Origin: Thermincola carboxydiphila | GTDB lineage: Bacteria > Bacillota > Thermincolia > Thermincolales > UBA2595 | DNA: 64,000 bases | Assembly: GCA_016841045.1 (NCBI GenBank) | Contig: JAENZX010000001.1 | Coordinates: forward strand, 205,541-269,540 | Direction of reading: 5' to 3' | In this document: positions 1 through 64,000 of the stretch, one piece after another | Position numbering within the stretch: position 1 is the stretch's first letter | Layout of the letters: each line of letters starts with the position of its first letter | Notes under the pieces: generated by a model | Told to the model about the DNA's origin: nothing | The model's input: only the letters and a program-made list of their open reading frames with translations | Database searches by the model: none | Made by a program: the position numbers and the translations under genes

Positions 1-362
1 CTAAAAATCTCACTTATTACATAAATTACGGCTAAAATCATGATTATTTGCCATATATACTCAAAATCCACTCTGGCTCCAGGAACATGTCTTAATTTCA
101 TTGTCATGGCTTCAAAGAGCTTAGTAGTGGCTTTTCCCAGGATTTTTGGACTGAGGATACTAAAAAATGTGCCCATAACTGCCGTTAGAAGAACTACAAC
201 TAACTGTAATCTATAGGGTTTGAGATAGTGGAGAAACCTTATTAAAGTACCTTTAAAATTTTTTGCTTTTTTTATCGGTGTCGATAAACGCGGTCCGTTC
301 CCATGGTTTCTGTGCCCATTTGATTCCTGGCTGGATTTCTGATCTCTATCCTGCTCACTCAT
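1..362 (-). CDS. ABC transporter, permease/ATPase subunit, N-terminal part (runs off window)
   Basis: Only the N-terminal ~120 residues lie in the window. After a hydrophilic Ser/Gln/His-rich leader of about 35 residues comes a membrane segment (FLHYLKPYRLQLVVVLL) typical of type-1 exporter half-transporters. Its ATG overlaps the TGA of the upstream exporter subunit (ATGA), so the two are translationally coupled and probably form a heterodimeric multidrug-type exporter (YfiB/YfiC-like, inferred). The ATPase domain is outside the window. Substrate unknown. Confidence 0.85.
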   Translation of the reverse strand, partial: MSEQDRDQKSSQESNGHRNHGNGPRLSTPIKKAKNFKGTLIRFLHYLKPYRLQLVVVLLTAVMGTFFSILSPKILGKATTKLFEAMTMKLRHVPGARVDFEYIWQIIMILAVIYVISEIF

Positions 363-2110
363 GCTAATTCCTCCTCTGATAATTGTGAGGATACAATTTC
401 ACGATAAACTTTGCAATTCTTCAGCAATTCCTGATGGGTACCAATACCCGCAATCTGACCTTGTTCCAGGACAATGATCTGGTCTGCATCCATAACCGTC
501 CCGACTCTCTGAGAAACTATAAGCACAGTGGAATCCACTGTTTCCTTTTTCAAGGCTGCACGCAGCCGCGCATCCGTCTTGAAGTCCAGAGCTGAAAAAC
601 TATCATCAAAAATATATATTTTTGGCCTTCTGACAAGTGCTCGGGCGATGGAAAGGCGCTGCTTCTGTCCACCCGAAACGTTTGTACCTCCCTGAGCAAT
701 TGTGTAATCAAAGCCTTCTTTCATACCGGAAATAAACTCAGTTGCCTGGGCTACTTCGGCGGCATTCCTAACCTCCTCATCAGTAGCACCTTTTTTGCCA
801 TACCGTATGTTATCTGCTACAGTACCTGTAAAAAGGACTCCCATTTGAGGAACTAAACCTATTTTAGCTCTTAAAGTTTCCTGTTTCATCTCCCGAACAT
901 CAATACCATCAACTAAGATGCTGCCGCTGTCAACATCGAAGAAACGGGGAATAAGGCTGATCAGTGTTGATTTGCCAGAACCGGTGCCACCGATAATTCC
1001 TGTCACCTGTCCGGGCTCTGCCGTGAAGGAAATATTTCTAATAGCCGGTTCTTCTGCACCGGGATGACTAAAGGTAACATTCCTGAACTCAACAAGGCCT
1101 TTTGAACTCGCCGGGTACTTCACCACTTCTGCATCTTCTATTTCGGGAATAGTATCAAGTACTTCGTTAATTCTTAATGCCGAAGCCTCCGCACGTGGTA
1201 TCATAACAAGCATAAAAGAGAACATGCCCAGGGAGAACATTATCTGAATGGCATATTGAATAAATGCCATCATATCGCCGACTTGTATATCTCCGCGGTC
1301 TACACGAATAGCTCCAAACCAAAGAATGGCGATAGTTGTGAAGTTCATTATCAGCATCATTGCGGGAAACAATGTCGCCATAATCCGGTTGACTTTAATT
1401 GCTGTATCAGCCAGGTCCCGGTTTGCTTCACCAAAACGCATTTTTTCGTGCTCAGTGCGGTTAAAAGCCCGAATTACTCTAATACCGGTTAGATTTTCAC
1501 GTGTTACAAGATTTAATTTATCAACTTTGACCTGCATAGCCTTAAAGAGGGGTACACCCTTTCTTGCAACAAAATAAACACCACCGGCAAGAAACGGCAT
1601 TACAACAACAAGAATAAGTGAAAGCTTTGCATCCTTTGACACCGCCATTATAATACCACCTATACACATCATGGGTGCAGTGACCATCATTCGCATAATC
1701 GCCATTAATACTTGCTGAACCTGTGTAATATCGTTTGTGGTCCTGGTAATCAAAGAGGCTGTACCTATCTTATTAAATTCGTTAAGTGAATAACTTTCCA
1801 CTTGCGAGAAAACCTTACTTCGTACATCTTTACCAAAACCAGCCGCAACCTTTGAGGACCAAAAACCGGCCAAGATTACACATACAGCACTTCCTACAGC
1901 TATAAGCAGCATAATCGCACCAACTCTAATGATGTAATTGATATCACCATTAACTATACCGATATCAACGATATCTGACATAAGGGTCGGCAAATATAAC
2001 TCTGCTATAGATTGTAGAAGCAAAAGAACCAATACAGCTGCGATAGCCGTTCGGTACGGCTTTAAGTATCTTAGCAATTTAAACATAGCGTTATCATCTC
2101 CTGTAAGCAA
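359..2110 (-). CDS. ABC exporter half-transporter (fused permease-ATPase)
   Basis: A 583-residue type-1 ABC exporter subunit. Residues about 10-320 are the six-helix membrane domain. Residues 340-575 are the nucleotide-binding domain with Walker A (GGTGSGKST), signature (NVSGGQKQRLS) and Walker B (IYIFDDSFSALD). The Walker B is followed by Ser rather than the usual catalytic Glu (DDS), as in the degenerate-site subunit of heterodimeric exporters. The partner gene overlaps by four bases downstream and a MarR regulator lies just upstream, so this is probably a MarR-controlled drug or toxic-compound exporter. Substrate cannot be told from sequence. Confidence 0.92.
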   Translation of the reverse strand: MLTGDDNAMFKLLRYLKPYRTAIAAVLVLLLLQSIAELYLPTLMSDIVDIGIVNGDINYIIRVGAIMLLIAVGSAVCVILAGFWSSKVAAGFGKDVRSKVFSQVESYSLNEFNKIGTASLITRTTNDITQVQQVLMAIMRMMVTAPMMCIGGIIMAVSKDAKLSLILVVVMPFLAGGVYFVARKGVPLFKAMQVKVDKLNLVTRENLTGIRVIRAFNRTEHEKMRFGEANRDLADTAIKVNRIMATLFPAMMLIMNFTTIAILWFGAIRVDRGDIQVGDMMAFIQYAIQIMFSLGMFSFMLVMIPRAEASALRINEVLDTIPEIEDAEVVKYPASSKGLVEFRNVTFSHPGAEEPAIRNISFTAEPGQVTGIIGGTGSGKSTLISLIPRFFDVDSGSILVDGIDVREMKQETLRAKIGLVPQMGVLFTGTVADNIRYGKKGATDEEVRNAAEVAQATEFISGMKEGFDYTIAQGGTNVSGGQKQRLSIARALVRRPKIYIFDDSFSALDFKTDARLRAALKKETVDSTVLIVSQRVGTVMDADQIIVLEQGQIAGIGTHQELLKNCKVYREIVSSQLSEEELA

Positions 2111-2116
2111 AAGCTG

Positions 2117-2572
2117 TTAGAAAATTTCTTTTTTTCTCTTCTCGAAGTAAGTAAAAGTCTGTGATAAAAGATCTGCAAGTAGGTTGCTGTTTTCCTCTCC
2201 TAGGAATTCGGCTAAACCGTTAAAGGCTTCATAAAAAGATTCAGAGGCCTTCTCTATCGCACCCTCACCCTTATCAGTAAGTTTTACGCGCACCGCACGC
2301 CTGTCTTCTTTATCCATTGTGCGTTCAACAAAGCCGTTAGTTTCCAGACTATTAATCAGCTGAGTAATTGTTGGAGATGCAACCCTTAAAGCATTACTGA
2401 TATCAGACATCTTAATTCCAGGAGTATCAGGATTCATCAACTTTTTTATAGAAAATAAGACCATAATCTCACTTGATTTTAAACTTACCATAGGGCTTTG
2501 CTTCCAATTTAACTTATGAAACTGTACAAAGGATTCTAAAAGCTTATGCACGACTGGATTACGATTCTTCAT
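2117..2572 (-). CDS. MarR-family transcriptional regulator
   Basis: 151 residues with the MarR winged-helix core: a recognition region around residues 55-85 (MSDISNALRVASPTITQLINSL) and a wing with the D-K-E-D-R-R-A motif at about 92-98, followed by the C-terminal dimerisation helices. It is first in an operon with the two ABC exporter genes, 6 bp upstream of the first. A MarR-like palindrome lies about 45 bp upstream of the start. Most likely it represses its own operon and is released by a small ligand. Confidence 0.93.
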   Translation of the reverse strand: MKNRNPVVHKLLESFVQFHKLNWKQSPMVSLKSSEIMVLFSIKKLMNPDTPGIKMSDISNALRVASPTITQLINSLETNGFVERTMDKEDRRAVRVKLTDKGEGAIEKASESFYEAFNGLAEFLGEENSNLLADLLSQTFTYFEKRKKEIF

Positions 2573-2616
2573 CCTAAAACCTCATTTCAAAAACGATTTA
2601 TTTGGTTAATAAATTA

Positions 2617-2629
2617 TTAGGCAACCTAA
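2617..2629. promoter_or_regulatory. Putative MarR operator
   Basis: Perfect palindrome TTAGG-CAA-CCTAA in the AT-rich region upstream of the marR-ABC operon. The shape and position fit a MarR-family dimer site for autorepression. Binding by this particular MarR is inferred from position. Confidence 0.6.
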
Positions 2630-2735
2630 ATATATATTATTTCGTTTATATTATCAACTGTAAATTTTCGGTTTATATTATTTTCAGTATTACAGTAACA
2701 AGCCAGGTATTATTCCTTTATTGTTTAAAAAATAC

Positions 2736-2776
2736 AACGCCGCTTTATGCATGACAGACAGCATAAAAGCGGCGTT
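2736..2776 (-). terminator. Rho-independent terminator after the sigma factor gene
   Basis: Stem AACGCCGCTTTATGC / GCATAAAAGCGGCGTT with a 10-nt loop. On the minus strand it is followed by a run of six T. It ends the sigma factor transcript before the marR promoter. Confidence 0.85.
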
Positions 2777-2811
2777 TGTTTACAATCTGTACAGAGAAAG
2801 ATTCTCTGAAT

Positions 2812-3399
2812 TTATTCTAAGCCGGTACTGTTCATGGTAAAGGTTCCGGCTTCTTTATATTTGTTGTCAGCCTGCAATGCCTTTCTCAACAAGCTGCGAG
2901 CCTTATGAAGCCGCCATTTCACAAGCTCTGTCGAGCAGTCAAGAACTTCGGCAACTTCTTTGGTTGTGCAGCCATTGATTTCCCGCAGCACATATACTTC
3001 ACGCTGCTGATCGGGAAGGTTGGCTATTGCTTTATACAAAAGATCTTTCACAGCCGTCTTCTGGCAGGCGCTGTCAGGATCCGGACAAGTGTCGGACCGG
3101 ATACCATTTTCCACATCCTCAACTGGATTTTCCTTGCGGGTACAGGCCTTCCGCTGGTGATCAATGGTTGCATTAACGGCAATACGGTAAAGCCATGTAG
3201 ACAATTTAGCCTTGCCTTCAAACCCTTCCCTGGCCTGAAAAGCTTTAACAAAGACCTCCTGAGTAAGGTCCTGGGCCAGGTGGTAATCACCGGTCATGCC
3301 ATATATTAAGTTCAATATCTTATTTTCGTTTTGGGATACCATCTGTTCAAAGGAAGGGCCATTATCAGCAGGCCCGTACAAATTTTGCCGGATACGCAT
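2812..3399 (-). CDS. ECF RNA polymerase sigma factor (sigma-70 family)
   Basis: 195 residues. The region 2 signature (YHLAQDLTQEVFVKAFQ, residues ~38-54) and WLYRIAVNATID are typical of RpoE/SigW-type extracytoplasmic function factors. Region 4 (LPDQQREVYVLREINGCTTKEVAEVLDCS) lies near residues 127-155. The ATG at 3399 has a good site (AGAAGGGTGAT). No anti-sigma gene is adjacent: the gene is followed by a terminator and preceded by the unrelated DoxX gene, so its stimulus cannot be inferred from context. Confidence 0.93.
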   Translation of the reverse strand: MRIRQNLYGPADNGPSFEQMVSQNENKILNLIYGMTGDYHLAQDLTQEVFVKAFQAREGFEGKAKLSTWLYRIAVNATIDHQRKACTRKENPVEDVENGIRSDTCPDPDSACQKTAVKDLLYKAIANLPDQQREVYVLREINGCTTKEVAEVLDCSTELVKWRLHKARSLLRKALQADNKYKEAGTFTMNSTGLE

Positions 3400-3479
3400 T
3401 ATATCACCCTTCTTTATGCTTACATCTGTTCTTATTGTTTCATGCTGCTTCTATTATAACTCATGCCAAAAACTGCCGC

Positions 3480-4166
3480 CTAGTTTTGCCTGGATAAGCT
3501 GTCACTGATCAATCTGTCAAAGGAAATTGTTCCTGCTCCCTTGACTACAAAATACAGGGACAAAAGTATTAACACCAGAACATATTCGATTCCGTCTGCT
3601 GGCCCTGCAAGATCCAGGAAAAAGCCGTTAGCCAGGTGTACCTTAAAAGCTGCTACAAGCATACTTACAGAGAGAGCTGCGGCAACAGGACGAGTCAGAA
3701 GTCCCAGGATAATAGCTATTCCTCCAAAGAATTCTACCAGTATTGATACGGCTGCCAGAGATGCAGGAATCTGCAGAGTCTGGGTAAAATAGCCCATGGT
3801 CCCTTCCCAACCGTAACCACCAAACCACCCTAAAAGTTTCTGTGCCCCATGAGCGAAAAAGACAATTCCAAGTGCAAGCCTAAGCCATAAATCTGCCTGT
3901 TGAGCAGAAACCCCAAAAATCTTTTGAACGATACCATTGTTGTCTGCCAGAGTCCCTACTACAGGAAAATTATTAAAAATATCTTCCTGGTGAGGACCTT
4001 TGGCAAAATCCAGAGTCAAATCTGTTCCTGCCTTAAAACCTGCATGTTCCCCATTCTGAAACACCTTTGAAACATCATAAACCTTTCCCTTAAAAGCCAC
4101 GTAGGCAGGTTTTCCTTTTAAACCATTATAGATGCTTAACTCTTTAAAATTAAATTTTTTTGACAT
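3480..4166 (-). CDS. Cytochrome b5-like / DoxX fusion membrane protein
   Basis: 228 residues from the ATG at 4166, which has a strong AAGGAGGG site; an upstream in-frame ATG at 4217 lacks one. Residues 1-75 resemble a cytochrome b5-like haem-binding fold (AYVAFKGKVYDVSKVF, His in GEHAG and in GPHQED as candidate ligands). Residues ~90-220 are a DoxX domain with four hydrophobic segments (LALGIVFFAHGAQKLLGWFGG, VSILVEFFGGIAIILGLL). DoxX proteins are linked to quinone or sulfur redox, so the fusion suggests a haem-assisted membrane redox role (inference). A long inverted repeat lies just upstream. Confidence 0.82.
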   Translation of the reverse strand: MSKKFNFKELSIYNGLKGKPAYVAFKGKVYDVSKVFQNGEHAGFKAGTDLTLDFAKGPHQEDIFNNFPVVGTLADNNGIVQKIFGVSAQQADLWLRLALGIVFFAHGAQKLLGWFGGYGWEGTMGYFTQTLQIPASLAAVSILVEFFGGIAIILGLLTRPVAAALSVSMLVAAFKVHLANGFFLDLAGPADGIEYVLVLILLSLYFVVKGAGTISFDRLISDSLSRQN

Positions 4167-4225
4167 TTGTTTATCCCTCCTTAAAAGTAAGAGCTTGGTG
4201 GCGCCAACCTTACTCATTAATTAAG

Positions 4226-4360
4226 ACGAGGGATATTCAAAATTGGTTAGCGAAATTTTTAAAAAAATTTTTAGGACGTTTTTGTTTATGTCACCTTTTT
4301 ATGGAAATGGAAAACGAAACAAAAAAGATGGTCTTGCAACCACCTTGAATTATCCCTCGT
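4226..4360. repeat. Long imperfect inverted repeat between the nudix and DoxX genes
   Basis: ACGAGGGATATTCAA at 4226-4240 is matched in inverted orientation by TTGAATTATCCCTCGT at 4345-4360. The match extends weakly inward (TGGTTAGC against GCAACCA). The ~100 nt between are T-rich. It could be a small MITE-like element, a leader hairpin of the DoxX gene, or a terminator for plus-strand transcription (TTTTT follows the right arm). Confidence 0.55.
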
Positions 4361-4362
4361 TT

Positions 4363-5205
4363 TTAAGAATTATCACAGAACCAATCTATTATTTTGCCGG
4401 CGATACTGCTGTTGTTTGGTACTTCTGGCAAGCTTTCTTTTGTAAACCAATCTGCACTTACTATCTCGTTTCCATCAACTAAAAGTTCGCCGCTCTCATA
4501 TTCTGCAGTAAATCCAATCATCAAAGAGTCTGGAAAGGGCCAGGGCTGACTGCCGAAATACTGTATATTTCTTATTCGGATACCTACTTCTTCAAATACT
4601 TCTCTTTGCACACAATCCTCAAGTGTTTCTCCTGGCTCAGCAAAACCTGCAATCAGACTGTAAAACTTGAAATTCCTGCCCTTAGCCAAAAGTATCTTAT
4701 CTCCGTTTATTACAGCTACAATGATAGCAGGAGAGATTTTAGGATAAATAATATTGCTGCAGTTAAGACAAACTTTCGCTAACTCGTCTTGCTTAGTCTC
4801 AGTTTTGGAACCGCAGCTGCCGCAATATTGACTTTTTTTATGCCAGTCAAGAATCTGAGCGGCTTTTCCTGCCAGCATAAAGATTTCTTCGTCAATTCTA
4901 CCAAATAATGAACGAAATTTTTTAAAAATCATCTCTTCCGGTACAGCTGCTTTATCAACTGCTGCATTCTCATCTGTCTCAATGCAATAGCAGTCACAGT
5001 CATTAAGACGCCCTAAATAAAACCTAGTCTTTTCCCATGCCTTTAATTCTTCAAGAGTTAATTTAACCGGGACATTTATAATACCATTCTGAACTTTAAC
5101 CAAGAGGCTGCCGGCATTAAAAACAAAACACCAAACCGGTTGATCACTAACATTGTCAGGAACACATTGCGAAGAATATTTATTGTAGCTACTTGTATTT
5201 GACAT
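4363..5205 (-). CDS. nudC: NudC-type NAD+ diphosphatase / NAD-cap hydrolase
   Basis: 280 residues, the usual NudC length. A four-Cys zinc ribbon (YCGSCGSKT...CLNCSN) sits near residues 127-150. The Nudix box (GFAEPGETLEDCVQREVFEEVGI) is at about 188-210, and the NudC hallmark SQPWPFPDSLM follows it. Family members hydrolyse NAD(H) to NMN and AMP and can remove NAD caps from RNA. The ATG has GAGGAGG 10 nt upstream. It stands between a carbonic anhydrase-like gene and DoxX, probably co-transcribed with the former (34 bp gap). Confidence 0.92.
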   Translation of the reverse strand: MSNTSSYNKYSSQCVPDNVSDQPVWCFVFNAGSLLVKVQNGIINVPVKLTLEELKAWEKTRFYLGRLNDCDCYCIETDENAAVDKAAVPEEMIFKKFRSLFGRIDEEIFMLAGKAAQILDWHKKSQYCGSCGSKTETKQDELAKVCLNCSNIIYPKISPAIIVAVINGDKILLAKGRNFKFYSLIAGFAEPGETLEDCVQREVFEEVGIRIRNIQYFGSQPWPFPDSLMIGFTAEYESGELLVDGNEIVSADWFTKESLPEVPNNSSIAGKIIDWFCDNS

Positions 5206-5239
5206 TGAAAACAGTTTCCTCCTCTAAAATCCTGAGTCT

Positions 5240-5767
5240 CTAATCCGTTATCTGATGCATCCCTACTTCCAGGTATTTTGCGGCCAGGTCAACATAAAGC
5301 TGTTTGCCATAAGTCCAAAAATCTATATCTCTCTGTTCTACTTCGCGTACAACTTTGGCTGGATTACCCACAGCTACTACCTTATCAGGGATTTCCTGAT
5401 TCATCTTTACCACCGCTCCCTCTGCCACAATAGCCCAGGAACCGACTTTAGCTCTTATACTAACCACTGCGCCCATGCCAATTACAGCCTTATCTCCAAT
5501 GGCCTGACTATGAATTATGGCTCCATGACCGAAAGTTACATTCTCCCCAACTTTACATACCTCGTCCGGCGGAGCGTGCATGATAACTCCCTCTTCAACT
5601 GCAGTTTTTGAACCAATCTCTATTCTGCCGTAATCGCCTCGCAAAATAGCCCCATGACCTATGTAACAGTTATCTCCAATCACAACGTCCCCGATTACCG
5701 TAGCCGTTTCACTGACATATGTATCTTTACCGATTATAGGCTTTTTTCCATCAAAGGAATAGAGCAT
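5240..5767 (-). CDS. Gamma-class carbonic anhydrase-like hexapeptide-repeat protein
   Basis: 175 residues forming a left-handed beta-helix of hexapeptide repeats (VIGDVVIGDNCYIGHGAILRGDYG, IGDKAVIGMGAVV). The gamma-CA zinc-ligand histidines can be placed at EGVIMHAPP, FGHGAIIHSQ. It belongs to the YrdA/PaaY/CaiE group. Zinc-dependent CO2 hydration is possible, but many members have other or unknown activities. Strong ribosome site (AGGAGG). Confidence 0.88.
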   Translation of the reverse strand: MLYSFDGKKPIIGKDTYVSETATVIGDVVIGDNCYIGHGAILRGDYGRIEIGSKTAVEEGVIMHAPPDEVCKVGENVTFGHGAIIHSQAIGDKAVIGMGAVVSIRAKVGSWAIVAEGAVVKMNQEIPDKVVAVGNPAKVVREVEQRDIDFWTYGKQLYVDLAAKYLEVGMHQITD

Positions 5768-5884
5768 TTTTCGAGCCTCCTACTATGATTTCTTCTCCGG
5801 AGTTTATAAAACGCAGTTTAAATTTCCACTACCTAAATTATAACTCTCGCAGGTACAAATTTCACTAAATTTTCAAAAAATAAA

Positions 5885-5925
5885 AGGCACTCAACGCATG
5901 GACTGTTGTCCTGGTTAGAGCACCT
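5885..5925 (-). terminator. Terminator of the bioY-acyl ligase operon
   Basis: Stem AGGTGCTC / GAGTGCCT (two G-U pairs) with an inner GGAC/GTCC hairpin, followed on the minus strand by TTTTATTTTTT. It overlaps the last codons of the acyl-CoA ligase gene. Confidence 0.65.
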
Positions 5926-7231
5926 TCAATTTACTTCTATCCAATTTGCCCTTAATATTTCTTGGGATTTCCCCAACAAAAAAGAATTTTTGCGGGCAGG
6001 CATGCTTAGGCAGGTTCTGACGGCAGAAAGCTCTGATTTCTTTAACTGTGAGCTCAGGATTACTTTTAACAATCCACGCAGCCACCTTCTGTCCCCGTAA
6101 ATCTTCATCAATTCCTCTTACAGCAGAATCAGCTATACCTGGACAATTGTTTAAAATTTCTTCTACATATTCAGGTACAATCTTTACTCCGCCTTTATTT
6201 ATAACATCATTTTCCCTTCCCATTAAGTATAAGTATCCCTCTTCGTCAACTATACCTATATCACTCACTGTTGCTTTAGGCTTAAAGTCTGGGGCCAGGT
6301 ATGGACTTTCTACCCAAACAAGACCATCTTCAATCCACAGTTTAACTTTTGGAAAGGCCTTGCCTACTGAAGAAGGATTTTCCAGCAGATCTTTAGTCCG
6401 CGAATAGCTGATATGCCCTAATTCACTAGCACCGTAATATTCATATATATTGGCTTCAGGAAAATACTTCATTAGCTGCCTAACTGTATCGATATCCGTT
6501 TTTGAACCTGCACTTATAATAGATTTGACTTGGGTCAGCGGATTTTCAGCAGCTTTTAATAGAATTCGATAGTTTGCGGGAACCATAAAAACAGCAGTAA
6601 TATTATAACGGATTATATCTTCTATCCAGGAGCGGGCAAGACTGCTTCTTGCAATAACTACCGTTCCACCCTCATAAAGAACATGCAGGCAGCTGTTAAG
6701 ATTTCCTGTATATATAAGTGAGCCGGACAACAGCATATTATCCGAGCCGCTTAAACCAAAAACTCTGCTCTGTTCAGGAAAAGCACTTACCCAACTTTGA
6801 TGATCCCGCCATATTAGTTTCGGTTTACCGGTGCTGCCTGAACTCAAGGCACCCAAAAATAAGTCTTCTGGATTAGCTTCTGGTAAGACCTCCACTTTGC
6901 TGTCCGGTAAGCTGAAACTCTCATCAATACACAAAGCAGCATTTGTTTTTTTCATCAAGTCCTTGAACAGATCCTGTGGAGACGTCGGGTCTACTAAAAC
7001 AGATGCTGCTCCCAATTTGGAGATACTCAGTAAATATAAGAGCTGCGCTATAGGATCACTAAGTTTTATCAAAATTGTATCCTTTTTTTTAACTGAACTC
7101 CCCATCCTATGAGAGAATTTATTTACCGTTCGCTGCAGTTCTCCATAGGTAATAACCGTTGAACCTTTGATAAGACAGGGTTTATTAGGTTGGGTAAGGC
7201 TGAATTTTTTTAGATTATCATAAATCAGCAT
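5915..7231 (-). CDS. Acyl-CoA synthetase, AMP-forming (YhfT-like, biotin regulon)
   Basis: 438 residues from the ATG at 7231, with AAAGG 8 nt upstream. The adenylate-forming family motif (LSSGSTGKPKLIW, ~residues 130-142), the EYYGASELG motif and the C-terminal Lys motif (NIKGKLDRSKL) are present. It is somewhat shorter than long-chain ligases. The start lies inside the 3' end of the thiolase gene. The Bacillus biotin regulon has the same trio (yhfU bioY, yhfS thiolase, yhfT ligase), so a role in activating or elongating an acyl precursor of pimelate is plausible but unproven. Confidence 0.88.
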   Translation of the reverse strand: MLIYDNLKKFSLTQPNKPCLIKGSTVITYGELQRTVNKFSHRMGSSVKKKDTILIKLSDPIAQLLYLLSISKLGAASVLVDPTSPQDLFKDLMKKTNAALCIDESFSLPDSKVEVLPEANPEDLFLGALSSGSTGKPKLIWRDHQSWVSAFPEQSRVFGLSGSDNMLLSGSLIYTGNLNSCLHVLYEGGTVVIARSSLARSWIEDIIRYNITAVFMVPANYRILLKAAENPLTQVKSIISAGSKTDIDTVRQLMKYFPEANIYEYYGASELGHISYSRTKDLLENPSSVGKAFPKVKLWIEDGLVWVESPYLAPDFKPKATVSDIGIVDEEGYLYLMGRENDVINKGGVKIVPEYVEEILNNCPGIADSAVRGIDEDLRGQKVAAWIVKSNPELTVKEIRAFCRQNLPKHACPQKFFFVGEIPRNIKGKLDRSKLKVL

Positions 7232-7233
7232 TT

Positions 7234-8385
7234 CTAACACCTTTCAATGAGAACTGAAACACCCTGTCCTCCTGCGGCTCCTATTGCAGCTATACCCACA
7301 CGTCCCTTTATCTTTCTCAGAGCCCTGATCAGGTGCAGGAGTATAATGGCACCGGAAGCCCCATAGGGGTGTCCGTAAGCCAAAGCCCCTCCTAAAACGT
7401 TTGTTTTCTCAAGAGTTATGCCCAATTCCCTACAACATGCCAACACCTTAACTGCAAAGGCTTCATTAATTTCAACCGCGTCTATATCCTTAATTCCAAA
7501 TTCTGCTTTTTGCAGCAGTGTTTTAATTGCCGGAACCGGTCCCAGCGGAAATAAATTTGGATCACATCCGCTGCTCACACTATTTAAAATAACAGCTTCC
7601 GGATTTAAATTATACTTTTTAACCGCCTTAGAAGATGCAATAAGCACAACAGCCGCTCCGTCATGCTTTAAACAAGCATTACCTGCCGTAACCCTTCCTC
7701 CATTAACAAAAACGGAAGGCATCCTTCTTAATAATTCAGGTTTTATACCAGGTCGTATGCATTCATCGTGATAAATTATTTTGCCGTCGGATTTTATCGG
7801 CAGTATTATGTCACTTAAGAGGCCTTCCTTTTGAGCCTGATAAGCTCTTTTGTGACTTTCCAGTGCTAATTCATCCATTTCTGCTCTTGAAATATTCATC
7901 AGTTCCGCAAGGTTTTCGGCTGCCTGCCCCATTTCAGGATCGCCTGCCTCAGGAGTTGAGAAGGGGGCCCTTTCATAAAAACCGTTTCCCCGAAAACGCG
8001 GGTCTCTGGAATTAAACTGCTTTCTTGGAGCCATACTGGTACTTTCCATTCCCCCGGCAATAATTAAGTCAGCCTGACCGGCCATAATTAGACCTGCTGC
8101 TATACTTACAGCGCTTAGGCCGGAAGCACATTGAAAATCCACAGTTGTTCCCGGAATATGGTGAGGCCAACATGCTTCTAATATTGAAACCCTGGCAATA
8201 TTACCTCCAGGGCCCCAGGCATTTCCCAGTATAACATGATCTATTTCACTAGCCGGTACAGCAAATTTTCGTGTTGTCTCATTTAAAACAAGTGCAGTCA
8301 ATTGTTCCGGTAAAAAATCTTTTAATACTCCACCGGTTTTACCTATAACCGTTCTTGTACCACCAATAATATAAACCTTGTTCAT
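7234..8385 (-). CDS. Thiolase-family acetyl-CoA C-acetyltransferase (YhfS-like)
   Basis: 383 residues. The active-site Cys is in VDFQCASGLSAV (~residue 86), the His in NEAFAVKVLA (NEAF), and the C-terminal GGALAYGHPYGASGA loop is intact. The usual terminal catalytic Cys-x-Gly appears changed: IAAIGAAGGQGVSVLIE has Ala-Ala-Gly where many thiolases have Cys-x-Gly-Gly. This could impair normal condensation or reflect a subfamily trait. Its ATG overlaps the bioY stop (TAATG). It is the second condensing-type step of the BirA-controlled operon. Confidence 0.87.
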   Translation of the reverse strand: MNKVYIIGGTRTVIGKTGGVLKDFLPEQLTALVLNETTRKFAVPASEIDHVILGNAWGPGGNIARVSILEACWPHHIPGTTVDFQCASGLSAVSIAAGLIMAGQADLIIAGGMESTSMAPRKQFNSRDPRFRGNGFYERAPFSTPEAGDPEMGQAAENLAELMNISRAEMDELALESHKRAYQAQKEGLLSDIILPIKSDGKIIYHDECIRPGIKPELLRRMPSVFVNGGRVTAGNACLKHDGAAVVLIASSKAVKKYNLNPEAVILNSVSSGCDPNLFPLGPVPAIKTLLQKAEFGIKDIDAVEINEAFAVKVLACCRELGITLEKTNVLGGALAYGHPYGASGAIILLHLIRALRKIKGRVGIAAIGAAGGQGVSVLIERC

Positions 8386-8930
8386 TACCTTGCCTGCCCT
8401 CTTAAGAATGGATTAAACTTAATACTAATTACTGATGCAATAATAACTTTAGTCAAGTCCCCTGGCAGGTACGGAACTGCGCCTATCATAAAAGCCTTTG
8501 AAATCCCAACTTTGGTCACGTAGCTTAACCATGGTATGCCAAAAAGGTAGACAACAACCATACCACCTACAATGTTAGCTAAAATAAGACGTAATATATT
8601 AGTATTTTTCCCTCGTAAAAAAGCAATGACAGCTGCGCCGATGAGAAATCCAATCAAATATCCTCCCCTTGGACCGGCAATGATACCAGGACCCCCTGTG
8701 CCTCCCGCAAATACTGGTGCTCCGGCAACTCCCAACAGAAGAAAAGTTGACAAACTTAAGACAGCCTGTCTTACAGTTAAGATGCTTCCTGCCAGCATGA
8801 CTCCTAGGGTCTGACCTGTAACCGGGACCGGACTAAAAGGAAGCGGAACTGCAATTAATCCAAGAACAATAATGATTGCCGTAAACAGTGCCGAATAAAT
8901 AAGATCTTTAAGCTCTAATTTTTTTGACAT
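8385..8930 (-). CDS. bioY: Biotin transporter S component BioY (copy 1)
   Basis: 181 residues from the ATG at 8930 (AGGAGGAC upstream; an earlier in-frame start lacks a site). Six hydrophobic segments and the BioY patterns PLPFSPVPVTGQTLGVMLAGSIL and GPRGGYLIGF are present. It is the substrate-binding membrane protein of an energy-coupling-factor biotin importer; the shared EcfAAT module is not in the window. Its start overlaps the upstream MaoC-like gene. Together with the BirA box at 9641-9672 this places the whole operon under biotin control. Confidence 0.93.
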   Translation of the reverse strand: MSKKLELKDLIYSALFTAIIIVLGLIAVPLPFSPVPVTGQTLGVMLAGSILTVRQAVLSLSTFLLLGVAGAPVFAGGTGGPGIIAGPRGGYLIGFLIGAAVIAFLRGKNTNILRLILANIVGGMVVVYLFGIPWLSYVTKVGISKAFMIGAVPYLPGDLTKVIIASVISIKFNPFLRGQAR

Positions 8931-9598
8931 TTTTTGTCCTCCTGAAAATTTAATTTGAAACAAACACTGTCACCAACTATCCCATATAAAGTTTTTTCCT
9001 CTTTACACAATTTCACAGTGTAATTTATTACGACAGGTTTAAGATAGGTGATATCAACATTCCTGAAAAACAAATTATTTGAAGCCAAATAATCTTCCAA
9101 AGCGAGAAGAATCAACATCCCCTGAACTACAGGATTTTCTCCGCTGTGAATGCTATTTGTATCGCCACTAAGCGTTGCAAAGGCATTAACTTCAGCACGG
9201 GTAAATGTACGCCAGTGTTGGCAGTTATAATAAGAATATGTAGCATCCGGGGCCTTAGAATTATTTATCACTGGTTTATTTCCAGGCCTAATTAGTACAG
9301 ATTTCAGACTTATTACAGTATTGTTATGGTAAACTACGTTGGACCGACAGATTAAGGATGTTAATTTTTTTGTTAATTCTCCCTGTAAAATTAATTCCTC
9401 ACCTAAAGAAGGTAAATCTTTGACTTCCAATTGTTGTTTTGCCAGGTAATAACCAGACGGTGTTAGATGATTTAAAGTACCTAAAGCTAAAACAGCGGCA
9501 AGAATCGAGGGAACTTTTGATTCCCAATGATAATTTAACCTTAAATTTTTCTGCCAATCACCTAATACTTTGTTATCCAAGGTTGTTAACTTTTCCAT
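8915..9598 (-). CDS. MaoC-like hot-dog dehydratase-family protein
   Basis: 227 residues from the ATG at 9598 behind AGGAGG. The C-terminal half has the hydratase 2 motif: FTRAEVNAFATLSGDTNSIHSG, with Asp and His in the positions used by (R)-enoyl-CoA hydratases. The N-terminal half resembles a second, degenerate hot-dog. It is first gene of the BirA-controlled operon, upstream of bioY, thiolase and ligase. With thiolase and ligase it could serve an acyl-chain building cycle, perhaps for a pimeloyl precursor (inference). No dehydrogenase or enoyl reductase is in the operon. Confidence 0.75.
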   Translation of the reverse strand: MEKLTTLDNKVLGDWQKNLRLNYHWESKVPSILAAVLALGTLNHLTPSGYYLAKQQLEVKDLPSLGEELILQGELTKKLTSLICRSNVVYHNNTVISLKSVLIRPGNKPVINNSKAPDATYSYYNCQHWRTFTRAEVNAFATLSGDTNSIHSGENPVVQGMLILLALEDYLASNNLFFRNVDITYLKPVVINYTVKLCKEEKTLYGIVGDSVCFKLNFQEDKKCQKN

Positions 9599-9640
9599 CA
9601 ACGCCTCCTCTTTTTATAATTCTAGGGTTTAACCAGCGGT

Positions 9641-9672
9641 TTGTCAACTATATTTTACTCATTGGTTAACAA
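9641..9672. promoter_or_regulatory. BirA operator of the bioY-yhfST-like operon
   Basis: TTGTCAACT, 14-nt spacer, GGTTAACAA. This matches the Firmicutes BirA operator (TTGTTAACC-N14/15-GGTTAACAA) in sequence and spacing. It sits 43 bp upstream of the first gene. Confidence 0.88.
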
Positions 9673-9769
9673 TATCGTTAAAACATCAAAACTCCATAAC
9701 TTTGAATTGGAACAGAAAATTTGCGACAGACTAAGAACAAACAGGTAAGCAAATTCCTGGAGGTTCTTT

Positions 9770-10645
9770 ATGCAGGCAGTTGAGATAATAGGGTTGACCA
9801 AATATTATGGTAAAGCAAGGGGCATCGAAGATATTAACCTTTCGGTTGAAGAGGGGGAAATATTCGGCTTTATTGGGCCAAATGGAGCAGGCAAATCAAC
9901 TACAATAAGGTTATTACTGGACCTGATCCATCCAACTAAAGGAAGTGCTTTCATTTTAGGACGCAACTGTTTCACAGAAACCCAGGAAATCAAAAAACAC
10001 ATTGGTTATTTACCGTCAGAAATTAATTATTACGACGATATGTCAGTTAAAGAATTATTGAATTTTTCGGCAAATTTTTATGATTTGGATTGCAGTCAAG
10101 AAATAAATAGATTGTGCTCTATCTTTGAAGTTGACAAAAGCAAAAGAATTTACAGTTTATCACTGGGCAACAGAAAAAAGGTAGGCATTATCCAGGCATT
10201 AATTCATAAACCCCGCCTTTTAATAATGGACGAGCCTACCAGTGGCCTTGACCCATTGATGATAAAAAGGTTTTTTGATGTGCTTAGCGAGGTTAACAGG
10301 ACTAAATGCACAATTTTTTTCAGTTCACACGTACTATCCGAAGTACAGAGATTCTGCCATAGAGTCGGGTTTATAAAAGAAGGAAAAATTATGAAGTTAG
10401 ATTCCATGGAAAATCTGAGAAACCAGACATTGAGAAAAGTTAAGTTAGAACTCAACAGTATTAGAGAAAACATCAACATTTCAGGAGCAAGAGATATAAA
10501 AATAGAAGGAAAAGCTATCGAGTTTATATATACGGGAGATAGTAAACGTTTAATAACTGGGATAGGACAAATGGATATTAGGGATATTTGGATAGAAGAA
10601 CCCTCTCTTGATGATATATTCCTGCATTATTACGGGGAGGTCTAA
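9770..10645 (+). CDS. ABC transporter ATP-binding protein (ABC-2 type exporter)
   Basis: 291 residues. Walker A (GPNGAGKST), a variant signature (YSLSLGNRKKVG), Walker B (LLIMDEPTSGLDP) and the His switch (FFSSHVLSE) are in order. The signature lacks the usual LSGGQ but keeps the YSLGNRKK form common in BcrA/YxlF-type exporters. It is coupled to the following permease gene, 4 bp after the stop. Likely an antibiotic- or lantibiotic-type exporter or a membrane-stress pump. Confidence 0.9.
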   Translation: MQAVEIIGLTKYYGKARGIEDINLSVEEGEIFGFIGPNGAGKSTTIRLLLDLIHPTKGSAFILGRNCFTETQEIKKHIGYLPSEINYYDDMSVKELLNFSANFYDLDCSQEINRLCSIFEVDKSKRIYSLSLGNRKKVGIIQALIHKPRLLIMDEPTSGLDPLMIKRFFDVLSEVNRTKCTIFFSSHVLSEVQRFCHRVGFIKEGKIMKLDSMENLRNQTLRKVKLELNSIRENINISGARDIKIEGKAIEFIYTGDSKRLITGIGQMDIRDIWIEEPSLDDIFLHYYGEV

Positions 10646-10649
10646 CACC

Positions 10650-11450
10650 GTGAACATATATAAAAAAGAAATAAAAAGAAATTTAAAATCAACACTTATC
10701 TGGACGGGCTCTATGTCGTTGCTGAATTTCCTTCAAATGACAGCATATCCATCAATAGTGACACAAACAAAGGCCTTAGAGCAGTTGTTATCAAAAATGC
10801 CCAAAGAATTAGTCGCGGCTTTTGGAATGGATAAACTAAATATGACTGAAATTTTAAATTACTATGGAACTAAGTCTTATGCCCTGCTGCTGCTTTTGGG
10901 AGGAATATTTAGCATTATATTGTTCTCCTCAATTTTTATAAAGGAAAAGGATGAAAAAACTATTGAATTCTTATTATCAAAACCAATAACCAGAAATCAG
11001 ATGATAACAGAAAAAATAGCTGCCGGGCTGACACTGATATTTTTATTCAACGTATTTGTGTCTATAATCACCTACATATCTTTTGAAACCTATAAAGGCA
11101 GCGAAGATTACGATATGCACGTATTTATTCTTTTATGTATCGGTTCTTTTCTTCTGGATTTAATATTTGGTGTATTTGGTGCTTTTTTATCTGCATTCTT
11201 TTCAAGGGGAAAAACTGTTACTTCACTTGCGATCGGTATAACTTTGATTTCTTATTTTATTGGAATACTATCTGGTTCGTCCGATAAATTTAACCGGCTA
11301 AAATATTTTAGTCCTTTTAAGTTTGTAGACAGCGTGGATATTATCCTGAATAAACGGCTTGACAATACATTAATGATAATTACTACGTTAACTGTTATTA
11401 CAGTGATTACACTGACCTATGTAATATATAACAAAAGAGATATTGTCTAA
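10650..11450 (+). CDS. ABC-2 type permease
   Basis: 266 residues from a GTG at 10650 with GGGGAGG 9 nt upstream; a longer reading frame overlapping the ATPase gene has no site. Six hydrophobic segments are visible (for example LLLLGGIFSIILFSSIFI, IAAGLTLIFLFNVFVSIITYI, LAIGITLISYFIGILSG), with the cytoplasmic KEKDEKTIEFLLSKPITRNQMITEKI loop typical of ABC-2 permeases. It pairs with the ATPase encoded just upstream. It converges with the next gene, overlapping by 4 bp. Confidence 0.88.
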   Translation: MNIYKKEIKRNLKSTLIWTGSMSLLNFLQMTAYPSIVTQTKALEQLLSKMPKELVAAFGMDKLNMTEILNYYGTKSYALLLLLGGIFSIILFSSIFIKEKDEKTIEFLLSKPITRNQMITEKIAAGLTLIFLFNVFVSIITYISFETYKGSEDYDMHVFILLCIGSFLLDLIFGVFGAFLSAFFSRGKTVTSLAIGITLISYFIGILSGSSDKFNRLKYFSPFKFVDSVDIILNKRLDNTLMIITTLTVITVITLTYVIYNKRDIV

Positions 11451-11965
11451 TATATAGCTCTAAGTTTACGAATCAGCCTAATTTCTTGGGGTTTGATACA
11501 GTACCCACAGCTTATTTCAAGCTTGCCATCGCAATCTTCAACAAATATTGCATAACCTCCGGTTTTATCATGATATTGATGGTATCTAATGGCACTCCCC
11601 CTGTTATTTACCGCCTGGCCATTAACCTCAGTAATGCCGGCCCTTCCGAAATCACAAAGAGAATACATTATCCCCTGGTATTTAATTTCTTTTGGGGGCT
11701 TCCCATTCAAATCCAAATCCGCCGGTTTATATATGGCCACCAGGTCTAGGTCCTTTTCGTAAACCAGCCAGGTGTCACCATCACCTTCTAATTGGTAGTC
11801 AGTCCAGGAGGAACCTGAATCATTATTATATGTACACTGCCCAACCACCAGATAATCCATTAGGTCATGGCTCACGATATCACTGATACGCAAACCCAAA
11901 ACTGAACTATCCTTTGTCTTAGAGTCATTTACTGCAGTAGAAAACATGCTTTGCCAAACGCTCAA
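11447..11965 (-). CDS. DUF4178-like uncharacterised protein
   Basis: 172 residues, no signal peptide or membrane segment. The pattern DYLVVGQCTYNNDSGSSWTDYQLEG...WLVYEKDLD resembles the DUF4178 domain (membership tentative). The protein is acidic and rich in Asp, Tyr and Gly. It is a single gene between convergent ABC-2 genes and a TetR gene. No function can be given. A TetR-like palindrome at 12071-12092 lies in its upstream region and may link it to the TetR gene. Confidence 0.7.
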   Translation of the reverse strand: MSVWQSMFSTAVNDSKTKDSSVLGLRISDIVSHDLMDYLVVGQCTYNNDSGSSWTDYQLEGDGDTWLVYEKDLDLVAIYKPADLDLNGKPPKEIKYQGIMYSLCDFGRAGITEVNGQAVNNRGSAIRYHQYHDKTGGYAIFVEDCDGKLEISCGYCIKPQEIRLIRKLRAIY

Positions 11966-12070
11966 CTTTATTCCTCTTTTCTAGGATTAATTTCCTTTAA
12001 GATTATTATCCAACAAGAGTATTTTTATTAATAAAGCCTTTTTCCTTAACGGTTCTTTAAGGCGGATTTG

Positions 12071-12092
12071 TAAGTTAATACTCACTAACTTA
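12071..12092. promoter_or_regulatory. Putative TetR operator 1
   Basis: Palindrome TAAGTTA-ATACTCAC-TAACTTA (7-bp arms, 8-nt spacer) between the TetR stop and the DUF4178-like gene. Its reverse complement starts TAAGTTAGT, the same nine bases found in the site upstream of tetR. Confidence 0.6.
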
Positions 12093-12113
12093 AAATGCAA
12101 ATTTTTTTCTTAC

Positions 12114-12719
12114 TCATCTACAGTAAAATTTCTGCAAAAAACATCCCCTTAAAAACTTGCTAATGGGTTTAAACTGGTCCCTAAGACTAAAACTAAACTC
12201 GCTAATTGACCAATTAAATACCGCTGTCTGAATCATCCCAAAAAAAGTCCTTGCAGCCATTTCAATCTCCAAATCCTGCCTGTAAATTCCAATTGATACA
12301 GCCTCCTGGATTATAAACGAAATTATCTCATGGTATCTCCGGTGTAATGTTCGCACCGTCTCCCTCAGTTCAGAATTTCCTGTATGAAGTTCATCAGAGA
12401 AAATGATTCTTGACATTCCCCTGTTCTTTTCAATGAAGCCCAGCTGAAATTCAAGAATTTCCTCAAGCTTTGTCAGAGGGCCGATATCCTTTTTGGAAAT
12501 CGAAATCACTGACGCCGCAAGAGATTCATGAACCCAGGTTACAGTCGCTTTAAGCATATCCATTTTACTTGGGAAATGCCTAAACAACGCTGCTTCGGAA
12601 AAGCCAACCCGTCTGGCTACTTCAGCCGTTGTTAATCCGCTTACCCCTCGCTCTGCCGCAATATCCAGAACAGCTTCAATAATTTGTTTCTTTCTGGTTT
12701 CCGTTGTTTCTTTCGACAA
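12114..12719 (-). CDS. TetR/AcrR-family transcriptional regulator
   Basis: 201 residues. The N-terminal helix-turn-helix is clear (GVSGLTTAEVARRVGFSEAALFRHFPSKMDML, residues ~24-56). The C-terminal ligand domain is alpha-helical. Two related palindromes flank the gene, suggesting autoregulation and control of the downstream DUF4178-like gene. Ligand unknown. Confidence 0.93.
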   Translation of the reverse strand: MSKETTETRKKQIIEAVLDIAAERGVSGLTTAEVARRVGFSEAALFRHFPSKMDMLKATVTWVHESLAASVISISKKDIGPLTKLEEILEFQLGFIEKNRGMSRIIFSDELHTGNSELRETVRTLHRRYHEIISFIIQEAVSIGIYRQDLEIEMAARTFFGMIQTAVFNWSISEFSFSLRDQFKPISKFLRGCFLQKFYCR

Positions 12720-12745
12720 GCTGAACCACCCCTTATACAGCGAAC

Positions 12746-12763
12746 TAAGTTAGTACACACTTA
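12746..12763. promoter_or_regulatory. Putative TetR operator 2
   Basis: TAAGT-TAGTACAC-ACTTA, 27 bp upstream of the tetR start. It shares TAAGTTAGT and the spacer length with the palindrome at 12071-12092. Confidence 0.55.
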
Positions 12764-12914
12764 CATGCTATCATCTTTTTTGGCGTTTAGCAAGAAGGAC
12801 TTTCATGAGATAAATTTTCACTACCTGTGTTCAATAAAACAAAAATTTTTATTAGCCATTGTAACAGCAGTTCACCTTTTACCATAGCATGTTAAGTAGA
12901 AAGGGGAGATGATT

Positions 12915-13343
12915 ATGGGTACATTACCAGATGCTTCAGTTAATGGTTCAATCGTAGGTGGAGATACTTCGGCATCTTTTGCTGCCGGTGCAACATGCTT
13001 TGGAGGCGAACCAGCGGGAAGCATTCAGGGAAATATCCGAACTTTTACCGGAATGGGCACAAGTAATTTCACATTCAATTCCAGCAACGCTTTCGTGGTT
13101 GTTACTCGCTTAACGCAAAGCCTGCAGTTTGTCCACGTAAAATTTGACAATGTAACTATTAAGAGAGATGGAACCACTATTACCAACCAAGGTACAGCGA
13201 TTCTGACAGCTACCAGGCTGAGCAGCAACAGCTGGGTAGGTGCTTTATCCCTGGTCTCATCTGAAGCCCAGCTGCAGGTAGCAGGTGTATTCACTGGTGA
13301 AGTAAGTGTTTTAAAACAAGTTCTCTGCAAACCCTTACTTTAA
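12915..13343 (+). CDS. Uncharacterised beta-rich small protein
   Basis: 142 residues from the ATG at 12915 (GGGGAG 6 nt upstream). No signal peptide or membrane segment. It is rich in Ser, Thr, Gly and Val with alternating hydrophobic stretches (FTFNSSNAFVVVTRLTQSL, TAILTATRL), suggesting a beta-sandwich or spore/surface-type protein. Cys occurs only in ATCFGG and near the C-terminus (VLCKPLL). It is monocistronic, followed by a strong terminator. I do not recognise the family. Confidence 0.7.
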   Translation: MGTLPDASVNGSIVGGDTSASFAAGATCFGGEPAGSIQGNIRTFTGMGTSNFTFNSSNAFVVVTRLTQSLQFVHVKFDNVTIKRDGTTITNQGTAILTATRLSSNSWVGALSLVSSEAQLQVAGVFTGEVSVLKQVLCKPLL

Positions 13344-13363
13344 TATTCTTATGCTTTACTAAG

Positions 13364-13391
13364 GAGAACCTGGCCAAAAAGCCAGGTTCTC
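13364..13391 (+). terminator. Rho-independent terminator
   Basis: Perfect 11-bp stem GAGAACCTGGC / GCCAGGTTCTC with loop CAAAAA, 20 bp after the small beta-rich gene, followed by TTACTTG. Confidence 0.85.
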
Positions 13392-13450
13392 TTACTTGTT
13401 AAGCCTTCAATGTGTCTGATAAAAACACGGAGGGCTATGTATTTTTATGT

Positions 13451-14053
13451 TCAGTCCATATATTTGAAATTGGTCAGCCTTATTCTCTCGACCTTGGCAT
13501 TAGGTTTAATATTATCTGCATTACCCCAAGATTCGTCCTTGTCAAAATCAAAAATAATTAACTCTTTGTGATCATTAAGGAGGAACCACCCGATAAGTTT
13601 TCCATCACCTTGATTACTAATTGCTTCTTTATATTTGGAGCGATAGTAGGTCAAAACGTCCTGAGCTTTATCTCCAATATTGAATCCCAGATTAGTCGAA
13701 GTTGTTGGTGAATTCGATTCGATTTCCAGTACCCTATTACTGTTTGAGCCAAGTACAACGGTCATGCCGTTGTTGTAACTCAGCTTCATAAAGGGCTCTC
13801 CCAAAAAATATTCTTCGTCAAAAGTAGTCAGTTTATAGTCTGTCCCCAAGGATTGGATTACCTTCTCCTTAGAATCTCCCAGTTTAATCCCGCTCAAATT
13901 TGGTTGAAACTCTTCAGCTACTGTTTTTCTCGGTTGTTCAGACGCTGTCTGTTGTTTAGGCGATTTCTCTTGTCTTACTTCGTCCTTGGTACCACACCCT
14001 AAGTTAGCCACGGTCAGTACTGCAACAAGGACAGCAACAATTAGTTTCTTCAT
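13451..14053 (-). CDS. Putative lipoprotein of unknown function
   Basis: 200 residues from the ATG at 14053 behind AGGAGG; a much longer upstream reading frame runs through the preceding gene's end and is not supported. Lipoprotein signal: MKKLIVAVLVAVLTVANLGC with lipobox Cys at residue 20. A Lys/Glu/Gln-rich linker follows, then a domain (GIKLGDSKEKVIQSLGTDYKLT, NLGFNIGDKAQDVLTYYRSKY) containing two repeats of the GxxxGD(S/K)xxxV pattern seen in SmpA/OmlA-like or DUF4309-like proteins. Outer-face location is expected; function unknown. Confidence 0.8.
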   Translation of the reverse strand: MKKLIVAVLVAVLTVANLGCGTKDEVRQEKSPKQQTASEQPRKTVAEEFQPNLSGIKLGDSKEKVIQSLGTDYKLTTFDEEYFLGEPFMKLSYNNGMTVVLGSNSNRVLEIESNSPTTSTNLGFNIGDKAQDVLTYYRSKYKEAISNQGDGKLIGWFLLNDHKELIIFDFDKDESWGNADNIKPNAKVERIRLTNFKYMD

Positions 14054-14202
14054 CAGCCAATTCCTCCTAATGTATTTCTTAATTAGACGCAGCCTGCCTT
14101 TAAAAAGTTCCCTCTCAAAAGAGAAACGACCTAATAAAATTAGGCCGGGAATTATACATACATCAAAATTTCTATTGAATGTACCTCTTGTCACTTCTGA
14201 CT

Positions 14203-15105
14203 CTAAATATAAATTAGCCTCGTGACCATTCCACCTGGTGTTTCCCCGTTGTTTGAACGGTGAAAGGTCTTCGTTCCGTTTAACGGCCAAAGACCGGGGT
14301 TGTTTGCTAAAAACTCAATATCCCATCTCTGTCCTGAAGCAACGTTAATAGTATCATGCATCAGGTTATGCCTAGGGAAAGCATCTACGGCAGCAACCCT
14401 AAAGTCATGACCATGAAGATGCATTGAATGAGAATTATTAGACTTGTTAATAAACCTCATTCTGATTTTTTGACCCCGTTTGACGTAGACCGGCACGGTA
14501 TCCGGAAAGGCCTTTCCGTTAATCGTAAAGAAATTTGGATTCCGCCCAAACTTATCAATCGAATAAGTCCCTGGATAAACTTTACCAAGAGTAGGCTGAG
14601 AAATCTCCCATTGTTGTAATAAGAAAACATAATCCCCATCAGGAATTGTATCCTTAGCAGCAGAATCAGACTTGGGCAGCACTACTAAAGGACCGATTAG
14701 TCCTTCATTTGATTGGAATCCGTGGGTCGAATGATAGAAAAATGATCCACTCTGCCAGAGGTAAAACCTGTATGTATAGGATTGCCCCGGTTTAATCACA
14801 GGTGTCGGTTCTCCTATATCGGGAGCTCCATCCTGTGAGTTTGGTTTAACATAACCGTGCACGTGAAGGGCGGTATCCTCTGACATACGATTCTCGACCG
14901 TAATGGCAATCCATTCTCCCTGCCGCGCTACTAGCAGAGGACCTGGGGTTGATCCATTATAGCCTTTGGCCTTTATTGCTAAATTGGTTAACAAATTGTG
15001 ATTAATTGGCTTAGCTGATAGATGAAAGTACCTTACATTATTGCTGAGTCTAAAATTAGCCTTTGGAATACCAGGAGCATCAATAATCGTCTCCCAACCT
15101 TTCAT
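14203..15105 (-). CDS. Two-domain multicopper oxidase-like protein with altered type-1 copper site
   Basis: 300 residues, two cupredoxin domains, no signal peptide. Three of the four MCO copper motifs are present: HVHG (LHVHGYVKP), HSTH (FFYHSTHGFQSNEGLIGPLVV) and HxxHxH (SMHLHGHDF). The fourth, HCHxxxH, reads NGTKTFH: His-Cys-His is replaced by Asn-Gly-Thr, so the type-1 Cys and the type-3 His are gone. It is therefore unlikely to be a conventional oxidase. The downstream lipoprotein gene may be in the same operon (149 bp gap). Confidence 0.85.
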   Translation of the reverse strand: MKGWETIIDAPGIPKANFRLSNNVRYFHLSAKPINHNLLTNLAIKAKGYNGSTPGPLLVARQGEWIAITVENRMSEDTALHVHGYVKPNSQDGAPDIGEPTPVIKPGQSYTYRFYLWQSGSFFYHSTHGFQSNEGLIGPLVVLPKSDSAAKDTIPDGDYVFLLQQWEISQPTLGKVYPGTYSIDKFGRNPNFFTINGKAFPDTVPVYVKRGQKIRMRFINKSNNSHSMHLHGHDFRVAAVDAFPRHNLMHDTINVASGQRWDIEFLANNPGLWPLNGTKTFHRSNNGETPGGMVTRLIYI

Positions 15106-15267
15106 TTATAAACCCCATTTCATTAGTTAACTTAATATATTTTATTTAACTGTTGTTGGTATTGCTACTCATCTCTATCACACCGCATACAAAAAACACA
15201 CCCAAAAACTGAGTGCGTCTCATTGTTTTAGAACTTCACATAGTAAAAGTACAAATCCTATCTGATT

Positions 15268-16743
15268 TTAGGTGCCGCAAAAGGTTCGGTAAAGACGGTT
15301 TGTTAATTCAGGCAGTGTAGAGTAATACTCCTGTTCAGGGCAATGGGAGTAGGGGGTTGAAAGAACCTCAAGAAGGCGCTCCATCACGCTGTAGTCTCTA
15401 TGTTCCACTGCCGCTTCCAAAGCTTCTTCAACCCTGTGGTTGCGAGGAATTAGCGCAGGATTACTGTCCCTCATCAACTGATGAGAAGCCTCCTTTGATT
15501 CCCGCTGTCTTTCCAATCTTGCCTGCCAAAGCTTATTCCACTTTATAAATTCTGGAGTGCCAACTAAAACCGAATCCTCCGCCTTGTCAAAAGTCAATGC
15601 CTTAAAAGTATTGGTGTAATCAGCACTATACTTCTGCATCATACTTAGTAGATCTTCAATGAGGGATTCATCTTCAGGCTCCTCGTTAAATATCCCCAGT
15701 TTAGCTCTCATTCCCCTGAGCCAATTATAGTGATACAACTCTGTAAAGCTTGAAACCGCATCCTGGGCCAATTTGACAGCCTGCTCCTGGTCAGCATGGA
15801 GCAGCGGCAATAAGGTTTCTGCAAATCTGGCCAGATTCCATGCGGCAATATTCGGTTGGTTACCATAGGCATAGCGACCATAAGTGTCAATGGAACTGAA
15901 TACTGTCGCAGGGTCATAGGTATCCATGAAGGCGCAGGGGCCATAATCAATGGTTTCTCCACTAAGGGCCGTGTTATCGGTGTTCATTACCCCGTGAATA
16001 AAGCCAACCATCTGCCATTTAGCAATCAGCGCGGCCTGGCGTTTAATTATTTCTTGAAGCAGGTTAAGAAAGCGATTCTCATCAGCGTCAACTTCCGGAA
16101 AATGCCTCTGCAGTGTATAATCAGCCAGAGTCCGGAGTTCCTCAACAGTGCCCCATTGTGCAACGTATTGAAAAGTGCCAACCCGGATATGACTGGCAGC
16201 TACACGGGTAAGAATTGCACCAGGTAGAGCAGTTTCGCGGATTACTGATTCACCCGTTGCTACCACCGCCAGACTGCGGGTGGTAGGAATACCGAGGGCA
16301 TTCATAGCTTCACTGATGATATATTCACGCAGCATCGGACCAAGAGCCGCCCGACCGTCACCCCCACGTGAATATGGCGTTTTGCCGGAGCCCTTGAGTT
16401 GAATATCAAACCTTTCACCTGAAGGTGTAATCTGTTCACCTAGCAGGTGAGCCCGACCGTCACCCAACATCGTAAAATGCCCGAACTGATGCCCCGCGTA
16501 GCCTTGAGCAAGCGGCAAAGCGCCTTCGGGAATCCGGTTGCCGGCAAGCATCGCTGCCCCCTCGCTGCTTTGCAGTGTATCAGTGTTTAACCCCAGGGAT
16601 TCTGCCAGCGAAGAATTGAAAATGATCAACTTTGGTGAACGTACAGGAGTCGGGTTGAGGATAGAAAAAAATGATTGCGGCAGACGAGCATAGCTGTTGT
16701 CTAAGTTCCATCCTGTTTCGATTGCTGCTTTAGTATTTGTCAT
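15268..16743 (-). CDS. selO: SelO/YdiU protein adenylyltransferase (pseudokinase-fold)
   Basis: 491 residues from the ATG at 16743 (AAGGAG upstream; a longer frame is unsupported). SelO motifs: [59 protein letters not shown] with the DYGP metal-binding site. It transfers AMP to Ser/Thr/Tyr of target proteins, using ATP in an inverted orientation, and is tied to redox stress. The C-terminus ends FCGT, with Cys where eukaryotic SelO carries selenocysteine. Neighbours are unrelated. Confidence 0.93.
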
Positions 16744-16877
16744 GATTTCTCCTTGTCTTCTTCCATCTTTTGCTTTTGTTTTACAACAACTCAACGTCAT
16801 CCTTTCTAGTGTCTGCTTGTGCCCATCTTTTATACTGGAAGAAAACTTCTTATATTCTACATGTCCAATCATTGAAA

Positions 16878-17762
16878 TTACTTATAAAAGGGTTTATTTT
16901 GAACCGGTATCCATATTTCACTCTTAAAAGTGGGAGATGTTATATCTTTATTCTCGTTCCATAAAATTTCTGGTCCCTCTGCCTGCTCATAATTTGAGGA
17001 TGGAAACCATTCGGAATAAATGCGTCCCCATACATCTTGCAGTATATCAGGAAATGGTCCTACTGCCTGGAAAACAGCCCATGCTGAGGCAGCAACTTCA
17101 AGATGCGTCATATTATCTGGACACTTCTTAGTTGTTGCCACACCTATATAATGGTCAAGCTCTCCTTTTTCATCCATTCTACCTTCTGAGAAATTCGTAG
17201 AAGCACTAATTAGTCCGGAAGGCTCCGTATTAGAAAGCTCCTTAAGTCTAGTTATCATTTCTTCAGTTAAACTTTTCCACATAGCAGCGATCTCCGGATT
17301 AACCCCATTGAATATTATAGGAACTCTTTTTTTGATACCGACAATTCGAAATGCCCCTTTATCTACTATTCTATAGTTCATTTCGCTTCCTCCCTTAATT
17401 GATAATTGAAAGGTCATTTTAGGATAAGCTTTTAACGATTTACCATAATTTCTGGCTTCTGACGGTGTAATACCATGTAAGTTCTGAAAAGCTCTGGTAA
17501 AAGAATCTGGCGAGCTGTATCCATATTTAATGGCAGCATCGATTACCCTTATGTCACTATTAATAAGCTCAAATCCTGCAAGAGTTAGGCGTCTTCTGCG
17601 AATGTACTCCGATAACGTGATTCCTGCAAGGAAAGAAAACATTCTTTGGAAATGATATTCAGAGCAAAAAGCCAGTCTTGCTGCTTCTTTAAAATCTATT
17701 TCATTCGTTAGATTTTCTTCAATATAACCTAATGCTTCATTCATTTTTTTTAGCGAATCCAT
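16878..17762 (-). CDS. AraC-family regulator with GyrI-like effector domain
   Basis: 294 residues. Residues 1-110 hold two helix-turn-helix motifs ([24 protein letters not shown] and [32 protein letters not shown]). Residues ~128-290 form a GyrI/BmrR-type ligand domain ([18 protein letters not shown]...[25 protein letters not shown]). Family members sense amphipathic drugs and activate exporters. No exporter is adjacent. AGAGGAGGTCATAAA precedes the ATG. Confidence 0.93.
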
Positions 17763-17890
17763 TTTATGACCTCCTCTCTTATCAATAGCATAACAGAAAT
17801 CAAATTAATAAATCCGACATTTCATGCACAATTATATAGGGTTAATCCAAGACAGAGATGGTTTGCTAAAAACAATTAGGAATATAAAAA

Positions 17891-17908
17891 AGGACGAGTA
17901 ATCGTCCT
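17891..17908 (-). terminator. Terminator of the hgcAB operon
   Basis: AGGACGA / TCGTCCT hairpin with a 4-nt loop, followed on the minus strand by TTTTTTATATT. It lies 28 bp beyond the TAG that ends hgcB when the TGA is read through. Confidence 0.85.
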
Positions 17909-17935
17909 AATAGTGTGGCCTATCTATCACTAGCC

Positions 17936-18208
17936 CTAACAGTCACAATGGGGCTCACTACCTGTGAGCCAGCCTTTTATAATGGCATAAGTTCATCCTA
18001 CACCTGATCTGACAGTTACTGCATTAATTGGACAGTTTTGGGCACAGGCTCCACATTCCATACAACTATCCTTATCACGTATATCGGCTTTGCCTCCGTC
18101 AATCATAAAAACCTGGTGAGGGCAAACCTGAAAACATATTCCACAACCAATACATTTATCCTTATTTAACTTTAGAGTCACTACGTCTTTTAAATACTTA
18201 AGAGCCAT
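17936..18208 (-). CDS. hgcB: HgcB, ferredoxin partner of mercury methylation, with in-frame TGA (candidate Sec72)
   Basis: Residues 1-71 form a 2x[4Fe-4S] ferredoxin: CIGCGICFQVCP (19-30) and CMECGACAQNCP (49-60), the latter the HgcB form. A TGA at 17993-17995 would end it after SGVG. The same frame continues TYAIIKGWLTGSEPHCDC to a TAG, giving 90 residues with the Cys-x-Cys tail expected of HgcB. The TGA falls at the conserved extra Cys (Cys73 in the Desulfovibrio ND132 protein). A SECIS-like hairpin follows. HgcB is thought to donate electrons to HgcA. The alternative is a nonsense mutation. The gene begins 13 bp after hgcA. Confidence 0.85.
17952..17995 (-). promoter_or_regulatory. Candidate bacterial SECIS element in hgcB
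   Basis: TGA (17995-17993), 22-nt linker, then the perfect 7-bp stem GGCTCAC / GTGAGCC with loop AGGTA. The loop starts 29 nt after the TGA and has G as its second base. Bacterial SECIS elements are described as stem-loops with the apical loop roughly 16-37 nt after UGA and a G in the first two loop bases. No T-run follows, so it is not a terminator. Confidence 0.65.
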
Positions 18209-18221
18209 AATTTTTTGTCAC

Positions 18222-19358
18222 CTACCCTAAATTTGATATGGTGTATGCAACTAATAATCCGATACCTGCAATGGATGCTGCGACCACCAAAGGCACCACA
18301 ATGATAGTTTCTCTCAGTGTACCTGAGAAAGATGTATACGTACTGGAACCAGTAAAATTCAACGCAAGGTATGTAGATATTGACAGAAGCAGTAAAATGT
18401 TACCTATTAATATGAGGTGGTTATCAGCGAACATAAACACACTATGGAAGTTAAAAAATACCAACGCCCAAAGAGAACCGAGAAATAAACCTTTTAAAGC
18501 GAAGGACCTAAATGGAATGTATGGCAATAACACCGGAACAAAAAAGGTTCCCATCAGGAATGCCCCGACATATGAAAGGAGATTGAAAAAGGTTTCTGTT
18601 AGACTGTTTAAGTCAAAACCACGGTGGTTAATTATGTTAAAGACTAACAATAAAATAACCGGTATTAATAAAAATTTCAGACCGGGAATTATCTCCATGG
18701 GAGTCAATACAATCCTGTCTTTTAAATCAAAGCTTACCGTTCGCATTTCATTGGATGCATTCCAGCCGTTGGCCAGAAACTCAGGAATATCTTTGGCTCT
18801 TACCGGCCCAAAGCTTACTTTGAACCCGGAGCTTTTAGTTACTTTTTGGCTTGCTACGCCGGGCGCTCCAAGCTGCGGTATGATAATCTTCCGATGGGAT
18901 ACCACATGTTCTAACTTAGTCTTATTGATTCTGTTGATAAGCTCATTTGTACCGAAGGTACCTTTACCTGCCGCACACCAAACATTGATGCCTTTTGTGT
19001 TCAGGACCAAAACCCATAAGTTTTGACCAGCTAATTCCTTACGTAATAAATCAAAGGTTAGTTTATAATTAGCTGTGACAATAACTGGTGAATCCTGCTT
19101 TGGATCTCCTACAGCATAAAGCCCCGGCGAGACAGTATAGTTATAACGGTTTATACCCCATCTAACCTTGAAGTTGTCAAAGTGGTCCTTTGCGGTTAAC
19201 ACGGTTCTTATTCTCCGTATTTTGCCAACGGGGTTTTCTATATACCCCTCAATCCACTCGTGCTGGACACCCTCGTCATTATATAATGCCCCATCAGTAT
19301 CTACCTCAGGCAGACAATCTTTCGGCCCTCAACAATTTCTCTGATTATTGTCTATCAT
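18222..19358 (-). CDS. hgcA: HgcA, corrinoid mercury methyltransferase, with in-frame TGA at codon 10 (candidate Sec10)
   Basis: The hallmark cap-helix motif NVWCAAGK is present (Cys128 of the extended protein), followed by GTFGTNELINRI and QLGAPGV. About five membrane helices fill the C-terminal half. A frame starting at GTG 19202 lacks the family N-terminus; reading upstream restores EWIEGYIENPVGKIRRIRT. That segment runs from ATG 19358, which has AGAGGTG 7 nt upstream, through one TGA (codon 10) in the context Asn-Cys-TGA-Gly-Pro-Lys-Asp-Cys. Total 378 residues. HgcA transfers a methyl group from its corrinoid to Hg(II); its native role is unknown. Confidence 0.88.
19298..19331 (-). promoter_or_regulatory. 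Candidate bacterial SECIS element in hgcA
   Basis: TGA (19331-19329), then an 8-pair stem TGTCTGCC... TTGTCTGCC / GGTAGATA (two G-U pairs) closing loop TGA. The apical loop starts 20 nt after the TGA with G as second base, within the described bacterial SECIS range. Weaker than the hgcB hairpin. Confidence 0.5.
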
Positions 19359-19367
19359 AGCAAACAC

Positions 19368-19399
19368 CTCTGTTAACTTAAATCTCTGTTAACTTAAAT
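19368..19399. repeat. Tandem 16-bp repeat upstream of hgcA
   Basis: CTCTGTTAACTTAAAT occurs twice head to tail, ending 9 bp before the hgcA start. Each unit contains the palindrome GTTAAC. It overlaps the ribosome binding site region, so it could bind a regulator or be a slippage duplication. Confidence 0.7.
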
Positions 19400-19473
19400 C
19401 AAAAATTACGTTTTCATTTTCACCTAATATGATTTTACTCTACAGGGGTATGTTTTGTCAGCATAAAAATGAA

Positions 19474-19493
19474 TCCGCCCATAATTAGGCGGA
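19474..19493 (-). terminator. Terminator between the 77-residue gene and hgcA
   Basis: TCCGCC / GGCGGA stem with 8-nt loop, followed on the minus strand by TTCATTTTTATG. It separates hgcAB from the upstream gene. Confidence 0.7.
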
Positions 19494-19519
19494 CTTAATC
19501 TGTCGTTGTTAGTTGTATC

Positions 19520-19753
19520 TTAACCCTTCGTCTCCCTGTTGTTATCTGTGATGAAATCAGCTGGAATCCGGTCATCAAGAGCACTTGAGATATATTGCTG
19601 ATTATTTCTATCTTTCTCGTTCTCGTCAATTTCCTGGTATATCATTTCCTGCCCGGAGTCTTCAGTGTCCTCGACAGTGTTTGATTCAGTGATGGTTACC
19701 TTGTAACCGCTGGCATACATCGGCCAAATTCCCTTCCGGTTACTTTTTGACAT
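19520..19753 (-). CDS. Small acidic hypothetical protein
   Basis: 77 residues from the ATG at 19753, preceded by AAGGGGG at a 7-nt spacing; a longer reading frame lacks a site. Basic N-terminus (MSKSNRKGIWPMYASGYKVTI) followed by a highly acidic tail rich in Glu, Asp, Asn. No membrane segment. It lies between bioY copy 2 and hgcA, with its own terminator. I do not recognise the family. Confidence 0.65.
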   Translation of the reverse strand: MSKSNRKGIWPMYASGYKVTITESNTVEDTEDSGQEMIYQEIDENEKDRNNQQYISSALDDRIPADFITDNNRETKG

Positions 19754-19851
19754 AACATAACCCCCTTTTTCAAACTCACTCTTTTTAGTGTCTGCTTCTG
19801 CCAGTTTATTATTACCCATAAGCAGTGTCAAATTTTACATGCTAATTAAGC

Positions 19852-20394
19852 CTAAAATAGATTAGCTTTAATCAATTGTCTGCGAATTTGAGGCCCTGCA
19901 TAAGCCGCAATTAAAATTTTAGCCAGGTCTCCGGGAATAAAAGGAATTACACCTGCAGCAAGGGCAGCGGCTGCTGATATTTTAGCCTGATATGACAACC
20001 AAATGGTACCAAAAACATAGCATACTGCTGTACCAAGTACCATACCTATAAAACACAAATACCGTTTGTCAAAAAATTTATCAATAAAAAAACCAGCAAT
20101 CAGTGCCATGAAGATAAATCCGATAATATATCCACCGGTGGGTCCTACGAGTTTAGAAGCTCCTCCAGTAAAACCGGAAAATACAGGAATGCCAACAAAA
20201 CCGATTAACATATATATTATGTAGCTAATAGTGCCTTTTTTTATACCAAGTGCATAAAGTGCAAAATAGATCGCTAAATTTGTGAAGGAAATTGGTATTA
20301 CCCCAATAGGAATCGATAAAGGTCCGAGAATACACATGACTGCAGCCATGACACCAACAATTGCCATAGGATAGATATTAGATTTATTTTTCAT
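19852..20394 (-). CDS. bioY: Biotin transporter S component BioY (copy 2)
   Basis: 180 residues with six hydrophobic segments and the BioY patterns LGPLSIPIGVIPISFTNLAIYFALYALG and GPTGGYIIGFIFMALIAG. The first loop (SIPIGVIPISFTNL) differs from copy 1 (PLPFSPVPVTGQTL), so the two may differ in affinity or substrate. It lies 36 bp downstream of bioB in one operon behind a BirA palindrome. ATG preceded by GAGGAAAATGC. Confidence 0.92.
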   Translation of the reverse strand: MKNKSNIYPMAIVGVMAAVMCILGPLSIPIGVIPISFTNLAIYFALYALGIKKGTISYIIYMLIGFVGIPVFSGFTGGASKLVGPTGGYIIGFIFMALIAGFFIDKFFDKRYLCFIGMVLGTAVCYVFGTIWLSYQAKISAAAALAAGVIPFIPGDLAKILIAAYAGPQIRRQLIKANLF

Positions 20395-20430
20395 GCATTT
20401 TCCTCATTTCAATTTTATTGATTGCAAATG

Positions 20431-21387
20431 TTATCTTGAGATATCAAAACCTAAATTAGTTAACATTTTTTTATCCTGTGAAGTGTTACTACCTACAGTG
20501 GTTAACATATCACCAGTGATTGTGGCATTGGCACCAGAAAGGAATATTTTTGCACCACCGTTTTTAAAGTAGTTTCTGCCTGCCGCCATACGAATATATG
20601 CGGCAGGATTAATATAACGAAAGATAGCAATTGTTCTTAAAATTTCATCTTCAGAAAGAGGTTCCAGGTCTTCATAACAGGTACCTTTGATAGGCATTAG
20701 GGCATTGATAGGAATAGAATCTACCTGTAATTCAGACAAGCTCACGGCCATATCAATACGGTCTTCCCAAGTCTCACCCATGCCAATGATTCCACCGGAG
20801 CAAACTTTAAAACCTACTTTTTTTGCTAATTCAATTTCGTAAATCTTGTCTTCATATGTATGAGTGGTACAGACGTTAGGAAAGTTACGTTTGGAGGTTT
20901 CTATGTTTTCATGATACATTGATACGCCTGCCTCTTTTAAACGAATAAATTGTTCTTCAGTTAAGAGACCATGAGAAGCACAAAGTTCTATGCTGCATTC
21001 CTCACGCATACTTTTGTATGACTCAATAGCTTTATCAAAATCCCTACCCGTTAGAGATCTGCCAGCGGTAACAATAGAATAACGATGTACACCATTGGCT
21101 TCATTTTTTTTACAATCTTCTACAATTATATCGGAGTCTAAAAATTCATATTCTTTAATTCCACTGTGATGGTGAGCAGACTGGGCACAGAATTTGCAGT
21201 TTTCACTGCAACGACCGCTGCGGCCATTGATAATAGTGCAGAGATTAACCTTGTTTCCACATAATGCCTTACGAATCATATTGGCACCTTCAAACAGCTC
21301 TTCTGAAGCTGCAGTTAAAAAGAAACTGAAGTCTTCTCCTCTTTTTAAACGCCGGCCCGCAATAATTTCTTTAGCTAAATCTTCCAT
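20431..21387 (-). CDS. bioB: Biotin synthase BioB
   Basis: 318 residues from the ATG at 21387 (GGGGGAAG 6 nt upstream; an ATG five codons earlier lacks a site). The radical-SAM cluster motif CSENCKFCAQSAHH is at ~residues 59-72. Further BioB patterns: YSIVTAGRSL, CASHGLL, YHENIETS, CSGGIIGMGETWEDR, MPIKGT, AAGRNYFKNGG, FLSGANATITGDMLTT. It inserts sulfur into dethiobiotin. No bioA, bioD, bioF or bioW is in the window, so dethiobiotin may be imported or made elsewhere. Confidence 0.97.
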   Translation of the reverse strand: MEDLAKEIIAGRRLKRGEDFSFFLTAASEELFEGANMIRKALCGNKVNLCTIINGRSGRCSENCKFCAQSAHHHSGIKEYEFLDSDIIVEDCKKNEANGVHRYSIVTAGRSLTGRDFDKAIESYKSMREECSIELCASHGLLTEEQFIRLKEAGVSMYHENIETSKRNFPNVCTTHTYEDKIYEIELAKKVGFKVCSGGIIGMGETWEDRIDMAVSLSELQVDSIPINALMPIKGTCYEDLEPLSEDEILRTIAIFRYINPAAYIRMAAGRNYFKNGGAKIFLSGANATITGDMLTTVGSNTSQDKKMLTNLGFDISR

Positions 21388-21447
21388 ATTAGCTTCCCCC
21401 ATACAAATATTTGAATCAATGCTTTGTACGTTGAAGTATATATGAAC

Positions 21448-21497
21448 AGAAAACTATTGTCAACCTATTTTATTTACATGGTTGACAATAGTTTTCT
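21448..21497. promoter_or_regulatory. BirA operator upstream of bioB-bioY
   Basis: Perfect 18-bp inverted repeat AGAAAACTATTGTCAACC / GGTTGACAATAGTTTTCT with a 14-nt spacer. The inner 9-mers TTGTCAACC and GGTTGACAA match the BirA consensus, with the same 14-nt spacing as at 9641-9672. The palindrome is longer than BirA requires. Confidence 0.92.
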
Positions 21498-21536
21498 GGT
21501 ATCCTTGGGGATTTGAAGCCTTTGAGAAGGCAAAAA

Positions 21537-21552
21537 AGAGCCCTAAGGCTCT
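21537..21552 (-). terminator. Terminator of a short minus-strand transcript
   Basis: AGAGCC / GGCTCT hairpin with loop CTAA region, followed on the minus strand by six T. It lies upstream of the bioB operator and implies a minus-strand transcript arriving from the 21.55-21.75 kb region. Confidence 0.75.
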
Positions 21553-21559
21553 CTGTTGA

Positions 21560-21646
21560 CTATACCGCTCTCAGTGATACACCGTCAAGGAACCATGCCG
21601 TTCTATTAAAATTGCCGGATTCATCGGGCACTGAATCTTCCTTCAT
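21560..21646 (-). CDS. Possible 28-residue peptide or gene remnant
   Basis: ATG-started frame MKEDSVPDESGNFNRTAWFL... ending just before the terminator at 21537-21552. The frame is open for ten codons upstream of the ATG as well. No ribosome site is visible. It may be the end of a decayed gene, a leader peptide or non-coding RNA. The rest of the 21.39-21.80 kb gap holds the BirA operator and nothing else I can name. Confidence 0.3.
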   Translation of the reverse strand: MKEDSVPDESGNFNRTAWFLDGVSLRAV

Positions 21647-21807
21647 AAGCCGTCGCGGAAACTTGAATATCTATATTATTCCCTTCGAATTCTTCCTATA
21701 AAAGCGTTGTTGGAACCAAAGGTAAATTTACCGGGCGGGCTTAGCCGGATAATTAAGGATTTTTAAGGAAAAACTATTATTAAAGAAAACGATCCAGGGT
21801 GATAACA

Positions 21808-22404
21808 GTGCGCGATACAATTACAATTGGTACCATTGGTGGATCTGTTTCCACCGTCATTTTTTTAGTGGCGGATTGGGCAATTGATGCTATACTTGGG
21901 ATTAAATATACTTCCTCAATAGAAGGCACAAGCAGTATTTATCTTAACCCTGATTATATTCACACTGTCGCCGGATACATTCTCGGTACCGTCAATACAT
22001 TTCTGTTAGGTAGTACTGTCGGCGTCTTAGTCGCCATTACTTTAAGGATTTTTGGTAAAGATTATTATCTCCTAAAAGGAATCGGTGTTGCTTTGATGTG
22101 GAAGATGGGAACTTTCGGCATTTTGGCCCCGATAGCCAATATAACACCAAATATTAAAAACGAACCTCAAACCATGCTTTTGGCCATGCTGAACTTTTTT
22201 ATCATGGGCATAATCAGTTCGTTTATCGTAAAAAAGTATATGAAAGAAGATAGTTCAAAGTACGTTGCTAATTCCCAAGATTCCGTGTCCGAGCCAAACG
22301 ACAAAAGCAGCCCTAAGAAATACTACCTTTCTCCTTCCCCTGCTAGAAAGAATAAGGAAACAGATAAAAAAGTTCGTTTAATAAAACCTATTAAATTGCA
22401 GTAG
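21808..22404 (+). CDS. Four-helix membrane protein with charged tail (paralogue of 51.3-52.3 kb pair)
   Basis: 198 residues from a GTG at 21808 with AGGG 8 nt upstream. Four hydrophobic segments (residues ~4-25, 52-80, 92-108, 122-140), then a ~55-residue Ser/Lys-rich tail (SSPKKYYLSPSPARKNKETDKK). The pattern YYLLKGIGVALMWKMGTFGIL resembles YLLIKGIGFGLVVWVGIFGTLL in the protein at 51348-51824. Family function unknown; possibly a spore-forming-clostridia membrane family. Confidence 0.75.
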   Translation: MRDTITIGTIGGSVSTVIFLVADWAIDAILGIKYTSSIEGTSSIYLNPDYIHTVAGYILGTVNTFLLGSTVGVLVAITLRIFGKDYYLLKGIGVALMWKMGTFGILAPIANITPNIKNEPQTMLLAMLNFFIMGIISSFIVKKYMKEDSSKYVANSQDSVSEPNDKSSPKKYYLSPSPARKNKETDKKVRLIKPIKLQ

Positions 22405-22423
22405 TTAAGGCATATTACTACTA

Positions 22424-22447
22424 AAACCCATCAATAATGGTGGGTTT
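22424..22447 (+). terminator. Rho-independent terminator
   Basis: AAACCCA / TGGGTTT stem with 10-nt loop 20 bp after the membrane protein gene, followed by GCTGCTTTT. Confidence 0.65.
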
Positions 22448-22544
22448 GCTGCTTTTAGAAAGTCCATTTTGTTTGCATTACGGTCAACCAAAGTTTGTAA
22501 AAGATAAGTAAGTAAAATAAATTTTCATTAAGGGAAGTGTCAAA

Positions 22545-24587
22545 ATGCAAGTAAAACATACACACCGACTTGTTAACGAAAAATCCCCCTACCTTCTCCA
22601 ACACGCCCGCAACCCCGTAGACTGGTATCCTTGGGGCGACGAGGCTTTTGCGAAAGCAAAAGCGGAAGACAAGCCCATTTTTCTCTCCATAGGATATTCC
22701 ACTTGTCACTGGTGTCACGTCATGGAACGTGAATCCTTCGAAGACAAAGAAGTCGCCGAAGTACTAAACAAACATTTCGTTTCAATCAAGGTAGACCGTG
22801 AAGAACGCCCTGATGTGGACGCTATTTACATGTCCGTATGCCAGGCCATAACCGGTCATGGCGGCTGGCCCCTTACTGTAATTATGAGTCACGACAAGAA
22901 GCCCTTCTTTGCCGGAACCTACTTTCCCAAGCAAAGCTCACGAGGAATGCCTGGGATAATGGATATTCTGGGGCAGATCGCTGAATTATGGGAAACTAAA
23001 AGGGAGGAATTACTGGAATCAAGTGAAAAAATAACTAAAGCAATACAAAGTTCCCTTTTTGCTCATGAGCCTGGAGAAATCAGTGAGGATGTGCTGCATA
23101 AGGCCTACAAATTTTTTGAGCATTCCTTTGATTCCCGTCACGGCGGCTTTGGCAGAGAGCCCAAGTTTCCAACACCTCATAACCTTTCGTTCCTATTGAG
23201 ATACTGGAAATTCACAGGCCGAATGCCTGCCCTGGAAATGGTGGAAAAGACACTGGATTCAATGTATCTCGGCGGTATCTATGACCATATAGGCTTTGGA
23301 TTTGCCCGGTACTCCACCGACCAAAAATGGCTGGTACCTCATTTCGAAAAAATGCTTTATGATAATGCTCTGCTGGCAATTGCCTATCTTGAAGCATACC
23401 AGGCAACCGGCAGGGAAAAGTTGGCCAATACGGCACGGGAGATTTTTACCTATGTCTTAAGAGATATGACTTCTCCGGAAGGGGGATATTACTCGGCTGA
23501 AGATGCCGATTCAGAAGGTGAGGAGGGCAAGTTCTACGTCTGGTCACCTGCAGAAGTTAAAGCTGTCCTTGGTGAAGAAGAAGGTACCCGCTACTGTGAG
23601 GCTTATGACATAACTACCCGGGGAAATTTCGAAGGTAAGAGTATTCCCAACCTGATTGAAAAAGGATATATCACCGGTTTGAATTCTTCAAGAGAAAAAC
23701 TATTTAAGGAAAGAGAAAGACGTGTACACCCATTTAAGGATGATAAGATACTTACGGCCTGGAACGGCCTCATGATCGCCGCTATGTCGCTGGGAGCACG
23801 AGTTTTGGATGATAAACGTTACGCTCAGGCAGCCGAAAAGGCAGTTTCCTTTACTATGAAAAACCTCAGACGGTCTTCAGACGGCAGGCTGCTGGCACGA
23901 TACCGTGACGGAGAATCTGCCCACCTGGCTTACCTTGATGACTACGCATTTTTTATTTGGGGCCTGATTGAGCTTTATGAAGCGACCTTTAACCCGGAGC
24001 ACCTCTTACTGGCTCTAGAACTTAACAGTGATATGATTAAGTATTTCTGGGACCAACAGGAAAGAGGGTTATTCCTTTACGGGTCGGATGCTGAAGCTCT
24101 GATTGCCCGACCGAAGGAAATCTATGATGGGGCGATTCCTTCTGGCAACTCAGTTGCAGCAGTTAACTTCCTAAGATTAGCAAGACTAACAAGTGACTCC
24201 CAACACGCAGACCGAGCTAGGGAAATGTTCAAAACCTTTGGTGGTTCGGTTGCAGAAAGCCCAACAGGACACTCCCACTTCTTGATGGCAGTATATCTTG
24301 AACAATTACCCGGTACTGAAATTACCATTGTCGGGGACCCTGCTTCAGGAGATACTGGAGATATGCTAAAAACCATAAATAAAATATTTGCACCGGAAGT
24401 ATCCGTCCTGTTTAAGCCGCCAGGCCACATGGCTGAGCAGTTAGGACAAATAGCACCTATTGTAAAGGATCGGAATATGATCGAAGGCAAAGCAACAGCT
24501 TATGTTTGTAAGGAGTTTGCCTGCCAGCCGCCTGTAACCAGTGCAGAACAATTGGCGGACATGCTCAAGCTCGCAACGACACATTAA
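22545..24587 (+). CDS. YyaL-type thioredoxin-domain protein (DUF255 / spermatogenesis-associated 20 family)
   Basis: 680 residues, full length for the family. Residues 1-165 form a thioredoxin-like domain with [21 protein letters not shown]; the CHWC motif replaces the usual CGPC. The remainder is an (alpha/alpha)6-barrel like those of glycan-processing enzymes ([55 protein letters not shown]). The biochemical role is unknown. AAGGGAAG precedes the ATG. Confidence 0.94.
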
Positions 24588-24588
24588 A

Positions 24589-24748
24589 AGAAAAAAGATA
24601 ACCACAGAGGAACACAGAGAGTAACTGCTAACACCAAATTTATTTCTTCTATCCGTCGGTAGTTAATTTTTAAGTCCAAAATCTCATCTCTGTGTCCTCT
24701 CTTTTGCCACAAATGAGTCCTTCACTCTGTGGTTCAATCTTTTTCTTT
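24589..24748. repeat. Palindromic intergenic element of the ACCACAGAGG-ACACAGAG type
   Basis: Left arm AGAAAAAAGATAACCACAGAGG plus AACACAGAGAG; right arm CTCTGTGTCCTCT ... CACTCTGTGGTT plus CAATCTTTTTC. The arms pair imperfectly around a ~65-nt centre. A related but diverged copy lies at 58333-58530 (AACCGCGGAGG ... CTCTGTGTTAATTG). Such CACAGAG-rich palindromes are dispersed in many genomes; no transposase is present. Confidence 0.7.
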
Positions 24749-24836
24749 TCCTCTTGGTCCTTAAGAATAAAAGGAAGAAGACAATAAAATCACCTGGCTC
24801 AAAGAAGACAAAAGGGCAAACTCTTATGAGCAGCCC

Positions 24837-25043
24837 TTAAAAGTCTTCAAGCAGTTGGCGATACAAGCAACGACCCTCGCACGTCTGACTGGAGTTGTCA
24901 CATTCAAATCCTACGATTTCTCCTTCATTTGTGCCCGAGCCAGGGTCTCTGTAGATTCGGATTGATACGATTTTGGAGGCAACAGTACATGTTTCCTTTC
25001 GGGCTTCAACCAACTTTTCCAATTTAGCACACAACCATTTCAC
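24837..25043 (-). CDS. Small Cys-containing protein under a CsoR/CstR-like operator
   Basis: About 67 residues if it starts at the GTG at 25043, just downstream of a good promoter (25060-25088). Sequence: VKWLCAKLEKLVEARKETC, then a domain with VYRDPGSGTNEGEIVGFECDN and CEGRCLYRQLLEDF. Four or five Cys suggest metal or redox chemistry. No ribosome site is seen, so it may be leaderless (start about 10 nt after the predicted +1). A longer frame would start inside the promoter. Family not recognised. Confidence 0.6.
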   Translation of the reverse strand: MKWLCAKLEKLVEARKETCTVASKIVSIRIYRDPGSGTNEGEIVGFECDNSSQTCEGRCLYRQLLEDF

Positions 25044-25059
25044 ATAAATTATACAAAGA

Positions 25060-25088
25060 ATTGTATACCCTTTAGGGGTATTAGTCAA
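25060..25088 (-). promoter_or_regulatory. Sigma-A promoter with CsoR/CstR-like operator in its spacer
   Basis: TTGACT, 17-nt spacer, TACAAT. The spacer contains ATACCC-CTAAA-GGGTAT, a dyad resembling the C/G-tract operators of CsoR, CstR and RcnR repressors. A bound repressor there would block the promoter. Confidence 0.65.
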
Positions 25089-25117
25089 GTTGAATTATTG
25101 ACAGCTGAATTATAAAC

Positions 25118-25147
25118 AAACCCCTTCTTCCTTGGAAAAAGGGGTTT
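25118..25147. terminator. Bidirectional terminator
   Basis: AAACCCC / GGGGTTT stem with a 16-nt loop that can itself pair (TTCC/GGAA). Lies between the cytochrome gene end and the small Cys-protein promoter. Confidence 0.7.
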
Positions 25148-25154
25148 CGACGTT

Positions 25155-25835
25155 TTAAGGAGTGGGAACCGGCAGCTCGTCTAAGGTGCCATTCTGGGGC
25201 ACCGCCAGGTCCTCATTGTTACTTTCCTCACTTGGAGTAGTAGTTTTGTCTTGTGCTTCAGTTCCACCTTGTTTTGTTTCAGATTGTTTATTTTCCTGAG
25301 GTTCCTTAATATTTGTCTTAGCTTTCTCCTTCTCTACTGAACTTGTCTTATTAGGCGCTGCAGCAGCAGTTCGGTAGCCTGCCAACGGATATTCTTTGAG
25401 ACCGGCTACACCGTTAGATTCTACAGTATGACAAGAAGAACAACGGGCATTTTGCTTGCCGTAGAAAGTTTCACTCTTCCAGTGAATTCTATGAACGCCC
25501 CTGACAAATTTCTTGTATAGCTCGGGCTTTTTCTGTGCCTCGTGGCAGAAATAACATGCGTTAACCGTAGATTCCTTTACGTCTGGGTGGCCTTCAATCT
25601 TTTTAACATAAGCCGGAAGAGACCTGTCAACATCCCCTGTCTTTTTGTGGCACGATACACAACCATTTTTGTACGGGTCTGCACCGGCCTCTTCTATCAG
25701 AGTTGCGTACTTAGCATTCTGAGCAGTACTGTCCTCTTTCGGTACGGGCTTTTTCTCGGTGTTTCCTGCACATCCAAAGGCAGTAAGAAGTGATAAAACC
25801 ATAACAACAGCCAATTTTAATGTTCTGCGATACAT
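25155..25835 (-). CDS. Tri-haem c-type cytochrome lipoprotein
   Basis: 226 residues. Signal peptide with lipobox (LLTAFGC, Cys at ~22). Three CxxCH haem sites: CVSCH, CYFCH and CSSCH, with other His (GVHRIHW, EGHPD) as possible distal ligands. A ~90-residue Lys/Glu/Thr-rich, probably disordered tail ends in Pro-rich residues. Likely tethered to the outer face of the membrane as an electron carrier, perhaps NapC/NrfH- or cytochrome c7-like. No partner oxidoreductase is adjacent. AAAGGAGG precedes the ATG. Confidence 0.88.
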   Translation of the reverse strand: MYRRTLKLAVVMVLSLLTAFGCAGNTEKKPVPKEDSTAQNAKYATLIEEAGADPYKNGCVSCHKKTGDVDRSLPAYVKKIEGHPDVKESTVNACYFCHEAQKKPELYKKFVRGVHRIHWKSETFYGKQNARCSSCHTVESNGVAGLKEYPLAGYRTAAAAPNKTSSVEKEKAKTNIKEPQENKQSETKQGGTEAQDKTTTPSEESNNEDLAVPQNGTLDELPVPTP

Positions 25836-26070
25836 GTGACTAACCTCCTTTGCTTTTTCCGTAGTTTTCCCTGGTTTAAGGTTAATAATTCCCGTCTGTC
25901 TTCAACCTTTTAGCTTCAAATAGAAAGTTTTAATCTGAATTATAAAACATAAAAACTGAATTATAAAACATAAAAAATTACTTAATTTATTGAATCATGT
26001 ACATAAATTAAAAGAAAAAAAGACACAATAATTCTGGAAATTAAATCAAAACTCTTTTGGAGGTGTCTCT

Positions 26071-26592
26071 GTGTATCAAATTCAATCAAGTCTGAATCAA
26101 ATCGCTTCAATCTGTAATCAATTAAGTCAAAACGAACAAAGTAATGTCAGCAGGCTTGCACAGATGGAGCAGGCAGAAAGAAGCGCAGCTCAGCAATTGC
26201 GTCAGGCTGCACAACTCTGCCAGCAGGTATCTCAACAAATGAACCAATTTATGAGTAGTGCTTCCCAGTTAGGCCAAACTGGAACCGCCGCTCAAGTCAG
26301 CGGTTGGTCAAACATGCCTATCAGCACCGGTCAATTCGGCACTACAGCTCAATATGGCGGAAGCCAATATGGCCAAGGTACTCAAGGTCAATACAGCCAT
26401 TGGGCCAATGTTCCTGTAAGTACCGCCAATGCTCACTTTAGCGGCCAATACGGTCAGAGTGGACAGTACGGTCAGTACGGTCAGACCGGTCAGACCGGTC
26501 AATATGGTCAGACCAGTCAATTTGGCGGCGGCTTCCAGAGTGAAGCTACCGGAACCCGAGTTTTCAACACCAATAACGACCTTCGTCAATAA
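26071..26592 (+). CDS. Gln/Gly/Tyr-rich low-complexity protein, possible spore-coat protein
   Basis: 173 residues from a GTG with TTGGAGGTG upstream. Residues 1-75 are a Gln-rich helical, coiled-coil-like segment with two Cys. Residues ~85-125 hold two WSNMPISTG / WANVPVSTA repeats. Residues ~125-155 are GQYGQ(S/T) repeats. The composition suggests a self-assembling or coat-type protein; sporulation control cannot be seen. No signal peptide. Monocistronic with a strong terminator. Confidence 0.75.
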   Translation: MYQIQSSLNQIASICNQLSQNEQSNVSRLAQMEQAERSAAQQLRQAAQLCQQVSQQMNQFMSSASQLGQTGTAAQVSGWSNMPISTGQFGTTAQYGGSQYGQGTQGQYSHWANVPVSTANAHFSGQYGQSGQYGQYGQTGQTGQYGQTSQFGGGFQSEATGTRVFNTNNDLRQ

Positions 26593-26630
26593 GTGAATAG
26601 GGGTAACCCTTCGAATAGCTCAAAAGTTTA

Positions 26631-26662
26631 AGGGCAGTTAGAAACTGATTTCTAACTGCCCT
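26631..26662 (+). terminator. Strong rho-independent terminator
   Basis: Perfect 14-bp stem AGGGCAGTTAGAAA / TTTCTAACTGCCCT with loop CTGA, then TTTTC, 38 bp after the low-complexity protein gene. Confidence 0.92.
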
Positions 26663-26679
26663 TTTTCATAGTAAAAAGA

Positions 26680-26699
26680 GCAACGTTATTGCCCGTTGC
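26680..26699 (-). terminator. Terminator after copA
   Basis: GCAACG / CGTTGC stem followed on the minus strand by CTCTTTTTAC. Confidence 0.65.
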
Positions 26700-26728
26700 C
26701 CTTAAAAATATTACCCTGCTTTTTCTCA

Positions 26729-29134
26729 CTACGCTATTTTTAGTCTCTTTAGTCTCAGTGAATTGGAAATCACAGAAACAGAACTTAATGCCATTGCACC
26801 TCCGGCTAACACCGGGCTTAAAATCCCAAAAGCGGCAAGCGGGATTCCGATAGTATTGTAGATGAGTGCCCAGAATAGATTTTGCTTGATGACATTCATG
26901 GTCCCTCTTGATAATCTGATACTTGCAACAATAGACCTTAAATCACCCCTCATCAGGGTAATATCAGCAGCCTCCATTGCCACATCAGTCCCTGTACCTA
27001 TCGCCATTCCCACATCTGCCGTAGCCAATGCCGGAGCATCATTGATACCATCACCAACCATACCTACCACATGACCTTTGGCTCTAAGCTTTTCTACCTC
27101 TTCAGCTTTATGCTCAGGGAGGACCTCGGCCAGAACATTTGTTATCCCTACCTGATCAGCAATAGCCTTTGCAGTACGGGCATTGTCACCTGTAATCATA
27201 TATACTTCAATACCCATGTCCTTAAGCTGTTTTATAGCTTCGGCTGAATGTTCCTTAACCGTATCTGCCACTGCTATAATCCCTGCCATTTTTCCGTCAG
27301 CTGCCAGGTGCATTACTGTTTTGCCTTTGGACTCAAGATCTTCCACTTGCTTCCTGAATCCCTCAGTCTTAATACCGTTCTCCGTCATAAGCTTCAAATT
27401 ACCAAGAAGTATTTCCCGCTGGCCCACTTTGGCTCTAATGCCATGTCCCGGAATTGCCTCGAAACCAGTCACGTTTTCTGCTGTAGCTTTATCCTCAGCA
27501 GCTTTTTTGACAATTGCCTGGGCAAGTGGGTGCTCAGAATTCCTTTCTGCTGCACCTGCAATGGCCAAAACTTCGGTTTCACTGAAGCCTTCTTTAGCTA
27601 TTATATCTGTTACTTCAGGCTCCCCTTTGGTAATAGTCCCGGTCTTATCCAGCACCAGCGCAGTCAGTTTATGAGCCTTTTCCAGGTGCTCGCCGCCTTT
27701 TATCAAGATGCCGTTTTCAGCTCCCTTACCTGTTCCCACCATAATAGCTGTAGGAGTAGCCAGCCCGAGAGCGCAGGGACAGGCAATAACCAGTACACTT
27801 ACAAATCCTACCAAAGCCCTGGTAAAATCAAGGCTGGTAAAGTACCATACTAACCCTGTTACTATTGCCAGAGCAACTACAGCAGGAACAAAAAAGGATG
27901 AAACCTTGTCTGCAATCCTCTGTATAGGTGCTTTTGAGCCCTGGGCTTCCTCCACAAGCCTGATTATCTGAGCAAGAGCAGTTTCCCTGCCCACTTTTGT
28001 AGCCTTAAATTTAAGGGCTCCGTTCTTGTTAATGGTGGCTCCAATTACACTATCTCCCGGTTTCTTATCAACAGGGATACTCTCACCGGTAAGCATGGAT
28101 TCATCAACAGCAGAAGTCCCTTCTTCCACTACACCATCAACCGGTATTTTCTCACCGGGGCGAACCAGTACAATATCACCGCTTTCAACTTCTTCAATAG
28201 GGATATCTGTTTCAATACCCCCACGAATAACCCTGGCAGTTTTTGCCTGAAGACCCATCAGCTTTTTTATGGCTTCAGATGTACGCCCTTTGGCCCGGGC
28301 CTCAAGGTTTTTACCCAAAATAACCAGGGTTATCAGAACTGCGGAAACCTCAAAATAAGAAAATTTGGAGTGCTGAATCAAAAGCGCAATGCTGTAAAAA
28401 TACGCAGATGATGTACCAAGAGCAATTAGCACATCCATATTGGCACTACCGTTTTTCAATGCCTTATATGCACCGGTATAAAACTGCCAACCTACATAGA
28501 ACTGTACTGGAGTCGACAACACAAATGATGCATAATGCATGGTTCTCATGGATATTGGCAGATGAATACCAATCCACTCAAATATCATAAAAAGAAGTAA
28601 AGGTGTCGACAAAATTGAGGATAAAATTAACCTTCTCCTCTGGAAAGCCATTTCGTTTTCCCTGGCTTCTTTTTCCCTGTCAACAGCCTCGTCACCAACT
28701 GTAAAGGCTTCATAACCCAGGTCCTTTACAGCTTTTTCAATTTCTTTAAGAGTTATAAGGTCCGGGTTGAATTCAAAAGAAGCCCTCTCTACAGCAAAGT
28801 TAACCCCAGCATTATAAACTCCATCAAGACTGTTAAGCTTCTTCTCAATCCTTGCAGCACAAGCGGCACAAGTCATACCTACAAGTTTAAGCTCGGCCTT
28901 TTTCCCTGCATAAGCCTGATAACCTAAATCTTCGACCTTCTCCCTAATTTGGGAAAACTGAATTTTATCAGGAACAAAGGTCACCGTAGCCTTTTCAGCG
29001 GCAAGATTCACATTAGCTTCCGCTACACCTTCGAGCTTATTCAGCCCTTTTTCAACCCGGGCTGAACATGCCGCACAAGTCATTCCTCCGATTTTGAAAC
29101 TTACAGTCTGTGTTCCTTTTATCTGATCAACCAC
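26729..29134 (-). CDS. copA: Copper-exporting P1B-type ATPase CopA
   Basis: 801 residues. Two N-terminal heavy-metal domains, each with GMTCAACxAR (residues ~18 and ~86). Eight membrane helices with the Cu(I) motif CPC in [15 protein letters not shown]. Phosphorylation site DKTGT, TGES, HP in [10 protein letters not shown], and hinge [12 protein letters not shown] are intact. Exports Cu(I) from the cytoplasm. It lies downstream of a methyltransferase gene (12 bp gap), copZ and csoR, a copper-resistance block. Confidence 0.97.
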
Positions 29135-29146
29135 GTTTTCACCCCC

Positions 29147-29749
29147 TTATTTATCTGGCACAGCAATTACAAGTTTAATAATTTCCATATCAACAGTTTC
29201 AACATCTTTCAGCTTAATGCCGGCCTTCTCTATGTTTTCAAGAGTACGGCGGTTAATGTTAGCTCCTATAAGCTTTACAACCGCAGGGTTAAAGAAATCC
29301 ATTACAAGCCCCATCAGCTTTTTTGAACTTCTTACATGCTCCAAAAAAATCAATTTTCCATCAGGCTTGCATACCCTTCGGAGTTCCCGGAGTCCCTTAA
29401 CCGGGTCAGGGACAGAGCAAAACACACATGTGGAAACAATTGAATCGAAAGTATTATCATCAAACTCAAGGTTCTGTACATCCATCTCATATAGTTCCAC
29501 ATTGGACAGGCCCTTTGCTTTGTCTCTGGCTTTTTTTAGCATGCCCGGGCTGAAATCTATGCCAGTCACCTGACAATCGGGGCTGTAAAAACGCAGGTTA
29601 TTACCTGTCCCAACTCCAACCTCCAGCACACTGCCCTGCGCCTGTTCAATCACCCTCCGGCGGACATCATCTTTTATCATCCGGTCCATGCAGTCATAAA
29701 ACAGTGATGTTCTGTTATATCTCTTCCTAATCACTTCGGTTGTCGTCAT
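29147..29749 (-). CDS. Class I SAM-dependent methyltransferase
   Basis: 200 residues from the ATG at 29749 (AAAGGGGC upstream). SAM motif I is VLEVGVGTGNNLRFY, followed by VTGIDFSPGMLKKA and FDSIVSTCVFCSVPDP; similar to UbiE/phospholipid methyltransferases. The product sits between copZ and copA, and such methyltransferases recur beside copper ATPases in clostridia (from memory). Substrate unknown. Confidence 0.88.
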   Translation of the reverse strand: MTTTEVIRKRYNRTSLFYDCMDRMIKDDVRRRVIEQAQGSVLEVGVGTGNNLRFYSPDCQVTGIDFSPGMLKKARDKAKGLSNVELYEMDVQNLEFDDNTFDSIVSTCVFCSVPDPVKGLRELRRVCKPDGKLIFLEHVRSSKKLMGLVMDFFNPAVVKLIGANINRRTLENIEKAGIKLKDVETVDMEIIKLVIAVPDK

Positions 29750-29900
29750 GTCCCATTGCCCCTTTAACAACCCTTTTTTAATAGCTTAATCTATTATATT
29801 TTTAGCTAAATCTTTTCTATTATTCGTGCTGCATGCCAGGATAAAAAACCATGTTAGAATAAACAGCTGTCCGGTTATCCGGACAGCTATAGGAACTATC

Positions 29901-30131
29901 TTAAACTACTTCATAACCCTGGTCATTTATTGTATCTTTGATAGCCGCTTCACTGACACTGTCCGGATTGAAACTAACAGTAACCTTTTTCCCTTCAAGA
30001 TTTACCTCAACCTTTGAAATACCACTCATGGCTGAAACCGCTTTTTCGACAGCCATCTTGCAGTGACCACAACTCATACCCTCAACAGTTAAAGTCACGA
30101 CTTTTTCATTTCCTCCGCAACAATTACACAT
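29901..30131 (-). CDS. copZ: Copper chaperone CopZ
   Basis: 76 residues from the ATG at 30131 (AGGAGG 12 nt upstream; a TTG four codons earlier abuts the site). A single heavy-metal domain: VTLTVEGMSCGHCKMAVEKAVSAM, with the Cys-Gly-His-Cys copper site, ending NDQGYEVV. An extra MCNCCGG N-terminus could bind more metal. Delivers Cu(I) to CopA and CsoR. A CsoR box lies directly upstream. Confidence 0.94.
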   Translation of the reverse strand: MCNCCGGNEKVVTLTVEGMSCGHCKMAVEKAVSAMSGISKVEVNLEGKKVTVSFNPDSVSEAAIKDTINDQGYEVV

Positions 30132-30155
30132 GATAACAATCAACCTCCTATTTTA

Positions 30156-30181
30156 TATCCCCCACCCCCGGGGGGTGGTTT
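30156..30181. promoter_or_regulatory. CsoR operator upstream of copZ
   Basis: CCACCCCC-G-GGGGGTGG-type palindrome flanked by ATAT and TTTAT. Fits the C/G-tract operators of CsoR; position implies copper-inducible expression of copZ and the downstream genes. Confidence 0.85.
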
Positions 30182-30239
30182 ATTTATTATAATATTCCTT
30201 TTATTGAACCTTGTCAATATCCTCATAAGCTTTTTTGAT

Positions 30240-30521
30240 CTATTTAACAAACTTTGAAATGATATCAACCAATTCTTCTATGTACTCTTCTCCCTGCCCA
30301 CCCTTGATGGCCATTGTGACACAGCCTCTGGTGTGTGATTCAATAATAGACAAACCTAATTTGTTGACTCGTGCCTTAATAGCAGCAAGCTGAACCAGAA
30401 TGTCCACACAATACCTGTCTTCCTCTACCATCTTATAGACACCACGGGCCTGCCCCTCAATTGTTTTCAGGCCGTTTAGCAGGTCTTTTTTGTGTTTATC
30501 GTTTCTTTCCAGGCGAAACAC
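30240..30521 (-). CDS. csoR: Copper-sensing repressor CsoR
   Basis: 93 residues, all-helical CsoR/RcnR fold. Copper ligands Cys-His-Cys are visible: YCVDIL (Cys ~38) and ESHTRGCV (His and Cys ~63 and 67). Loss of DNA binding on Cu(I) would derepress copZ-copA. GTG start overlapping GAGGGGTG; own CsoR box upstream suggests autoregulation. Confidence 0.94.
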   Translation of the reverse strand: MFRLERNDKHKKDLLNGLKTIEGQARGVYKMVEEDRYCVDILVQLAAIKARVNKLGLSIIESHTRGCVTMAIKGGQGEEYIEELVDIISKFVK

Positions 30522-30530
30522 CCCTCGTGC

Positions 30531-30549
30531 CCACCCCCTGGGGGGGGTG
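30531..30549. promoter_or_regulatory. CsoR operator upstream of csoR
   Basis: CCACCCCC-T-GGGGGGGGTG, nearly the same as the copZ box, 10 bp before the csoR start; AT-rich promoter region lies beyond. Confidence 0.82.
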
Positions 30550-30681
30550 ATTTTTCTTATATTTTATATTTTAACTACAGGACTTGTCAAATTAAGCATC
30601 AAAATTGGGACATCCCTTTTAACATTAGAAATTTTTATTATTGTTCCCGCTAAGATAAAAATATTGAATTACATAAATAAA

Positions 30682-30767
30682 GCAGATGTGCCGGGAACAA
30701 AACAACAGGGTTCCATCGTAACACGGGAGTAATAGTTCGATGGAGTTTTGTTCACCGGAGCATCTGC
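30682..30767. ncRNA. Long two-part hairpin downstream of metA (terminator or small RNA)
   Basis: Outer arms GCAGATGTGCCGGGAACAAAAC and GTTTTGTTCACCGGAGCATCTGC pair almost fully; inner arms TTCCATCG / CGATGGA pair around a 19-nt loop. On the plus strand it is followed by CCCTTTTAATTTG; on the minus strand by TTTATTTATG. It may end metA transcripts or be a stable RNA. Confidence 0.55.
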
Positions 30768-30818
30768 CCTTTTAATTTGTCATTACAATAAGCATCAATT
30801 TAATTCAATTATTTTAGT

Positions 30819-31730
30819 TTAATCGTTTAAATTGTACGGTGTCTCCTGGTAAACGTAATAATTAGACCAGTTGGAGAAAAGGAGATTTGCATGCCCTCTC
30901 CAAAGAACAAGGGGTTCTTTAGCCGGGTCATCATCAGGGTAATAATTTCTCGGAACTGCGATATCCATTCCTTTATTAATGTCTCGGTCATACTCCGCCT
31001 TTAATGTAAGCGGGTCGTATTCAGAGTGGCCTGACACAAATACCTGTTTCCTATCTTTCGTAGCAACGAGGTATACTCCGGCCTCAGGCGATTCAGCCAG
31101 TATCTCAAGCTCCGGGACTTTTAAAATATCTTCCCTTTTTGTTTCAGTATGGCGTGAATGCGGCGCATAAAATACATCGTCAAAGCCCCGCAGCAGCGGG
31201 ACATTCTTCTTAGTTATATAGTGTGGGAAGACACCAAACATTTTTTGCTCAAGGGCGTATTTGGGCACTCCAAAGTGATGATACAGCCCCGCCTGCGCTC
31301 CCCAACACAGATGGATGGTGGATGTAACATTCTGACTGGACCAGTCCATTATACGGGTCAGCTCTTCCCAGTATGCCACCTCTTCGAATTCCATCGTTTC
31401 AACAGGAGCCCCTGTTATAATCAAACCGTCGAACTTCTGGTGCTTTATATCATCAAAAGTTTTATAAAAAGTGACCAGGTGTTCTTCAGGGGTGTTTTTG
31501 GATGTATAGGTGGCCGGATGTACCAGCTCTATTTCCACCTGCAGCGGCGAATTGCCGAGAAGCCGTAGAATCTGTGTTTCTGTTATAATTTTTGTTGGCA
31601 TGAGGTTAAGAAGAGCTATCTTAAGAGGGCGGATATCCTGATGATAGGCCCTGCTCTCGTTCATCACAAATATATTTTCGTTTGTTAAAGTCTCTGCCGC
31701 GGGCAGGTCGTCGGGAATCTTAATCGGCAT
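30819..31730 (-). CDS. metA: Homoserine O-acyltransferase MetA
   Basis: 303 residues. MetA motifs: [26 protein letters not shown], catalytic Cys in [28 protein letters not shown] and VSGHSEYD (His and Glu of the triad). In clostridia and bacilli this family generally transfers acetyl rather than succinyl (family knowledge). It makes O-acetylhomoserine, the substrate for MetY encoded at 36.8 kb. An S-box leader precedes it. Confidence 0.95.
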
Positions 31731-31828
31731 TTTAATTTCTCCTTTGTAATATTAGTTTCCATTGATGGATGGTTTTCTATGCTTCAATTGGGAAAATAAA
31801 TAAGAGATCTGCTTACTTAAATAAAAAA

Positions 31829-31976
31829 CCTCTTCCCGACAGGAAGAGGCAGCATATCACCTGACATCTCCTCATCTCTCGGGTTACCCCGCGGGAATTG
31901 GCACCATTTCTTACGATTTTGATGTAAGACGGTTGCCGGGCTTCATAGGGCCAGTCCCTCCACCACTCTTGATAAG
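31829..31976 (-). promoter_or_regulatory. SAM-I (S-box) riboswitch with terminator, controlling metA
   Basis: On the minus strand: CTTATCAAGAG...GGTGGAGGGACTGGCCC, then TGAAGCCCGGCAACC and later GGTGCCAATTCC: the conserved S-box core. It ends with terminator CCTCTTCC / GGAAGAGG plus TTTTTTATTT at 31829-31849. SAM binding would terminate before metA. Confidence 0.96.
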
Positions 31977-32003
31977 AATTATTATATATGAAAATCTTAT
32001 ATC

Positions 32004-32032
32004 AGGTTAACATCCAATTACTACTTTGTCAA
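32004..32032 (-). promoter_or_regulatory. Promoter of the S-box-metA transcript
   Basis: TTGACA, 17-nt spacer, TAACCT, ending 28 bp upstream of the first S-box stem. Confidence 0.7.
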
Positions 32033-32108
32033 GTACTAATCCAGTACGTAGTCTTGTCTTTCAACACTACCTTAAGCTCCTACACTTGTAGGGGTTACCC
32101 CCGTATCT

Positions 32109-32933
32109 CTACTTGAAAGGTTTGTTGTCCTGAATGGAGCAGGCAGGCAATTCATAATCAACGAGTTCGGTAATGGTAGGGTTCTCACCACAAATTGGAC
32201 ATGAGGGGTTTTTCTTAACCTGAACTTCTCTGAATTTCATAGCCAGGGCATCATAAGTCAGAAGCCTGCCCACCAGCAGTTCCCCTTTACCCAAAAGGTA
32301 TTTCAGCACCTCGGTCGCCTGTATCACACCTATTGTACCGGCAAGTACACCAAGTACCCCTGCCTGGGAACAGGACGGGACTGACCCCTGTTGTGGCGGC
32401 TCCTTAAATATACAACGAAAACAGGGTCCCTCTCCAGGAACGATAGTCATCGCCTGTCCAGAGAACTTTAGAATACCCCCATGAACAAAGGGTTTACCGG
32501 CCATTACACAAGCATCATTGGTCACAAAACGGGTCGAAAAATTATCTGTTCCATCAACTATTACATCATACCCGCTGATTATCTCCATCATATTGCGGGA
32601 TGTCAGCCGTTCGCGGTAAACTACCACATCAATATCCGGATTGAGTGCCTTTAGCTTTTCTTCAGCTGATTCAACCTTGGGCCTGCCAATGTCTTTTGTG
32701 CTGTGCAGAATCTGTCTCTGCAGGTTGCTTAAATCAACCACGTCATCATCAATTATACCCAGGGTCCCCACCCCTGCCGCAGCCAGGTAAAAAGCAACCG
32801 GGGAACCGAGCCCTCCCGTCCCGATAACAAGTACTTTGCCTTCATTTATCTTTTTCTGACCTTCTCCTCCTACTTCAGGAAGGATAATGTGCCGACTATA
32901 CCTAATTATCTGTTCTTCTGTAAAACTCAACAT
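32109..32933 (-). CDS. MoeB/ThiF/HesA-type carrier-protein adenylyltransferase
   Basis: 274 residues from the ATG at 32933 (AGAAGG upstream). E1-like Rossmann fold: VLVIGTGGLGSPVAFYLAAAGVG, DDDVVDLSNLQRQILH, DGTDNFSTRFVTNDAC. Catalytic-type Cys in PSCSQAGVLGV; zinc Cys pairs CFRC and CPIC. No rhodanese domain. It would adenylate the C-terminal Gly of the small carrier encoded at 33915, preparing it for sulfur transfer. Last gene of the sir operon. Confidence 0.92.
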   Translation of the reverse strand: MLSFTEEQIIRYSRHIILPEVGGEGQKKINEGKVLVIGTGGLGSPVAFYLAAAGVGTLGIIDDDVVDLSNLQRQILHSTKDIGRPKVESAEEKLKALNPDIDVVVYRERLTSRNMMEIISGYDVIVDGTDNFSTRFVTNDACVMAGKPFVHGGILKFSGQAMTIVPGEGPCFRCIFKEPPQQGSVPSCSQAGVLGVLAGTIGVIQATEVLKYLLGKGELLVGRLLTYDALAMKFREVQVKKNPSCPICGENPTITELVDYELPACSIQDNKPFK

Positions 32934-32946
32934 TTCCACCTTCTTA

Positions 32947-33909
32947 TCATACTTCTATTCCGAGCCTCTGCAAATCCATCCTGAAATAAGGGCCCATGCT
33001 GAGGTAGCGCTCTCCTGTATCTGGAAGAAGAGTTACCACTCTCTTTCCCCGCCCCAGCTCTTTTGCCACGGATACTGCAGCAAACACCGCTGCGCCTGCC
33101 GACAAGCCCGTCAAAATACCCTCCTGCCTTGACAAAGCCCGTGCAGTTAGAAATGCATCAATGTCTTTTACACGCATTATCCTATCTACAACTGACATAT
33201 CCAGGGTTTCCGGGACAAACCCTGCCCCAATGCCCTGAATACGGTGTGGTCCTGGCGCACCCCCTGATAATACCGGGGATTCGTCGGGCTCTACCCCTAT
33301 AACTTCAACTCCAGGTACCTTTTCCTTTAGAACCTGACCTACACCTGAAATGGTTCCTCCTGTTCCTATTCCGGCTATAAAGGCGTCAATCTTGCCTTCA
33401 GTCTGCTCCAAAATCTCCACTGCTGTAGTCAGCCGGTGGGCTTCCGGGTTGGCAGGATTGCTGAACTGTTGGGGCATGTAATAGTCAGGATTTTCCTTCA
33501 CCAGCTCTTCGACCCTTTCCACAGAACCCCGCATTCCCTGGGGCCCCGGTGTTAAGATAAGCTCGGCTCCATATGCCTCAAGGATTGCACGTCGTTCCTG
33601 GCTCATTGTCTCAGGCATTACCAAAATCAGCCGGTAACCACGGGCGGCAGCAACAAGCGCCAGTCCAATTCCCGTATTACCGCTAGTAGCTTCTATAATA
33701 ACTCCACCGGGCTTAAGCTGTCCCGATTCCTCCGCTTTTCTAATAATGTGCAAGCCTATCCGGTCTTTTACACTACCGCCCGGATTAAACATCTCCATCT
33801 TTGCAAGTACCTCCGCTGAACCTTCCGGTACCAAAGCAGTGAGCCGGATCATTGGGGTATTGCCGATAAGGTCTGTAATATCCCGGAATGTCATCTGTTT
33901 TCGGGTCAT
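32947..33909 (-). CDS. cysK: Cysteine synthase (O-acetylserine or O-phosphoserine sulfhydrylase type)
   Basis: 320 residues, PLP fold type II. The PLP Lys is in NPGGSVKDRIG (~residue 48); SGNTGIGLA phosphate loop, GTGGTISG and GAGFVPETLD are typical of CysK/CysM. In the operon with a thiocarboxylate carrier and its E1 it could act like mycobacterial CysM, taking sulfur from the carrier rather than free sulfide. Substrate choice cannot be fixed by eye. Confidence 0.93.
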   Translation of the reverse strand: MTRKQMTFRDITDLIGNTPMIRLTALVPEGSAEVLAKMEMFNPGGSVKDRIGLHIIRKAEESGQLKPGGVIIEATSGNTGIGLALVAAARGYRLILVMPETMSQERRAILEAYGAELILTPGPQGMRGSVERVEELVKENPDYYMPQQFSNPANPEAHRLTTAVEILEQTEGKIDAFIAGIGTGGTISGVGQVLKEKVPGVEVIGVEPDESPVLSGGAPGPHRIQGIGAGFVPETLDMSVVDRIMRVKDIDAFLTARALSRQEGILTGLSAGAAVFAAVSVAKELGRGKRVVTLLPDTGERYLSMGPYFRMDLQRLGIEV

Positions 33910-33914
33910 TATCG

Positions 33915-34118
33915 TTACCTGCCCCCACCCATAAACATTAGGACATCCAAAGAATCTCCTTCTTTAAGTAAAGTTGTTTCAAAGTCTTCTTTAGGCAGAA
34001 TTGCACCATTAAGACTTACAGTAACAATGTCAGGACTCAATTCATTTTTAGACAAAAACCCCAGTACACTATACTCTTTATCCAGAATCTCTTTCTCCCC
34101 ATTAAATGTTATTTCCAC
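33915..34118 (-). CDS. ThiS/MoaD/CysO-like sulfur carrier with masked C-terminus
   Basis: 67 residues from a GTG at 34118 (AAAGGG 8 nt upstream); the longer frame has no site. Beta-grasp pattern: VEITFNGEKEIL...VTVSLNGAILPKEDFETTLLKEGDSLDVLMFMGGGR. Carriers work through a terminal Gly-Gly; here the end is Gly-Gly-Gly-Arg, so an extra residue must be removed. Mycobacterial CysO and Wolinella HcyS need a JAMM protease for this, and one is encoded at 38063. Confidence 0.9.
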   Translation of the reverse strand: MEITFNGEKEILDKEYSVLGFLSKNELSPDIVTVSLNGAILPKEDFETTLLKEGDSLDVLMFMGGGR

Positions 34119-34172
34119 TATTATCACCCTTTCGATAATTCTTTGGGACCAGATTAGCTGCTGCACAGCGAA

Positions 34173-34409
34173 CTAGCCTCTTTGAATCAGTAGGCGGTAC
34201 TTGCCATCCAGTTTTTCTACCAATACTATCTTATGCCCTTCCCCCTTTACACTCCGGGGTACGTTTTGTATTGGCTCGCCGTCATTAAGTAGTACTTCAA
34301 GTATCTCTCCCTCTTTTAACTGCTCAAGTTTAAGCTTTGTCTTTACAAAGGTGATTGGGCAAACATCAGGAGTAATATCAAGTGTTGCTGCAACTTCAAA
34401 TTCAGCCAT
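34173..34409 (-). CDS. TusA/SirA-like sulfur-transfer protein
   Basis: 78 residues. The conserved motif with persulfide Cys is present: DVCPITFVKTKLKLEQLKEGEILEVLL (Cys17, CPxT). Carries sulfane sulfur between desulfurases and acceptors. It lies between sir and the carrier gene, so it may pass sulfur from IscS or from sulfite reduction to the carrier thiocarboxylate. Gap to sir 2 bp. Confidence 0.9.
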   Translation of the reverse strand: MAEFEVAATLDITPDVCPITFVKTKLKLEQLKEGEILEVLLNDGEPIQNVPRSVKGEGHKIVLVEKLDGKYRLLIQRG

Positions 34410-34411
34410 CT

Positions 34412-35317
34412 TTAACCTACCTCACTTTCCTGTTCAGTGCCGGTATCAGCTGATTTAGATTCAATATCCAGGATATTAATTTCTTCCTTAAACGCGTCCA
34501 AGCCAACTCTTGCAACTGTATCTGCAATACGCTCCCCCTGCTGGCCAAGCCTTTCAAAAGCAGAAATGGTTCGTTCAACAGCTTCAATTACTTCATCTTC
34601 CTGTAAGAACTCTGCCGCTACTTTACCAAGTACAGGCAATCTACCGATTTTACCCCCTACATAAAGGAGATATCCTCTTCTCGTTTCTTCCCAAGCGTCT
34701 ACAGGGCACGATGAAATGCAATTCCCTTCAAAGAGGCATCTTTTCCGGTTAAGCACTGGTTTGCCGTCTACCATTTCAATAGCTTTACCAGGGCAGACCC
34801 TTTCACACAGCCCGCAGCCGATACACTTATCTTCGATGAGAACTGGGTCAATCACCCCTACAAGTCCTATATCGTTTTCCTGTGGTTTGGAACATGAGTT
34901 GGGGCAGCCGCATATCCCTATTTTGGTTTTCATAGGTACCGGGCGGCCAAAAAACGCCTTATCCAGTTCTTCAGCACAGGCTCGGGAGTTGGTCAGTCCA
35001 TTCTGACAGACCTCCAAACCGGGGCAGGCTACCACAGTCCTGATTCTGGGACCACACGTCCCGGTAGTAAGGCCGTAATTCGTTATTTCTTTCTTCATAT
35101 TATCGTAATCATTAATTTTAACCCAGGGTATCTCTGCGCCCTGTCTAGTTGTTACATGTACATAGCCCTTGCCATAAGTATCAGCTAGGTCAGCAAGCTT
35201 GCGGAGTTGGTCACTGGTTAAATTTCCTGCAATACTGCGGAACCTAACAATAAAAGTATCTTTCTGCCTTTGCCGCAAAAACCCGCCTTTTTTTAGTTCA
35301 TTATAATCAATAGTCAT
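34412..35317 (-). CDS. Sirohaem sulfite reductase with fused 2x[4Fe-4S] ferredoxin
   Basis: 301 residues. N-terminal ferredoxin-like half domain; sirohaem-[4Fe-4S] ligands in ACPGLEVC and CGCPNSC; C-terminal ferredoxin CIGCGLCERVCPG and CLFEGNCISSCPV. This compact single-subunit form resembles the AsrC/DsrA-like assimilatory enzymes of anaerobes. It reduces sulfite to sulfide for the downstream carrier and cysteine synthase. First gene of its operon, behind a CymR-like operator. Confidence 0.9.
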   Translation of the reverse strand: MTIDYNELKKGGFLRQRQKDTFIVRFRSIAGNLTSDQLRKLADLADTYGKGYVHVTTRQGAEIPWVKINDYDNMKKEITNYGLTTGTCGPRIRTVVACPGLEVCQNGLTNSRACAEELDKAFFGRPVPMKTKIGICGCPNSCSKPQENDIGLVGVIDPVLIEDKCIGCGLCERVCPGKAIEMVDGKPVLNRKRCLFEGNCISSCPVDAWEETRRGYLLYVGGKIGRLPVLGKVAAEFLQEDEVIEAVERTISAFERLGQQGERIADTVARVGLDAFKEEINILDIESKSADTGTEQESEVG

Positions 35318-35345
35318 GGTTAACTCACCCCTTCATTTGGCAGCT

Positions 35346-35372
35346 CAATTCCTACTTAACCTATCGGAATTG
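35346..35372. promoter_or_regulatory. CymR/Rrf2-like operator upstream of sir
   Basis: CAATTCC, 13-nt spacer, GGAATTG. Shares ATTCCTA..TATCGGAATT and spacer length with the site upstream of mec (38500-38522), so one regulator probably controls both operons. CymR of bacilli binds similar GGAATT-containing sites. Confidence 0.75.
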
Positions 35373-35482
35373 TCATTTTTATTATGTACATGTTACCAAA
35401 CCCTACTACACTCTGTCAAGCTGTTTTTTATTCTACTATTCTACTATTTTTTATTGGTTTATTCTACGTAATTTAAAAAACA

Positions 35483-35526
35483 AAGACTGACCTCCGCCCT
35501 GATTAAGCAAGGGTGTAGTCAGCCTC
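35483..35526 (-). terminator. Terminator of the mec-metY-iscS operon
   Basis: GGCTGAC / GTCAGTC outer stem and CCCT / AGGG inner stem, followed on the minus strand by TTTGTTTTTT, right after the iscS stop. Confidence 0.75.
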
Positions 35527-35544
35527 CATTAGATGTGGTCACTT

Positions 35545-36687
35545 CTAGCCGTCCTCTCTTCTCAGCCTGTTTATCTGGTCCGTGATTAGTTCTGCAGCCG
35601 TTTTGACTTCTTTATCAGTGGTATACCTCCCAAGGCTTAACCTAAGTGAACCGAGCCCGTATTCCTGCCCTACACCCATTGCCCTGAGTACTCCTGACAT
35701 TTCTGCCGTCCCCTCGTGACAAGCTGACCCGGTAGAAGCAGCAAGTCCTTGGATACCACTAAGGATATCCCCACCCAGAACACCCCCGAATCCAAGGTTT
35801 AAGGTATTGGGCAGCCTGTTAGTTGGGTGCCCGTTTAGAACAATATCGCCAACAGCCTGTTCAAGCATTCTGTGAAGCATATCTCTTAGAAGAGTTAAGC
35901 GCCCGGCTGTTTCCTCCAGCGAATTAAACGCCAAAGCACACGCAACTCCCAGTCCTGCCATATAGGCGACATTCTCAGTTCCCGCCCTGCGTCCATACTC
36001 ATGTGCGGCTCCGTGAATAAGGTTCTCTATTTTGACACCGGTTCTGACATACAGGGCTCCCACACCTTTTGGAGCATATAACTTGTGGCCCGCTATAGTG
36101 AGCATATCTACCTTCAGTTCATCAACATTAGTGATAATCTTCCCGACTGACTGGGCAGCATCTGTATGAAATACTACCCCCTGAGCTCTGGCAATTTCAC
36201 CAATGGCAGACAGCGGCTGGATTGTCCCTACCTCGTTATTGGCATGCATTATGGTTATTAGGATGGTGTCTTCCCCAACAGCAGCCTCCACATCTTCCGG
36301 GGAAACCATTCCAAAACTGTCGACCGGCAGGTATGTCACCCGGTAACCCTGAGTCTCAAGGTAACGGCAGGGATTAATTACCGCGGGATGTTCAATTACA
36401 CTGGTGATAATGTGGTTTCCCTTATCCCGGTTAGCCCAAGCTGCTCCTTTTATGGCATGATTATTGGATTCACTCCCGCCACTAGTGAAAATGACCTCGT
36501 GAGCCTTACAACCAACAAGCTGAGCCACTTGTTCCCGTGCAGTCACGACGGCTTTTCTTGCCTCAATTCCGAACCCGTGACTGCTGGATGGATTGCCAAA
36601 ATTGTCCCGCAGGAAGGGAACCATTGACTCAAATACTTTTTCGTCTACTGGAGTACTGGCATTGTAATCCATATAAATTATTCCCAT
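35545..36687 (-). CDS. Cysteine desulfurase (NifS/IscS family)
   Basis: 380 residues, PLP fold type I. PLP Lys in TIAGHKLYAPKGVGALY; catalytic Cys in STGSACHEGTAEMSGVLRAMG, the group I (IscS/NifS) loop. Converts Cys to Ala and a persulfide. It is third in mec-metY-iscS and is not beside iscU, so it probably supplies sulfur in this assimilation or transfer pathway rather than being the housekeeping Fe-S enzyme (inference). Confidence 0.93.
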   Translation of the reverse strand: MGIIYMDYNASTPVDEKVFESMVPFLRDNFGNPSSSHGFGIEARKAVVTAREQVAQLVGCKAHEVIFTSGGSESNNHAIKGAAWANRDKGNHIITSVIEHPAVINPCRYLETQGYRVTYLPVDSFGMVSPEDVEAAVGEDTILITIMHANNEVGTIQPLSAIGEIARAQGVVFHTDAAQSVGKIITNVDELKVDMLTIAGHKLYAPKGVGALYVRTGVKIENLIHGAAHEYGRRAGTENVAYMAGLGVACALAFNSLEETAGRLTLLRDMLHRMLEQAVGDIVLNGHPTNRLPNTLNLGFGGVLGGDILSGIQGLAASTGSACHEGTAEMSGVLRAMGVGQEYGLGSLRLSLGRYTTDKEVKTAAELITDQINRLRREDG

Positions 36688-36815
36688 GCATTAACCCCCT
36701 TGTTTTAAGTCGTCTTGTATCAATGTTTCCTCGAACAACTTATTTTATTATCCAGCGCCAGCACTCTTCGATTCAACGAATCACTATCCGGCAAGTTTTC
36801 GTGTTTTTCGCTGTA

Positions 36816-38048
36816 TTATATGAGATTCAGGGCCTTGTTAAAGTCCTCAGTAAGGTCTTCAATATCCTCAATCCCGACACTGACCCTTATCATATCAGGG
36901 GTCACACCCATAAGGCTTCTTTCCTCCTCGGAAAAAGCCGAGTAGATAGTAGAAGCAGGATGGATGACAAGAGTACGGATATCACCAATATTTGCGGCAT
37001 TGTAGGCGTATTTCAGACCGTTTATAACCTTAAATGCCTGCCCCTTAGTACCTACGCTAAAGGTAAGAATCACTCCAAACTTCCCCCCAAATTGGAGGGA
37101 TGCGATTTGATGACAGTCATGATTTTTCAGTCCGGGATAATTAACTCCTTCCACCTTATTATGGGCGTCAAGAAATTGAGCCAACTGTATCGCGTTACCA
37201 CACATCCTGTCCATACGGAGGCCAAGAGTTTCCAAGCCCAGGCTGGTAAGGTAGGCATTGAATGGCGCCATACACGCCCCCAAATCACGGTGAAGGCCCT
37301 GTCTCAGTTTTGCCACATAAGATAGGAAAGAAAACTTTTTCCTCATTTCAGCAAGAACTGGAAACTTTTCAGCAGCCCACTGGAATTTGCCGCTGTCAAC
37401 AATCACTCCACCGATAGAATTCCCACCCCCGTTGATTAGTTTGGAGGTTGAATGAACTACAATATCTGCTCCATGCTCAATAGGCCTTATTAAGTATGGT
37501 GTAGTTACAGTATTATCTACAACAAGCGGTATTCCGTTAGAATGAGCTAATTCAGCCAAAGATTGAACATTAGGGACATCCAATTTGGGGTTGCCTATAG
37601 TTTCAATAAAAATCAGCTTAGTCTTTTCACTAATCAGTTGTGAGAAGCTGTCCAGCGAAGAATCCGCTGCAAAAAAGGCTTTTATACCATAAGAAGACAG
37701 GTTCCCAAACAAAGAATAAGTACCGCCAAAAATCCCTGAGGCCGAAACAATCTCATCTCCCGTTTCCAAAAGGTTTAGAACAGCTAGAGAAATTGCTGAC
37801 ATCCCCGATGAACAGGCCACTGCCCCAACCCCTTTTTCAAGCCCGGCTATTCTTCTCTCGAAGGCTTCTACCGTGGGGTTGCTTATCCGTGTATATATAT
37901 GGCCATACGCCATACCTTTAAATATTTTTTCCAGTTCCTCAGCTGTATCGTGCCTAAAGGCCGTTGACTGGTAGATAGGCGTACCAGTTGAGCCTGTAGA
38001 CTTATCAGGCTGGAAGTTTCCATGTAGAAGCCTTGTATTAAACTTCAT
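36816..38048 (-). CDS. metY: O-acetylhomoserine sulfhydrylase MetY
   Basis: 410 residues, Cys/Met-metabolism PLP family. PLP Lys in VVHSTSKLINGGGNSIGGVIVD; YTRISNPTVEAFERRIAGLE at the N-terminus; HPASTIYSAFSEEERSLMGVTPDMIRVSVGIED at the C-terminus. The length and the STSK(L/Y)xxGG context fit MetY over cystathionine gamma-synthase. It makes homocysteine from O-acetylhomoserine (from MetA) and sulfide or carrier thiocarboxylate, as in Wolinella. Between mec and iscS. Confidence 0.92.
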   Translation of the reverse strand: MKFNTRLLHGNFQPDKSTGSTGTPIYQSTAFRHDTAEELEKIFKGMAYGHIYTRISNPTVEAFERRIAGLEKGVGAVACSSGMSAISLAVLNLLETGDEIVSASGIFGGTYSLFGNLSSYGIKAFFAADSSLDSFSQLISEKTKLIFIETIGNPKLDVPNVQSLAELAHSNGIPLVVDNTVTTPYLIRPIEHGADIVVHSTSKLINGGGNSIGGVIVDSGKFQWAAEKFPVLAEMRKKFSFLSYVAKLRQGLHRDLGACMAPFNAYLTSLGLETLGLRMDRMCGNAIQLAQFLDAHNKVEGVNYPGLKNHDCHQIASLQFGGKFGVILTFSVGTKGQAFKVINGLKYAYNAANIGDIRTLVIHPASTIYSAFSEEERSLMGVTPDMIRVSVGIEDIEDLTEDFNKALNLI

Positions 38049-38062
38049 TCTGATTTACTCCT

Positions 38063-38473
38063 TTAGTCCCTTACAAGTATAGGGATTTCTTCATAATTTC
38101 CTGCACGAATAAAAAAACACTTCAATACCGGTTCTTGACCTGCCAGTGATACGATCATATACACAGCATTAGGGTCGTGGGCAAGCCGGATATCTTCTTC
38201 TGAAGGACGTGCCGGTGTCGCGGGGTGACTGTGGTAGTTGCCGAGCATCTTAAGCCCCCTGTCTCTAATTGAGTAGAAGACTTGAAACTGCTCCTCTGGG
38301 TCAAGGGAAAAATGTTCGGGACTATTGTCAACATTTCTCATTGGGTAAATATCCACTACTTCAACATCCTCTTCAGAGAAAGTGCCTGCCAGCATTCCAC
38401 AGCACTCAACAGGTGAATGGTCCAGGGCCTGTTGAATTATTTTATCAACATGTTCTTTGCTAATTGCTATCAT
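38063..38473 (-). CDS. JAMM/MPN+ metalloprotease (Mec/HcyD-like) processing the sulfur carrier
   Basis: 136 residues. Complete JAMM motif: Glu in SPVECCGMLAG, then GNYHSHPATPARPSEEDI (HSHPx7SxxD). Mycobacterial Mec cleaves the cysteine adduct from CysO, and Wolinella HcyD trims HcyS to expose Gly-Gly. The carrier in the neighbouring operon ends GGGR and needs such trimming. First gene of its operon, 15 bp before metY. Confidence 0.93.
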   Translation of the reverse strand: MIAISKEHVDKIIQQALDHSPVECCGMLAGTFSEEDVEVVDIYPMRNVDNSPEHFSLDPEEQFQVFYSIRDRGLKMLGNYHSHPATPARPSEEDIRLAHDPNAVYMIVSLAGQEPVLKCFFIRAGNYEEIPILVRD

Positions 38474-38499
38474 TTTTACGCCCCCTACCTCTCGCGATT

Positions 38500-38522
38500 A
38501 TTCCTAGTATTCTTATCGGAAT
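38500..38522. promoter_or_regulatory. CymR/Rrf2-like operator upstream of mec-metY-iscS
   Basis: ATTCC, 13-nt spacer, GGAAT, with the same ATTCCTA...TATCGGAATT frame as the sir operator. Confidence 0.72.
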
Positions 38523-38592
38523 TCGTTATTTTCTTAGCCATAATATTATCAAAGTATTGATGTAGATGTCAATGAATTTTCGTTTTATTTAA

Positions 38593-38718
38593 AAAGACGT
38601 AACCTTTGATGTTCGGACAGGAAAAGCGTACAAATTGAGCGAATTATTTAAGTCTAGGAAGCGACAATGTAAAAAGCTGGATCAAATTATTGAACTTCAG
38701 ATTAGGAATCAAAAATGA
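38593..38718 (+). pseudogene. C-terminal remnant of a DUF3298-type protein
   Basis: A 41-codon frame reads DVTFDVRTGKAYKLSELFK...LDQIIELQIRNQK and a TGA, with no start codon. The pattern (V/L)TFDxxTGKxxxLSDLF with a following LxxIIxxQI helix is that of the DUF3298/RsiV-PdaC C-terminal domain. The upstream part of the gene is missing. Confidence 0.65.
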
Positions 38719-38729
38719 TATATTAAAAA

Positions 38730-38759
38730 AAGTATCGAAGTGACGACACTTCAATACTT
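38730..38759 (+). terminator. Terminator after the remnant
   Basis: AAGTATCGAAGTG / CACTTCAATACTT stem with loop ACGA and trailing TTTTAAAC; presumably the old terminator of the decayed gene. Confidence 0.75.
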
Positions 38760-38856
38760 TTAAACAATCTCTAGGCCAAGCCGTCTCAATAAATTACCGT
38801 TGACTATATCAAACAATTACTTAAAACTTTTTATGACAAAGGAAGGCGGGGCACGT

Positions 38857-39981
38857 ATGAAAAACATAAACCTGAGACTACTTGGATTAATACTAATCTT
38901 AGCAGTTGGACTTGCTGTTTTCTATAAAAACCTTGATTCTGCCTCTAAAGCCTGCTTTGTTCTGATAGACAAAGTACTAAACCGCCAGGTAAAACAAACA
39001 CAGTCAGCTGGTTCTCCTCCTGAGATAAGCTCAGTAGGTCCGCCTGCCCAAAAAACGGAATTAAAGCATTTTACCTCCGGACAAAACCGCCGCAAAATAG
39101 TAGTTTCCCGCAAGGGAAAATCAAACGAGTTTTGGCTGCAAGGCGCAATCAGCCAGGCATACGATGACATTGGAGGGGTCAGAAGTATTCTTGGAGTGCC
39201 TACCAGCAATGAATACAGATGGAAAGATGGTCTACGACAGGATTTCGAGAGAGGACACTGGCTATTCTGGAGCAGTTCAACAGGTGTAATGGTAGATTAT
39301 AACCCGACCGGTTACGGGAGCGGTAGACTATCAACCCTGCAGCCCCCTATATTTGTCAATGGCAAGCCTACAGTTGAATGGGATACGTTCTCAAAAAATA
39401 ATTATTTCCTTACCCAGGATTTCGGCGAAAACGGGCACCTGGGGCAGGATCTGGGAATAACCGGAAACCCAGACCCGGGTTATGAAGTTCACCCAATCAC
39501 AGACGGAAAAGTCGTCTTTTCGGGGTGGACAGGCAGCAACTCATATGGTTACGCTGTTTTAGTCAGGCATGAGCTGGGCAGCAAACGGTATTTCTATTCA
39601 CAATACTCACACCTTCACAACAACCCGACCGTTATTGTCGGACAATTAGTTAACAAAGCTACAATTCTAGGTCATGTTGGAAATACCGGTAAATCAACCG
39701 GCCCCCATCTTGACCTTCAAATTAAGGAAATACCGCGGCTGGATAACGAAAAATCCATGCACGTCACGCCCTCAGATCTGGGTTATGGCTACACTCGCGG
39801 CCATATTAGCTTTAAAAGTAATATTTACTTTGACCCACGAACAGGACAAACCTATTATAAACCCTCTTACCTGATTGATAACTTTAAAAACGATCCGGCC
39901 TCTTTATTCAATGAGTTTCACAGGATAATAGACTTCAATCCAACCGTGTGGTCACTTCCCCCTCTAATGAATCATGACTGA
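38857..39981 (+). CDS. Membrane-anchored M23 (LytM) domain protein with LGFP-like repeat
   Basis: 374 residues from the ATG at 38857. N-terminal anchor (LLGLILILAVGLAVFY). Residues ~95-150 hold an LGFP-type segment (GAISQAYDDIGGVRSILGVPTSNEYRWKDGLRQDFERGHWLFW). The M23 domain has GHLGQDLGI (HxxxD), SHLHNN and GPHLDLQI (HxD-type), so the zinc site looks intact. Likely a cell-wall peptidase. Its 3' end overlaps the convergent c-di-GMP gene by 18 bp. Confidence 0.85.
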   Translation: MKNINLRLLGLILILAVGLAVFYKNLDSASKACFVLIDKVLNRQVKQTQSAGSPPEISSVGPPAQKTELKHFTSGQNRRKIVVSRKGKSNEFWLQGAISQAYDDIGGVRSILGVPTSNEYRWKDGLRQDFERGHWLFWSSSTGVMVDYNPTGYGSGRLSTLQPPIFVNGKPTVEWDTFSKNNYFLTQDFGENGHLGQDLGITGNPDPGYEVHPITDGKVVFSGWTGSNSYGYAVLVRHELGSKRYFYSQYSHLHNNPTVIVGQLVNKATILGHVGNTGKSTGPHLDLQIKEIPRLDNEKSMHVTPSDLGYGYTRGHISFKSNIYFDPRTGQTYYKPSYLIDNFKNDPASLFNEFHRIIDFNPTVWSLPPLMNHD

Positions 39982-42021
39982 AAAACAATCCTGTGAATCG
40001 GGTTCCTCCTCCCGGGTTTTGGAAAAGAGTTCAATAAACTGACTTACGATGTCAGGATCAAACTGCCTCCCTGCAGACCTGTTGATTTCCTCAAGGGCTT
40101 CCCTACAGGTCTTCACCTTTTGATACGGGCGATTGCTGGTCATAGCATCAAAGGCATCAACCACTGCTGCTATTCTGCCATAGATAGGAATATCCTTACC
40201 GCTTAAGCCAAAAGGGTATCCTGTGCCATCAAACCGCTCGTGATGATACAATGTAAACTGCCTCGCCTTTTCCAAAGACTTTATGGGCTTTATTATTTCT
40301 GCACCGATAAGAGGATGCTTCCTAACAAACTCGAACTCCTCGTCACTCAATTTTCCCGGCTTGCTTAGAATATCTCCCGGGATTTCTATTTTCCCAATGT
40401 CATGTAAAAATGCTCCAATAGAAATATTGTGTATATCCTCCTGGCATAGTCCCATGTGTACAGCGAGCCTGGTAGCATAATTCATGACCCGCTCCGAATG
40501 ACCGTATGTATACTTGTCTTTAGCATTAATAATTGTATTCAGGGTGTGGATTACTTTCATCAAGTCCTGATCTCCCTTGATGTTGACCCGGAGTTCTTCC
40601 AGAACTGAGTAATACATCTGTACTTTGTTGCTCTCCTGCTCCTTTGCCTTATAGAGGGCACGGTCAGCAAACTTGATTAAGTTTTCACGATCTTCCGCAT
40701 CTTTAGGGTATGTAGCTGTACCAATTGAAACAGCGATCCTTACTTCTGTCTCTGCATCCAGAACTATAGGAGTGGTTTGAATCGCAGCACAAAGCTGCTG
40801 TGCTATGGCTAGTCCCTCTTCATGTCCGGTATTGGGGAGAATAGCCACAAATTCTTCCCCACCGTATCTAGCAACAACCCCTGCATTTTTGAAATAACTT
40901 TTCAGTAATAGACTTAGTTGTTTCAAAACTACATCCCCGGCCTGATGACCGAACTGGTCGTTAAATATTTTGAAATTATCAATATCCATCATAACCAATG
41001 TAAGTGGTGCTTCGGGCCCTGCTTTCTCAATATACCTGGATAAAGTGTCCTGAAAAGCCCGATGATTAAGTAACTCGGTTAACCCATCTGTCAATGCCAG
41101 GCTCTGTAGCTTTTTGTTAGAACGTATTAATTCGTGTCTTTGCCTGTTAATCTGGATAATAAAAATGGTAAACGCCAATATGACAGGCAGTAGAACCAGA
41201 ATAATGATAAGAGAATCATAAAAGACTTTGCCCAAGACCTTCCTAACTACTACAGAAACATCCTGATCAACTATTATGGCCCATGATGTTCCCGGAATAG
41301 CCTTTCTTGCTGTCAGTCTAGCATCAGGGGATGTGATTAATTTATAAATATTATTATTTTCTGTAGAAAACGTTTTAGGCTTATAAGTCTCCAACCTATC
41401 GACTTCTTTTAAACTAGAAATCAAGAGTTGTTGGTCTTGATCCACTACATGAAGACTGGCACCACTCTCCAGTTTTATCTTGTTTAGAAAGTTTCTGAAA
41501 AAACGATCGTTCCAAACAGGAGCGTAAAAAACGTTCTCCAGCTTTCCATCCTCCCCATACAAAGGGCAACTTACCACAAATTCAATTTTAGGAAACAGTT
41601 TGGACCGAACGGCTCCTGTTACATATGGTCTGCCCGTCTCTACCGCGCCCTGAAAAAACTCCCTGTCGGAAACATCAAGAATACCAATGTCAGTTCTCTT
41701 GCCGGTCCACCTCATCCCATCACTGTTTGCTAATTCGAGAGACGTTACCTGCTGGTAATATCCCACTTCGTTGAGAAATCGTGAAATCTTTGCACTATCC
41801 CCTGATTTAAGAACAGGCGATCGGCCTATAGCTTCCAAAATCGATATTATTTGTCCTACTGTTTCTTCTGCATAGATGGCTCCATTTTGGGCATCACGAA
41901 CAAGCCTATCCTCATATTCCTGCCAAGAGTAATAGAAATCTACCATAAGCAAAAATACAAAAATCAGCAGAACACTTAAGGTAGCCAAAAGGTTATGTTT
42001 TTTATATACAAAAGTCCGCAT
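39964..42021 (-). CDS. Membrane sensor with dCache, GGDEF and HD-GYP domains
   Basis: 685 residues. Membrane segments at ~13-30 and ~265-290 flank a Cache-type extracellular sensor. GGDEF domain with active site YGGEEFVAI (GGEEF variant, usually active). HD-GYP domain with HDIGKIEIP and HHERFDGTGYP. Could both make and degrade cyclic di-GMP. Stand-alone gene next to a second GGDEF protein gene. Confidence 0.94.
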   Translation of the reverse strand: MRTFVYKKHNLLATLSVLLIFVFLLMVDFYYSWQEYEDRLVRDAQNGAIYAEETVGQIISILEAIGRSPVLKSGDSAKISRFLNEVGYYQQVTSLELANSDGMRWTGKRTDIGILDVSDREFFQGAVETGRPYVTGAVRSKLFPKIEFVVSCPLYGEDGKLENVFYAPVWNDRFFRNFLNKIKLESGASLHVVDQDQQLLISSLKEVDRLETYKPKTFSTENNNIYKLITSPDARLTARKAIPGTSWAIIVDQDVSVVVRKVLGKVFYDSLIIILVLLPVILAFTIFIIQINRQRHELIRSNKKLQSLALTDGLTELLNHRAFQDTLSRYIEKAGPEAPLTLVMMDIDNFKIFNDQFGHQAGDVVLKQLSLLLKSYFKNAGVVARYGGEEFVAILPNTGHEEGLAIAQQLCAAIQTTPIVLDAETEVRIAVSIGTATYPKDAEDRENLIKFADRALYKAKEQESNKVQMYYSVLEELRVNIKGDQDLMKVIHTLNTIINAKDKYTYGHSERVMNYATRLAVHMGLCQEDIHNISIGAFLHDIGKIEIPGDILSKPGKLSDEEFEFVRKHPLIGAEIIKPIKSLEKARQFTLYHHERFDGTGYPFGLSGKDIPIYGRIAAVVDAFDAMTSNRPYQKVKTCREALEEINRSAGRQFDPDIVSQFIELFSKTREEEPDSQDCFSVMIH

Positions 42022-42199
42022 ACGTGCTCTTCCTTGCCTACTTCATTAATTTTCCATCACCCAATTTATTCGACAAAATGATACATTATCCTTTTATAAT
42101 CTTAAGAATATTTCCTGAAAAGAAACGTAACTGACAAGCACATCTCATTATGTAATTTTATATCAAAAGCCTTTTTAACCAGACTTTTTTAAAAGAAAA

Positions 42200-42222
42200 G
42201 CCCCTGCAATATTTGCAGAAGC
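42200..42222 (-). terminator. Terminator after the GAF-GGDEF gene
   Basis: GCTTCTGCAA / TTGCAGGGGC stem followed on the minus strand by TTTTCTTTTA. Confidence 0.75.
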
Positions 42223-42247
42223 TTACATATATTAGTTATGGTTTCTA

Positions 42248-43300
42248 TTAGCAATTTTTATCAGTTGAAGTATCATTATTCCTTTCAGAATTTTTTTTGA
42301 TTTTTTTCATATTATACAGTTTCTTATCCGCTAAATCTATCATCTTATTAATTGACCTGACTTTGTTGTCAATAGTGGTTATGGCCCCCCAGGAAACAGT
42401 AGCTTTAAACTCACATTTGTTAAAGATAAAGCTGATTCCGGCAACAGCAAGTTCGATTCTCTCCGCTATAAAGAGCGCTTCTTCTGCACCTGCACCCGGA
42501 AGTATTACCGCAAATTCATCTCCGCCGTAACGTGCAACAGTATCAGCGGCTCTTACATTATTTTTTAATATTTTTGTGACCTCTTTTAATAGATAATCCC
42601 CAGCAAGGTGGCCATAAGTGTCATTTATTGATTTGAAATTGTTTATGTCAATCATAATGAGCGAAATCGGGTTCCCCTTTTTCTCATCAATAACAGTTTC
42701 CAGCTCGTTTCGGAAATAACCGTAGTTGTAGGCCCCTGTCAAAGGATCCATAATGGCCGCCTTTTTAAGCTCCAACATCAGGTTAGCATTTTCTACGGCA
42801 AGACCCAGGTGACTCCCCAGCATCATAAGAAATTGCCCGTCACGTTCGGAGTATTTAGCCGGAAGAGTACTGTAAACGACAACTACACCTACAACACTGT
42901 CTTTTACAATAATAGGTACTGATGCCATTGATTTGTGTTTAAAGTACTGCTGCATCGCCGGGGTAACTCTGGGGTCTCTCTCGGCGTCAGTAACAATAAT
43001 CATCTGTCGACTTTCAAAGGTCAACCCACTAATCCCCTTGGTTTCATCTATTCCTGCGGGAAAGGGTTTACCACCGTCATGGATGGCAGTCTCAAGCTTT
43101 AACTTGTTCCGGAGATAGCGGCTAAATAAGATATGACACCCTTCACTCTGCATTATATCCCGGATTTTGAGGGCGCTTTCCTGAAGGATCACGTCAATAT
43201 TATGAGACGAATTAAGGATTAAATTAAACTCGTGCAGCATAATCAGTTCAATGTTATTAATTATATTCGATTCATTATTTGAAACAGGCATAGAACTCAT
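42248..43300 (-). CDS. GAF-GGDEF diguanylate cyclase
   Basis: 350 residues from the ATG at 43300 (GGGGAGGG 6 nt upstream). GAF domain at ~30-175 (GISGLTFESRQMIIVTDAERDPRV). GGDEF at ~190-345 with active site YGGDEFAVILPG. No membrane segment, so it is a cytoplasmic c-di-GMP synthase with a ligand- or redox-responsive GAF. Acts alongside the adjacent dCache-GGDEF-HD-GYP protein. Confidence 0.93.
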   Translation of the reverse strand: MSSMPVSNNESNIINNIELIMLHEFNLILNSSHNIDVILQESALKIRDIMQSEGCHILFSRYLRNKLKLETAIHDGGKPFPAGIDETKGISGLTFESRQMIIVTDAERDPRVTPAMQQYFKHKSMASVPIIVKDSVVGVVVVYSTLPAKYSERDGQFLMMLGSHLGLAVENANLMLELKKAAIMDPLTGAYNYGYFRNELETVIDEKKGNPISLIMIDINNFKSINDTYGHLAGDYLLKEVTKILKNNVRAADTVARYGGDEFAVILPGAGAEEALFIAERIELAVAGISFIFNKCEFKATVSWGAITTIDNKVRSINKMIDLADKKLYNMKKIKKNSERNNDTSTDKNC

Positions 43301-43401
43301 CCCATACCCTCCCCGCCCACAGCGCATCTATAATAATTCGGTATTCTTCTGCAAATTCCTTCCCAATATTATAGCATTCTAAAGAATTCCATGTAGTTGC
43401 A

Positions 43402-44634
43402 TTACTCGCTTCTTAGAGCTTCTATCGGGTTCAGCTTGGCAGCTTTTGTTGCAGGGTAAACCCCGAAAAAAACTCCTACTAAGATAGCAAAAACTATCGC
43501 AACTATGATGGCAGGAATTGATACTGCCGTCTGAATTGTGGGAACTGCCTCTGGCAGCAGTTTCGCCCCCCCGACCCCAGCAGCAAGCCCCAGCACGCCG
43601 CCAACCACACTTAAAAAGACTGCTTCTATCATAAACTGGATAAGGATGTCACGACGGCTTGCACCAATTGCTTTGCGCACACCAATCTCACGGGTACGCT
43701 CTGTAACTGATACCAGCATTATATTCATGATACCTATACCTCCGACCAGAAGCGAAATTGCAGCTATTCCACCCAATCCGGCAGTGAGAATCCCGAGTAT
43801 ATTATTAATAGCATTAAGCATGTCCTGCTGTTTAAGGATAGAAAATTCTTCTTCACCATGATTCTTAAGCATAGCTGCCTTTATTACTTTCTGAGTCGAA
43901 TCAACTTGACCGGCCGACTTGGCCTGAACCAATATCTGAGATATATTTTTGTCTTTCTGCCTGTTAAGCATTTCAGTAATCGGAAGATAGATTTTTACAT
44001 TAATGTCCTCTCCCCGGGGTCCCATGTTTTCCGGCTTCTTATATTCAAGTACTCCGATAACCTCATAATCTTTCCCATTGAGTTTAAAGGTACGTGATAC
44101 CGAATTACCTCCACCAAATATTTCTTTATTCGCCTGATCCCCTATGACCGCTACCCGGGCCGAGTGCTCCCTGTCTGCTTTAGATATAAAGCGTCCGTAT
44201 CGCAAACGAAGGTTACTGATTTGTTTTAAGTCTTCATCAGCTCCTGTGGTGGAAACTAAAATTTTTAGTTTATCAAGCCTATCAACACCGGTATAAAGAC
44301 CGGTAACAGCCTTCAGCTGCTTTTCTTCCCTAAGGGCCATAACATCTTCATAAGTTAGTGTATTATTAGCCTGTCCAAAGCCCGTTTCCCGAACCCCTAA
44401 CCTGCTTTCTGTCTTATGTGGATTTATTTCAACCTTACCAGGCAAAACATAGAGAAGATTGGCTCCAAGTGATTCAACCTGAGAGGTTACTTGTGCTTTT
44501 ACTCCCTCACCAATTGACGTAAGCATAATTACAGAAAAAATCCCGATCACAATACCCAGCATAGTTAAAAAACTTCTCAACTTGTTGTGCAGCAGGGACT
44601 TAAACCCACTGCGTACGCTCTCACCCACTCTCAA
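43402..44634 (-). CDS. MacB-type ABC transporter permease
   Basis: 410 residues. One N-terminal helix (LRSFLTMLGIVIGIFSVIMLTSIGEGV), a ~230-residue extracytoplasmic MacB periplasmic-core domain, then three helices of the FtsX domain (GIAAISLLVGGIGIMNIMLVSVTERTREIGVRKAIGA). Uses ATPase encoded 4 bp upstream. No HlyD-like adaptor adjoins. Probably exports peptides or drugs, or acts in mechanotransmission. Confidence 0.92.
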   Translation of the reverse strand: MRVGESVRSGFKSLLHNKLRSFLTMLGIVIGIFSVIMLTSIGEGVKAQVTSQVESLGANLLYVLPGKVEINPHKTESRLGVRETGFGQANNTLTYEDVMALREEKQLKAVTGLYTGVDRLDKLKILVSTTGADEDLKQISNLRLRYGRFISKADREHSARVAVIGDQANKEIFGGGNSVSRTFKLNGKDYEVIGVLEYKKPENMGPRGEDINVKIYLPITEMLNRQKDKNISQILVQAKSAGQVDSTQKVIKAAMLKNHGEEEFSILKQQDMLNAINNILGILTAGLGGIAAISLLVGGIGIMNIMLVSVTERTREIGVRKAIGASRRDILIQFMIEAVFLSVVGGVLGLAAGVGGAKLLPEAVPTIQTAVSIPAIIVAIVFAILVGVFFGVYPATKAAKLNPIEALRSE

Positions 44635-44638
44635 TTTT

Positions 44639-45307
44639 TTATACCTCCTCTATGACACCGTCTTTAATCTTAACAGCCCTGTTTGTTTCACTAGCAATCG
44701 CCGGGTCATGAGTAACAATAATTACAGTTTTGCCGGATTTATTAAGAGTTTTAAATACCTCCAGGACTTCCTTGCCGGTTTTTGAGTCAAGACTCCCGGT
44801 TGGTTCATCAGCGAGAATAACTGAAGGTGTATTGACAATTGCCCGTGCAATAGCAACTCTTTGCTTTTGTCCTCCAGATAATTGGTTTGGCTTATACTTA
44901 ATCCTTTGTTCAAGTCCAAGGGTAATTAGAGCCTCCCTGGCCTTTTTCCGGGCAACTCCCGGTGACGTATTGGCATACAACATCGGCAGTTCTACGTTTT
45001 CAAGGGCAGTATATTGAGGTAAGAGATTAAAGGATTGGAACACAAACCCGATATGTTCATTCCGAATGGCAGCTAACTTTTTATCATTTAATCCTCCCGT
45101 ATCCTGACCTTCTAGCAGGTAACTACCCTTAGTTGGCCGGTCAAGGCAGCCAATGATGTTCATTAGTGTTGACTTCCCGGATCCTGAAGGTCCTGTAATT
45201 GCCACCATTTCACCATCACCGATAGTCAGAGAAATATTCGTAAGCACCTCAGTATATTCGTCACCATTTTTGTATGTTTTAAACACATTCTTAATTTCTA
45301 TGGACAT
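44639..45307 (-). CDS. MacB/LolD-type ABC transporter ATP-binding protein
   Basis: 222 residues. Walker [10 protein letters not shown], signature [14 protein letters not shown], Walker [12 protein letters not shown] and His switch VTHD are intact. Cognate permease gene follows directly. Confidence 0.95.
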
Positions 45308-45643
45308 AACGTTCTCCTTACGGTCCCAAAAATGGCAAAACCTAAGTATTAAATATCAGGGGTTTGCTGTTATTATTATAGACATTTGTCAACCGCTTAC
45401 TCATTAACCACGCTATTTAAATTTGGAAAAATTCCCCTATCAGAAGGAAAAAACAATCATACTGTAGTATGTTAATAAATGAACAAAGTGATTATTTACA
45501 ACACAACAAGCAAGGTATTTATTACCATTTTAAGGTAAAATTTGTTTTTCAGACAGAATTTTCGACAAAGATTTCACGACATGTGTACGAAACTCACGTA
45601 TAATTTTATATGTGCAAAATCAATTGTATCCGGGGGTTTTAGC
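45308..45643. other. Divergent intergenic region with a palindrome and a Spo0A-box-like site
   Basis: CATACT-GT-AGTATG at 45458-45471 is a perfect 14-bp palindrome. TTCGACA at 45561-45567 is the reverse complement of the Spo0A box TGTCGAA, about 80 bp upstream of the histidine kinase start. No gene is visible here; a longer frame into the kinase has no start signal. Confidence 0.5.
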
Positions 45644-46864
45644 GTGGGGCGTAAGATGTATGGGCGTTTTTATCACGAGTTGTTAAAAATTCGCCAAACA
45701 TTACAAGAAAATAGAGTATATAATGGTACCTCAGCGTTACCACCCTCACAATCCCAAAGCTACCCGGTCAGCCAACAAGACAAGCTGCTTCCGGATATCT
45801 CTGAACGAGAAAGATTTGAGAAGGAGCTAAAGCTGTCACGAGACCTATTCTTTAAGATTTTTCAGTGTAGTCCTCTTCTTATGGCAGTCACTTCATGTGA
45901 AAGTTACCGCTATATTGATATCAATGAAGCCTTCATTCAATCTGTAGGCTACCTTAGAGAAGAAATTGTTAATAAAACAATGAAAGAATTGAACATCCTG
46001 CCAGAGGAAGAAACCCAACGCTTCAATTCCTTGATGAGGCAAGGAGCAAACAGAAATCTAGAATTTAATCTTAGGACGAAAACCGGGGATATAAGGTCAG
46101 TAATTATTTCAACAGAATATATTAATTTTGATAATCAGCAATGCCTTTTGTGGGAAATGAAAGATATCACGGAAATGAAATGCCTTCAACAGGAAATGGC
46201 CAGGTTGGATCAGCTAAACCTGGTTGGTGAGATGGCTGCCAGCATTGGCCACGAAATACGAAATCCTATGACCACTGCCCGCGGTTTTTTACAGATGCTT
46301 GGAAGCAAAACTGAGTGTCTTCAATATAAAGAGTATTTCGACTTGATAATTGAAGAGCTTGACAGGGCTAATACAATTATCACTGAGTTTCTTTCAATGG
46401 CTCAGATTAAGTCAAACAACTTTAAAAGGCTAAGCATTAACAAAATAATTGAAACCCTCCTCCCGCTAATCAAAGCCGATGGGCTCATCAGAGATATTTC
46501 AGTAGAAACAATCCTGGGGCAGGTTCCTGATTTGCTTATGATTGAAAAAGAAATCCGACAGCTTATTCTGAATCTTGCCCGAAACGCAATGGAAGCTATG
46601 ACTTCCTGTGGTACTATAAAGATTAAAACCTACATTGAGGATTCCAATGTGGTATTGGCAGTGGAAGACCAGGGCATTGGAATAAAGCCTGAACTTATCA
46701 GCAAACTAGGCTCTCCTTTCTTAACCACCAAGGAAAATGGGACTGGTCTTGGACTGACTATATGCTACGGTATAGCCTCACGGCATAACGCTGTAATAAG
46801 TGTTGATACAGGAGCCGAAGGAACCATATTTTACATTAAGTTCAAACTCCCACAACTTTCCTAA
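45644..46864 (+). CDS. PAS-domain sensor histidine kinase (sporulation-kinase-like)
   Basis: 406 residues from the GTG at 45644 (GGGGG 7 nt upstream). PAS domain ~70-185. HisKA H-box ASIGHEIRNPMTTARGFLQML; HATPase with NLARNAMEAM (N), VEDQGIGI (G1) and GTGLGLTICYGIASRH (G2). No membrane segment. Architecture resembles Bacillus KinA/KinE-type kinases that feed Spo0F/Spo0A. No response regulator is adjacent, as for orphan sporulation kinases. A 0A-box-like site lies upstream. Confidence 0.88.
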   Translation: MGRKMYGRFYHELLKIRQTLQENRVYNGTSALPPSQSQSYPVSQQDKLLPDISERERFEKELKLSRDLFFKIFQCSPLLMAVTSCESYRYIDINEAFIQSVGYLREEIVNKTMKELNILPEEETQRFNSLMRQGANRNLEFNLRTKTGDIRSVIISTEYINFDNQQCLLWEMKDITEMKCLQQEMARLDQLNLVGEMAASIGHEIRNPMTTARGFLQMLGSKTECLQYKEYFDLIIEELDRANTIITEFLSMAQIKSNNFKRLSINKIIETLLPLIKADGLIRDISVETILGQVPDLLMIEKEIRQLILNLARNAMEAMTSCGTIKIKTYIEDSNVVLAVEDQGIGIKPELISKLGSPFLTTKENGTGLGLTICYGIASRHNAVISVDTGAEGTIFYIKFKLPQLS

Positions 46865-47038
46865 TATAGACTGTCACAGGTTCAATCAGTTCTATACGAA
46901 CTGGTTGTTTTATTTTTTACGGTTCTATTTAAAAAGTTGGTAAAACGAACAAAAAAGGATTTTACTGAATTTTGGCGAAACTTTTAATTAGACATGTATG
47001 CCTTAATCTTCAATATCAGGTACAAAGGCGGTCGATTT

Positions 47039-48388
47039 ATGTTTAAGATAACAGGCAGGTTAAAGAGTGTTGAGTTAACACTTGCTGTTAGAGCGTATCT
47101 TACAGCCTTTTTTGTTCTGCTTACAACAGTATATATATATTCCTACTTTTTCGAAGGTGAGCAGGAGTCCCGGTTTCGGTACCGGGTTATTTCTGCTGCC
47201 AGGACAGCCTCTATTCTTATTGATTCTGACGATTTTGAGCAGCTGAGAACTAAAGAAGATGAGAATACCGAAGTATACTATCATATTCGAAAAACTCTTC
47301 AGGATATTAAAAGAGCAAATCCCCAGATCCTTTTTATTTACACCCTAAGGAAGACATCAGAGAAGAATGTTTTTGAATTTGTTGTGGATGCAGACAAAAA
47401 ACCCTACCATATAGGAGAAAAGTATGATGTATCAGGGCAGGATGTTATAAAAAACGCTCTTAAATACCCGGTAGCAGAAAATGAATTTGAAAATAACCGC
47501 TGGGGTGAGTATCTCACCGGCTATGCTCCGATTATGGATAGTGCTGGAAAGACGGTAGGTATCGTAGGAGTAGACTTTGCAGTAAGCACCCCAGAGGAAC
47601 CTGAAAAAAGCAGCAGAACTTTAGCTTTTTTCTTAACCCTGCTAGCAGCCTTGGCCATAACAACATTCCTTCTCTGGAAAAAGATTGCAAAGACCTTAAA
47701 GCCCTTAAGCCAGATTTGTGATGCAATCAGCAGCACACCTGACGGGAAACTGGGTACCCGGATAACAGTAAGTTCTCAAGACGAATATGAGGATATTGCA
47801 AATTATATAAACCACTTGTCCGAATCAATGGATGACATGCAGAAAAAGATGCAGAAAGAAATGGAGTCTTCAGAATTAAACCAACAAAAAATGCTCAACG
47901 TGTACAGTGACATTATTTACGCAGCAACGCAGGGTAAACTACGGCTTTTAGAAGGTGATAAGGCTAAAGTTCTTACTCTTGAAGGGGTTCTATACAGCGA
48001 GTCCCAACTACAGTGGCATGACGACATCAAAAAGAATACCGATATGGCACAACAATTATTTGAAGAAAAAAACTTCGGTATAGTAAAAATCAGTGAGGCA
48101 CTCTCATGCATTAAGGAAGCTTCTTCAAACACCCTTAAACACGCAAGTCAAGGTTTCTTGCAGCTTAGGGTCCTAGATGATTTCGTTAGAGTAGTTATTC
48201 TTGATCAGGGACCCGGAATCAACTACAATGTCCTGCCCACTGTTCTATTTTTAAGATCTGAGACAGACGATGTTTCAGAAAAATGTGGTTTTCCGTTAAT
48301 TATCAAATGTGCCGACAGGACATTCATGTCAACCTCGGACGAGGGCACTATTGTAGTCATGGACTTCGAAATAAGAAAATCAAAATGA
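47039..48388 (+). CDS. Membrane sensor with Cache, HAMP and degenerate HATPase domain
   Basis: 449 residues from the ATG at 47039 (AAAGGCGG upstream). Helices at ~16-37 and ~190-210 flank a Cache-like sensor (FIYTLRKTSEKNVFEFVVDADKKPYHIGEKYDV). HAMP-like linker with coiled coil follows. The C-terminal domain has KEASSNTLKHAS and ILDQGPGIN like N and G1 boxes of HATPases, but I see no H-box. It may be a non-canonical kinase or NarL-family-like kinase. TGGCGAA (0A-box form) at 46973-46979. Confidence 0.75.
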   Translation: MFKITGRLKSVELTLAVRAYLTAFFVLLTTVYIYSYFFEGEQESRFRYRVISAARTASILIDSDDFEQLRTKEDENTEVYYHIRKTLQDIKRANPQILFIYTLRKTSEKNVFEFVVDADKKPYHIGEKYDVSGQDVIKNALKYPVAENEFENNRWGEYLTGYAPIMDSAGKTVGIVGVDFAVSTPEEPEKSSRTLAFFLTLLAALAITTFLLWKKIAKTLKPLSQICDAISSTPDGKLGTRITVSSQDEYEDIANYINHLSESMDDMQKKMQKEMESSELNQQKMLNVYSDIIYAATQGKLRLLEGDKAKVLTLEGVLYSESQLQWHDDIKKNTDMAQQLFEEKNFGIVKISEALSCIKEASSNTLKHASQGFLQLRVLDDFVRVVILDQGPGINYNVLPTVLFLRSETDDVSEKCGFPLIIKCADRTFMSTSDEGTIVVMDFEIRKSK

Positions 48389-48393
48389 TTAAA

Positions 48394-48427
48394 GGGGCTG
48401 TCTCCGTTTCATTCCGGAGACAGCCCC
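48394..48427. terminator. Bidirectional terminator
   Basis: Perfect 13-bp stem GGGGCTGTCTCCG / CGGAGACAGCCCC with 8-nt loop, between convergent genes. Confidence 0.85.
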
Positions 48428-48473
48428 TAACTGTTAAGGAAAGTTCTTCTTAATGTCGTCAAGGGTCCTTGTA

Positions 48474-48923
48474 TCACTTGTCTTTTTTCTGGTCCTCAGT
48501 CAGTTTATTAAGAACCCTCAAACCGTATATAATTTTATCAATTTCAGATTGCTCAACATTATTTAATAGTCCCGCAAGGTATTTCTTTTTTATAATATTT
48601 AACGTATCTGAAAGCTCCGAAACCCCTGGGGCCAGCGAAATCTTTACATTCCTGCGGTCAGATGTATCTCTGACTCTTATCACAGCACCCTGTATTTCAA
48701 GACGATCCACAATCCCGCAAACTGTACTTTTAGCCAGACTCATTAGTTCACTTAATTCTTTTAGAGTAATATTGGGATGATAGTACAATTCCTGGAGTAC
48801 CATCAGCTGAGGAACAGTAAAATTATGCTCACCTGTCTGTGAAGCAATATATGTGCGAAAATTCCTATGGATGTCCCGAAAAAGGTTTTTTATTTCCTCA
48901 GCACAATCATCGATACGTTCCAC
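48474..48923 (-). CDS. MarR-family regulator of the efflux operon
   Basis: 149 residues. Winged helix: LKELSELMSLAKSTVCGIVDRLEIQG and RDTSDRRNVKISL (DRR wing). Third gene of the hlyD-mfs-marR operon, so it is co-expressed with the pump it probably represses. A palindrome upstream of hlyD is the likely operator. Confidence 0.93.
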   Translation of the reverse strand: MERIDDCAEEIKNLFRDIHRNFRTYIASQTGEHNFTVPQLMVLQELYYHPNITLKELSELMSLAKSTVCGIVDRLEIQGAVIRVRDTSDRRNVKISLAPGVSELSDTLNIIKKKYLAGLLNNVEQSEIDKIIYGLRVLNKLTEDQKKDK

Positions 48924-48935
48924 CGAATCACCACC

Positions 48936-50495
48936 CTAATCCATAATAGCAGGTTTTTCTCCGGAAGCTTGCGCGGTTTTCTTCTTTCCTATAAAAAGAG
49001 ATAAAAATACTGTTACCAGAGCTATTAGGCATGTTAAATAAAGAGTATCGCTAATCGCCAGCATTGCAGCTTGTCTTTGAACCAATCCATGTATTATACC
49101 TAACGAGACACCCTGGCTCTCGGCAGCCGAAATACCGGACTGTGAAAACATTCCCTGCAGCATTCTAAATAATTGCAGGCTTCCGGGATTAAACCAGTTA
49201 AACTGTTCAGAAATCCTGTAATAACTGGCAATCTGGGTATTTTGCATATATGTGGTAAGAACAGTAATCCCAACGGAACCTGCCACCTGTCTTATAACAT
49301 TTGATAAAGATGAAGCCCTGCCAATCAGATGTGCAGGGACAGCATTCATCCCCGCTGTTGTTGAGGGCATCATGGCAAGGCCCATTCCCAAGCCCCGGAC
49401 AACGGTAAACCATATAATAGTGTTTGCACTGGTATCAAGAGTGATTGTTGATATTTCATATGTTCCATAAGTCAATAATATTAAACCCGGAATTACCACT
49501 GGTTTGGCGCCTACCTTGTCAAAGATCTTGCCGCCAATTGGCATGGTGAGAGCTGTAGCAACAGCACTTGGAAAAAGAAGCATACCTGTTTGCATGGCCG
49601 TAAGTCCCTGCAAATTCTGCAAGAACAAGGGCAGCAGGAAGATCGCTCCGAAAAGGGCGATGCTTATCCCACTCGAGATAAGTATACTTAACGTAAACGG
49701 CCATATCTTCATTATCCGCAGGTCAAGCAAAGGGTTTTCACAAGTCAATTCGTTAGCGACAAAAAGTATAAGGCCAAAAACACCTGTTATCAGCAGAAAT
49801 ATATTTGTGAAATCACTCCAGTCTATGGAGTTTCCCTCGCCCAAAACATAGAGAATACAACCAAGACCTCCGGCTACCGTTACAAATCCCAGCAGATCAA
49901 AGCCCTTAGTTGGTCTTTTTGGAAATTCCTCCAGCAGAATAGCGGTTAAAATTACACCAACAATACCTATAGGAATATTTATTGTAAAAATAAGCCTCCA
50001 GTCGAGGTGTTCAACAATATAACCACTGAGAGTGGGTCCGATAGCAGGGGCAGCCATAGAAGCTATGCCCCAGATTCCCAACGCCATTCCCCTCTCTTCC
50101 TGGGGAATAACCTGATAAATTATCGCCATACTGACAGGCATAATCATACCGCCGCCAATACCCTGTATTATTCTAGCAACTATCATGGAAGAATTGTTCC
50201 AAGCAAAACCGCACAGGGCAGACCCTACTGTAAACGCAATCAAGGCCCAGAGATAAACCTTCTTTGTGCCAAATCTGTCACCAAGGTAACCTGTCAGAGG
50301 AATTACAGCCCCCATCGTAAGCATATATGCTGTAAGAACCCATTTAATTTCATCAGCAGACACTCCAAAAACAGACATCATTTTGGGAATGGCTATGTTC
50401 ACAATACTGGTATCAAGAATAGCCATAAAAGTGCCAAATACAACTACCAGAAGCGCGAGCCATTTATACAAACCATCCTGTTTACGAGACTCCAT
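48936..50495 (-). CDS. DHA2 (14-TM) MFS multidrug exporter, EmrB/QacA type
   Basis: 519 residues with 14 hydrophobic segments. DHA2 motifs: LDTSIVNIAIPKM (motif D1), GYLGDRFGTKKVYLWALIAFTVGSALCG (motif A) and ARIIQGIGGGMIMPVS; antiporter motif C-like GIASMAAPAIGPTLSGYIVE. Couples proton entry to drug export, together with the HlyD-type partner 12 bp upstream. Confidence 0.94.
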   Translation of the reverse strand: MESRKQDGLYKWLALLVVVFGTFMAILDTSIVNIAIPKMMSVFGVSADEIKWVLTAYMLTMGAVIPLTGYLGDRFGTKKVYLWALIAFTVGSALCGFAWNNSSMIVARIIQGIGGGMIMPVSMAIIYQVIPQEERGMALGIWGIASMAAPAIGPTLSGYIVEHLDWRLIFTINIPIGIVGVILTAILLEEFPKRPTKGFDLLGFVTVAGGLGCILYVLGEGNSIDWSDFTNIFLLITGVFGLILFVANELTCENPLLDLRIMKIWPFTLSILISSGISIALFGAIFLLPLFLQNLQGLTAMQTGMLLFPSAVATALTMPIGGKIFDKVGAKPVVIPGLILLTYGTYEISTITLDTSANTIIWFTVVRGLGMGLAMMPSTTAGMNAVPAHLIGRASSLSNVIRQVAGSVGITVLTTYMQNTQIASYYRISEQFNWFNPGSLQLFRMLQGMFSQSGISAAESQGVSLGIIHGLVQRQAAMLAISDTLYLTCLIALVTVFLSLFIGKKKTAQASGEKPAIMD

Positions 50496-50507
50496 GCAGC
50501 CACCCCG

Positions 50508-51158
50508 TTATTTGATATGAATTTTAACCACCGCACTTATACCGGGTAGTAATTTTTCGTCACTTTTTATCTGAATTTTAACTGGAATTTTTTGCACTAC
50601 TTTTGTAAAATTTCCCCCAGAGGATGTTGGAAGGATAGAAAAAGTCGAGGCAGTAGCCTGACCTATGGATTCCACCTGACCGGAAAACTCTTTACCTGGG
50701 TATGAATCAATGGTGATATCAACACTCTTGCCTGGTTTAATCCGGCCAATTTTTGTTTCATCGATATTAGCATTTATATACAATTCATCTGGGTTAACCA
50801 GCATCGCAAGCGCTTGACCAGGAGTAACCACTTCACCAATATTTGCCTGTTCCTTGAGCACTATTCCTTTTATAGGAGCCCTCATAGTTGCCATTTCCAA
50901 GTTAGAATCAGGCAGGTTCACCATTTCCTGTCTCCCTAGAATCTGACCTCTGTTAACCATCTGTCCTTCCTCAACATTGAATTCCAGCAGTTTCCCGGAA
51001 ATTTGCGGAGTCACACGGACAATATCCCCCGTAACCCTGGCATCTTCGGTAGTAACATAATAAGTGTTTTCGTACCAATAATAAAATCCTACTGCTGCAA
51101 TGGTTACTACCATAGCCGCCAATATTGATATAATAAAAATCTTCCGTTTACCATTCAT
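50508..51158 (-). CDS. HlyD/EmrA-type adaptor of the efflux pump
   Basis: 216 residues from the ATG at 51158; earlier ATGs are possible, AAAGGAGG lies 13 nt upstream. N-terminal anchor (IFIISILAAMVVTIAAVGFYYWY), barrel-sandwich hybrid (VRVTPQISGKLLEFNVEEGQMVNRGQIL ... APIKGIVLKEQANIGEVV) and beta-barrel. The long coiled-coil hairpin of Gram-negative EmrA is absent, as expected for a monoderm. Confidence 0.88.
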   Translation of the reverse strand: MNGKRKIFIISILAAMVVTIAAVGFYYWYENTYYVTTEDARVTGDIVRVTPQISGKLLEFNVEEGQMVNRGQILGRQEMVNLPDSNLEMATMRAPIKGIVLKEQANIGEVVTPGQALAMLVNPDELYINANIDETKIGRIKPGKSVDITIDSYPGKEFSGQVESIGQATASTFSILPTSSGGNFTKVVQKIPVKIQIKSDEKLLPGISAVVKIHIK

Positions 51159-51237
51159 TCCTGATACACTGCCTCCTTTATTCATCCAACTAAACATCTA
51201 ATCATTCTGATGCGAATAAATATATTTTACATTACCG

Positions 51238-51257
51238 TTGACCGACTGTCCAGTCAA
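51238..51257. promoter_or_regulatory. Putative MarR operator of the efflux operon
   Basis: TTGACC-GACTG-TC-CAGTCAA: GACTG/CAGTC arms around TC, within outer TTGAC/GTCAA. It lies 80 bp upstream of hlyD. Confidence 0.55.
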
Positions 51258-51347
51258 TAATTTTCAAAAAACAGCCCCTCCTTTTTAATCAGTAATGTAT
51301 GCAATCAGACAATTTAGCAAACTATTATTACAAAAGGAGGAGTTTAT

Positions 51348-51824
51348 ATGATTAGAGACTATATATTACCAGGCGCCCTGGTAGGAATCGCCGCCGACAT
51401 GGTCAAGCTGACAGTAAACTACACAGCATACCTTCTGAACTTTACCAATGTGGTATTCTGGCAGATTACCGCCACACGTTTTCTTGAAAAAAAATATTTA
51501 TATAAACCAATAGCCTATGTAATTGGCGGCATTGCCGACGTTATAACGACGGCAATGCTGGGAGTCATCTTTGTCTATTTCATTTATTATTTTGGAAACC
51601 GTTACCTGCTGATTAAAGGAATCGGCTTCGGTCTGGTCGTTTGGGTCGGTATTTTTGGTACATTATTGGGGGCAACGGTCCAGGAGAAACTCCCCCAAAC
51701 CCCATCAGGCATAATGGTGACAATAGTGGCCCATCTGGTCTTCGGCCTGGCCTTGGCTGTATTTACGGGCAGAATTAATATGACACATCTTCACGCTTAT
51801 AAGAAAAAGGGTTCTCTCAAGTAA
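51348..51824 (+). CDS. Four-helix membrane protein, family member 2
   Basis: 158 residues with four hydrophobic segments. RBS AAAAGGAGGAG before the ATG. YLLIKGIGFGLVVWVGIFGTLLG matches the gene at 21808, and the C-terminal MVTIVAHLVFGLALAVF matches member 3 (MIIGHLIFGLATSW). Function unknown; in operon with the next gene (18 bp gap). Confidence 0.78.
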   Translation: MIRDYILPGALVGIAADMVKLTVNYTAYLLNFTNVVFWQITATRFLEKKYLYKPIAYVIGGIADVITTAMLGVIFVYFIYYFGNRYLLIKGIGFGLVVWVGIFGTLLGATVQEKLPQTPSGIMVTIVAHLVFGLALAVFTGRINMTHLHAYKKKGSLK

Positions 51825-51842
51825 CAGCACAAGCAAAATGAG

Positions 51843-52304
51843 GTGTTGAAAATTAAAGATTCAATTGACAGAACAGTCCTTGGTGCCTTTGGGGGATTAA
51901 TTGGAGGGCTGGCAATGGTTGTTACCCTCCATATCGCTGGAATATTCGTACAGGAATCATTCCCAAAAATACTGCACATTGGCCACCTATTTGTCCCTGA
52001 GGGCCAGGATCATATCTTGGGGGGCCAGATAGTATCATACTTTGCACATTTTGCAACTTCATTTCTATTGGGGATTCTATATATAAATATTTTCAGAATC
52101 ACCGGCCGGGATTGGGCAACCACCAAAGGTTTGATATTTGGTGCCACAAACTGGATTCTTATATTTGGGATATCGGGAAAACTGTTACACCTGCCGATGC
52201 AGAGTAGCATCCCTGTTGCCTTTATAATGATTATAGGCCACTTGATTTTTGGACTTGCTACTTCATGGAGCATATTTTGGCTTAGTGAAAGATTTAGATT
52301 GTAA
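51843..52304 (+). CDS. Four-helix membrane protein, family member 3
   Basis: 153 residues; start either GTG 51843 or TTG 51846, with GAGG just upstream. Four hydrophobic segments. DWATTKGLIFGATNWILIFGIS and PVAFIMIIGHLIFGLATSWSIFWL align with member 2. Function unknown. Confidence 0.75.
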   Translation: MLKIKDSIDRTVLGAFGGLIGGLAMVVTLHIAGIFVQESFPKILHIGHLFVPEGQDHILGGQIVSYFAHFATSFLLGILYINIFRITGRDWATTKGLIFGATNWILIFGISGKLLHLPMQSSIPVAFIMIIGHLIFGLATSWSIFWLSERFRL

Positions 52305-52385
52305 TCCTTGAGATGCCAAGTGGATACTGACCAATAATTTTTTACAACTTCCTATTCCAAAGTGTTGTTTTTTTACCAATTTATA

Positions 52386-52414
52386 TTGCAACCCTTGTCG
52401 CATCATGGTATAAT
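52386..52414 (+). promoter_or_regulatory. Sigma-A-type promoter of the SAF-abrB operon
   Basis: TTGCAA, 17-nt spacer, TATAAT, 47 bp upstream of the SAF protein start. Confidence 0.75.
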
Positions 52415-52460
52415 TTAACAAATTTTGTAATTAATTGCTATTATCAGGAAGGGTGTTATT

Positions 52461-53054
52461 GTGAAAAGCATTTTCACTCAGATTTTCGCTGTATTTCTTA
52501 TTATATTAGCTGTTTCAACAGCCGTTATCTGGGAGTTCTACCTTGACGACAAGATAAATACTGTCGTAGTTTTACAGGCTGCAAAACAAATACCCAGGGG
52601 ACATAAAGTAACATCCGGGGACTTTGTTCCCCTAAGAGTAAAGATGAATGCAGTCCCCGACGGAGTTATCAATAACATTACCGCTATAGTGAACAAGGAA
52701 ACCGTAACCCCTATAAATAAAGGGATAATAGCAGTAAAAGATTTTTTTGATGATCCCGATGTGGTTGCAGATGCAAATGAAATGATTGCTCCCATACCCG
52801 ACCAATGGATCTACTCCCTCCCCGGCTCACTGCGAAGGAGAGACAAGGTATCTATTTATCAATTCCCCACTTCGCCACAGCAAATCCTAAATTCGGCATC
52901 ACAGAAGCCGATACTGAATCAAAATTCCCCCGCTGAGCTTAATGATAAAGGCGAACCACTGTTTAAAAATATATCAGTTGCCTTTGCAAAAGACTCCGCC
53001 AACCAGGAGGTTAAACCCTCAAATATTGGGACTATTCTAGTAGATAATTTTTGA
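52461..53054 (+). CDS. SAF-domain (CpaB/FlgA-like) membrane-anchored protein
   Basis: 197 residues from a GTG behind AGGAAGGG. N-terminal helix (IFAVFLIILAVSTAVIW), then a SAF domain (VVLQAAKQIPRGHKVTSGDFVPLRVKMNAVPDGVI). SAF domains occur in CpaB of Flp/tad pili, but no pilus genes are nearby. Short for CpaB. Followed 15 bp later by abrB. Confidence 0.78.
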   Translation: MKSIFTQIFAVFLIILAVSTAVIWEFYLDDKINTVVVLQAAKQIPRGHKVTSGDFVPLRVKMNAVPDGVINNITAIVNKETVTPINKGIIAVKDFFDDPDVVADANEMIAPIPDQWIYSLPGSLRRRDKVSIYQFPTSPQQILNSASQKPILNQNSPAELNDKGEPLFKNISVAFAKDSANQEVKPSNIGTILVDNF

Positions 53055-53069
53055 AAGGAGATGTTTGAT

Positions 53070-53315
53070 TTGAAGGCTACAGGAGTTGTTAGAAGGGTTG
53101 ACCAACTAGGTCGTGTTGTTCTACCAAAAGAACTCAGGAGGGCATTCTCAATTAATCATAATGACCCGTTGGAAATCTTCGTGGATAATGACTACATTAT
53201 TTTAAAGAAATATCAACCTGGGTGTCAGGAATGCGGGAAGATATTAGACTTAGTACAAGGTAATAACACCACTTTATGTCGTCAGTGCCTTCAGTCCATG
53301 GTAGGTCAAGCCTAA
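53070..53315 (+). CDS. AbrB/SpoVT-family transition-state regulator with zinc-finger-like tail
   Basis: 81 residues from the TTG at 53070 (GGAG 9 nt upstream; the ATG at 53061 abuts the site and other AbrB proteins begin MKATG). Swapped-hairpin domain: MKATGVVRRVDQLGRVVLPKELRRAF...LEIFVDNDYIILKKY. C-terminus CQECGK...CRQC looks like a zinc ribbon not found in Bacillus AbrB itself. DNA-binding global or sporulation regulator. Confidence 0.92.
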   Translation: MKATGVVRRVDQLGRVVLPKELRRAFSINHNDPLEIFVDNDYIILKKYQPGCQECGKILDLVQGNNTTLCRQCLQSMVGQA

Positions 53316-53323
53316 AGTTACTT

Positions 53324-53347
53324 AGCCCTAACCATACGTTTAGGGCT
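53324..53347 (+). terminator. Terminator after abrB
   Basis: AGCCCTAA / TTAGGGCT stem with 8-nt loop, followed by TTAAATATC. Confidence 0.8.
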
Positions 53348-53448
53348 TTAAATATCTTCGCTATTTAATCGCATTATATGGATTAGGGGAAGATACAGGT
53401 TGAAATTCATAAAATCCCTAAACTGTTTATTCACCTCTCCAAACAACT

Positions 53449-55392
53449 TTACTTATGTGCATTTTCACATTCTGCTCTCTCTTTTAATAAATATTTATCA
53501 TTCTCTAACGTTAAAAACACATAATTTTTATATTCTTCTGGATAAGTATCAATACCAGTGGTTAAAATTATTTGATATGATAAATTTCCATTTTTCGTAA
53601 ATTCATCTGCTTTCGATAATAACGCAATATTCTTAATCAAGTTTTCTTTATCTATTCCTTCTTTGTTTGGTGTATCTATCATAAGAAATCTAGGAAAATT
53701 AACTTCATTCTTTAAACTTTCAATAAGCATAGTCAAAAAGTACATTAATCTTTTGGGAACAGAAGCGCTGCGTTCACGGTATTCTCTAAAATTAATATTC
53801 GGCATATAATCATCACCTATATATGCCGAATAACAATGTTCATCAGCTAACTTCATTAATTCAAGATAAATATCGCTAAAGCTATTTTTCTTATTTAGCA
53901 TATCTTCTTTTGCTGCACTTAAATACGAGTCAACTTTGATCTTTAATCCTTCTACTTGATTTCTTAATTTAGTTACTTCAATAACTAGATTCTCACGTTT
54001 TTGGGCAAGCTCCTCTGCTCGCTGTAACTCAATAATCTTTGCACTTAATGCACGTTCTCTGCTATCTAATTGCCTTATATGTGCGGAGTTATAATCTGAA
54101 GCAATATCGTGTGTCAATTCACTAATATAATTTTTTATTATTTGAAGCTTGTTATCCACCTCAAGTATATCTGAAACTATATTTGTCATTCTTGCGTTCT
54201 TTTTCTCAAGTAAATTACTCAAAGATAGAACAGCTTTTTTTTTCACTTTCAAAATGTCCAAATATTCATGATCAGTATAAAAAAATTTTTCATACTGATC
54301 TTCATCAATATCATTACCACAAATGCATTTACTTTTCTCTCTTTCGACTTCACGCAGACAATATGGACATGTATTGGGAGTAAACAACCTAAGTTTTTTA
54401 TTAACAAAACGAATTTTTTCTATCTCCTGTAACTCTTTTTTTGCTTCATCAATTAAAAAGAGTATTTTATCTATCGACTGAGTTGTTGCAATTTTAGCAT
54501 GTACTAACGTATCTCTTTCATTTTGATACTGTATTAGAGCCTTTCTTTGTTCATCAACAAGTTTCAATATCTCATTAGAATTGTTTTTTTCATTAATAGC
54601 TACATTTCTTTCAATGATAACTTTTTGAACCATATCTTTGTTTTCATTAATCATTGCTTTAATGTGAATTACATTTGCTAAATCTTCATCTAAAATTTCA
54701 CAAAGAAATTCATCATAACTATCCATTACAGCTTGCTTTTTTTCAAATTCTTTTAATTTCAACTTATAATTACCCAAAGCTGCATAATAATCATTATATG
54801 TTTCCCCCAGGAGCACTTCAAATATTGCTTTTCTAATTTCCAAAGAGTCTGAAATAAAATTAGAGTTATCAGCTTCTTTATATATTTTGTCTACTTCAGT
54901 TGACTGATCATGATAAATTAACCTCATTAAATCAGAAAAGTTTAATTTAAAGTTTCTAATACCTTGAACAATATCAAAAACTTCAATATTCAGCTTTGAT
55001 AATATCCAATCTGAAAATACTGAAGTATCTTGATTAGTTTGATTTCTTAAGACACATGTCTCAATTACCTTTTCATCCTCACCAACAACAAAAATAAGAT
55101 TATCCCCAATATGCCTGGTTAACTCATATCTTTTATCATCTATATCTATTTCTAACTCAACATAATTATCTTCATCATTATAAATTTCCTGGTGCTTTTC
55201 ATTAGCATCCTTGTCATTTTTGTTAAACGATAGCACTCTACCGCCTAGTCCATAATAAAGAAGATTCATAAAAGTACTTTTACCATGCCCATTTGTACCT
55301 TCTAAGATGACAATCCCATCCTCTAAATAAGGTGACTCAAAGCTGTATTTTTTACCACTATATACAACTCTTCTGATTGCTAATCGTCCCAT
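53449..55392 (-). CDS. SMC/Rad50-like ABC ATPase of a three-gene conflict cassette (ABC-3C type)
   Basis: 647 residues. Walker A in ILEGTNGHGKSTFMNLLYYGLGG (~residue 35); long coiled coil ~215-510 interrupted by a zinc-hook-like CPYC...CICG at ~340-362; C-terminal FLMIDTPNKEGID replaces a normal Walker B with Asp-Thr. AT-rich and Lys/Asn-rich compared with neighbours, suggesting transfer. Last of three overlapping genes. ABC-3C systems pair such an ATPase with a small middle component and a third component, and are proposed anti-phage systems. Confidence 0.85.
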   Translation of the reverse strand: MGRLAIRRVVYSGKKYSFESPYLEDGIVILEGTNGHGKSTFMNLLYYGLGGRVLSFNKNDKDANEKHQEIYNDEDNYVELEIDIDDKRYELTRHIGDNLIFVVGEDEKVIETCVLRNQTNQDTSVFSDWILSKLNIEVFDIVQGIRNFKLNFSDLMRLIYHDQSTEVDKIYKEADNSNFISDSLEIRKAIFEVLLGETYNDYYAALGNYKLKLKEFEKKQAVMDSYDEFLCEILDEDLANVIHIKAMINENKDMVQKVIIERNVAINEKNNSNEILKLVDEQRKALIQYQNERDTLVHAKIATTQSIDKILFLIDEAKKELQEIEKIRFVNKKLRLFTPNTCPYCLREVEREKSKCICGNDIDEDQYEKFFYTDHEYLDILKVKKKAVLSLSNLLEKKNARMTNIVSDILEVDNKLQIIKNYISELTHDIASDYNSAHIRQLDSRERALSAKIIELQRAEELAQKRENLVIEVTKLRNQVEGLKIKVDSYLSAAKEDMLNKKNSFSDIYLELMKLADEHCYSAYIGDDYMPNINFREYRERSASVPKRLMYFLTMLIESLKNEVNFPRFLMIDTPNKEGIDKENLIKNIALLSKADEFTKNGNLSYQIILTTGIDTYPEEYKNYVFLTLENDKYLLKERAECENAHK

Positions 55393-55898
55393 CTTGTCAC
55401 CTCACTATATCCGAATATTTTCGTTTGCAAAGTATCTAACTTTAATATTCTTAATCTTGGGATAGCCCGTTTTAACATAGAGCACTTTTCTATATCTTCT
55501 TTTAGAATTCCATCATAAGCTAATTTTTCTAACTGATCACTATGCAAAAGGATAACATCAATACTGCCATTTTTTACACTCTTTTGCAGTCCTACAATAT
55601 TTTGCTTTTCTAAGAAAAATAGTATTCTTTTAATCACAGCTACATCTAAATTTGAATCACAAAATATTTTTACCGCTTTTTCATTATCAAAAATATCTAG
55701 TTTCTCGTTTTTTATAAGCTTCTGAAAGAAAAGGAAATTATTGTTATCCTTAATAAATTCAAAAATTATTCCAAGCCTTCTATAATCTTCGAAAGGCTTT
55801 ATATTACATTCTAGTGCTATTAGTATTGAAATAATCTTAATTGTAACAAAATAATAATCTTCCTCTAATATGAACATCATTCGTTTTTTGCTATCCAT
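55380..55898 (-). CDS. Middle component of the ABC-3C-type cassette
   Basis: 172 residues; overlaps both neighbours (13 bp with the ATPase, 8 bp with the third gene). All-helical in appearance with pattern IKPFEDYRRLGIIFEFI, RILFFLEKQNIVGLQ, ILLHSDQLEKLAYDG and LKLDTLQTKIFGYSEV, like the small winged-helix-like middle components of ABC-three-component systems. Assignment is from memory of the family and the operon position. Confidence 0.65.
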   Translation of the reverse strand: MDSKKRMMFILEEDYYFVTIKIISILIALECNIKPFEDYRRLGIIFEFIKDNNNFLFFQKLIKNEKLDIFDNEKAVKIFCDSNLDVAVIKRILFFLEKQNIVGLQKSVKNGSIDVILLHSDQLEKLAYDGILKEDIEKCSMLKRAIPRLRILKLDTLQTKIFGYSEVTRWDD

Positions 55899-57147
55899 TT
55901 ATTACGCTCCTCTCATCAAGTGCTAGATAGCATTCTTGGAACAGTATTAATATTGTCTTTCTAACCATATCTCTGTCCATAAAAGGGACCTTATATGTTT
56001 TAGACTTATCGATAACTAGTTTTTCAGCTTCATCAGTTAACATCTCTATAGTTGAATTAATTTCTTCTTGTGTAAAACTATCCTTTTTTTCTCGAATAGC
56101 TTGCCTAACTATATTTTTGCATACTCTGTAAATCCTATAATTATAAGCTTTTACCTCTCTGATATCAGAGCATTGACTTTGTTCAAAAGAACCGTCGATG
56201 TATTCTTCTTCCAAATCTTCTAACCTGTCCTTTTCATATGTAGGACATACATACAAGATTTTATCATTAATATCTCTCACATCATCACATTGGATTGTAT
56301 CCCATTTCAAATGGGCGGGGTCTAATTTTTCAACTACTTTCGCATCCTGAACAAGTTCTAAAAATATAGCCTTTACCTCACCTACATGTACAATCCTACT
56401 CAAAAAGTCTTTCTCAAAAGTTCTGGATGCTACCATATCTATCAGTTGAGCCACTATTTTATCAACAAATTTAATTTCAACTCCGTACTGATTACATAAT
56501 TTTATAACAATATCAAAAATACTTTTACGCACATGGTGCTCATTTCTCTGACCAAAATTCCATTCGATTAGATCAAAAAATTTTTTCCATTTTTCCATAT
56601 CCATAGAATCCCAAAGTTGTTCATAAACAGTTATATCTTGGGTATGCTTTTTATGCTGCTCAAGATAATAATTTTTAAATATTGGCAGTACAAAGGGTAA
56701 TGCTTTGTCGTAATTCTTTTCAATAAGTAACTCTAATAAAGGTTTCTCCGGAAGTTCTTCCTTCATTCCCTTTAATACTCCGACTTTATTTTCTTTTGCA
56801 ATTGATGTGTTTGTATAAAAAACTAATTTGATACTTTCTGAAGATTCTACTATCCCATACCAATTATCGAAAAAGATTCTTAATGAATTTTTTATTTCTT
56901 GACTGTTCATCGAAAAGGCTGACTCATAAGATTTATTTTGTTCAGTAGTATACTCTGCTTTTTCACTACTTACATCAACTTCTAGTACATCATCAATGTG
57001 TTCGATAGTACAAAATAATGCTTTTTTCCCATCAATAAGGGCAGTCAATAGTCGTTCAACAGCCCTTAATTTTTGTAACTCTAATCCTTTTAGACTAGCA
57101 TCTGCATCAGTATCGATACGATCGGTTTTTAATAAGTTATTTATCAT
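55891..57147 (-). CDS. Third component of the ABC-3C-type cassette, effector domain unknown
   Basis: 418 residues, first gene of the cassette. C-terminal half (EQLWDSMDMEKWKKFFDLIEWNFGQRNEHHVRKSIFDIVIKLCNQYG to LFQECYLALDERSV) looks like the conserved C-terminal region of such components. I see no nuclease, protease or TIR motif in the N-terminal 150 residues. No Walker motif, no membrane segment. No clear ribosome site beyond an AT-rich leader. Confidence 0.6.
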   Translation of the reverse strand: MINNLLKTDRIDTDADASLKGLELQKLRAVERLLTALIDGKKALFCTIEHIDDVLEVDVSSEKAEYTTEQNKSYESAFSMNSQEIKNSLRIFFDNWYGIVESSESIKLVFYTNTSIAKENKVGVLKGMKEELPEKPLLELLIEKNYDKALPFVLPIFKNYYLEQHKKHTQDITVYEQLWDSMDMEKWKKFFDLIEWNFGQRNEHHVRKSIFDIVIKLCNQYGVEIKFVDKIVAQLIDMVASRTFEKDFLSRIVHVGEVKAIFLELVQDAKVVEKLDPAHLKWDTIQCDDVRDINDKILYVCPTYEKDRLEDLEEEYIDGSFEQSQCSDIREVKAYNYRIYRVCKNIVRQAIREKKDSFTQEEINSTIEMLTDEAEKLVIDKSKTYKVPFMDRDMVRKTILILFQECYLALDERSVING

Positions 57148-57798
57148 TATTTCACTCCCGTACTTTGCTGCTAGCTTATTTAAAATATGTGATTATTACT
57201 TATATCATCTTTACTATAAAATTAAAATAATTCTTCAACAGGAACACTATCTACTGGATTGAAATTACATTAAATTCCACCTGCTAACAATTATGAATCT
57301 AATTCAATTTTGCATTATAGGTTTCCCCATTACCAAACAATGGCTTGGAATTTCTTCTTCGCTGCCAACCATAGGCTCTCAAGTTAGCACAATACGATTT
57401 GAGACTATTTATACTAGTTCTAAGCCCAAAACAAATTTGCTGTTTTATTTCAATTTAATATGTTTCTCATTGTATAAGATACCAACTTCCCCTAATAGAC
57501 ATTAGTGTCAACTAATCCTATTCCAAATTTCAATTATATATTGGTTTCTATCCCAAACACGACATTCCTCCTTTTTCCATATTTGTTCCAACAAAATCCA
57601 AATACGCATTCCTTCTTGGATTTTTTTGGAATAAACATTGTACATTAACCCCGATTTTCTCAATTAATTTAACAATTGAACGATTTTAGGAACGAAATCT
57701 TATTCAAACATACTGCTACACGGTGAACGAAAATCAATTTAAAATAAACACTCTAGCGAAAATTATGTAGAAACCTATTGCTAGGATTCATTCATGGA
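57148..57798. other. AT-rich intergenic stretch without recognised features
   Basis: About 650 bp of AT-rich sequence upstream of the ABC-3C-type cassette. It presumably holds the cassette promoter (AT-rich near 57160-57230). Short open frames have no start signals. I see no repeat or RNA here. Confidence 0.6.
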
Positions 57799-57917
57799 AG
57801 AGGGGGTGGGTTTTTCCGGAGTGGCGAGTCTGACATCCGCTTGTCGGCGATCGACGAAGGAGGGAGCCGGTAACAAGCTGAGTTGTTGCCGCCGCGGAGG
57901 AAATGCCCATCCCCTCT
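57799..57917. ncRNA. GC-rich structured element of unknown identity
   Basis: 119 nt closed by AGAGGGGGTGGG / CCCATCCCCTCT (12 pairs, one G-U), with TTTTTCC / GGAGGAAA inside and further hairpins (GGTAACAA / TTGTTGCC; GTCG-GCGAT-CGAC; CCGGAGTGG... CCGCCGCGG). Its GC content is far above the flanking AT-rich DNA. No open frame. It resembles a structured RNA or transposon end; class not recognised. Confidence 0.5.
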
Positions 57918-57959
57918 GCTAGAATTAATTTTAGAATACTAGGTTTCTAAAATAATTAA

Positions 57960-58331
57960 GTAAACCGCATCACCTACAACCGCTCCATCACCGGCATGGA
58001 CAACTCCCCCAGACCGTACTCCACCTTCTGGGCAGGAGAAAAATTCATTCTTTCTGCCGACACCACCGATACCGGTGGGTCAGCCACAAAGGCGCAGTCC
58101 GTCACCGTAACCATGCCCGCAGCCGGAGCTGCTGCCAACCTGCTGCCTAACGCCGACAAGACCTCGTGGTCAGACGAAATGTGGCAGGAAAGTTTCACAA
58201 ATCTAAGCGACGGCCCATACAAATTCACCTTCACTGCTATATACACCAATGGAGCTGTCAAAACTCATGATATATGGATAAACATAAGCGGCTCAACCTA
58301 CGACTACTTCAGCTTTCACCGTGCGGAGTAA
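57960..58331 (+). pseudogene. C-terminal fragment of a large surface/secreted protein
   Basis: Open from an in-frame TAA at 57957 to TAA 58329-58331 with no start or ribosome site: NRITYNRSITGMDNSPRPYSTFWAGEKFILSADTTDTGG...SGSTYDYFSFHRAE. Beta-sandwich, Thr/Ser-rich, like terminal domains of large clostridial exported proteins. The 5' part is gone and the boundary lies just after the GC-rich element. GC-rich codon use differs from the AT-rich cassette upstream. Confidence 0.65.
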
Positions 58332-58332
58332 A

Positions 58333-58530
58333 AGATTGAACCGCGGAGGTGAATGGATTCATCTCTGGCAGAAGAAGAGGACGCAAAGCACGCAAAGAGT
58401 TAAATGATTGTTTAACAAAAGTAACACTGCTGCCGTATAGAAAACTTAAGTTGGCGTTGCCAGTTTCCCTCTGCGCTCTTTAATCCCTCAGACCCTTAAG
58501 CAGTACCCATGAGCCCCTCTGTGTTAATTG
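58333..58530. repeat. Second copy of the CACAGAG/CGCAAAG-type palindromic element
   Basis: AACCGCGGAGG, then AGGACGCAAAGCACGCAAAGAGTTAA on the left; CTCTGCGCTCTTTAATC and CCCCTCTGTGTTAATTG on the right. The motifs pair imperfectly across ~110 nt and resemble the element at 24589-24748. Confidence 0.55.
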
Positions 58531-58565
58531 TTTTTTTGCTATTAAAAATTACCCTAATTATATTG

Positions 58566-58588
58566 TGTACTATCTGTACAGAATGTAC
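58566..58588 (+). promoter_or_regulatory. Three TGTAC iterons upstream of the toxin-antitoxin pair
   Basis: TGTAC at 58566, 58575 and 58584, exactly 9 bp apart, with a TATGAT -10-like element at 58593-58598. Likely the antitoxin-binding operator. Confidence 0.6.
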
Positions 58589-58626
58589 ATAATATGATAG
58601 CATAGGGGGTGAAAGGGGCGATGACA

Positions 58627-59046
58627 ATGTTATCCGAATTGAAATTTACAGATGCCCGCAAAGAATTTTCAACTTTATATGATGAAGTTTATATTGGTGG
58701 TAAACCAGTGATTGTAAAGAGAAAACAAAAAGAACAAGTTATACTGCTCAATGCAGACTTACAAAAAATGCTTCTATCTGCTTATTCACTAAAACCGGAA
58801 GTAGAATCCGAAGAAGATGGCTCTGTAACATTATCTTTAGACTCACTTGAAATCTATGTTAACGATGAAAGTTTAGAAAAAGCTGTATATCAATTGATTC
58901 AAGATTTAAAAATGTATGCATCAGATTATATCCAACGTTCTCAGCTATTTTTAAATGCACCAAATCGTCGTTCACATTTCCCATATATTTTGAGAATATT
59001 GTTGTGCGAAAATGACGAAGAAATTCGTGGAATGCTGGAGTTATAA
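58627..59046 (+). CDS. Phd/YefM-like antitoxin
   Basis: 139 residues from the ATG at 58627 (AAAGGGG 8 nt upstream); ATG 58621 and GTG 58609 are alternatives. N-terminal MLSELKFTDARKEFSTLYDEVYIGGKPVIVKRKQKEQVILLNADL matches the Phd/YefM fold. A longer C-terminal region (about 85 residues) would hold the toxin-binding part. Followed directly by a HicA-like gene. Confidence 0.78.
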   Translation: MLSELKFTDARKEFSTLYDEVYIGGKPVIVKRKQKEQVILLNADLQKMLLSAYSLKPEVESEEDGSVTLSLDSLEIYVNDESLEKAVYQLIQDLKMYASDYIQRSQLFLNAPNRRSHFPYILRILLCENDEEIRGMLEL

Positions 59047-59271
59047 TTGGCACCCAAATTCAGAGACTTAAAACGCTATTGTGATAAAAATGGCTGGGTT
59101 TTAATCCGCGACACCGACCATTGGTATTATGAAAAGGTTCTGTCAAACGGTATAGTTCTGAAAACTAAAGTTAGTCATGCCGTACAAAAAGAAATTCCCA
59201 GGTTCCTTTGGATCAAAATTTTAAAACATCAGTTGAAAATTACCGAACAGGAATTTTGGGATAGTTTATAA
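59047..59271 (+). CDS. HicA-like mRNA interferase toxin
   Basis: 74 residues from a TTG immediately after the antitoxin TAA (GGAG 8 nt upstream). FRDLKRYCDKNGWVLIRDTDHWYYEKVLSNGIVLKTKVSHA is a HicA-type double-stranded-RNA-binding fold with the catalytic-type His (DTDHWYY). HicA usually pairs with HicB; here it pairs with a Phd-like antitoxin. Confidence 0.75.
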   Translation: MAPKFRDLKRYCDKNGWVLIRDTDHWYYEKVLSNGIVLKTKVSHAVQKEIPRFLWIKILKHQLKITEQEFWDSL

Positions 59272-59275
59272 TTAC

Positions 59276-59300
59276 AAGACCTTCATAACCCGAGGGTCTT
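59276..59300 (+). terminator. Terminator after the toxin gene
   Basis: AAGACC / GGTCTT stem, followed by TTTAACTTG. Confidence 0.65.
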
Positions 59301-59392
59301 TTTAACTTGCCTTTATAATATAAAAACAAGCCATATTAGAGAGAATATATTATAGAAATATCATTAAGATTACCTGAGAAAGGAAAACTGAT

Positions 59393-60814
59393 ATGGCAGT
59401 CAAAAAGGCCTCAAATGTTACCGCAGTTTTAATAGGAGCCGGTTTGCGCGGCCGTGAGGTATACGGCCAATATGCAAGGCGGCACCCGCAAAACCTTAAA
59501 TTCATGGCAGTAGCTGACCCCCATAAGGATCGCCGGGGATTATTCTGCGATGCACACGATATACCTGAAGTTAGGGCTTTTGATTCCTGGGAAGACCTTT
59601 TGGATTCTCACAATGGCAAACTGGCAGACTCAGCCTTTATATGCACACAGGACAGTCTTCATTTTCAGCCTGCTGTGAAGGCCTTGGAATTGGGTTACAA
59701 CCTTGTTCTGGAAAAGCCCATTTCCCCCAGTCTTGACGAGTGCCAAAAGCTTGCTGCGGCAGTAAAAGATAAAGGACTCATAGTACAGGTCTGTCACGTC
59801 CTGCGGTTCACTAAATTCTGGCAGACTGTAAAACAGTTAGTCGATTCCGGCAGAATTGGCAGAATCGTACACTATGATCACTCGGAGAATGTTTCATACT
59901 GGCATTTTGGACACTCTTATGTAAGGGGCCATTACAAAGATGCAGCTGCCTCTTCACCCGTGATACTGGCAAAATCCTGCCATGACCTGGACCTAATGTA
60001 CTGGGTTATAGGAGAAAAACCCTTAACAGTCCAGTCAACGGGAGACCTGTCCTTTTACCGGCCGGAAAATGCTCCCCAAGGTTCCCCGGAGCGCTGCACC
60101 GACGGGTGTCCGGAAGCCGAAGATTGCCCCTGGTATGCCCCGAGGTTATATGTAACAGCCGAGCCCCTGCTGAGGATTGGCCTTCATGCCCCATCTGCCC
60201 TCACCCGCCTTGGAGCCCGGCTGGCGGTTAATCACAGAAACACCTTGAAGTTCTTCAGCCGTTTTAATAAGCGGCTTAAAAACATTGTGGACTGGGACCA
60301 GTTTCCTTCCACCGTCGTAACAACTGACCTGTCAACTGAAGGAAAAATGAAGGCACTAAGAGAAGGCCCCTTCGGAAAATGCATTTTTAAATGCGGCAAT
60401 AATGTCTTAGATCATCAGATTACCACATATACTTTTCCTGGTGGGACTACCGGTACCCTAACACTGCACGGTGTTTCGGACCTGGAGGGAAGGGAACTGC
60501 GAATATTTGGGACAAAAGGTTCTATTCGCGGTTCTTTCCGTTACAACGGTGAAGAAATTACAGTTACAGATTTCAGGTATTCGAAGAAAGAGACTGTTTA
60601 TCGTGCCGGCTTGTCTATGGGCGGCCACGGAGGCGGCGATTTTGGTCTAATGAACTCTTTTGTCAGGGTCATGAGAGGCCAGTTATCCCCTACCGAAGCG
60701 GGAGCAGATGTGGAGAACGCCCTGGAAGCTCACTATATGGCCTTTGCAGCAGAAGATGCCAGAGAAGCAGACCGCACACTTGATATGGCTGCATACAGAT
60801 TACCCAAGCAATAA
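59393..60814 (+). CDS. Gfo/Idh/MocA-family oxidoreductase
   Basis: 473 residues. Rossmann motif VLIGAGLRGREVYGQYARRHP; EKPISPSLDECQKLA holds the conserved Lys-Pro; C-terminal alpha/beta substrate domain. A Cys-rich insert (CTDGCPEAEDCPWYAP, ~residues 238-253) is unusual and could bind metal. Longer than the typical 350-400 residues. Probably a sugar or inositol dehydrogenase; substrate unknown. Confidence 0.88.
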   Translation: MAVKKASNVTAVLIGAGLRGREVYGQYARRHPQNLKFMAVADPHKDRRGLFCDAHDIPEVRAFDSWEDLLDSHNGKLADSAFICTQDSLHFQPAVKALELGYNLVLEKPISPSLDECQKLAAAVKDKGLIVQVCHVLRFTKFWQTVKQLVDSGRIGRIVHYDHSENVSYWHFGHSYVRGHYKDAAASSPVILAKSCHDLDLMYWVIGEKPLTVQSTGDLSFYRPENAPQGSPERCTDGCPEAEDCPWYAPRLYVTAEPLLRIGLHAPSALTRLGARLAVNHRNTLKFFSRFNKRLKNIVDWDQFPSTVVTTDLSTEGKMKALREGPFGKCIFKCGNNVLDHQITTYTFPGGTTGTLTLHGVSDLEGRELRIFGTKGSIRGSFRYNGEEITVTDFRYSKKETVYRAGLSMGGHGGGDFGLMNSFVRVMRGQLSPTEAGADVENALEAHYMAFAAEDAREADRTLDMAAYRLPKQ

Positions 60815-60983
60815 ACAGGAAGTGATTTTGTTTTGTTAACAATTTGTGAAATTTAATCAGGTTAATGAAATATGAATTGACTATAAAGCCCCTCTCAATT
60901 ATATTTATATATAATAAAAACTGACTAATCTGAATGGACATGGTTTTCTGGGGAACTATATAAGCAACTGCAACTTGAAGCTA

Positions 60984-62318
60984 ATGCCGCAAGTAAGGAG
61001 ATGTTTTACCATAGAAAACCTGTTCTGGAGTCTGTTTAAAATACTGGCTGCTCTGTTTTTGGTGTTTTTGAACGGTTTCTTTGTGGCAGCCGAGTTTTCG
61101 TTGGTCAAAGTTAGAAAAACCCGCCTGGCTGAACTCAGTGAAGCAGGGTCAAAAAGAGCTTCAAAGGCTTTGGATGTTACCTCCAGGCTTGATTCCTATC
61201 TTTCTGCATGTCAATTAGGGATTACCTTGGCCTCCCTAGGCCTTGGCTGGCTTGGTGAACCTGCCATAGCTACACTGTTAGAACCTCTTTTTATTGAAGT
61301 TGCCGGTTGGTCTGCGGTTTTGACCCATACTATAGCGTCTTTAATAGCCTTTACTATTATCACTTTTCTTCATATCGTCCTGGGGGAACTAGTACCCAAA
61401 TCCCTGGCAATCCAAAGGTCAGACCAAACAGCTCTGGCTACTGCGGGTTCACTCAAGGCTTTCTACCGCGCCTTTTATCCAGTAATTGGCGCTTTGAACT
61501 GGGTAGCCAATGTAATACTGAAGATTTTTGATATTCATCCGGCAAATGAAGCTGATCTGGCCCATAGTGAAGAAGAACTGCGAATGCTGGTTGATGTCAG
61601 TCAAAAACACGGTTTCCTGGATAAGATGGAAGGTACTTTACTGGACAATGTCTTCGAATTCTCCGACAGAGTTGCAGGGGAAGTAATGATCCCCCGCCAG
61701 GACATGATATGTATGTACCTTCAGGACACCCCCGAAGAAATTTTTAAAGTGGCGCAGGAGTACGGGCATACCCGTTACCCTTTGTGTGATGATGATAAAG
61801 ACAATATAGTCGGCCTGATTCACATAAGAGACCTGCTGCTGCTGGGTGAAAACAGCAATATAACTGATATTTCAAAGTTGAAGCGTGAAGTACTGATTGT
61901 GCCGGAGACAGTTCCGATTTCTCATCTTATCCAAAAAATGCGGAGCCTTAGAACCCATATGGCTGTAGTAGCTGATGAGTTTGGCGGCACCGCGGGGCTG
62001 ATTACCATTGAGGATATTATTGAGGAATTGATTGGAGAAATATATGATGAGTTTGATCAGGATGATCCAGATATCAAGAAGATCAGCGATTTTGAATTTG
62101 AGTTAAACGGGCGCGTATTGTTGGAGGATGTTACAGAACTTACAGGTATAAGTCTGGATGAACAGGAAGTCCTGACCGTTGGCGGATATATATTCGCACG
62201 GCTTGGCAGTAAACCCAAAAAAGGGGATTCGATTAATGTAGGCGACCATGTTTTTCAGGTTCTGGAAGTAGCCGGGACCAGAATATTAAAAGTGAAAATT
62301 TTAAAGAAACAATCTTAA
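60984..62318 (+). CDS. CNNM/CorC-type membrane protein with CBS domains
   Basis: About 444 residues. DUF21 membrane domain (FLVFLNGFFVAAEFSLVKVRKTRLAEL), two CBS domains and a CorC_HlyC domain (FELNGRVLLEDVTELTGISLDEQEVLTVGGYI). Linked to Mg/Co or other cation efflux. The start is uncertain: ATG 60984 and TTG 60975 lack a site, while AAGGAG at 60995-61000 points to an ATA at 61011. Confidence 0.88.
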   Translation: MPQVRRCFTIENLFWSLFKILAALFLVFLNGFFVAAEFSLVKVRKTRLAELSEAGSKRASKALDVTSRLDSYLSACQLGITLASLGLGWLGEPAIATLLEPLFIEVAGWSAVLTHTIASLIAFTIITFLHIVLGELVPKSLAIQRSDQTALATAGSLKAFYRAFYPVIGALNWVANVILKIFDIHPANEADLAHSEEELRMLVDVSQKHGFLDKMEGTLLDNVFEFSDRVAGEVMIPRQDMICMYLQDTPEEIFKVAQEYGHTRYPLCDDDKDNIVGLIHIRDLLLLGENSNITDISKLKREVLIVPETVPISHLIQKMRSLRTHMAVVADEFGGTAGLITIEDIIEELIGEIYDEFDQDDPDIKKISDFEFELNGRVLLEDVTELTGISLDEQEVLTVGGYIFARLGSKPKKGDSINVGDHVFQVLEVAGTRILKVKILKKQS

Positions 62319-62350
62319 AATTTAGATATTAATAAGGAGGAGAGAAAATT

Positions 62351-63211
62351 ATGAGCGGATTCGGCAATCAGGTTAAGACCCTTATTTTCATGAGTGTTCT
62401 GACAGCTTTGGTGGTTCTGGCAGGAAGTGCATTGGGTGGAAAATCAGGTATGATCATGGCCTTCGGCTTTGCAGTCCTTATGAATGGGGCCAGTTACTGG
62501 TATAGTGACAAAATGGTAATCAAGATGACCAGGTCCTATCCCATTGAGCGGGGTGACAATCCACAGCTCTATGACATGATTGATAACCTTTCCAGAGCTG
62601 CGGCTATACCAATGCCTAAACTGTATATTACACCTTCAGCTCAGCCAAATGCCTTTGCCACCGGACGCAACCCGTCTCATGCGGCTGTTGCTGTCACCGA
62701 AGGTTTACTGCGTACTATGGAGCGCGATGAATTGGAAGGAGTTCTCGCTCACGAGCTGGCTCACATCAAAAATAGAGACATTCTAATAGGCACACTCGCC
62801 GCAGTTATGGCCGGGGTTATTTCAATGCTGGCAAACTGGGCTCAATGGGCGCTGTTATTTGGAGGTTTAGGCGGTGGTGATGATGATGAAGGAGCCGGCG
62901 GTCTTGCGGCACTGCCGGTGATTATCCTGGCTCCTCTGGCCGCAATGCTTATACAGATGGCTATTTCCCGTTCAAGAGAGTATCTGGCCGACTCCACCGG
63001 AGCACATATTGCCGGCAACAGCAGAGGTCTTGCTCATGCTCTGTTGAAGCTGGAGCAAGGTGCGCGCCAGAGGCCTATGGAAGTATCACCGGCAGCAAGT
63101 CACATGTTTATCGTTAACCCACTAAGTGCCAAACGACTGATTAACCTATTCAGCACCCACCCCCCTATTGCCGAGAGAGTTAGAAGGCTCTCAAACTTAA
63201 ATGTGAGGTAA
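62351..63211 (+). CDS. htpX: HtpX-type M48 zinc metalloprotease
   Basis: 286 residues. Zinc motif HELAHIKNRD (HExxH), with the downstream Glu in SRSREYLADSTGAHIAG. Four membrane segments; N-terminal pair and two after the HExxH. Degrades misfolded membrane proteins. AGGAGGAG precedes the ATG. Confidence 0.96.
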   Translation: MSGFGNQVKTLIFMSVLTALVVLAGSALGGKSGMIMAFGFAVLMNGASYWYSDKMVIKMTRSYPIERGDNPQLYDMIDNLSRAAAIPMPKLYITPSAQPNAFATGRNPSHAAVAVTEGLLRTMERDELEGVLAHELAHIKNRDILIGTLAAVMAGVISMLANWAQWALLFGGLGGGDDDEGAGGLAALPVIILAPLAAMLIQMAISRSREYLADSTGAHIAGNSRGLAHALLKLEQGARQRPMEVSPAASHMFIVNPLSAKRLINLFSTHPPIAERVRRLSNLNVR

Positions 63212-63278
63212 GCAATATAATAACATCAGATAAACAATAAAATTTAGCTGCGAAACAAACAGTAAAATTTTTAGAACA

Positions 63279-63310
63279 GGCTGGTCGGCATGTGTATGCG
63301 CAGACCGGCC
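63279..63310 (+). terminator. Terminator after htpX
   Basis: GGCTGGTC / GACCGGCC stem (one G-U) followed by TTTCTTC. Confidence 0.75.
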
Positions 63311-63414
63311 TTTCTTCATTAATAAGAAAAGGCAGTCCTGGCAATAATAACCCAAAGCAATATTATACCAAACAATATTTGCAAGCCGAAATCTGCAAAA
63401 AAGGGGAAATTAAT

Positions 63415-64000
63415 ATGTCAGACAAAAATGCCGGGTTATCTGTTTGGCACTTGACAATGCTAGCTCTTGGAACAGTAGTCGGAGGCTCGTTCTTTTTAGG
63501 CTCAGCAATTGCTATTAAAGCTGCCGGTCCTGCGATTCTCATTTCATTTATTCTGGGAGGAATTCTGGTTTACATTGTCCTTACCGCTTTATCAGAAATG
63601 ACTGTAGCCTCTCAGACTGCCGGTTCATTTAGGACCTTCGCAGAACAGATGTATGGTCCCGCTATCGGTTTTGTTGTAGGATGGCTTTATTGGACAGGCC
63701 TCACTCTTGCTATGTCCAGTGAAGCAACAGCTGCTGCAGTCTTTATCAATGCCTGGATTCCCGGACTGTCTCTTCCGGCAATGGCTGCCATAATTATTGT
63801 TGCTGTAACCCTTCTAAACCTGATTGGAGCCAGAACCCTTGCTTCACTGGAAAGCGGCCTTGCATTTTTGAAGCTCTCTGCTATTATAGGTTTCATTGTA
63901 TTAGCAGTTGCATTAATATCAGGACTTATACCAGGTAAAGCCCCTGTCGGATTAGGTGTTCTCAGGACCGAGCCATTTTTCCCTGCAGGTCTGGCTGGTA
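63415..64000 (+). CDS. APC-family amino acid permease, N-terminal part (runs off window)
   Basis: The first ~195 residues are present from the ATG at 63415 (AAGGGG upstream). MLALGTVVGGSFFLGSAIAIKAAGPAILISFILGG is the APC-superfamily unwound helix 1 region (GTVVGGS). Five or six membrane segments follow. Likely an amino acid transporter; the rest lies outside the window. Confidence 0.88.
   Translation, partial: MSDKNAGLSVWHLTMLALGTVVGGSFFLGSAIAIKAAGPAILISFILGGILVYIVLTALSEMTVASQTAGSFRTFAEQMYGPAIGFVVGWLYWTGLTLAMSSEATAAAVFINAWIPGLSLPAMAAIIIVAVTLLNLIGARTLASLESGLAFLKLSAIIGFIVLAVALISGLIPGKAPVGLGVLRTEPFFPAGLAG

Follow-up and report, generated by a model that had tools for sequence, protein, structure and literature searches.

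A predicted selenocysteine form of the mercury-methylation pair HgcAB in Thermincola carboxydiphila

An in-frame TGA in hgcB

Methylmercury production depends on HgcAB, and in the 64,000-nucleotide stretch of Thermincola carboxydiphila DNA analysed here (the window) the reading frame of hgcB carries a TGA at the codon of a cysteine that Pseudodesulfovibrio mercurii ND132 cannot lose. This raises the question of whether the TGA ends the protein or is read as selenocysteine (Sec). The residue concerned, Cys73 of ND132 HgcB, occupies a strictly conserved position about 12 residues past the second cluster motif, and its exchange for Ala abolishes methylation (PMC7305189). The comparisons described below make it highly probable that the hgcAB operon of the window specifies a mercury-methylation pair in selenium form, with Sec in both proteins, and point to readthrough of the hgcB TGA as Sec as very likely.

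The hgcB gene lies on the minus strand (17936..18208), with its ATG at 18208, the TGA at 17995-17993 (codon 72) and a TAG at 17938-17936. If the TGA is read as Sec, the predicted selenoprotein is a two-cluster ferredoxin of 90 aa whose C-terminus reads ...SGVG-U-TYAIIKGWLTGSEPHCDC. HgcB proteins are recognised by an extra Cys (or Sec) about 12 residues past the second 4Fe-4S motif together with a C-terminal Cys; in the window protein the two motifs (CxxCxxCxxxC[P] twice), CIGCGICFQVCP and CMECGACAQNCP, are followed by the predicted Sec at residue 72, which aligns with the essential Cys73 of ND132, and by a C-terminal CDC. Against NF040864, the HgcB equivalog model, the 71-residue piece up to the TGA scores 108.6 bits and the frame read through the TGA 127.7 bits, so that the curated cut-off of 99 bits is exceeded both with and without the tail.

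The 18 residues past the TGA are conserved. Bacillota relatives with Cys read ...GVGCASAIIKGWLTGTEPSCDC... or near-identically, and the alignment places TGT or TGC at the TGA codon of the window. The tail of one such homologue, L018 (GVGCASAIIKGWLTGTEPSCDC), is a close match to that of the window HgcB, which ends in CDC without the terminal CC of most relatives. HgcB had been proposed as a selenoprotein in the first-pass annotation, with the TGA at the conserved extra Cys and the frame continuing to the TAG through a family-like tail with a Cys pair. The latter two points agree with the TGT and TGC codons of the homologues, the 90-aa product and the rise of the NF040864 score to 127.7 bits, while the proposal as a whole is supported, at the level of sequence, by the alignment of TGA with Cys, the Sec machinery of the genome, the hairpins and the recurrence of TGA in distant HgcBs. 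The same annotation gave no strand for hgcB, which is the minus strand, and missed the in-frame TGA of hgcA.

A second in-frame TGA in hgcA

The two genes form an operon on the minus strand with hgcA directly upstream of hgcB. As a plain ORF (18222-19202; 425.4 bits against the HgcA model NF040863), hgcA begins at a GTG at 19202, about 50 codons too late, and is without the usual N-terminus. Starting from the ATG at 19358, the gene (18222..19358) would encode a predicted selenoprotein of 378 aa with the N-terminus MIDNNQRNC-U-GPKDCLPEVD..., in which the TGA at 19329..19331 (minus strand) specifies the predicted Sec at residue 10, within a motif NC-U-GPK; the N-terminal tail of Cys relatives contains CC or CCC here. 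The window hgcA scores 425-430 bits against an NF040863 cut-off of 275 bits, has a predicted CU near its N-terminus and is provided with a predicted SECIS hairpin, which are the features of a Sec-form HgcA; judged by these features, hgcA is probably a second selenoprotein beside HgcB. We know of no tested function of this N-terminal motif of HgcA.

The operon is preceded on the minus strand by a terminator at 19495-19472 and, just past it, by a promoter-like site at 19432..19461 (CTGACA-18-TAAAAT, a consensus match only). An intrinsic terminator past hgcB, AGGACGATTACTCGTCCT then TTTTT, lies at 17891..17908 on the same strand.

Predicted SECIS hairpins

A predicted bacterial SECIS of hgcB is found at 17952..17970 on the minus strand, where GGCTCAC-AGGTA-GTGAGCC forms a 7-bp stem whose loop, AGGUA, starts 29 nt past the UGA; the hairpin with this stem length, loop and spacing that had been noticed beforehand was thus recovered at 17970-17952. 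The corresponding element of hgcA (19298..19316, minus strand) is UGUCUGCC-UGA-GGUAGAUA, or as DNA TGTCTGCC-TGA-GGTAGATA (19316-19298), with 8 bp and a loop 20 nt past the UGA. Both hairpins conform to the bSECIS rule, which was taken from PMC13188914, and only about 2% of synonymous recodings of the hgcB tail contain an equal or better hairpin of this kind. The bSECIS rules are loose, and conforming hairpins arise by chance in some Cys homologues (L049, L172), so that a single hairpin is weak evidence; the strong part of the SECIS case is the comparative evidence from related sequences. An Rfam scan of 17800-19500 returned no relevant RNA family, and no Rfam model recognised a bacterial SECIS there.

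Conservation of the TGA and the hairpins

The first relative with a TGA outside the phylum of the window (L067) came from a Desulfobacterales genome with selB and tRNA-Sec. A search of 389 genomes of this order found HgcB in 164, and 73 hgcB genes were fetched, consisting of 53 flagged for a TGA and 20 unflagged controls. In 52 of the 53 flagged genes, a number which is a lower bound, the TGA stands exactly at the GVG-U position, and one gene has TGC; neither TAA nor TAG occurs at the Sec codon in any of the 73. The predicted Sec is followed by ...YIIQVWIKGKENASCG... and the proteins mostly end in CC. Two candidates were set aside: L212 (G590) has TGC at the site, and L024 (G087), flagged with one TGA, was left out of the count because it encodes the extra Cys by TGC and has its TGA in the C-terminal tail.

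In each of the 52 Desulfobacterales TGA genes a 7-bp hairpin with perfect pairing, TTATCCA-NGNN-TGGATAA, occurs at 17 nt. Among their 51 distinct sequences the codons forming the stem are frozen (Ile ATT, ATC and ATA at 51/51 each, Gln CAG at 50/51), and the flanking Ala, Gly and Lys codons of the same sequences show free synonymous variation. The Cys HgcBs of the order have mixed codons at the stem sites and, at the loop codon, mostly Thr or Gly rather than Val. There is a strong difference in energy between the best rule-conforming hairpins of the TGA genes and those of the Cys genes (Mann-Whitney p 6e-11, for sequences that are related and not independent). The Desulfobacterales hairpin, CCAGGUCUGG, presumably resembles the apical part of the SECIS of E. 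coli fdhF; the window element differs from this type in its stem sequence and in its loop, AGGUA, at 29 nt. A tRNA-Sec was detected in 38 of the 40 tested Desulfobacterales genomes with TGA-HgcB, and the two genomes without a match may be incomplete assemblies.

Closer to the window, a genome of another family (G133) keeps the TGA in both genes, with ...NYC-U-GPKES... in hgcA and ...GVG-U-TYAIIKGWLTGSEPHCD... in hgcB. The hgcB genes of G133 and the window are identical at 155 of 213 nt before the TGA and at 53 of 54 nt from the TGA to codon 89, and where the amino acids are identical the codons are too at 27 of 50 positions before the TGA and at 15 of 16 after it (Fisher p 0.003). In the hgcA stem, pairing is preserved between the two genomes across two G-U to G-C changes. 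TGA HgcBs with a hairpin GCTCAC...GTGAGC also occur in G239 and G371, and a tRNA-Sec above the gathering score is present in G133, G239, G371 and G051. Additional in-frame TGAs occur in the HgcB tails of G133 (L166), at the second Cys of CDC, and of G773 (L263), at the Gly of ASCG; these could be true stops, second Sec codons or mutations.

An ordinary stop at the hgcB TGA, with HgcB functioning as a 71-residue ferredoxin that lacks the extra Cys and the tail, would be in keeping with the completeness of both ferredoxin motifs before the TGA and with the behaviour of a standard gene caller, which would end the gene there. Such a truncated protein is nonetheless improbable in the extreme, as the amino acids past the TGA are conserved, the DNA there is more conserved than the gene body, the TGA recurs at one codon in more than 50 genes with TAA and TAG absent there in the fetched genes, and Cys73 is essential in ND132 (PMC7305189).

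Still less credible is decay or a sequencing error, in which a point mutation would have turned TGT or TGC into TGA in an hgcB that is degenerating or was misread. A decayed hgcAB with both TGAs still present does occur in one relative, Clostridium sp. KNHs214 (L066, 1871-3290); there HgcA has lost its cap-helix Cys region, the reading frame is disrupted and no rule-conforming SECIS is found in hgcB, and this operon was dropped as support for the SECIS. By contrast, the two window genes show no other damage, the independent genome G133 has the hgcB TGA fixed as well, with frozen synonymous sites, and a second TGA with its own hairpin is present in hgcA. A plain stop, a pseudogene and a sequencing error are thus all very unlikely, and the reading of both TGAs as Sec is followed below.

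For hgcA the comparison rests on 13 CU HgcAs of Desulfobacterales, in which the innermost five pairs of the hairpin were counted in one fixed register because the MAFFT alignment misplaced one sequence with a different stem. All 65 cells pair, with 14 pair types, and when the register is slid by 1-3 at most 35 cells pair; the hairpin covaries strongly. The hairpin of L196 has a wholly different stem and still pairs in the fixed register.

Selenocysteine machinery and the genetic code

The proposed check of the genome for selA, selB, selC and selD found all four, the set expected for a bacterial selenoprotein. The scores are 635.1 bits for selA, 359.9 bits for selB (over its cut-off) and 400.4 bits for selD, which adjoins selA on contig C30 and carries its own in-frame TGA; the tRNA-Sec scores 73.9 bits against a gathering score of 47 and has the anticodon UCA (ARAGORN). 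Within the window, TGA is the terminal codon of 8 of the 45 ORFs of at least 200 codons, which shows that it is not a reassigned sense codon. A variant code assigning UGA to a different amino acid, such as Trp or Gly, would likewise give an in-frame TGA followed by sense sequence, but this reading and nonspecific readthrough by near-cognate tRNAs can be given hardly any weight, since TGA is a normal stop here, the affected codons are Cys in relatives, and the full Sec machinery and SECIS hairpins are present.

Distribution of the two selenocysteine forms

Sec HgcA with its CU motif is common in Desulfobacterales (L182-L185, L187, L189-L193, L196, L199, L202), in genomes with Cys HgcB. In the sample examined, Sec HgcA was accompanied by Cys HgcB, and Sec HgcB by an HgcA without Sec, apart from exceptions: both Sec forms are intact in one operon only in the window genome and in G133, and the remnants of the decayed KNHs214 operon, with both TGAs, are a third exception. 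As 7 of 20 HgcA N-termini from Sec-HgcB genomes were left unassigned by the pattern used, this near-exclusivity is an observation rather than a rule. A quick HgcA tree based on an incomplete search clusters the Sec genes of the phylum of the window together (SH-aLRT 98) and places the Desulfobacterales genes for Sec HgcB and Sec HgcA elsewhere. This separate placement suggests several gains or losses of Sec, a reading of the tree which has to be treated with care.

Relation to previous predictions

The first-pass annotation knew of no selenocysteine HgcB, a belief which proved wrong, because the selenoprotein list of a 2026 review (PMC13188914) already includes HgcB (NF040864, GVGU, WP_250697400.1) as well as the corrinoid protein HgcA (NF040863, CU, WP_250697417.1), in both cases citing Haft & Gwadz 2023. 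According to that review, the selenium forms of HgcA and HgcB were thus predicted already in 2023. A full-text literature search found no further paper linking hgcB and selenocysteine. The listed Sec HgcB shares its family model, the GVGU motif and the TGA at the extra Cys with the window hgcB; compared by model and motif, no defining difference was found, the window protein ending in CDC without a terminal CC. The listed Sec HgcA is, like that of the window, complete apart from having CU near its N-terminus, and that of the window differs in sitting in one operon with a Sec HgcB. The window operon is therefore a well-supported new example of a predicted kind and not a new discovery. What is apparently new is the codon-level evidence for the SECIS, the abundance in Desulfobacterales and the near-exclusivity of the two forms.

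Surveys of mercury methylation are affected as well, as standard gene callers end Sec HgcB at residue 71 and place the start of HgcA too far into the gene. Given at least 52 Sec-form hgcB genes within a single order of sulfate reducers, the databases on mercury methylation probably contain shortened HgcB sequences that have gone unrecognised.

Possible role of selenium in HgcAB

Compared with HgcAB of ND132, the window pair has the same genes in the same order, the HgcA cap-helix NVWCAAGK and, in HgcB, two 4Fe-4S motifs, the extra residue past the second motif and C-terminal cysteines. It differs in the predicted Sec in place of Cys73, in a C-terminal CxC instead of CC and in the predicted CU of the HgcA N-terminus. 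In the mechanism that we propose, the UGA and SECIS hairpin in each gene would be decoded as Sec by SelB with tRNA-Sec. HgcB would then carry a selenol in place of the thiol of the conserved Cys past the second [4Fe-4S] motif (Cys73 in ND132), and HgcA would carry Sec in place of one Cys of its N-terminal Cys pair.

The affinity of selenols for mercury far exceeds that of thiols, which makes the natural Sec forms a built-in experiment on the role of this residue. The selenol may bind Hg(II) or methylmercury, or tune its transfer, more tightly or faster than the thiol would; stronger binding by HgcB could mean faster uptake, protection of the cell or slower release. In a published proposal, Hg(II) and methylmercury are passed along by the cysteines of HgcB, and Cys73 is the one that takes over the product (PMC7305189). 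A tentative extension, which we regard as possible rather than probable, is a doubly seleno-substituted mercury methyltransferase whose two Sec residues, that of HgcB and that in the flexible N-terminus of HgcA, would work jointly as a selenol relay for the capture of Hg(II) or the release of methylmercury. If true, such a pair would represent a variant of HgcAB with a mechanism of its own, and a rare one, as most lineages have Sec in only one subunit.

Neighbouring genes

Near the operon, a gene for a SelO-family protein adenylyltransferase (PF02696, 387.9 bits) lies at 15268-16872 on the minus strand, and its product has a C-terminal Cys (YRTFCGT). Downstream of it, at 14203-15105 on the same strand, a short multicopper oxidase of 300 aa is encoded (PF07732/PF07731/PF00394).

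Follow-up and report, generated by a model that had tools for sequence, protein, structure and literature searches.

Methylmercury is a global pollutant, and the chemistry between selenium and mercury is unusually strong. For HgcB of Pseudodesulfovibrio mercurii ND132, the accessible parts of the published accounts describe Cys73 as essential and propose that it receives the methylmercury product, and they assign to the Cys94/Cys95 tail of the same protein a proposed role in acquiring Hg(II) (PMC7305189, PMC11588087). The available text of a 2026 review lists among prokaryotic selenoproteins both HgcA (motif CU, WP_250697417.1) and HgcB (motif GVGU, WP_250697400.1), each with reference to Haft & Gwadz 2023, J Bacteriol 205:e0025922 (PMC13188914), and the same 2023 paper is cited, in the available part of another source, for the statement that there may be selenoproteins among the homologues of HgcA and HgcB (PMC11588087).

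As far as these partial sources go, the reading of the hgcA and hgcB genes of Thermincola carboxydiphila proposed here, in which selenocysteine (Sec) is predicted in both proteins, is an instance of a kind that is already published. What this locus adds is a case with Sec in both partners, plus a relative (L011) with which it can be compared. The window referred to below is the whole stretch of DNA that was analysed, 64,000 nucleotides long (assembly GCA_016841045.1, contig JAENZX010000001.1, positions 205,541 to 269,540), and it derives from a 4.16 Mb genome that is a draft of 75 contigs and is listed as 100% complete.

The hgcA reading frame and its possible starts

The hgcA gene occupies positions 18222-19358 of the window on the minus strand, where a single frame of 378 residues extends from ATG 19358 to TAG 18222 and is interrupted by one TGA alone, at codon 10 (positions 19329-19331), in the context N-C-TGA-G-P-K-D-C; the 378 codons count this TGA as Sec. 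A ribosome-binding site, AGAGGTG, lies upstream of the ATG at positions 19365-19371. The preliminary description of this DNA had reported a frame that reaches ATG 19358 through one TGA next to a Cys codon, a ribosome site at this ATG, and a requirement that translation without readthrough start at GTG 19202, and all three points are borne out by the present analysis. This GTG (codon 53, positions 19200-19202) is the only ATG, GTG or TTG besides ATG 19358 among the first 70 codons, and it is preceded by a possible ribosome site, GGAG, with a 10-base spacer, the site of ATG 19358 being the better spaced of the two. Between the TGA (codon 10) and GTG 19202 (codon 53) lies EWIEGYIENPVGKIRRIRT.

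In a profile search, HgcA matched the family model NF040863 with 429.5 bits (cut-off 275), and its cap-helix motif NVWCAAGK, which includes the conserved Cys, is a segment (N125-K132) that is invariant across 25 aligned HgcAs. The NF040863 model starts at HgcA residue 47, so an HgcA begun at GTG 19202 retains nearly all of the model, and the earlier estimate that such a start would cost about 50 conserved residues was overstated. The AlphaFold2 model of HgcA (mean pLDDT 83.5) contains a corrinoid domain and five long C-terminal helices (residues 212-246, 250-276, 286-303, 314-333 and 344-377); the pLDDT of residues 1-30 is below 50, and two paired strands, 36-42 and 45-50, are modelled with confidence on the N-terminal side of codon 53. 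This predicted structure fits a flexible Cys-Sec tail preceding a domain from which a start at GTG 19202 would remove the strands at 36-50.

Probable translation upstream of GTG 19202

The alternative that survives best is that HgcA is made from GTG 19202 only, as a shorter protein and without readthrough, the sequence ahead of this GTG being a remnant or an untranslated leader. Such a protein would keep nearly the whole family model and could use the GGAG described above, HgcAs with naturally short N-termini exist (for example L070 and L072), and the Cys pair is absent from 16 of the 41 HgcA loci considered below. However, this alternative has to be weighed against L011, a Bacillota MAG contig whose HgcA is 66% identical over residues 54-378. 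Codon 53 is AGT in L011, which is no start codon, so the GTG 19202 start is not common to the two loci.

The pattern of divergence between the window and L011 also bears on this question. Across hgcA codons 11-52, the two loci differ at 10 first, 8 second and 29 third codon positions (P 6e-5 versus a uniform spread, with sites taken as independent), the same third-position bias is found in the rest of hgcA (80/49/190), and the two other reading frames of the codon 11-52 stretch contain stops in both loci alike. Therefore, the bias indicates that the stretch from the TGA to GTG 19202 evolves as protein-coding sequence. The better-spaced ribosome site of ATG 19358, the confidently modelled strands at residues 36-50, and the retention of Cys-TGA at the place of Cys-Cys in two other genomes also argue against translation from GTG 19202 only, which we regard as unlikely.

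Cys-Cys, Cys-TGA or neither in HgcA relatives

When 75 codons of upstream frame were inspected for 41 distinct HgcA loci, 22 had Cys-Cys, three had Cys-TGA (the window, L011 and L043) and 16 had neither; not counted were L024-L027, whose matches are short, L045 and L097, which have about 30% identity and score below the cut-off of the family, L040-L042, which duplicate L080, L083 and L070, and L090, L091 and L094, which repeat L011, the window and L043. In at least six of the 22 Cys-Cys rows, a long and open upstream frame makes the true start uncertain. When 25 of these loci were aligned, Cys-Sec came to lie in register with Cys-Cys, and the residue that follows is Ser, Cys or Ala in most Cys-Cys rows.

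These observations modify what had been proposed in the preliminary description. Its view that the frame upstream of GTG 19202 encodes the family N-terminus agrees with the Cys-Cys or Cys-TGA of 25 of the 41 loci, but this extension is not universal. Similarly, its suggestion that Cys-Sec-Gly replaces a Cys-Cys-Gly stands for the Cys-Sec pair, but not for the Gly, which is not general. The objection that it had anticipated, that close homologues might start downstream of this region or lack Cys here, is true of 16 loci and untrue of the 25 others (22 with Cys-Cys, three with Cys-TGA).

Both TGAs are kept in L011, which has N-Y-C-TGA-G-P-K-E at the same place in hgcA and GVG-TGA-TYAII in hgcB. 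In L043 (genome G051), with an HgcA that is 47% identical, the TGA is codon 9 in the context S-C-TGA-V-V, a strong ribosome site, AGGAGG, is found before a GTG start, and the HgcB has Cys, not TGA. A further upstream frame, that of the divergent HgcA of L095 (G285), contains Cys-Asp-TGA-Val followed by a hairpin (z -1.61) and is possibly another Sec form with CxU spacing; having Cys-Asp-TGA and a long-branched row in the tree, it was left out of the Cys-TGA count.

The partner gene hgcB

The gene for the dicluster ferredoxin HgcB (positions 17936-18208, minus strand) has 90 codons when its TGA is counted as Sec, and its product matches NF040864 with 131.1 bits (cut-off 99), contains two 4Fe-4S motifs and has GVG before the conserved Cys position. 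It was claimed earlier that the partner gene also carries a TGA at a Cys-like position, and this is what is found, since the one TGA of hgcB (codon 72, positions 17993-17995; context GVG-TGA-TYAII, hence GVGU if read as Sec) is at the position of the essential Cys73 of strain ND132. A scan of 33 loci gave an HgcB match in 24, with TGA after GVG in five (the window, L011, L013, L092 and L093) and Cys in 19. The Sec-HgcB rows need two changes on the tree, many of whose forks are weak. Across the loci compared, predicted Sec is found in both partners in the window and L011, in HgcA only in G051, and in HgcB only in G237, G369 and L013; from this distribution, it appears that Sec was gained or lost separately in HgcA and HgcB. 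The L013 locus (Desulfobacterales MAG JASJCE010000262.1) has an HgcB with GVG-TGA in another phylum, and its HgcA retains Cys-Cys.

The bases that encode the HgcB tail 3' of the TGA are nearly frozen between the window and L011, with differences at two of 54 bases, both of them third positions, whereas 33 of 71 third positions differ before the TGA (hypergeometric P 0.005 for the contrast, with sites taken as independent). This near-invariance points to a constraint on the RNA besides that on the protein. At its 3' end, L011 hgcB has a second in-frame TGA (CD-TGA-RKYKA), 18 codons past GVG-TGA, at the place taken in the window by the final Cys of CDC. This second TGA is probably an ordinary stop, and it was taken as such because no clear hairpin follows it (z -0.08), a second Sec being possible.

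Had the TGAs arisen by random nonsense mutation or by errors of sequencing, both genes would be pseudogenes in this genome, an explanation that gains something from the interruption of each gene and from the draft state of the assembly. Yet TGA is the only interruption, with no TAA, TAG or frameshift in either gene, the HgcB tail after the TGA is near-invariant between the window and L011, and both TGAs occur at the same two places in L011. The argument made at the outset was that two TGA codons at Cys-like positions in partner genes make random nonsense less likely; L011 and L043 both carry the hgcA TGA at the matching position, which is more than chance would give. The chance nonsense or pseudogene explanation was rejected on the ground that the same TGAs are found in independent assemblies, and we consider it hardly credible.

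Hairpins downstream of the TGA codons

If the codon 10 TGA of hgcA is read as Sec, a structured element might be expected in the RNA 3' of it, and the 8-pair hairpin with loop TGA that had been described there, its loop starting after 20 intervening bases, is indeed present at positions 19298-19316 on the minus strand (MFE -13.8). This candidate bacterial SECIS folds with an energy that beats shuffled sequence by no more than a modest margin (z -1.76). The hairpin of L011 hgcA has the same loop and place, with a z-score of -3.29, two G-U pairs of the window being G-C there, and that of L043 hgcA is weaker (z -0.99).

The candidate bacterial SECIS of hgcB (positions 17952-17970, minus strand) is a perfect 7-pair hairpin, GGCTCAC-AGGTA-GTGAGCC. 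All seven pairs are formed in the window and in L011, six of seven in L092 and L093, and two of seven in L013. Among the 19 Cys forms the number ranges from one to six of seven, with six in two of them. The fold z-scores for hgcB are also modest (window -1.7, L011 -1.84, L013 -0.96, L092 -1.66 and L093 -0.56), and L013 has a different hairpin, whose loop, GGTC, starts at the 18th base after its TGA. Fold energies of single sequences are not in themselves proof of a SECIS element, and the hairpins are candidates.

Selenocysteine machinery

The preliminary description had stated that its interpretation of hgcA would fail in a genome that contains no selenocysteine machinery. The T. carboxydiphila genome encodes tRNA-Sec (73.9 bits, cut-off 47), SelB (359.9 bits, cut-off 242.25), SelA (635.1 bits, cut-off 267.9) and SelD (400.4 bits, cut-off 125), all above curated cut-offs, so the Sec reading survives on this point. 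In addition, the SelD gene has one in-frame TGA of its own, in the motif SCSAG-TGA-AAK, and therefore this genome very probably uses Sec elsewhere too. SelB exceeds its cut-off in 30 of the 34 HgcA-bearing genomes examined, so the machinery alone does not discriminate among them; all genomes with a TGA form (G000, G051, G131, G237, G369 and G398) are among the 30 with SelB.

It is scarcely to be believed that TGA specifies another amino acid here (for example Trp, in a reassigned code) or is passed by general leaky readthrough, for which the sole point is that the frame stays open whatever residue TGA is taken to encode, since the aligned residue in relatives is Cys, the machinery present is that for Sec, hairpins follow both TGAs, and TGA is apparently an ordinary stop in other loci, such as at the HgcB ends of L073 and L078. 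Because relatives have either Cys or the same TGA at codon 10 and the genome contains a full Sec machinery, the hgcA stop is very probably read as Sec.

Neighbouring genes and other matches

The third gene downstream of hgcA (positions 15268-16872, minus strand) encodes a YdiU/SelO-like protein that exceeds the cut-off of NF000658, with 560.8 bits, but does not reach those set for the SelO equivalog models. A small acidic ORF (positions 19520-19777, minus strand), for which a profile search gave no NCBIfam match, lies directly upstream of hgcA, following a biotin synthase gene and one for a BioY-like membrane protein that was named by eye. The window's own genome also contains a protein, the C19 match, that is 28% identical to HgcA over residues 76-211 only and that we take to be a related corrinoid protein of the acetyl-CoA pathway.

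Proposed roles and comparison with known systems

Taking both genes together, we hold with high confidence that Sec at HgcA codon 10 and HgcB codon 72 is the best reading of this locus. The frame, the conserved TGA, the aligned Cys in relatives, the machinery and the hairpins can all be read from the sequences, and it is from these that we infer the actual insertion of Sec. HgcA translation would begin at ATG 19358, and SelB and tRNA-Sec, aided by the hairpin directly downstream, would decode the UGA at codon 10 as Sec. The protein would then carry a Cys-Sec pair on a flexible N-terminal tail that precedes the corrinoid domain. In HgcB, Sec from the codon 72 UGA would replace the Cys that is involved in mercury methylation.

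The Cys-Sec tail of HgcA may capture or pass on Hg(II), as a mobile mercury-binding pair resembling those of mer proteins. The selenolate of HgcB could bind Hg(II) or the methylmercury product, and the simplest proposal is that it would do the work of Cys73 with a higher affinity for mercury. Combining these roles, one may tentatively picture a doubly selenium-dependent methylmercury synthase, in which the HgcA tail captures Hg(II), Sec72 of HgcB takes the role of Cys73, and methylmercury formation in these Bacillota depends on selenium; we think this possible and would put its chances somewhat below even.

Two mercury-handling thiols present as selenols would tie mercury methylation to selenium supply. 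For annotation, the predicted Sec codons mean that such hgcA and hgcB genes would not be broken, and that an hgcAB survey that ends its frames at TGA would cut HgcB off at its key residue and trim HgcA.

Among described systems, the selenoprotein HgcA with motif CU (NF040863) is like the window HgcA in its family, its Cys-Sec motif and its one Sec per protein, as far as the available text of the review describes it; for the selenoprotein HgcB with motif GVGU (NF040864), a comparison at the level of the motif gives the same motif as the GVG-TGA of the window and found no difference within that text (PMC13188914). The Cys-form HgcAB of P. mercurii ND132, in the accessible parts of its descriptions, resembles the predicted products of the window in comprising a corrinoid protein with a Cys cap helix, a five-helix membrane domain and a dicluster ferredoxin (PMC7305189, PMC11588087). 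Within the same partial accounts, three differences from ND132 stand out: the Cys73 position of HgcB is a predicted Sec in the window, the window HgcB tail ends in Cys-Asp-Cys whereas that of ND132 has Cys-Cys, and the window HgcA has a predicted Cys-Sec N-terminal tail.
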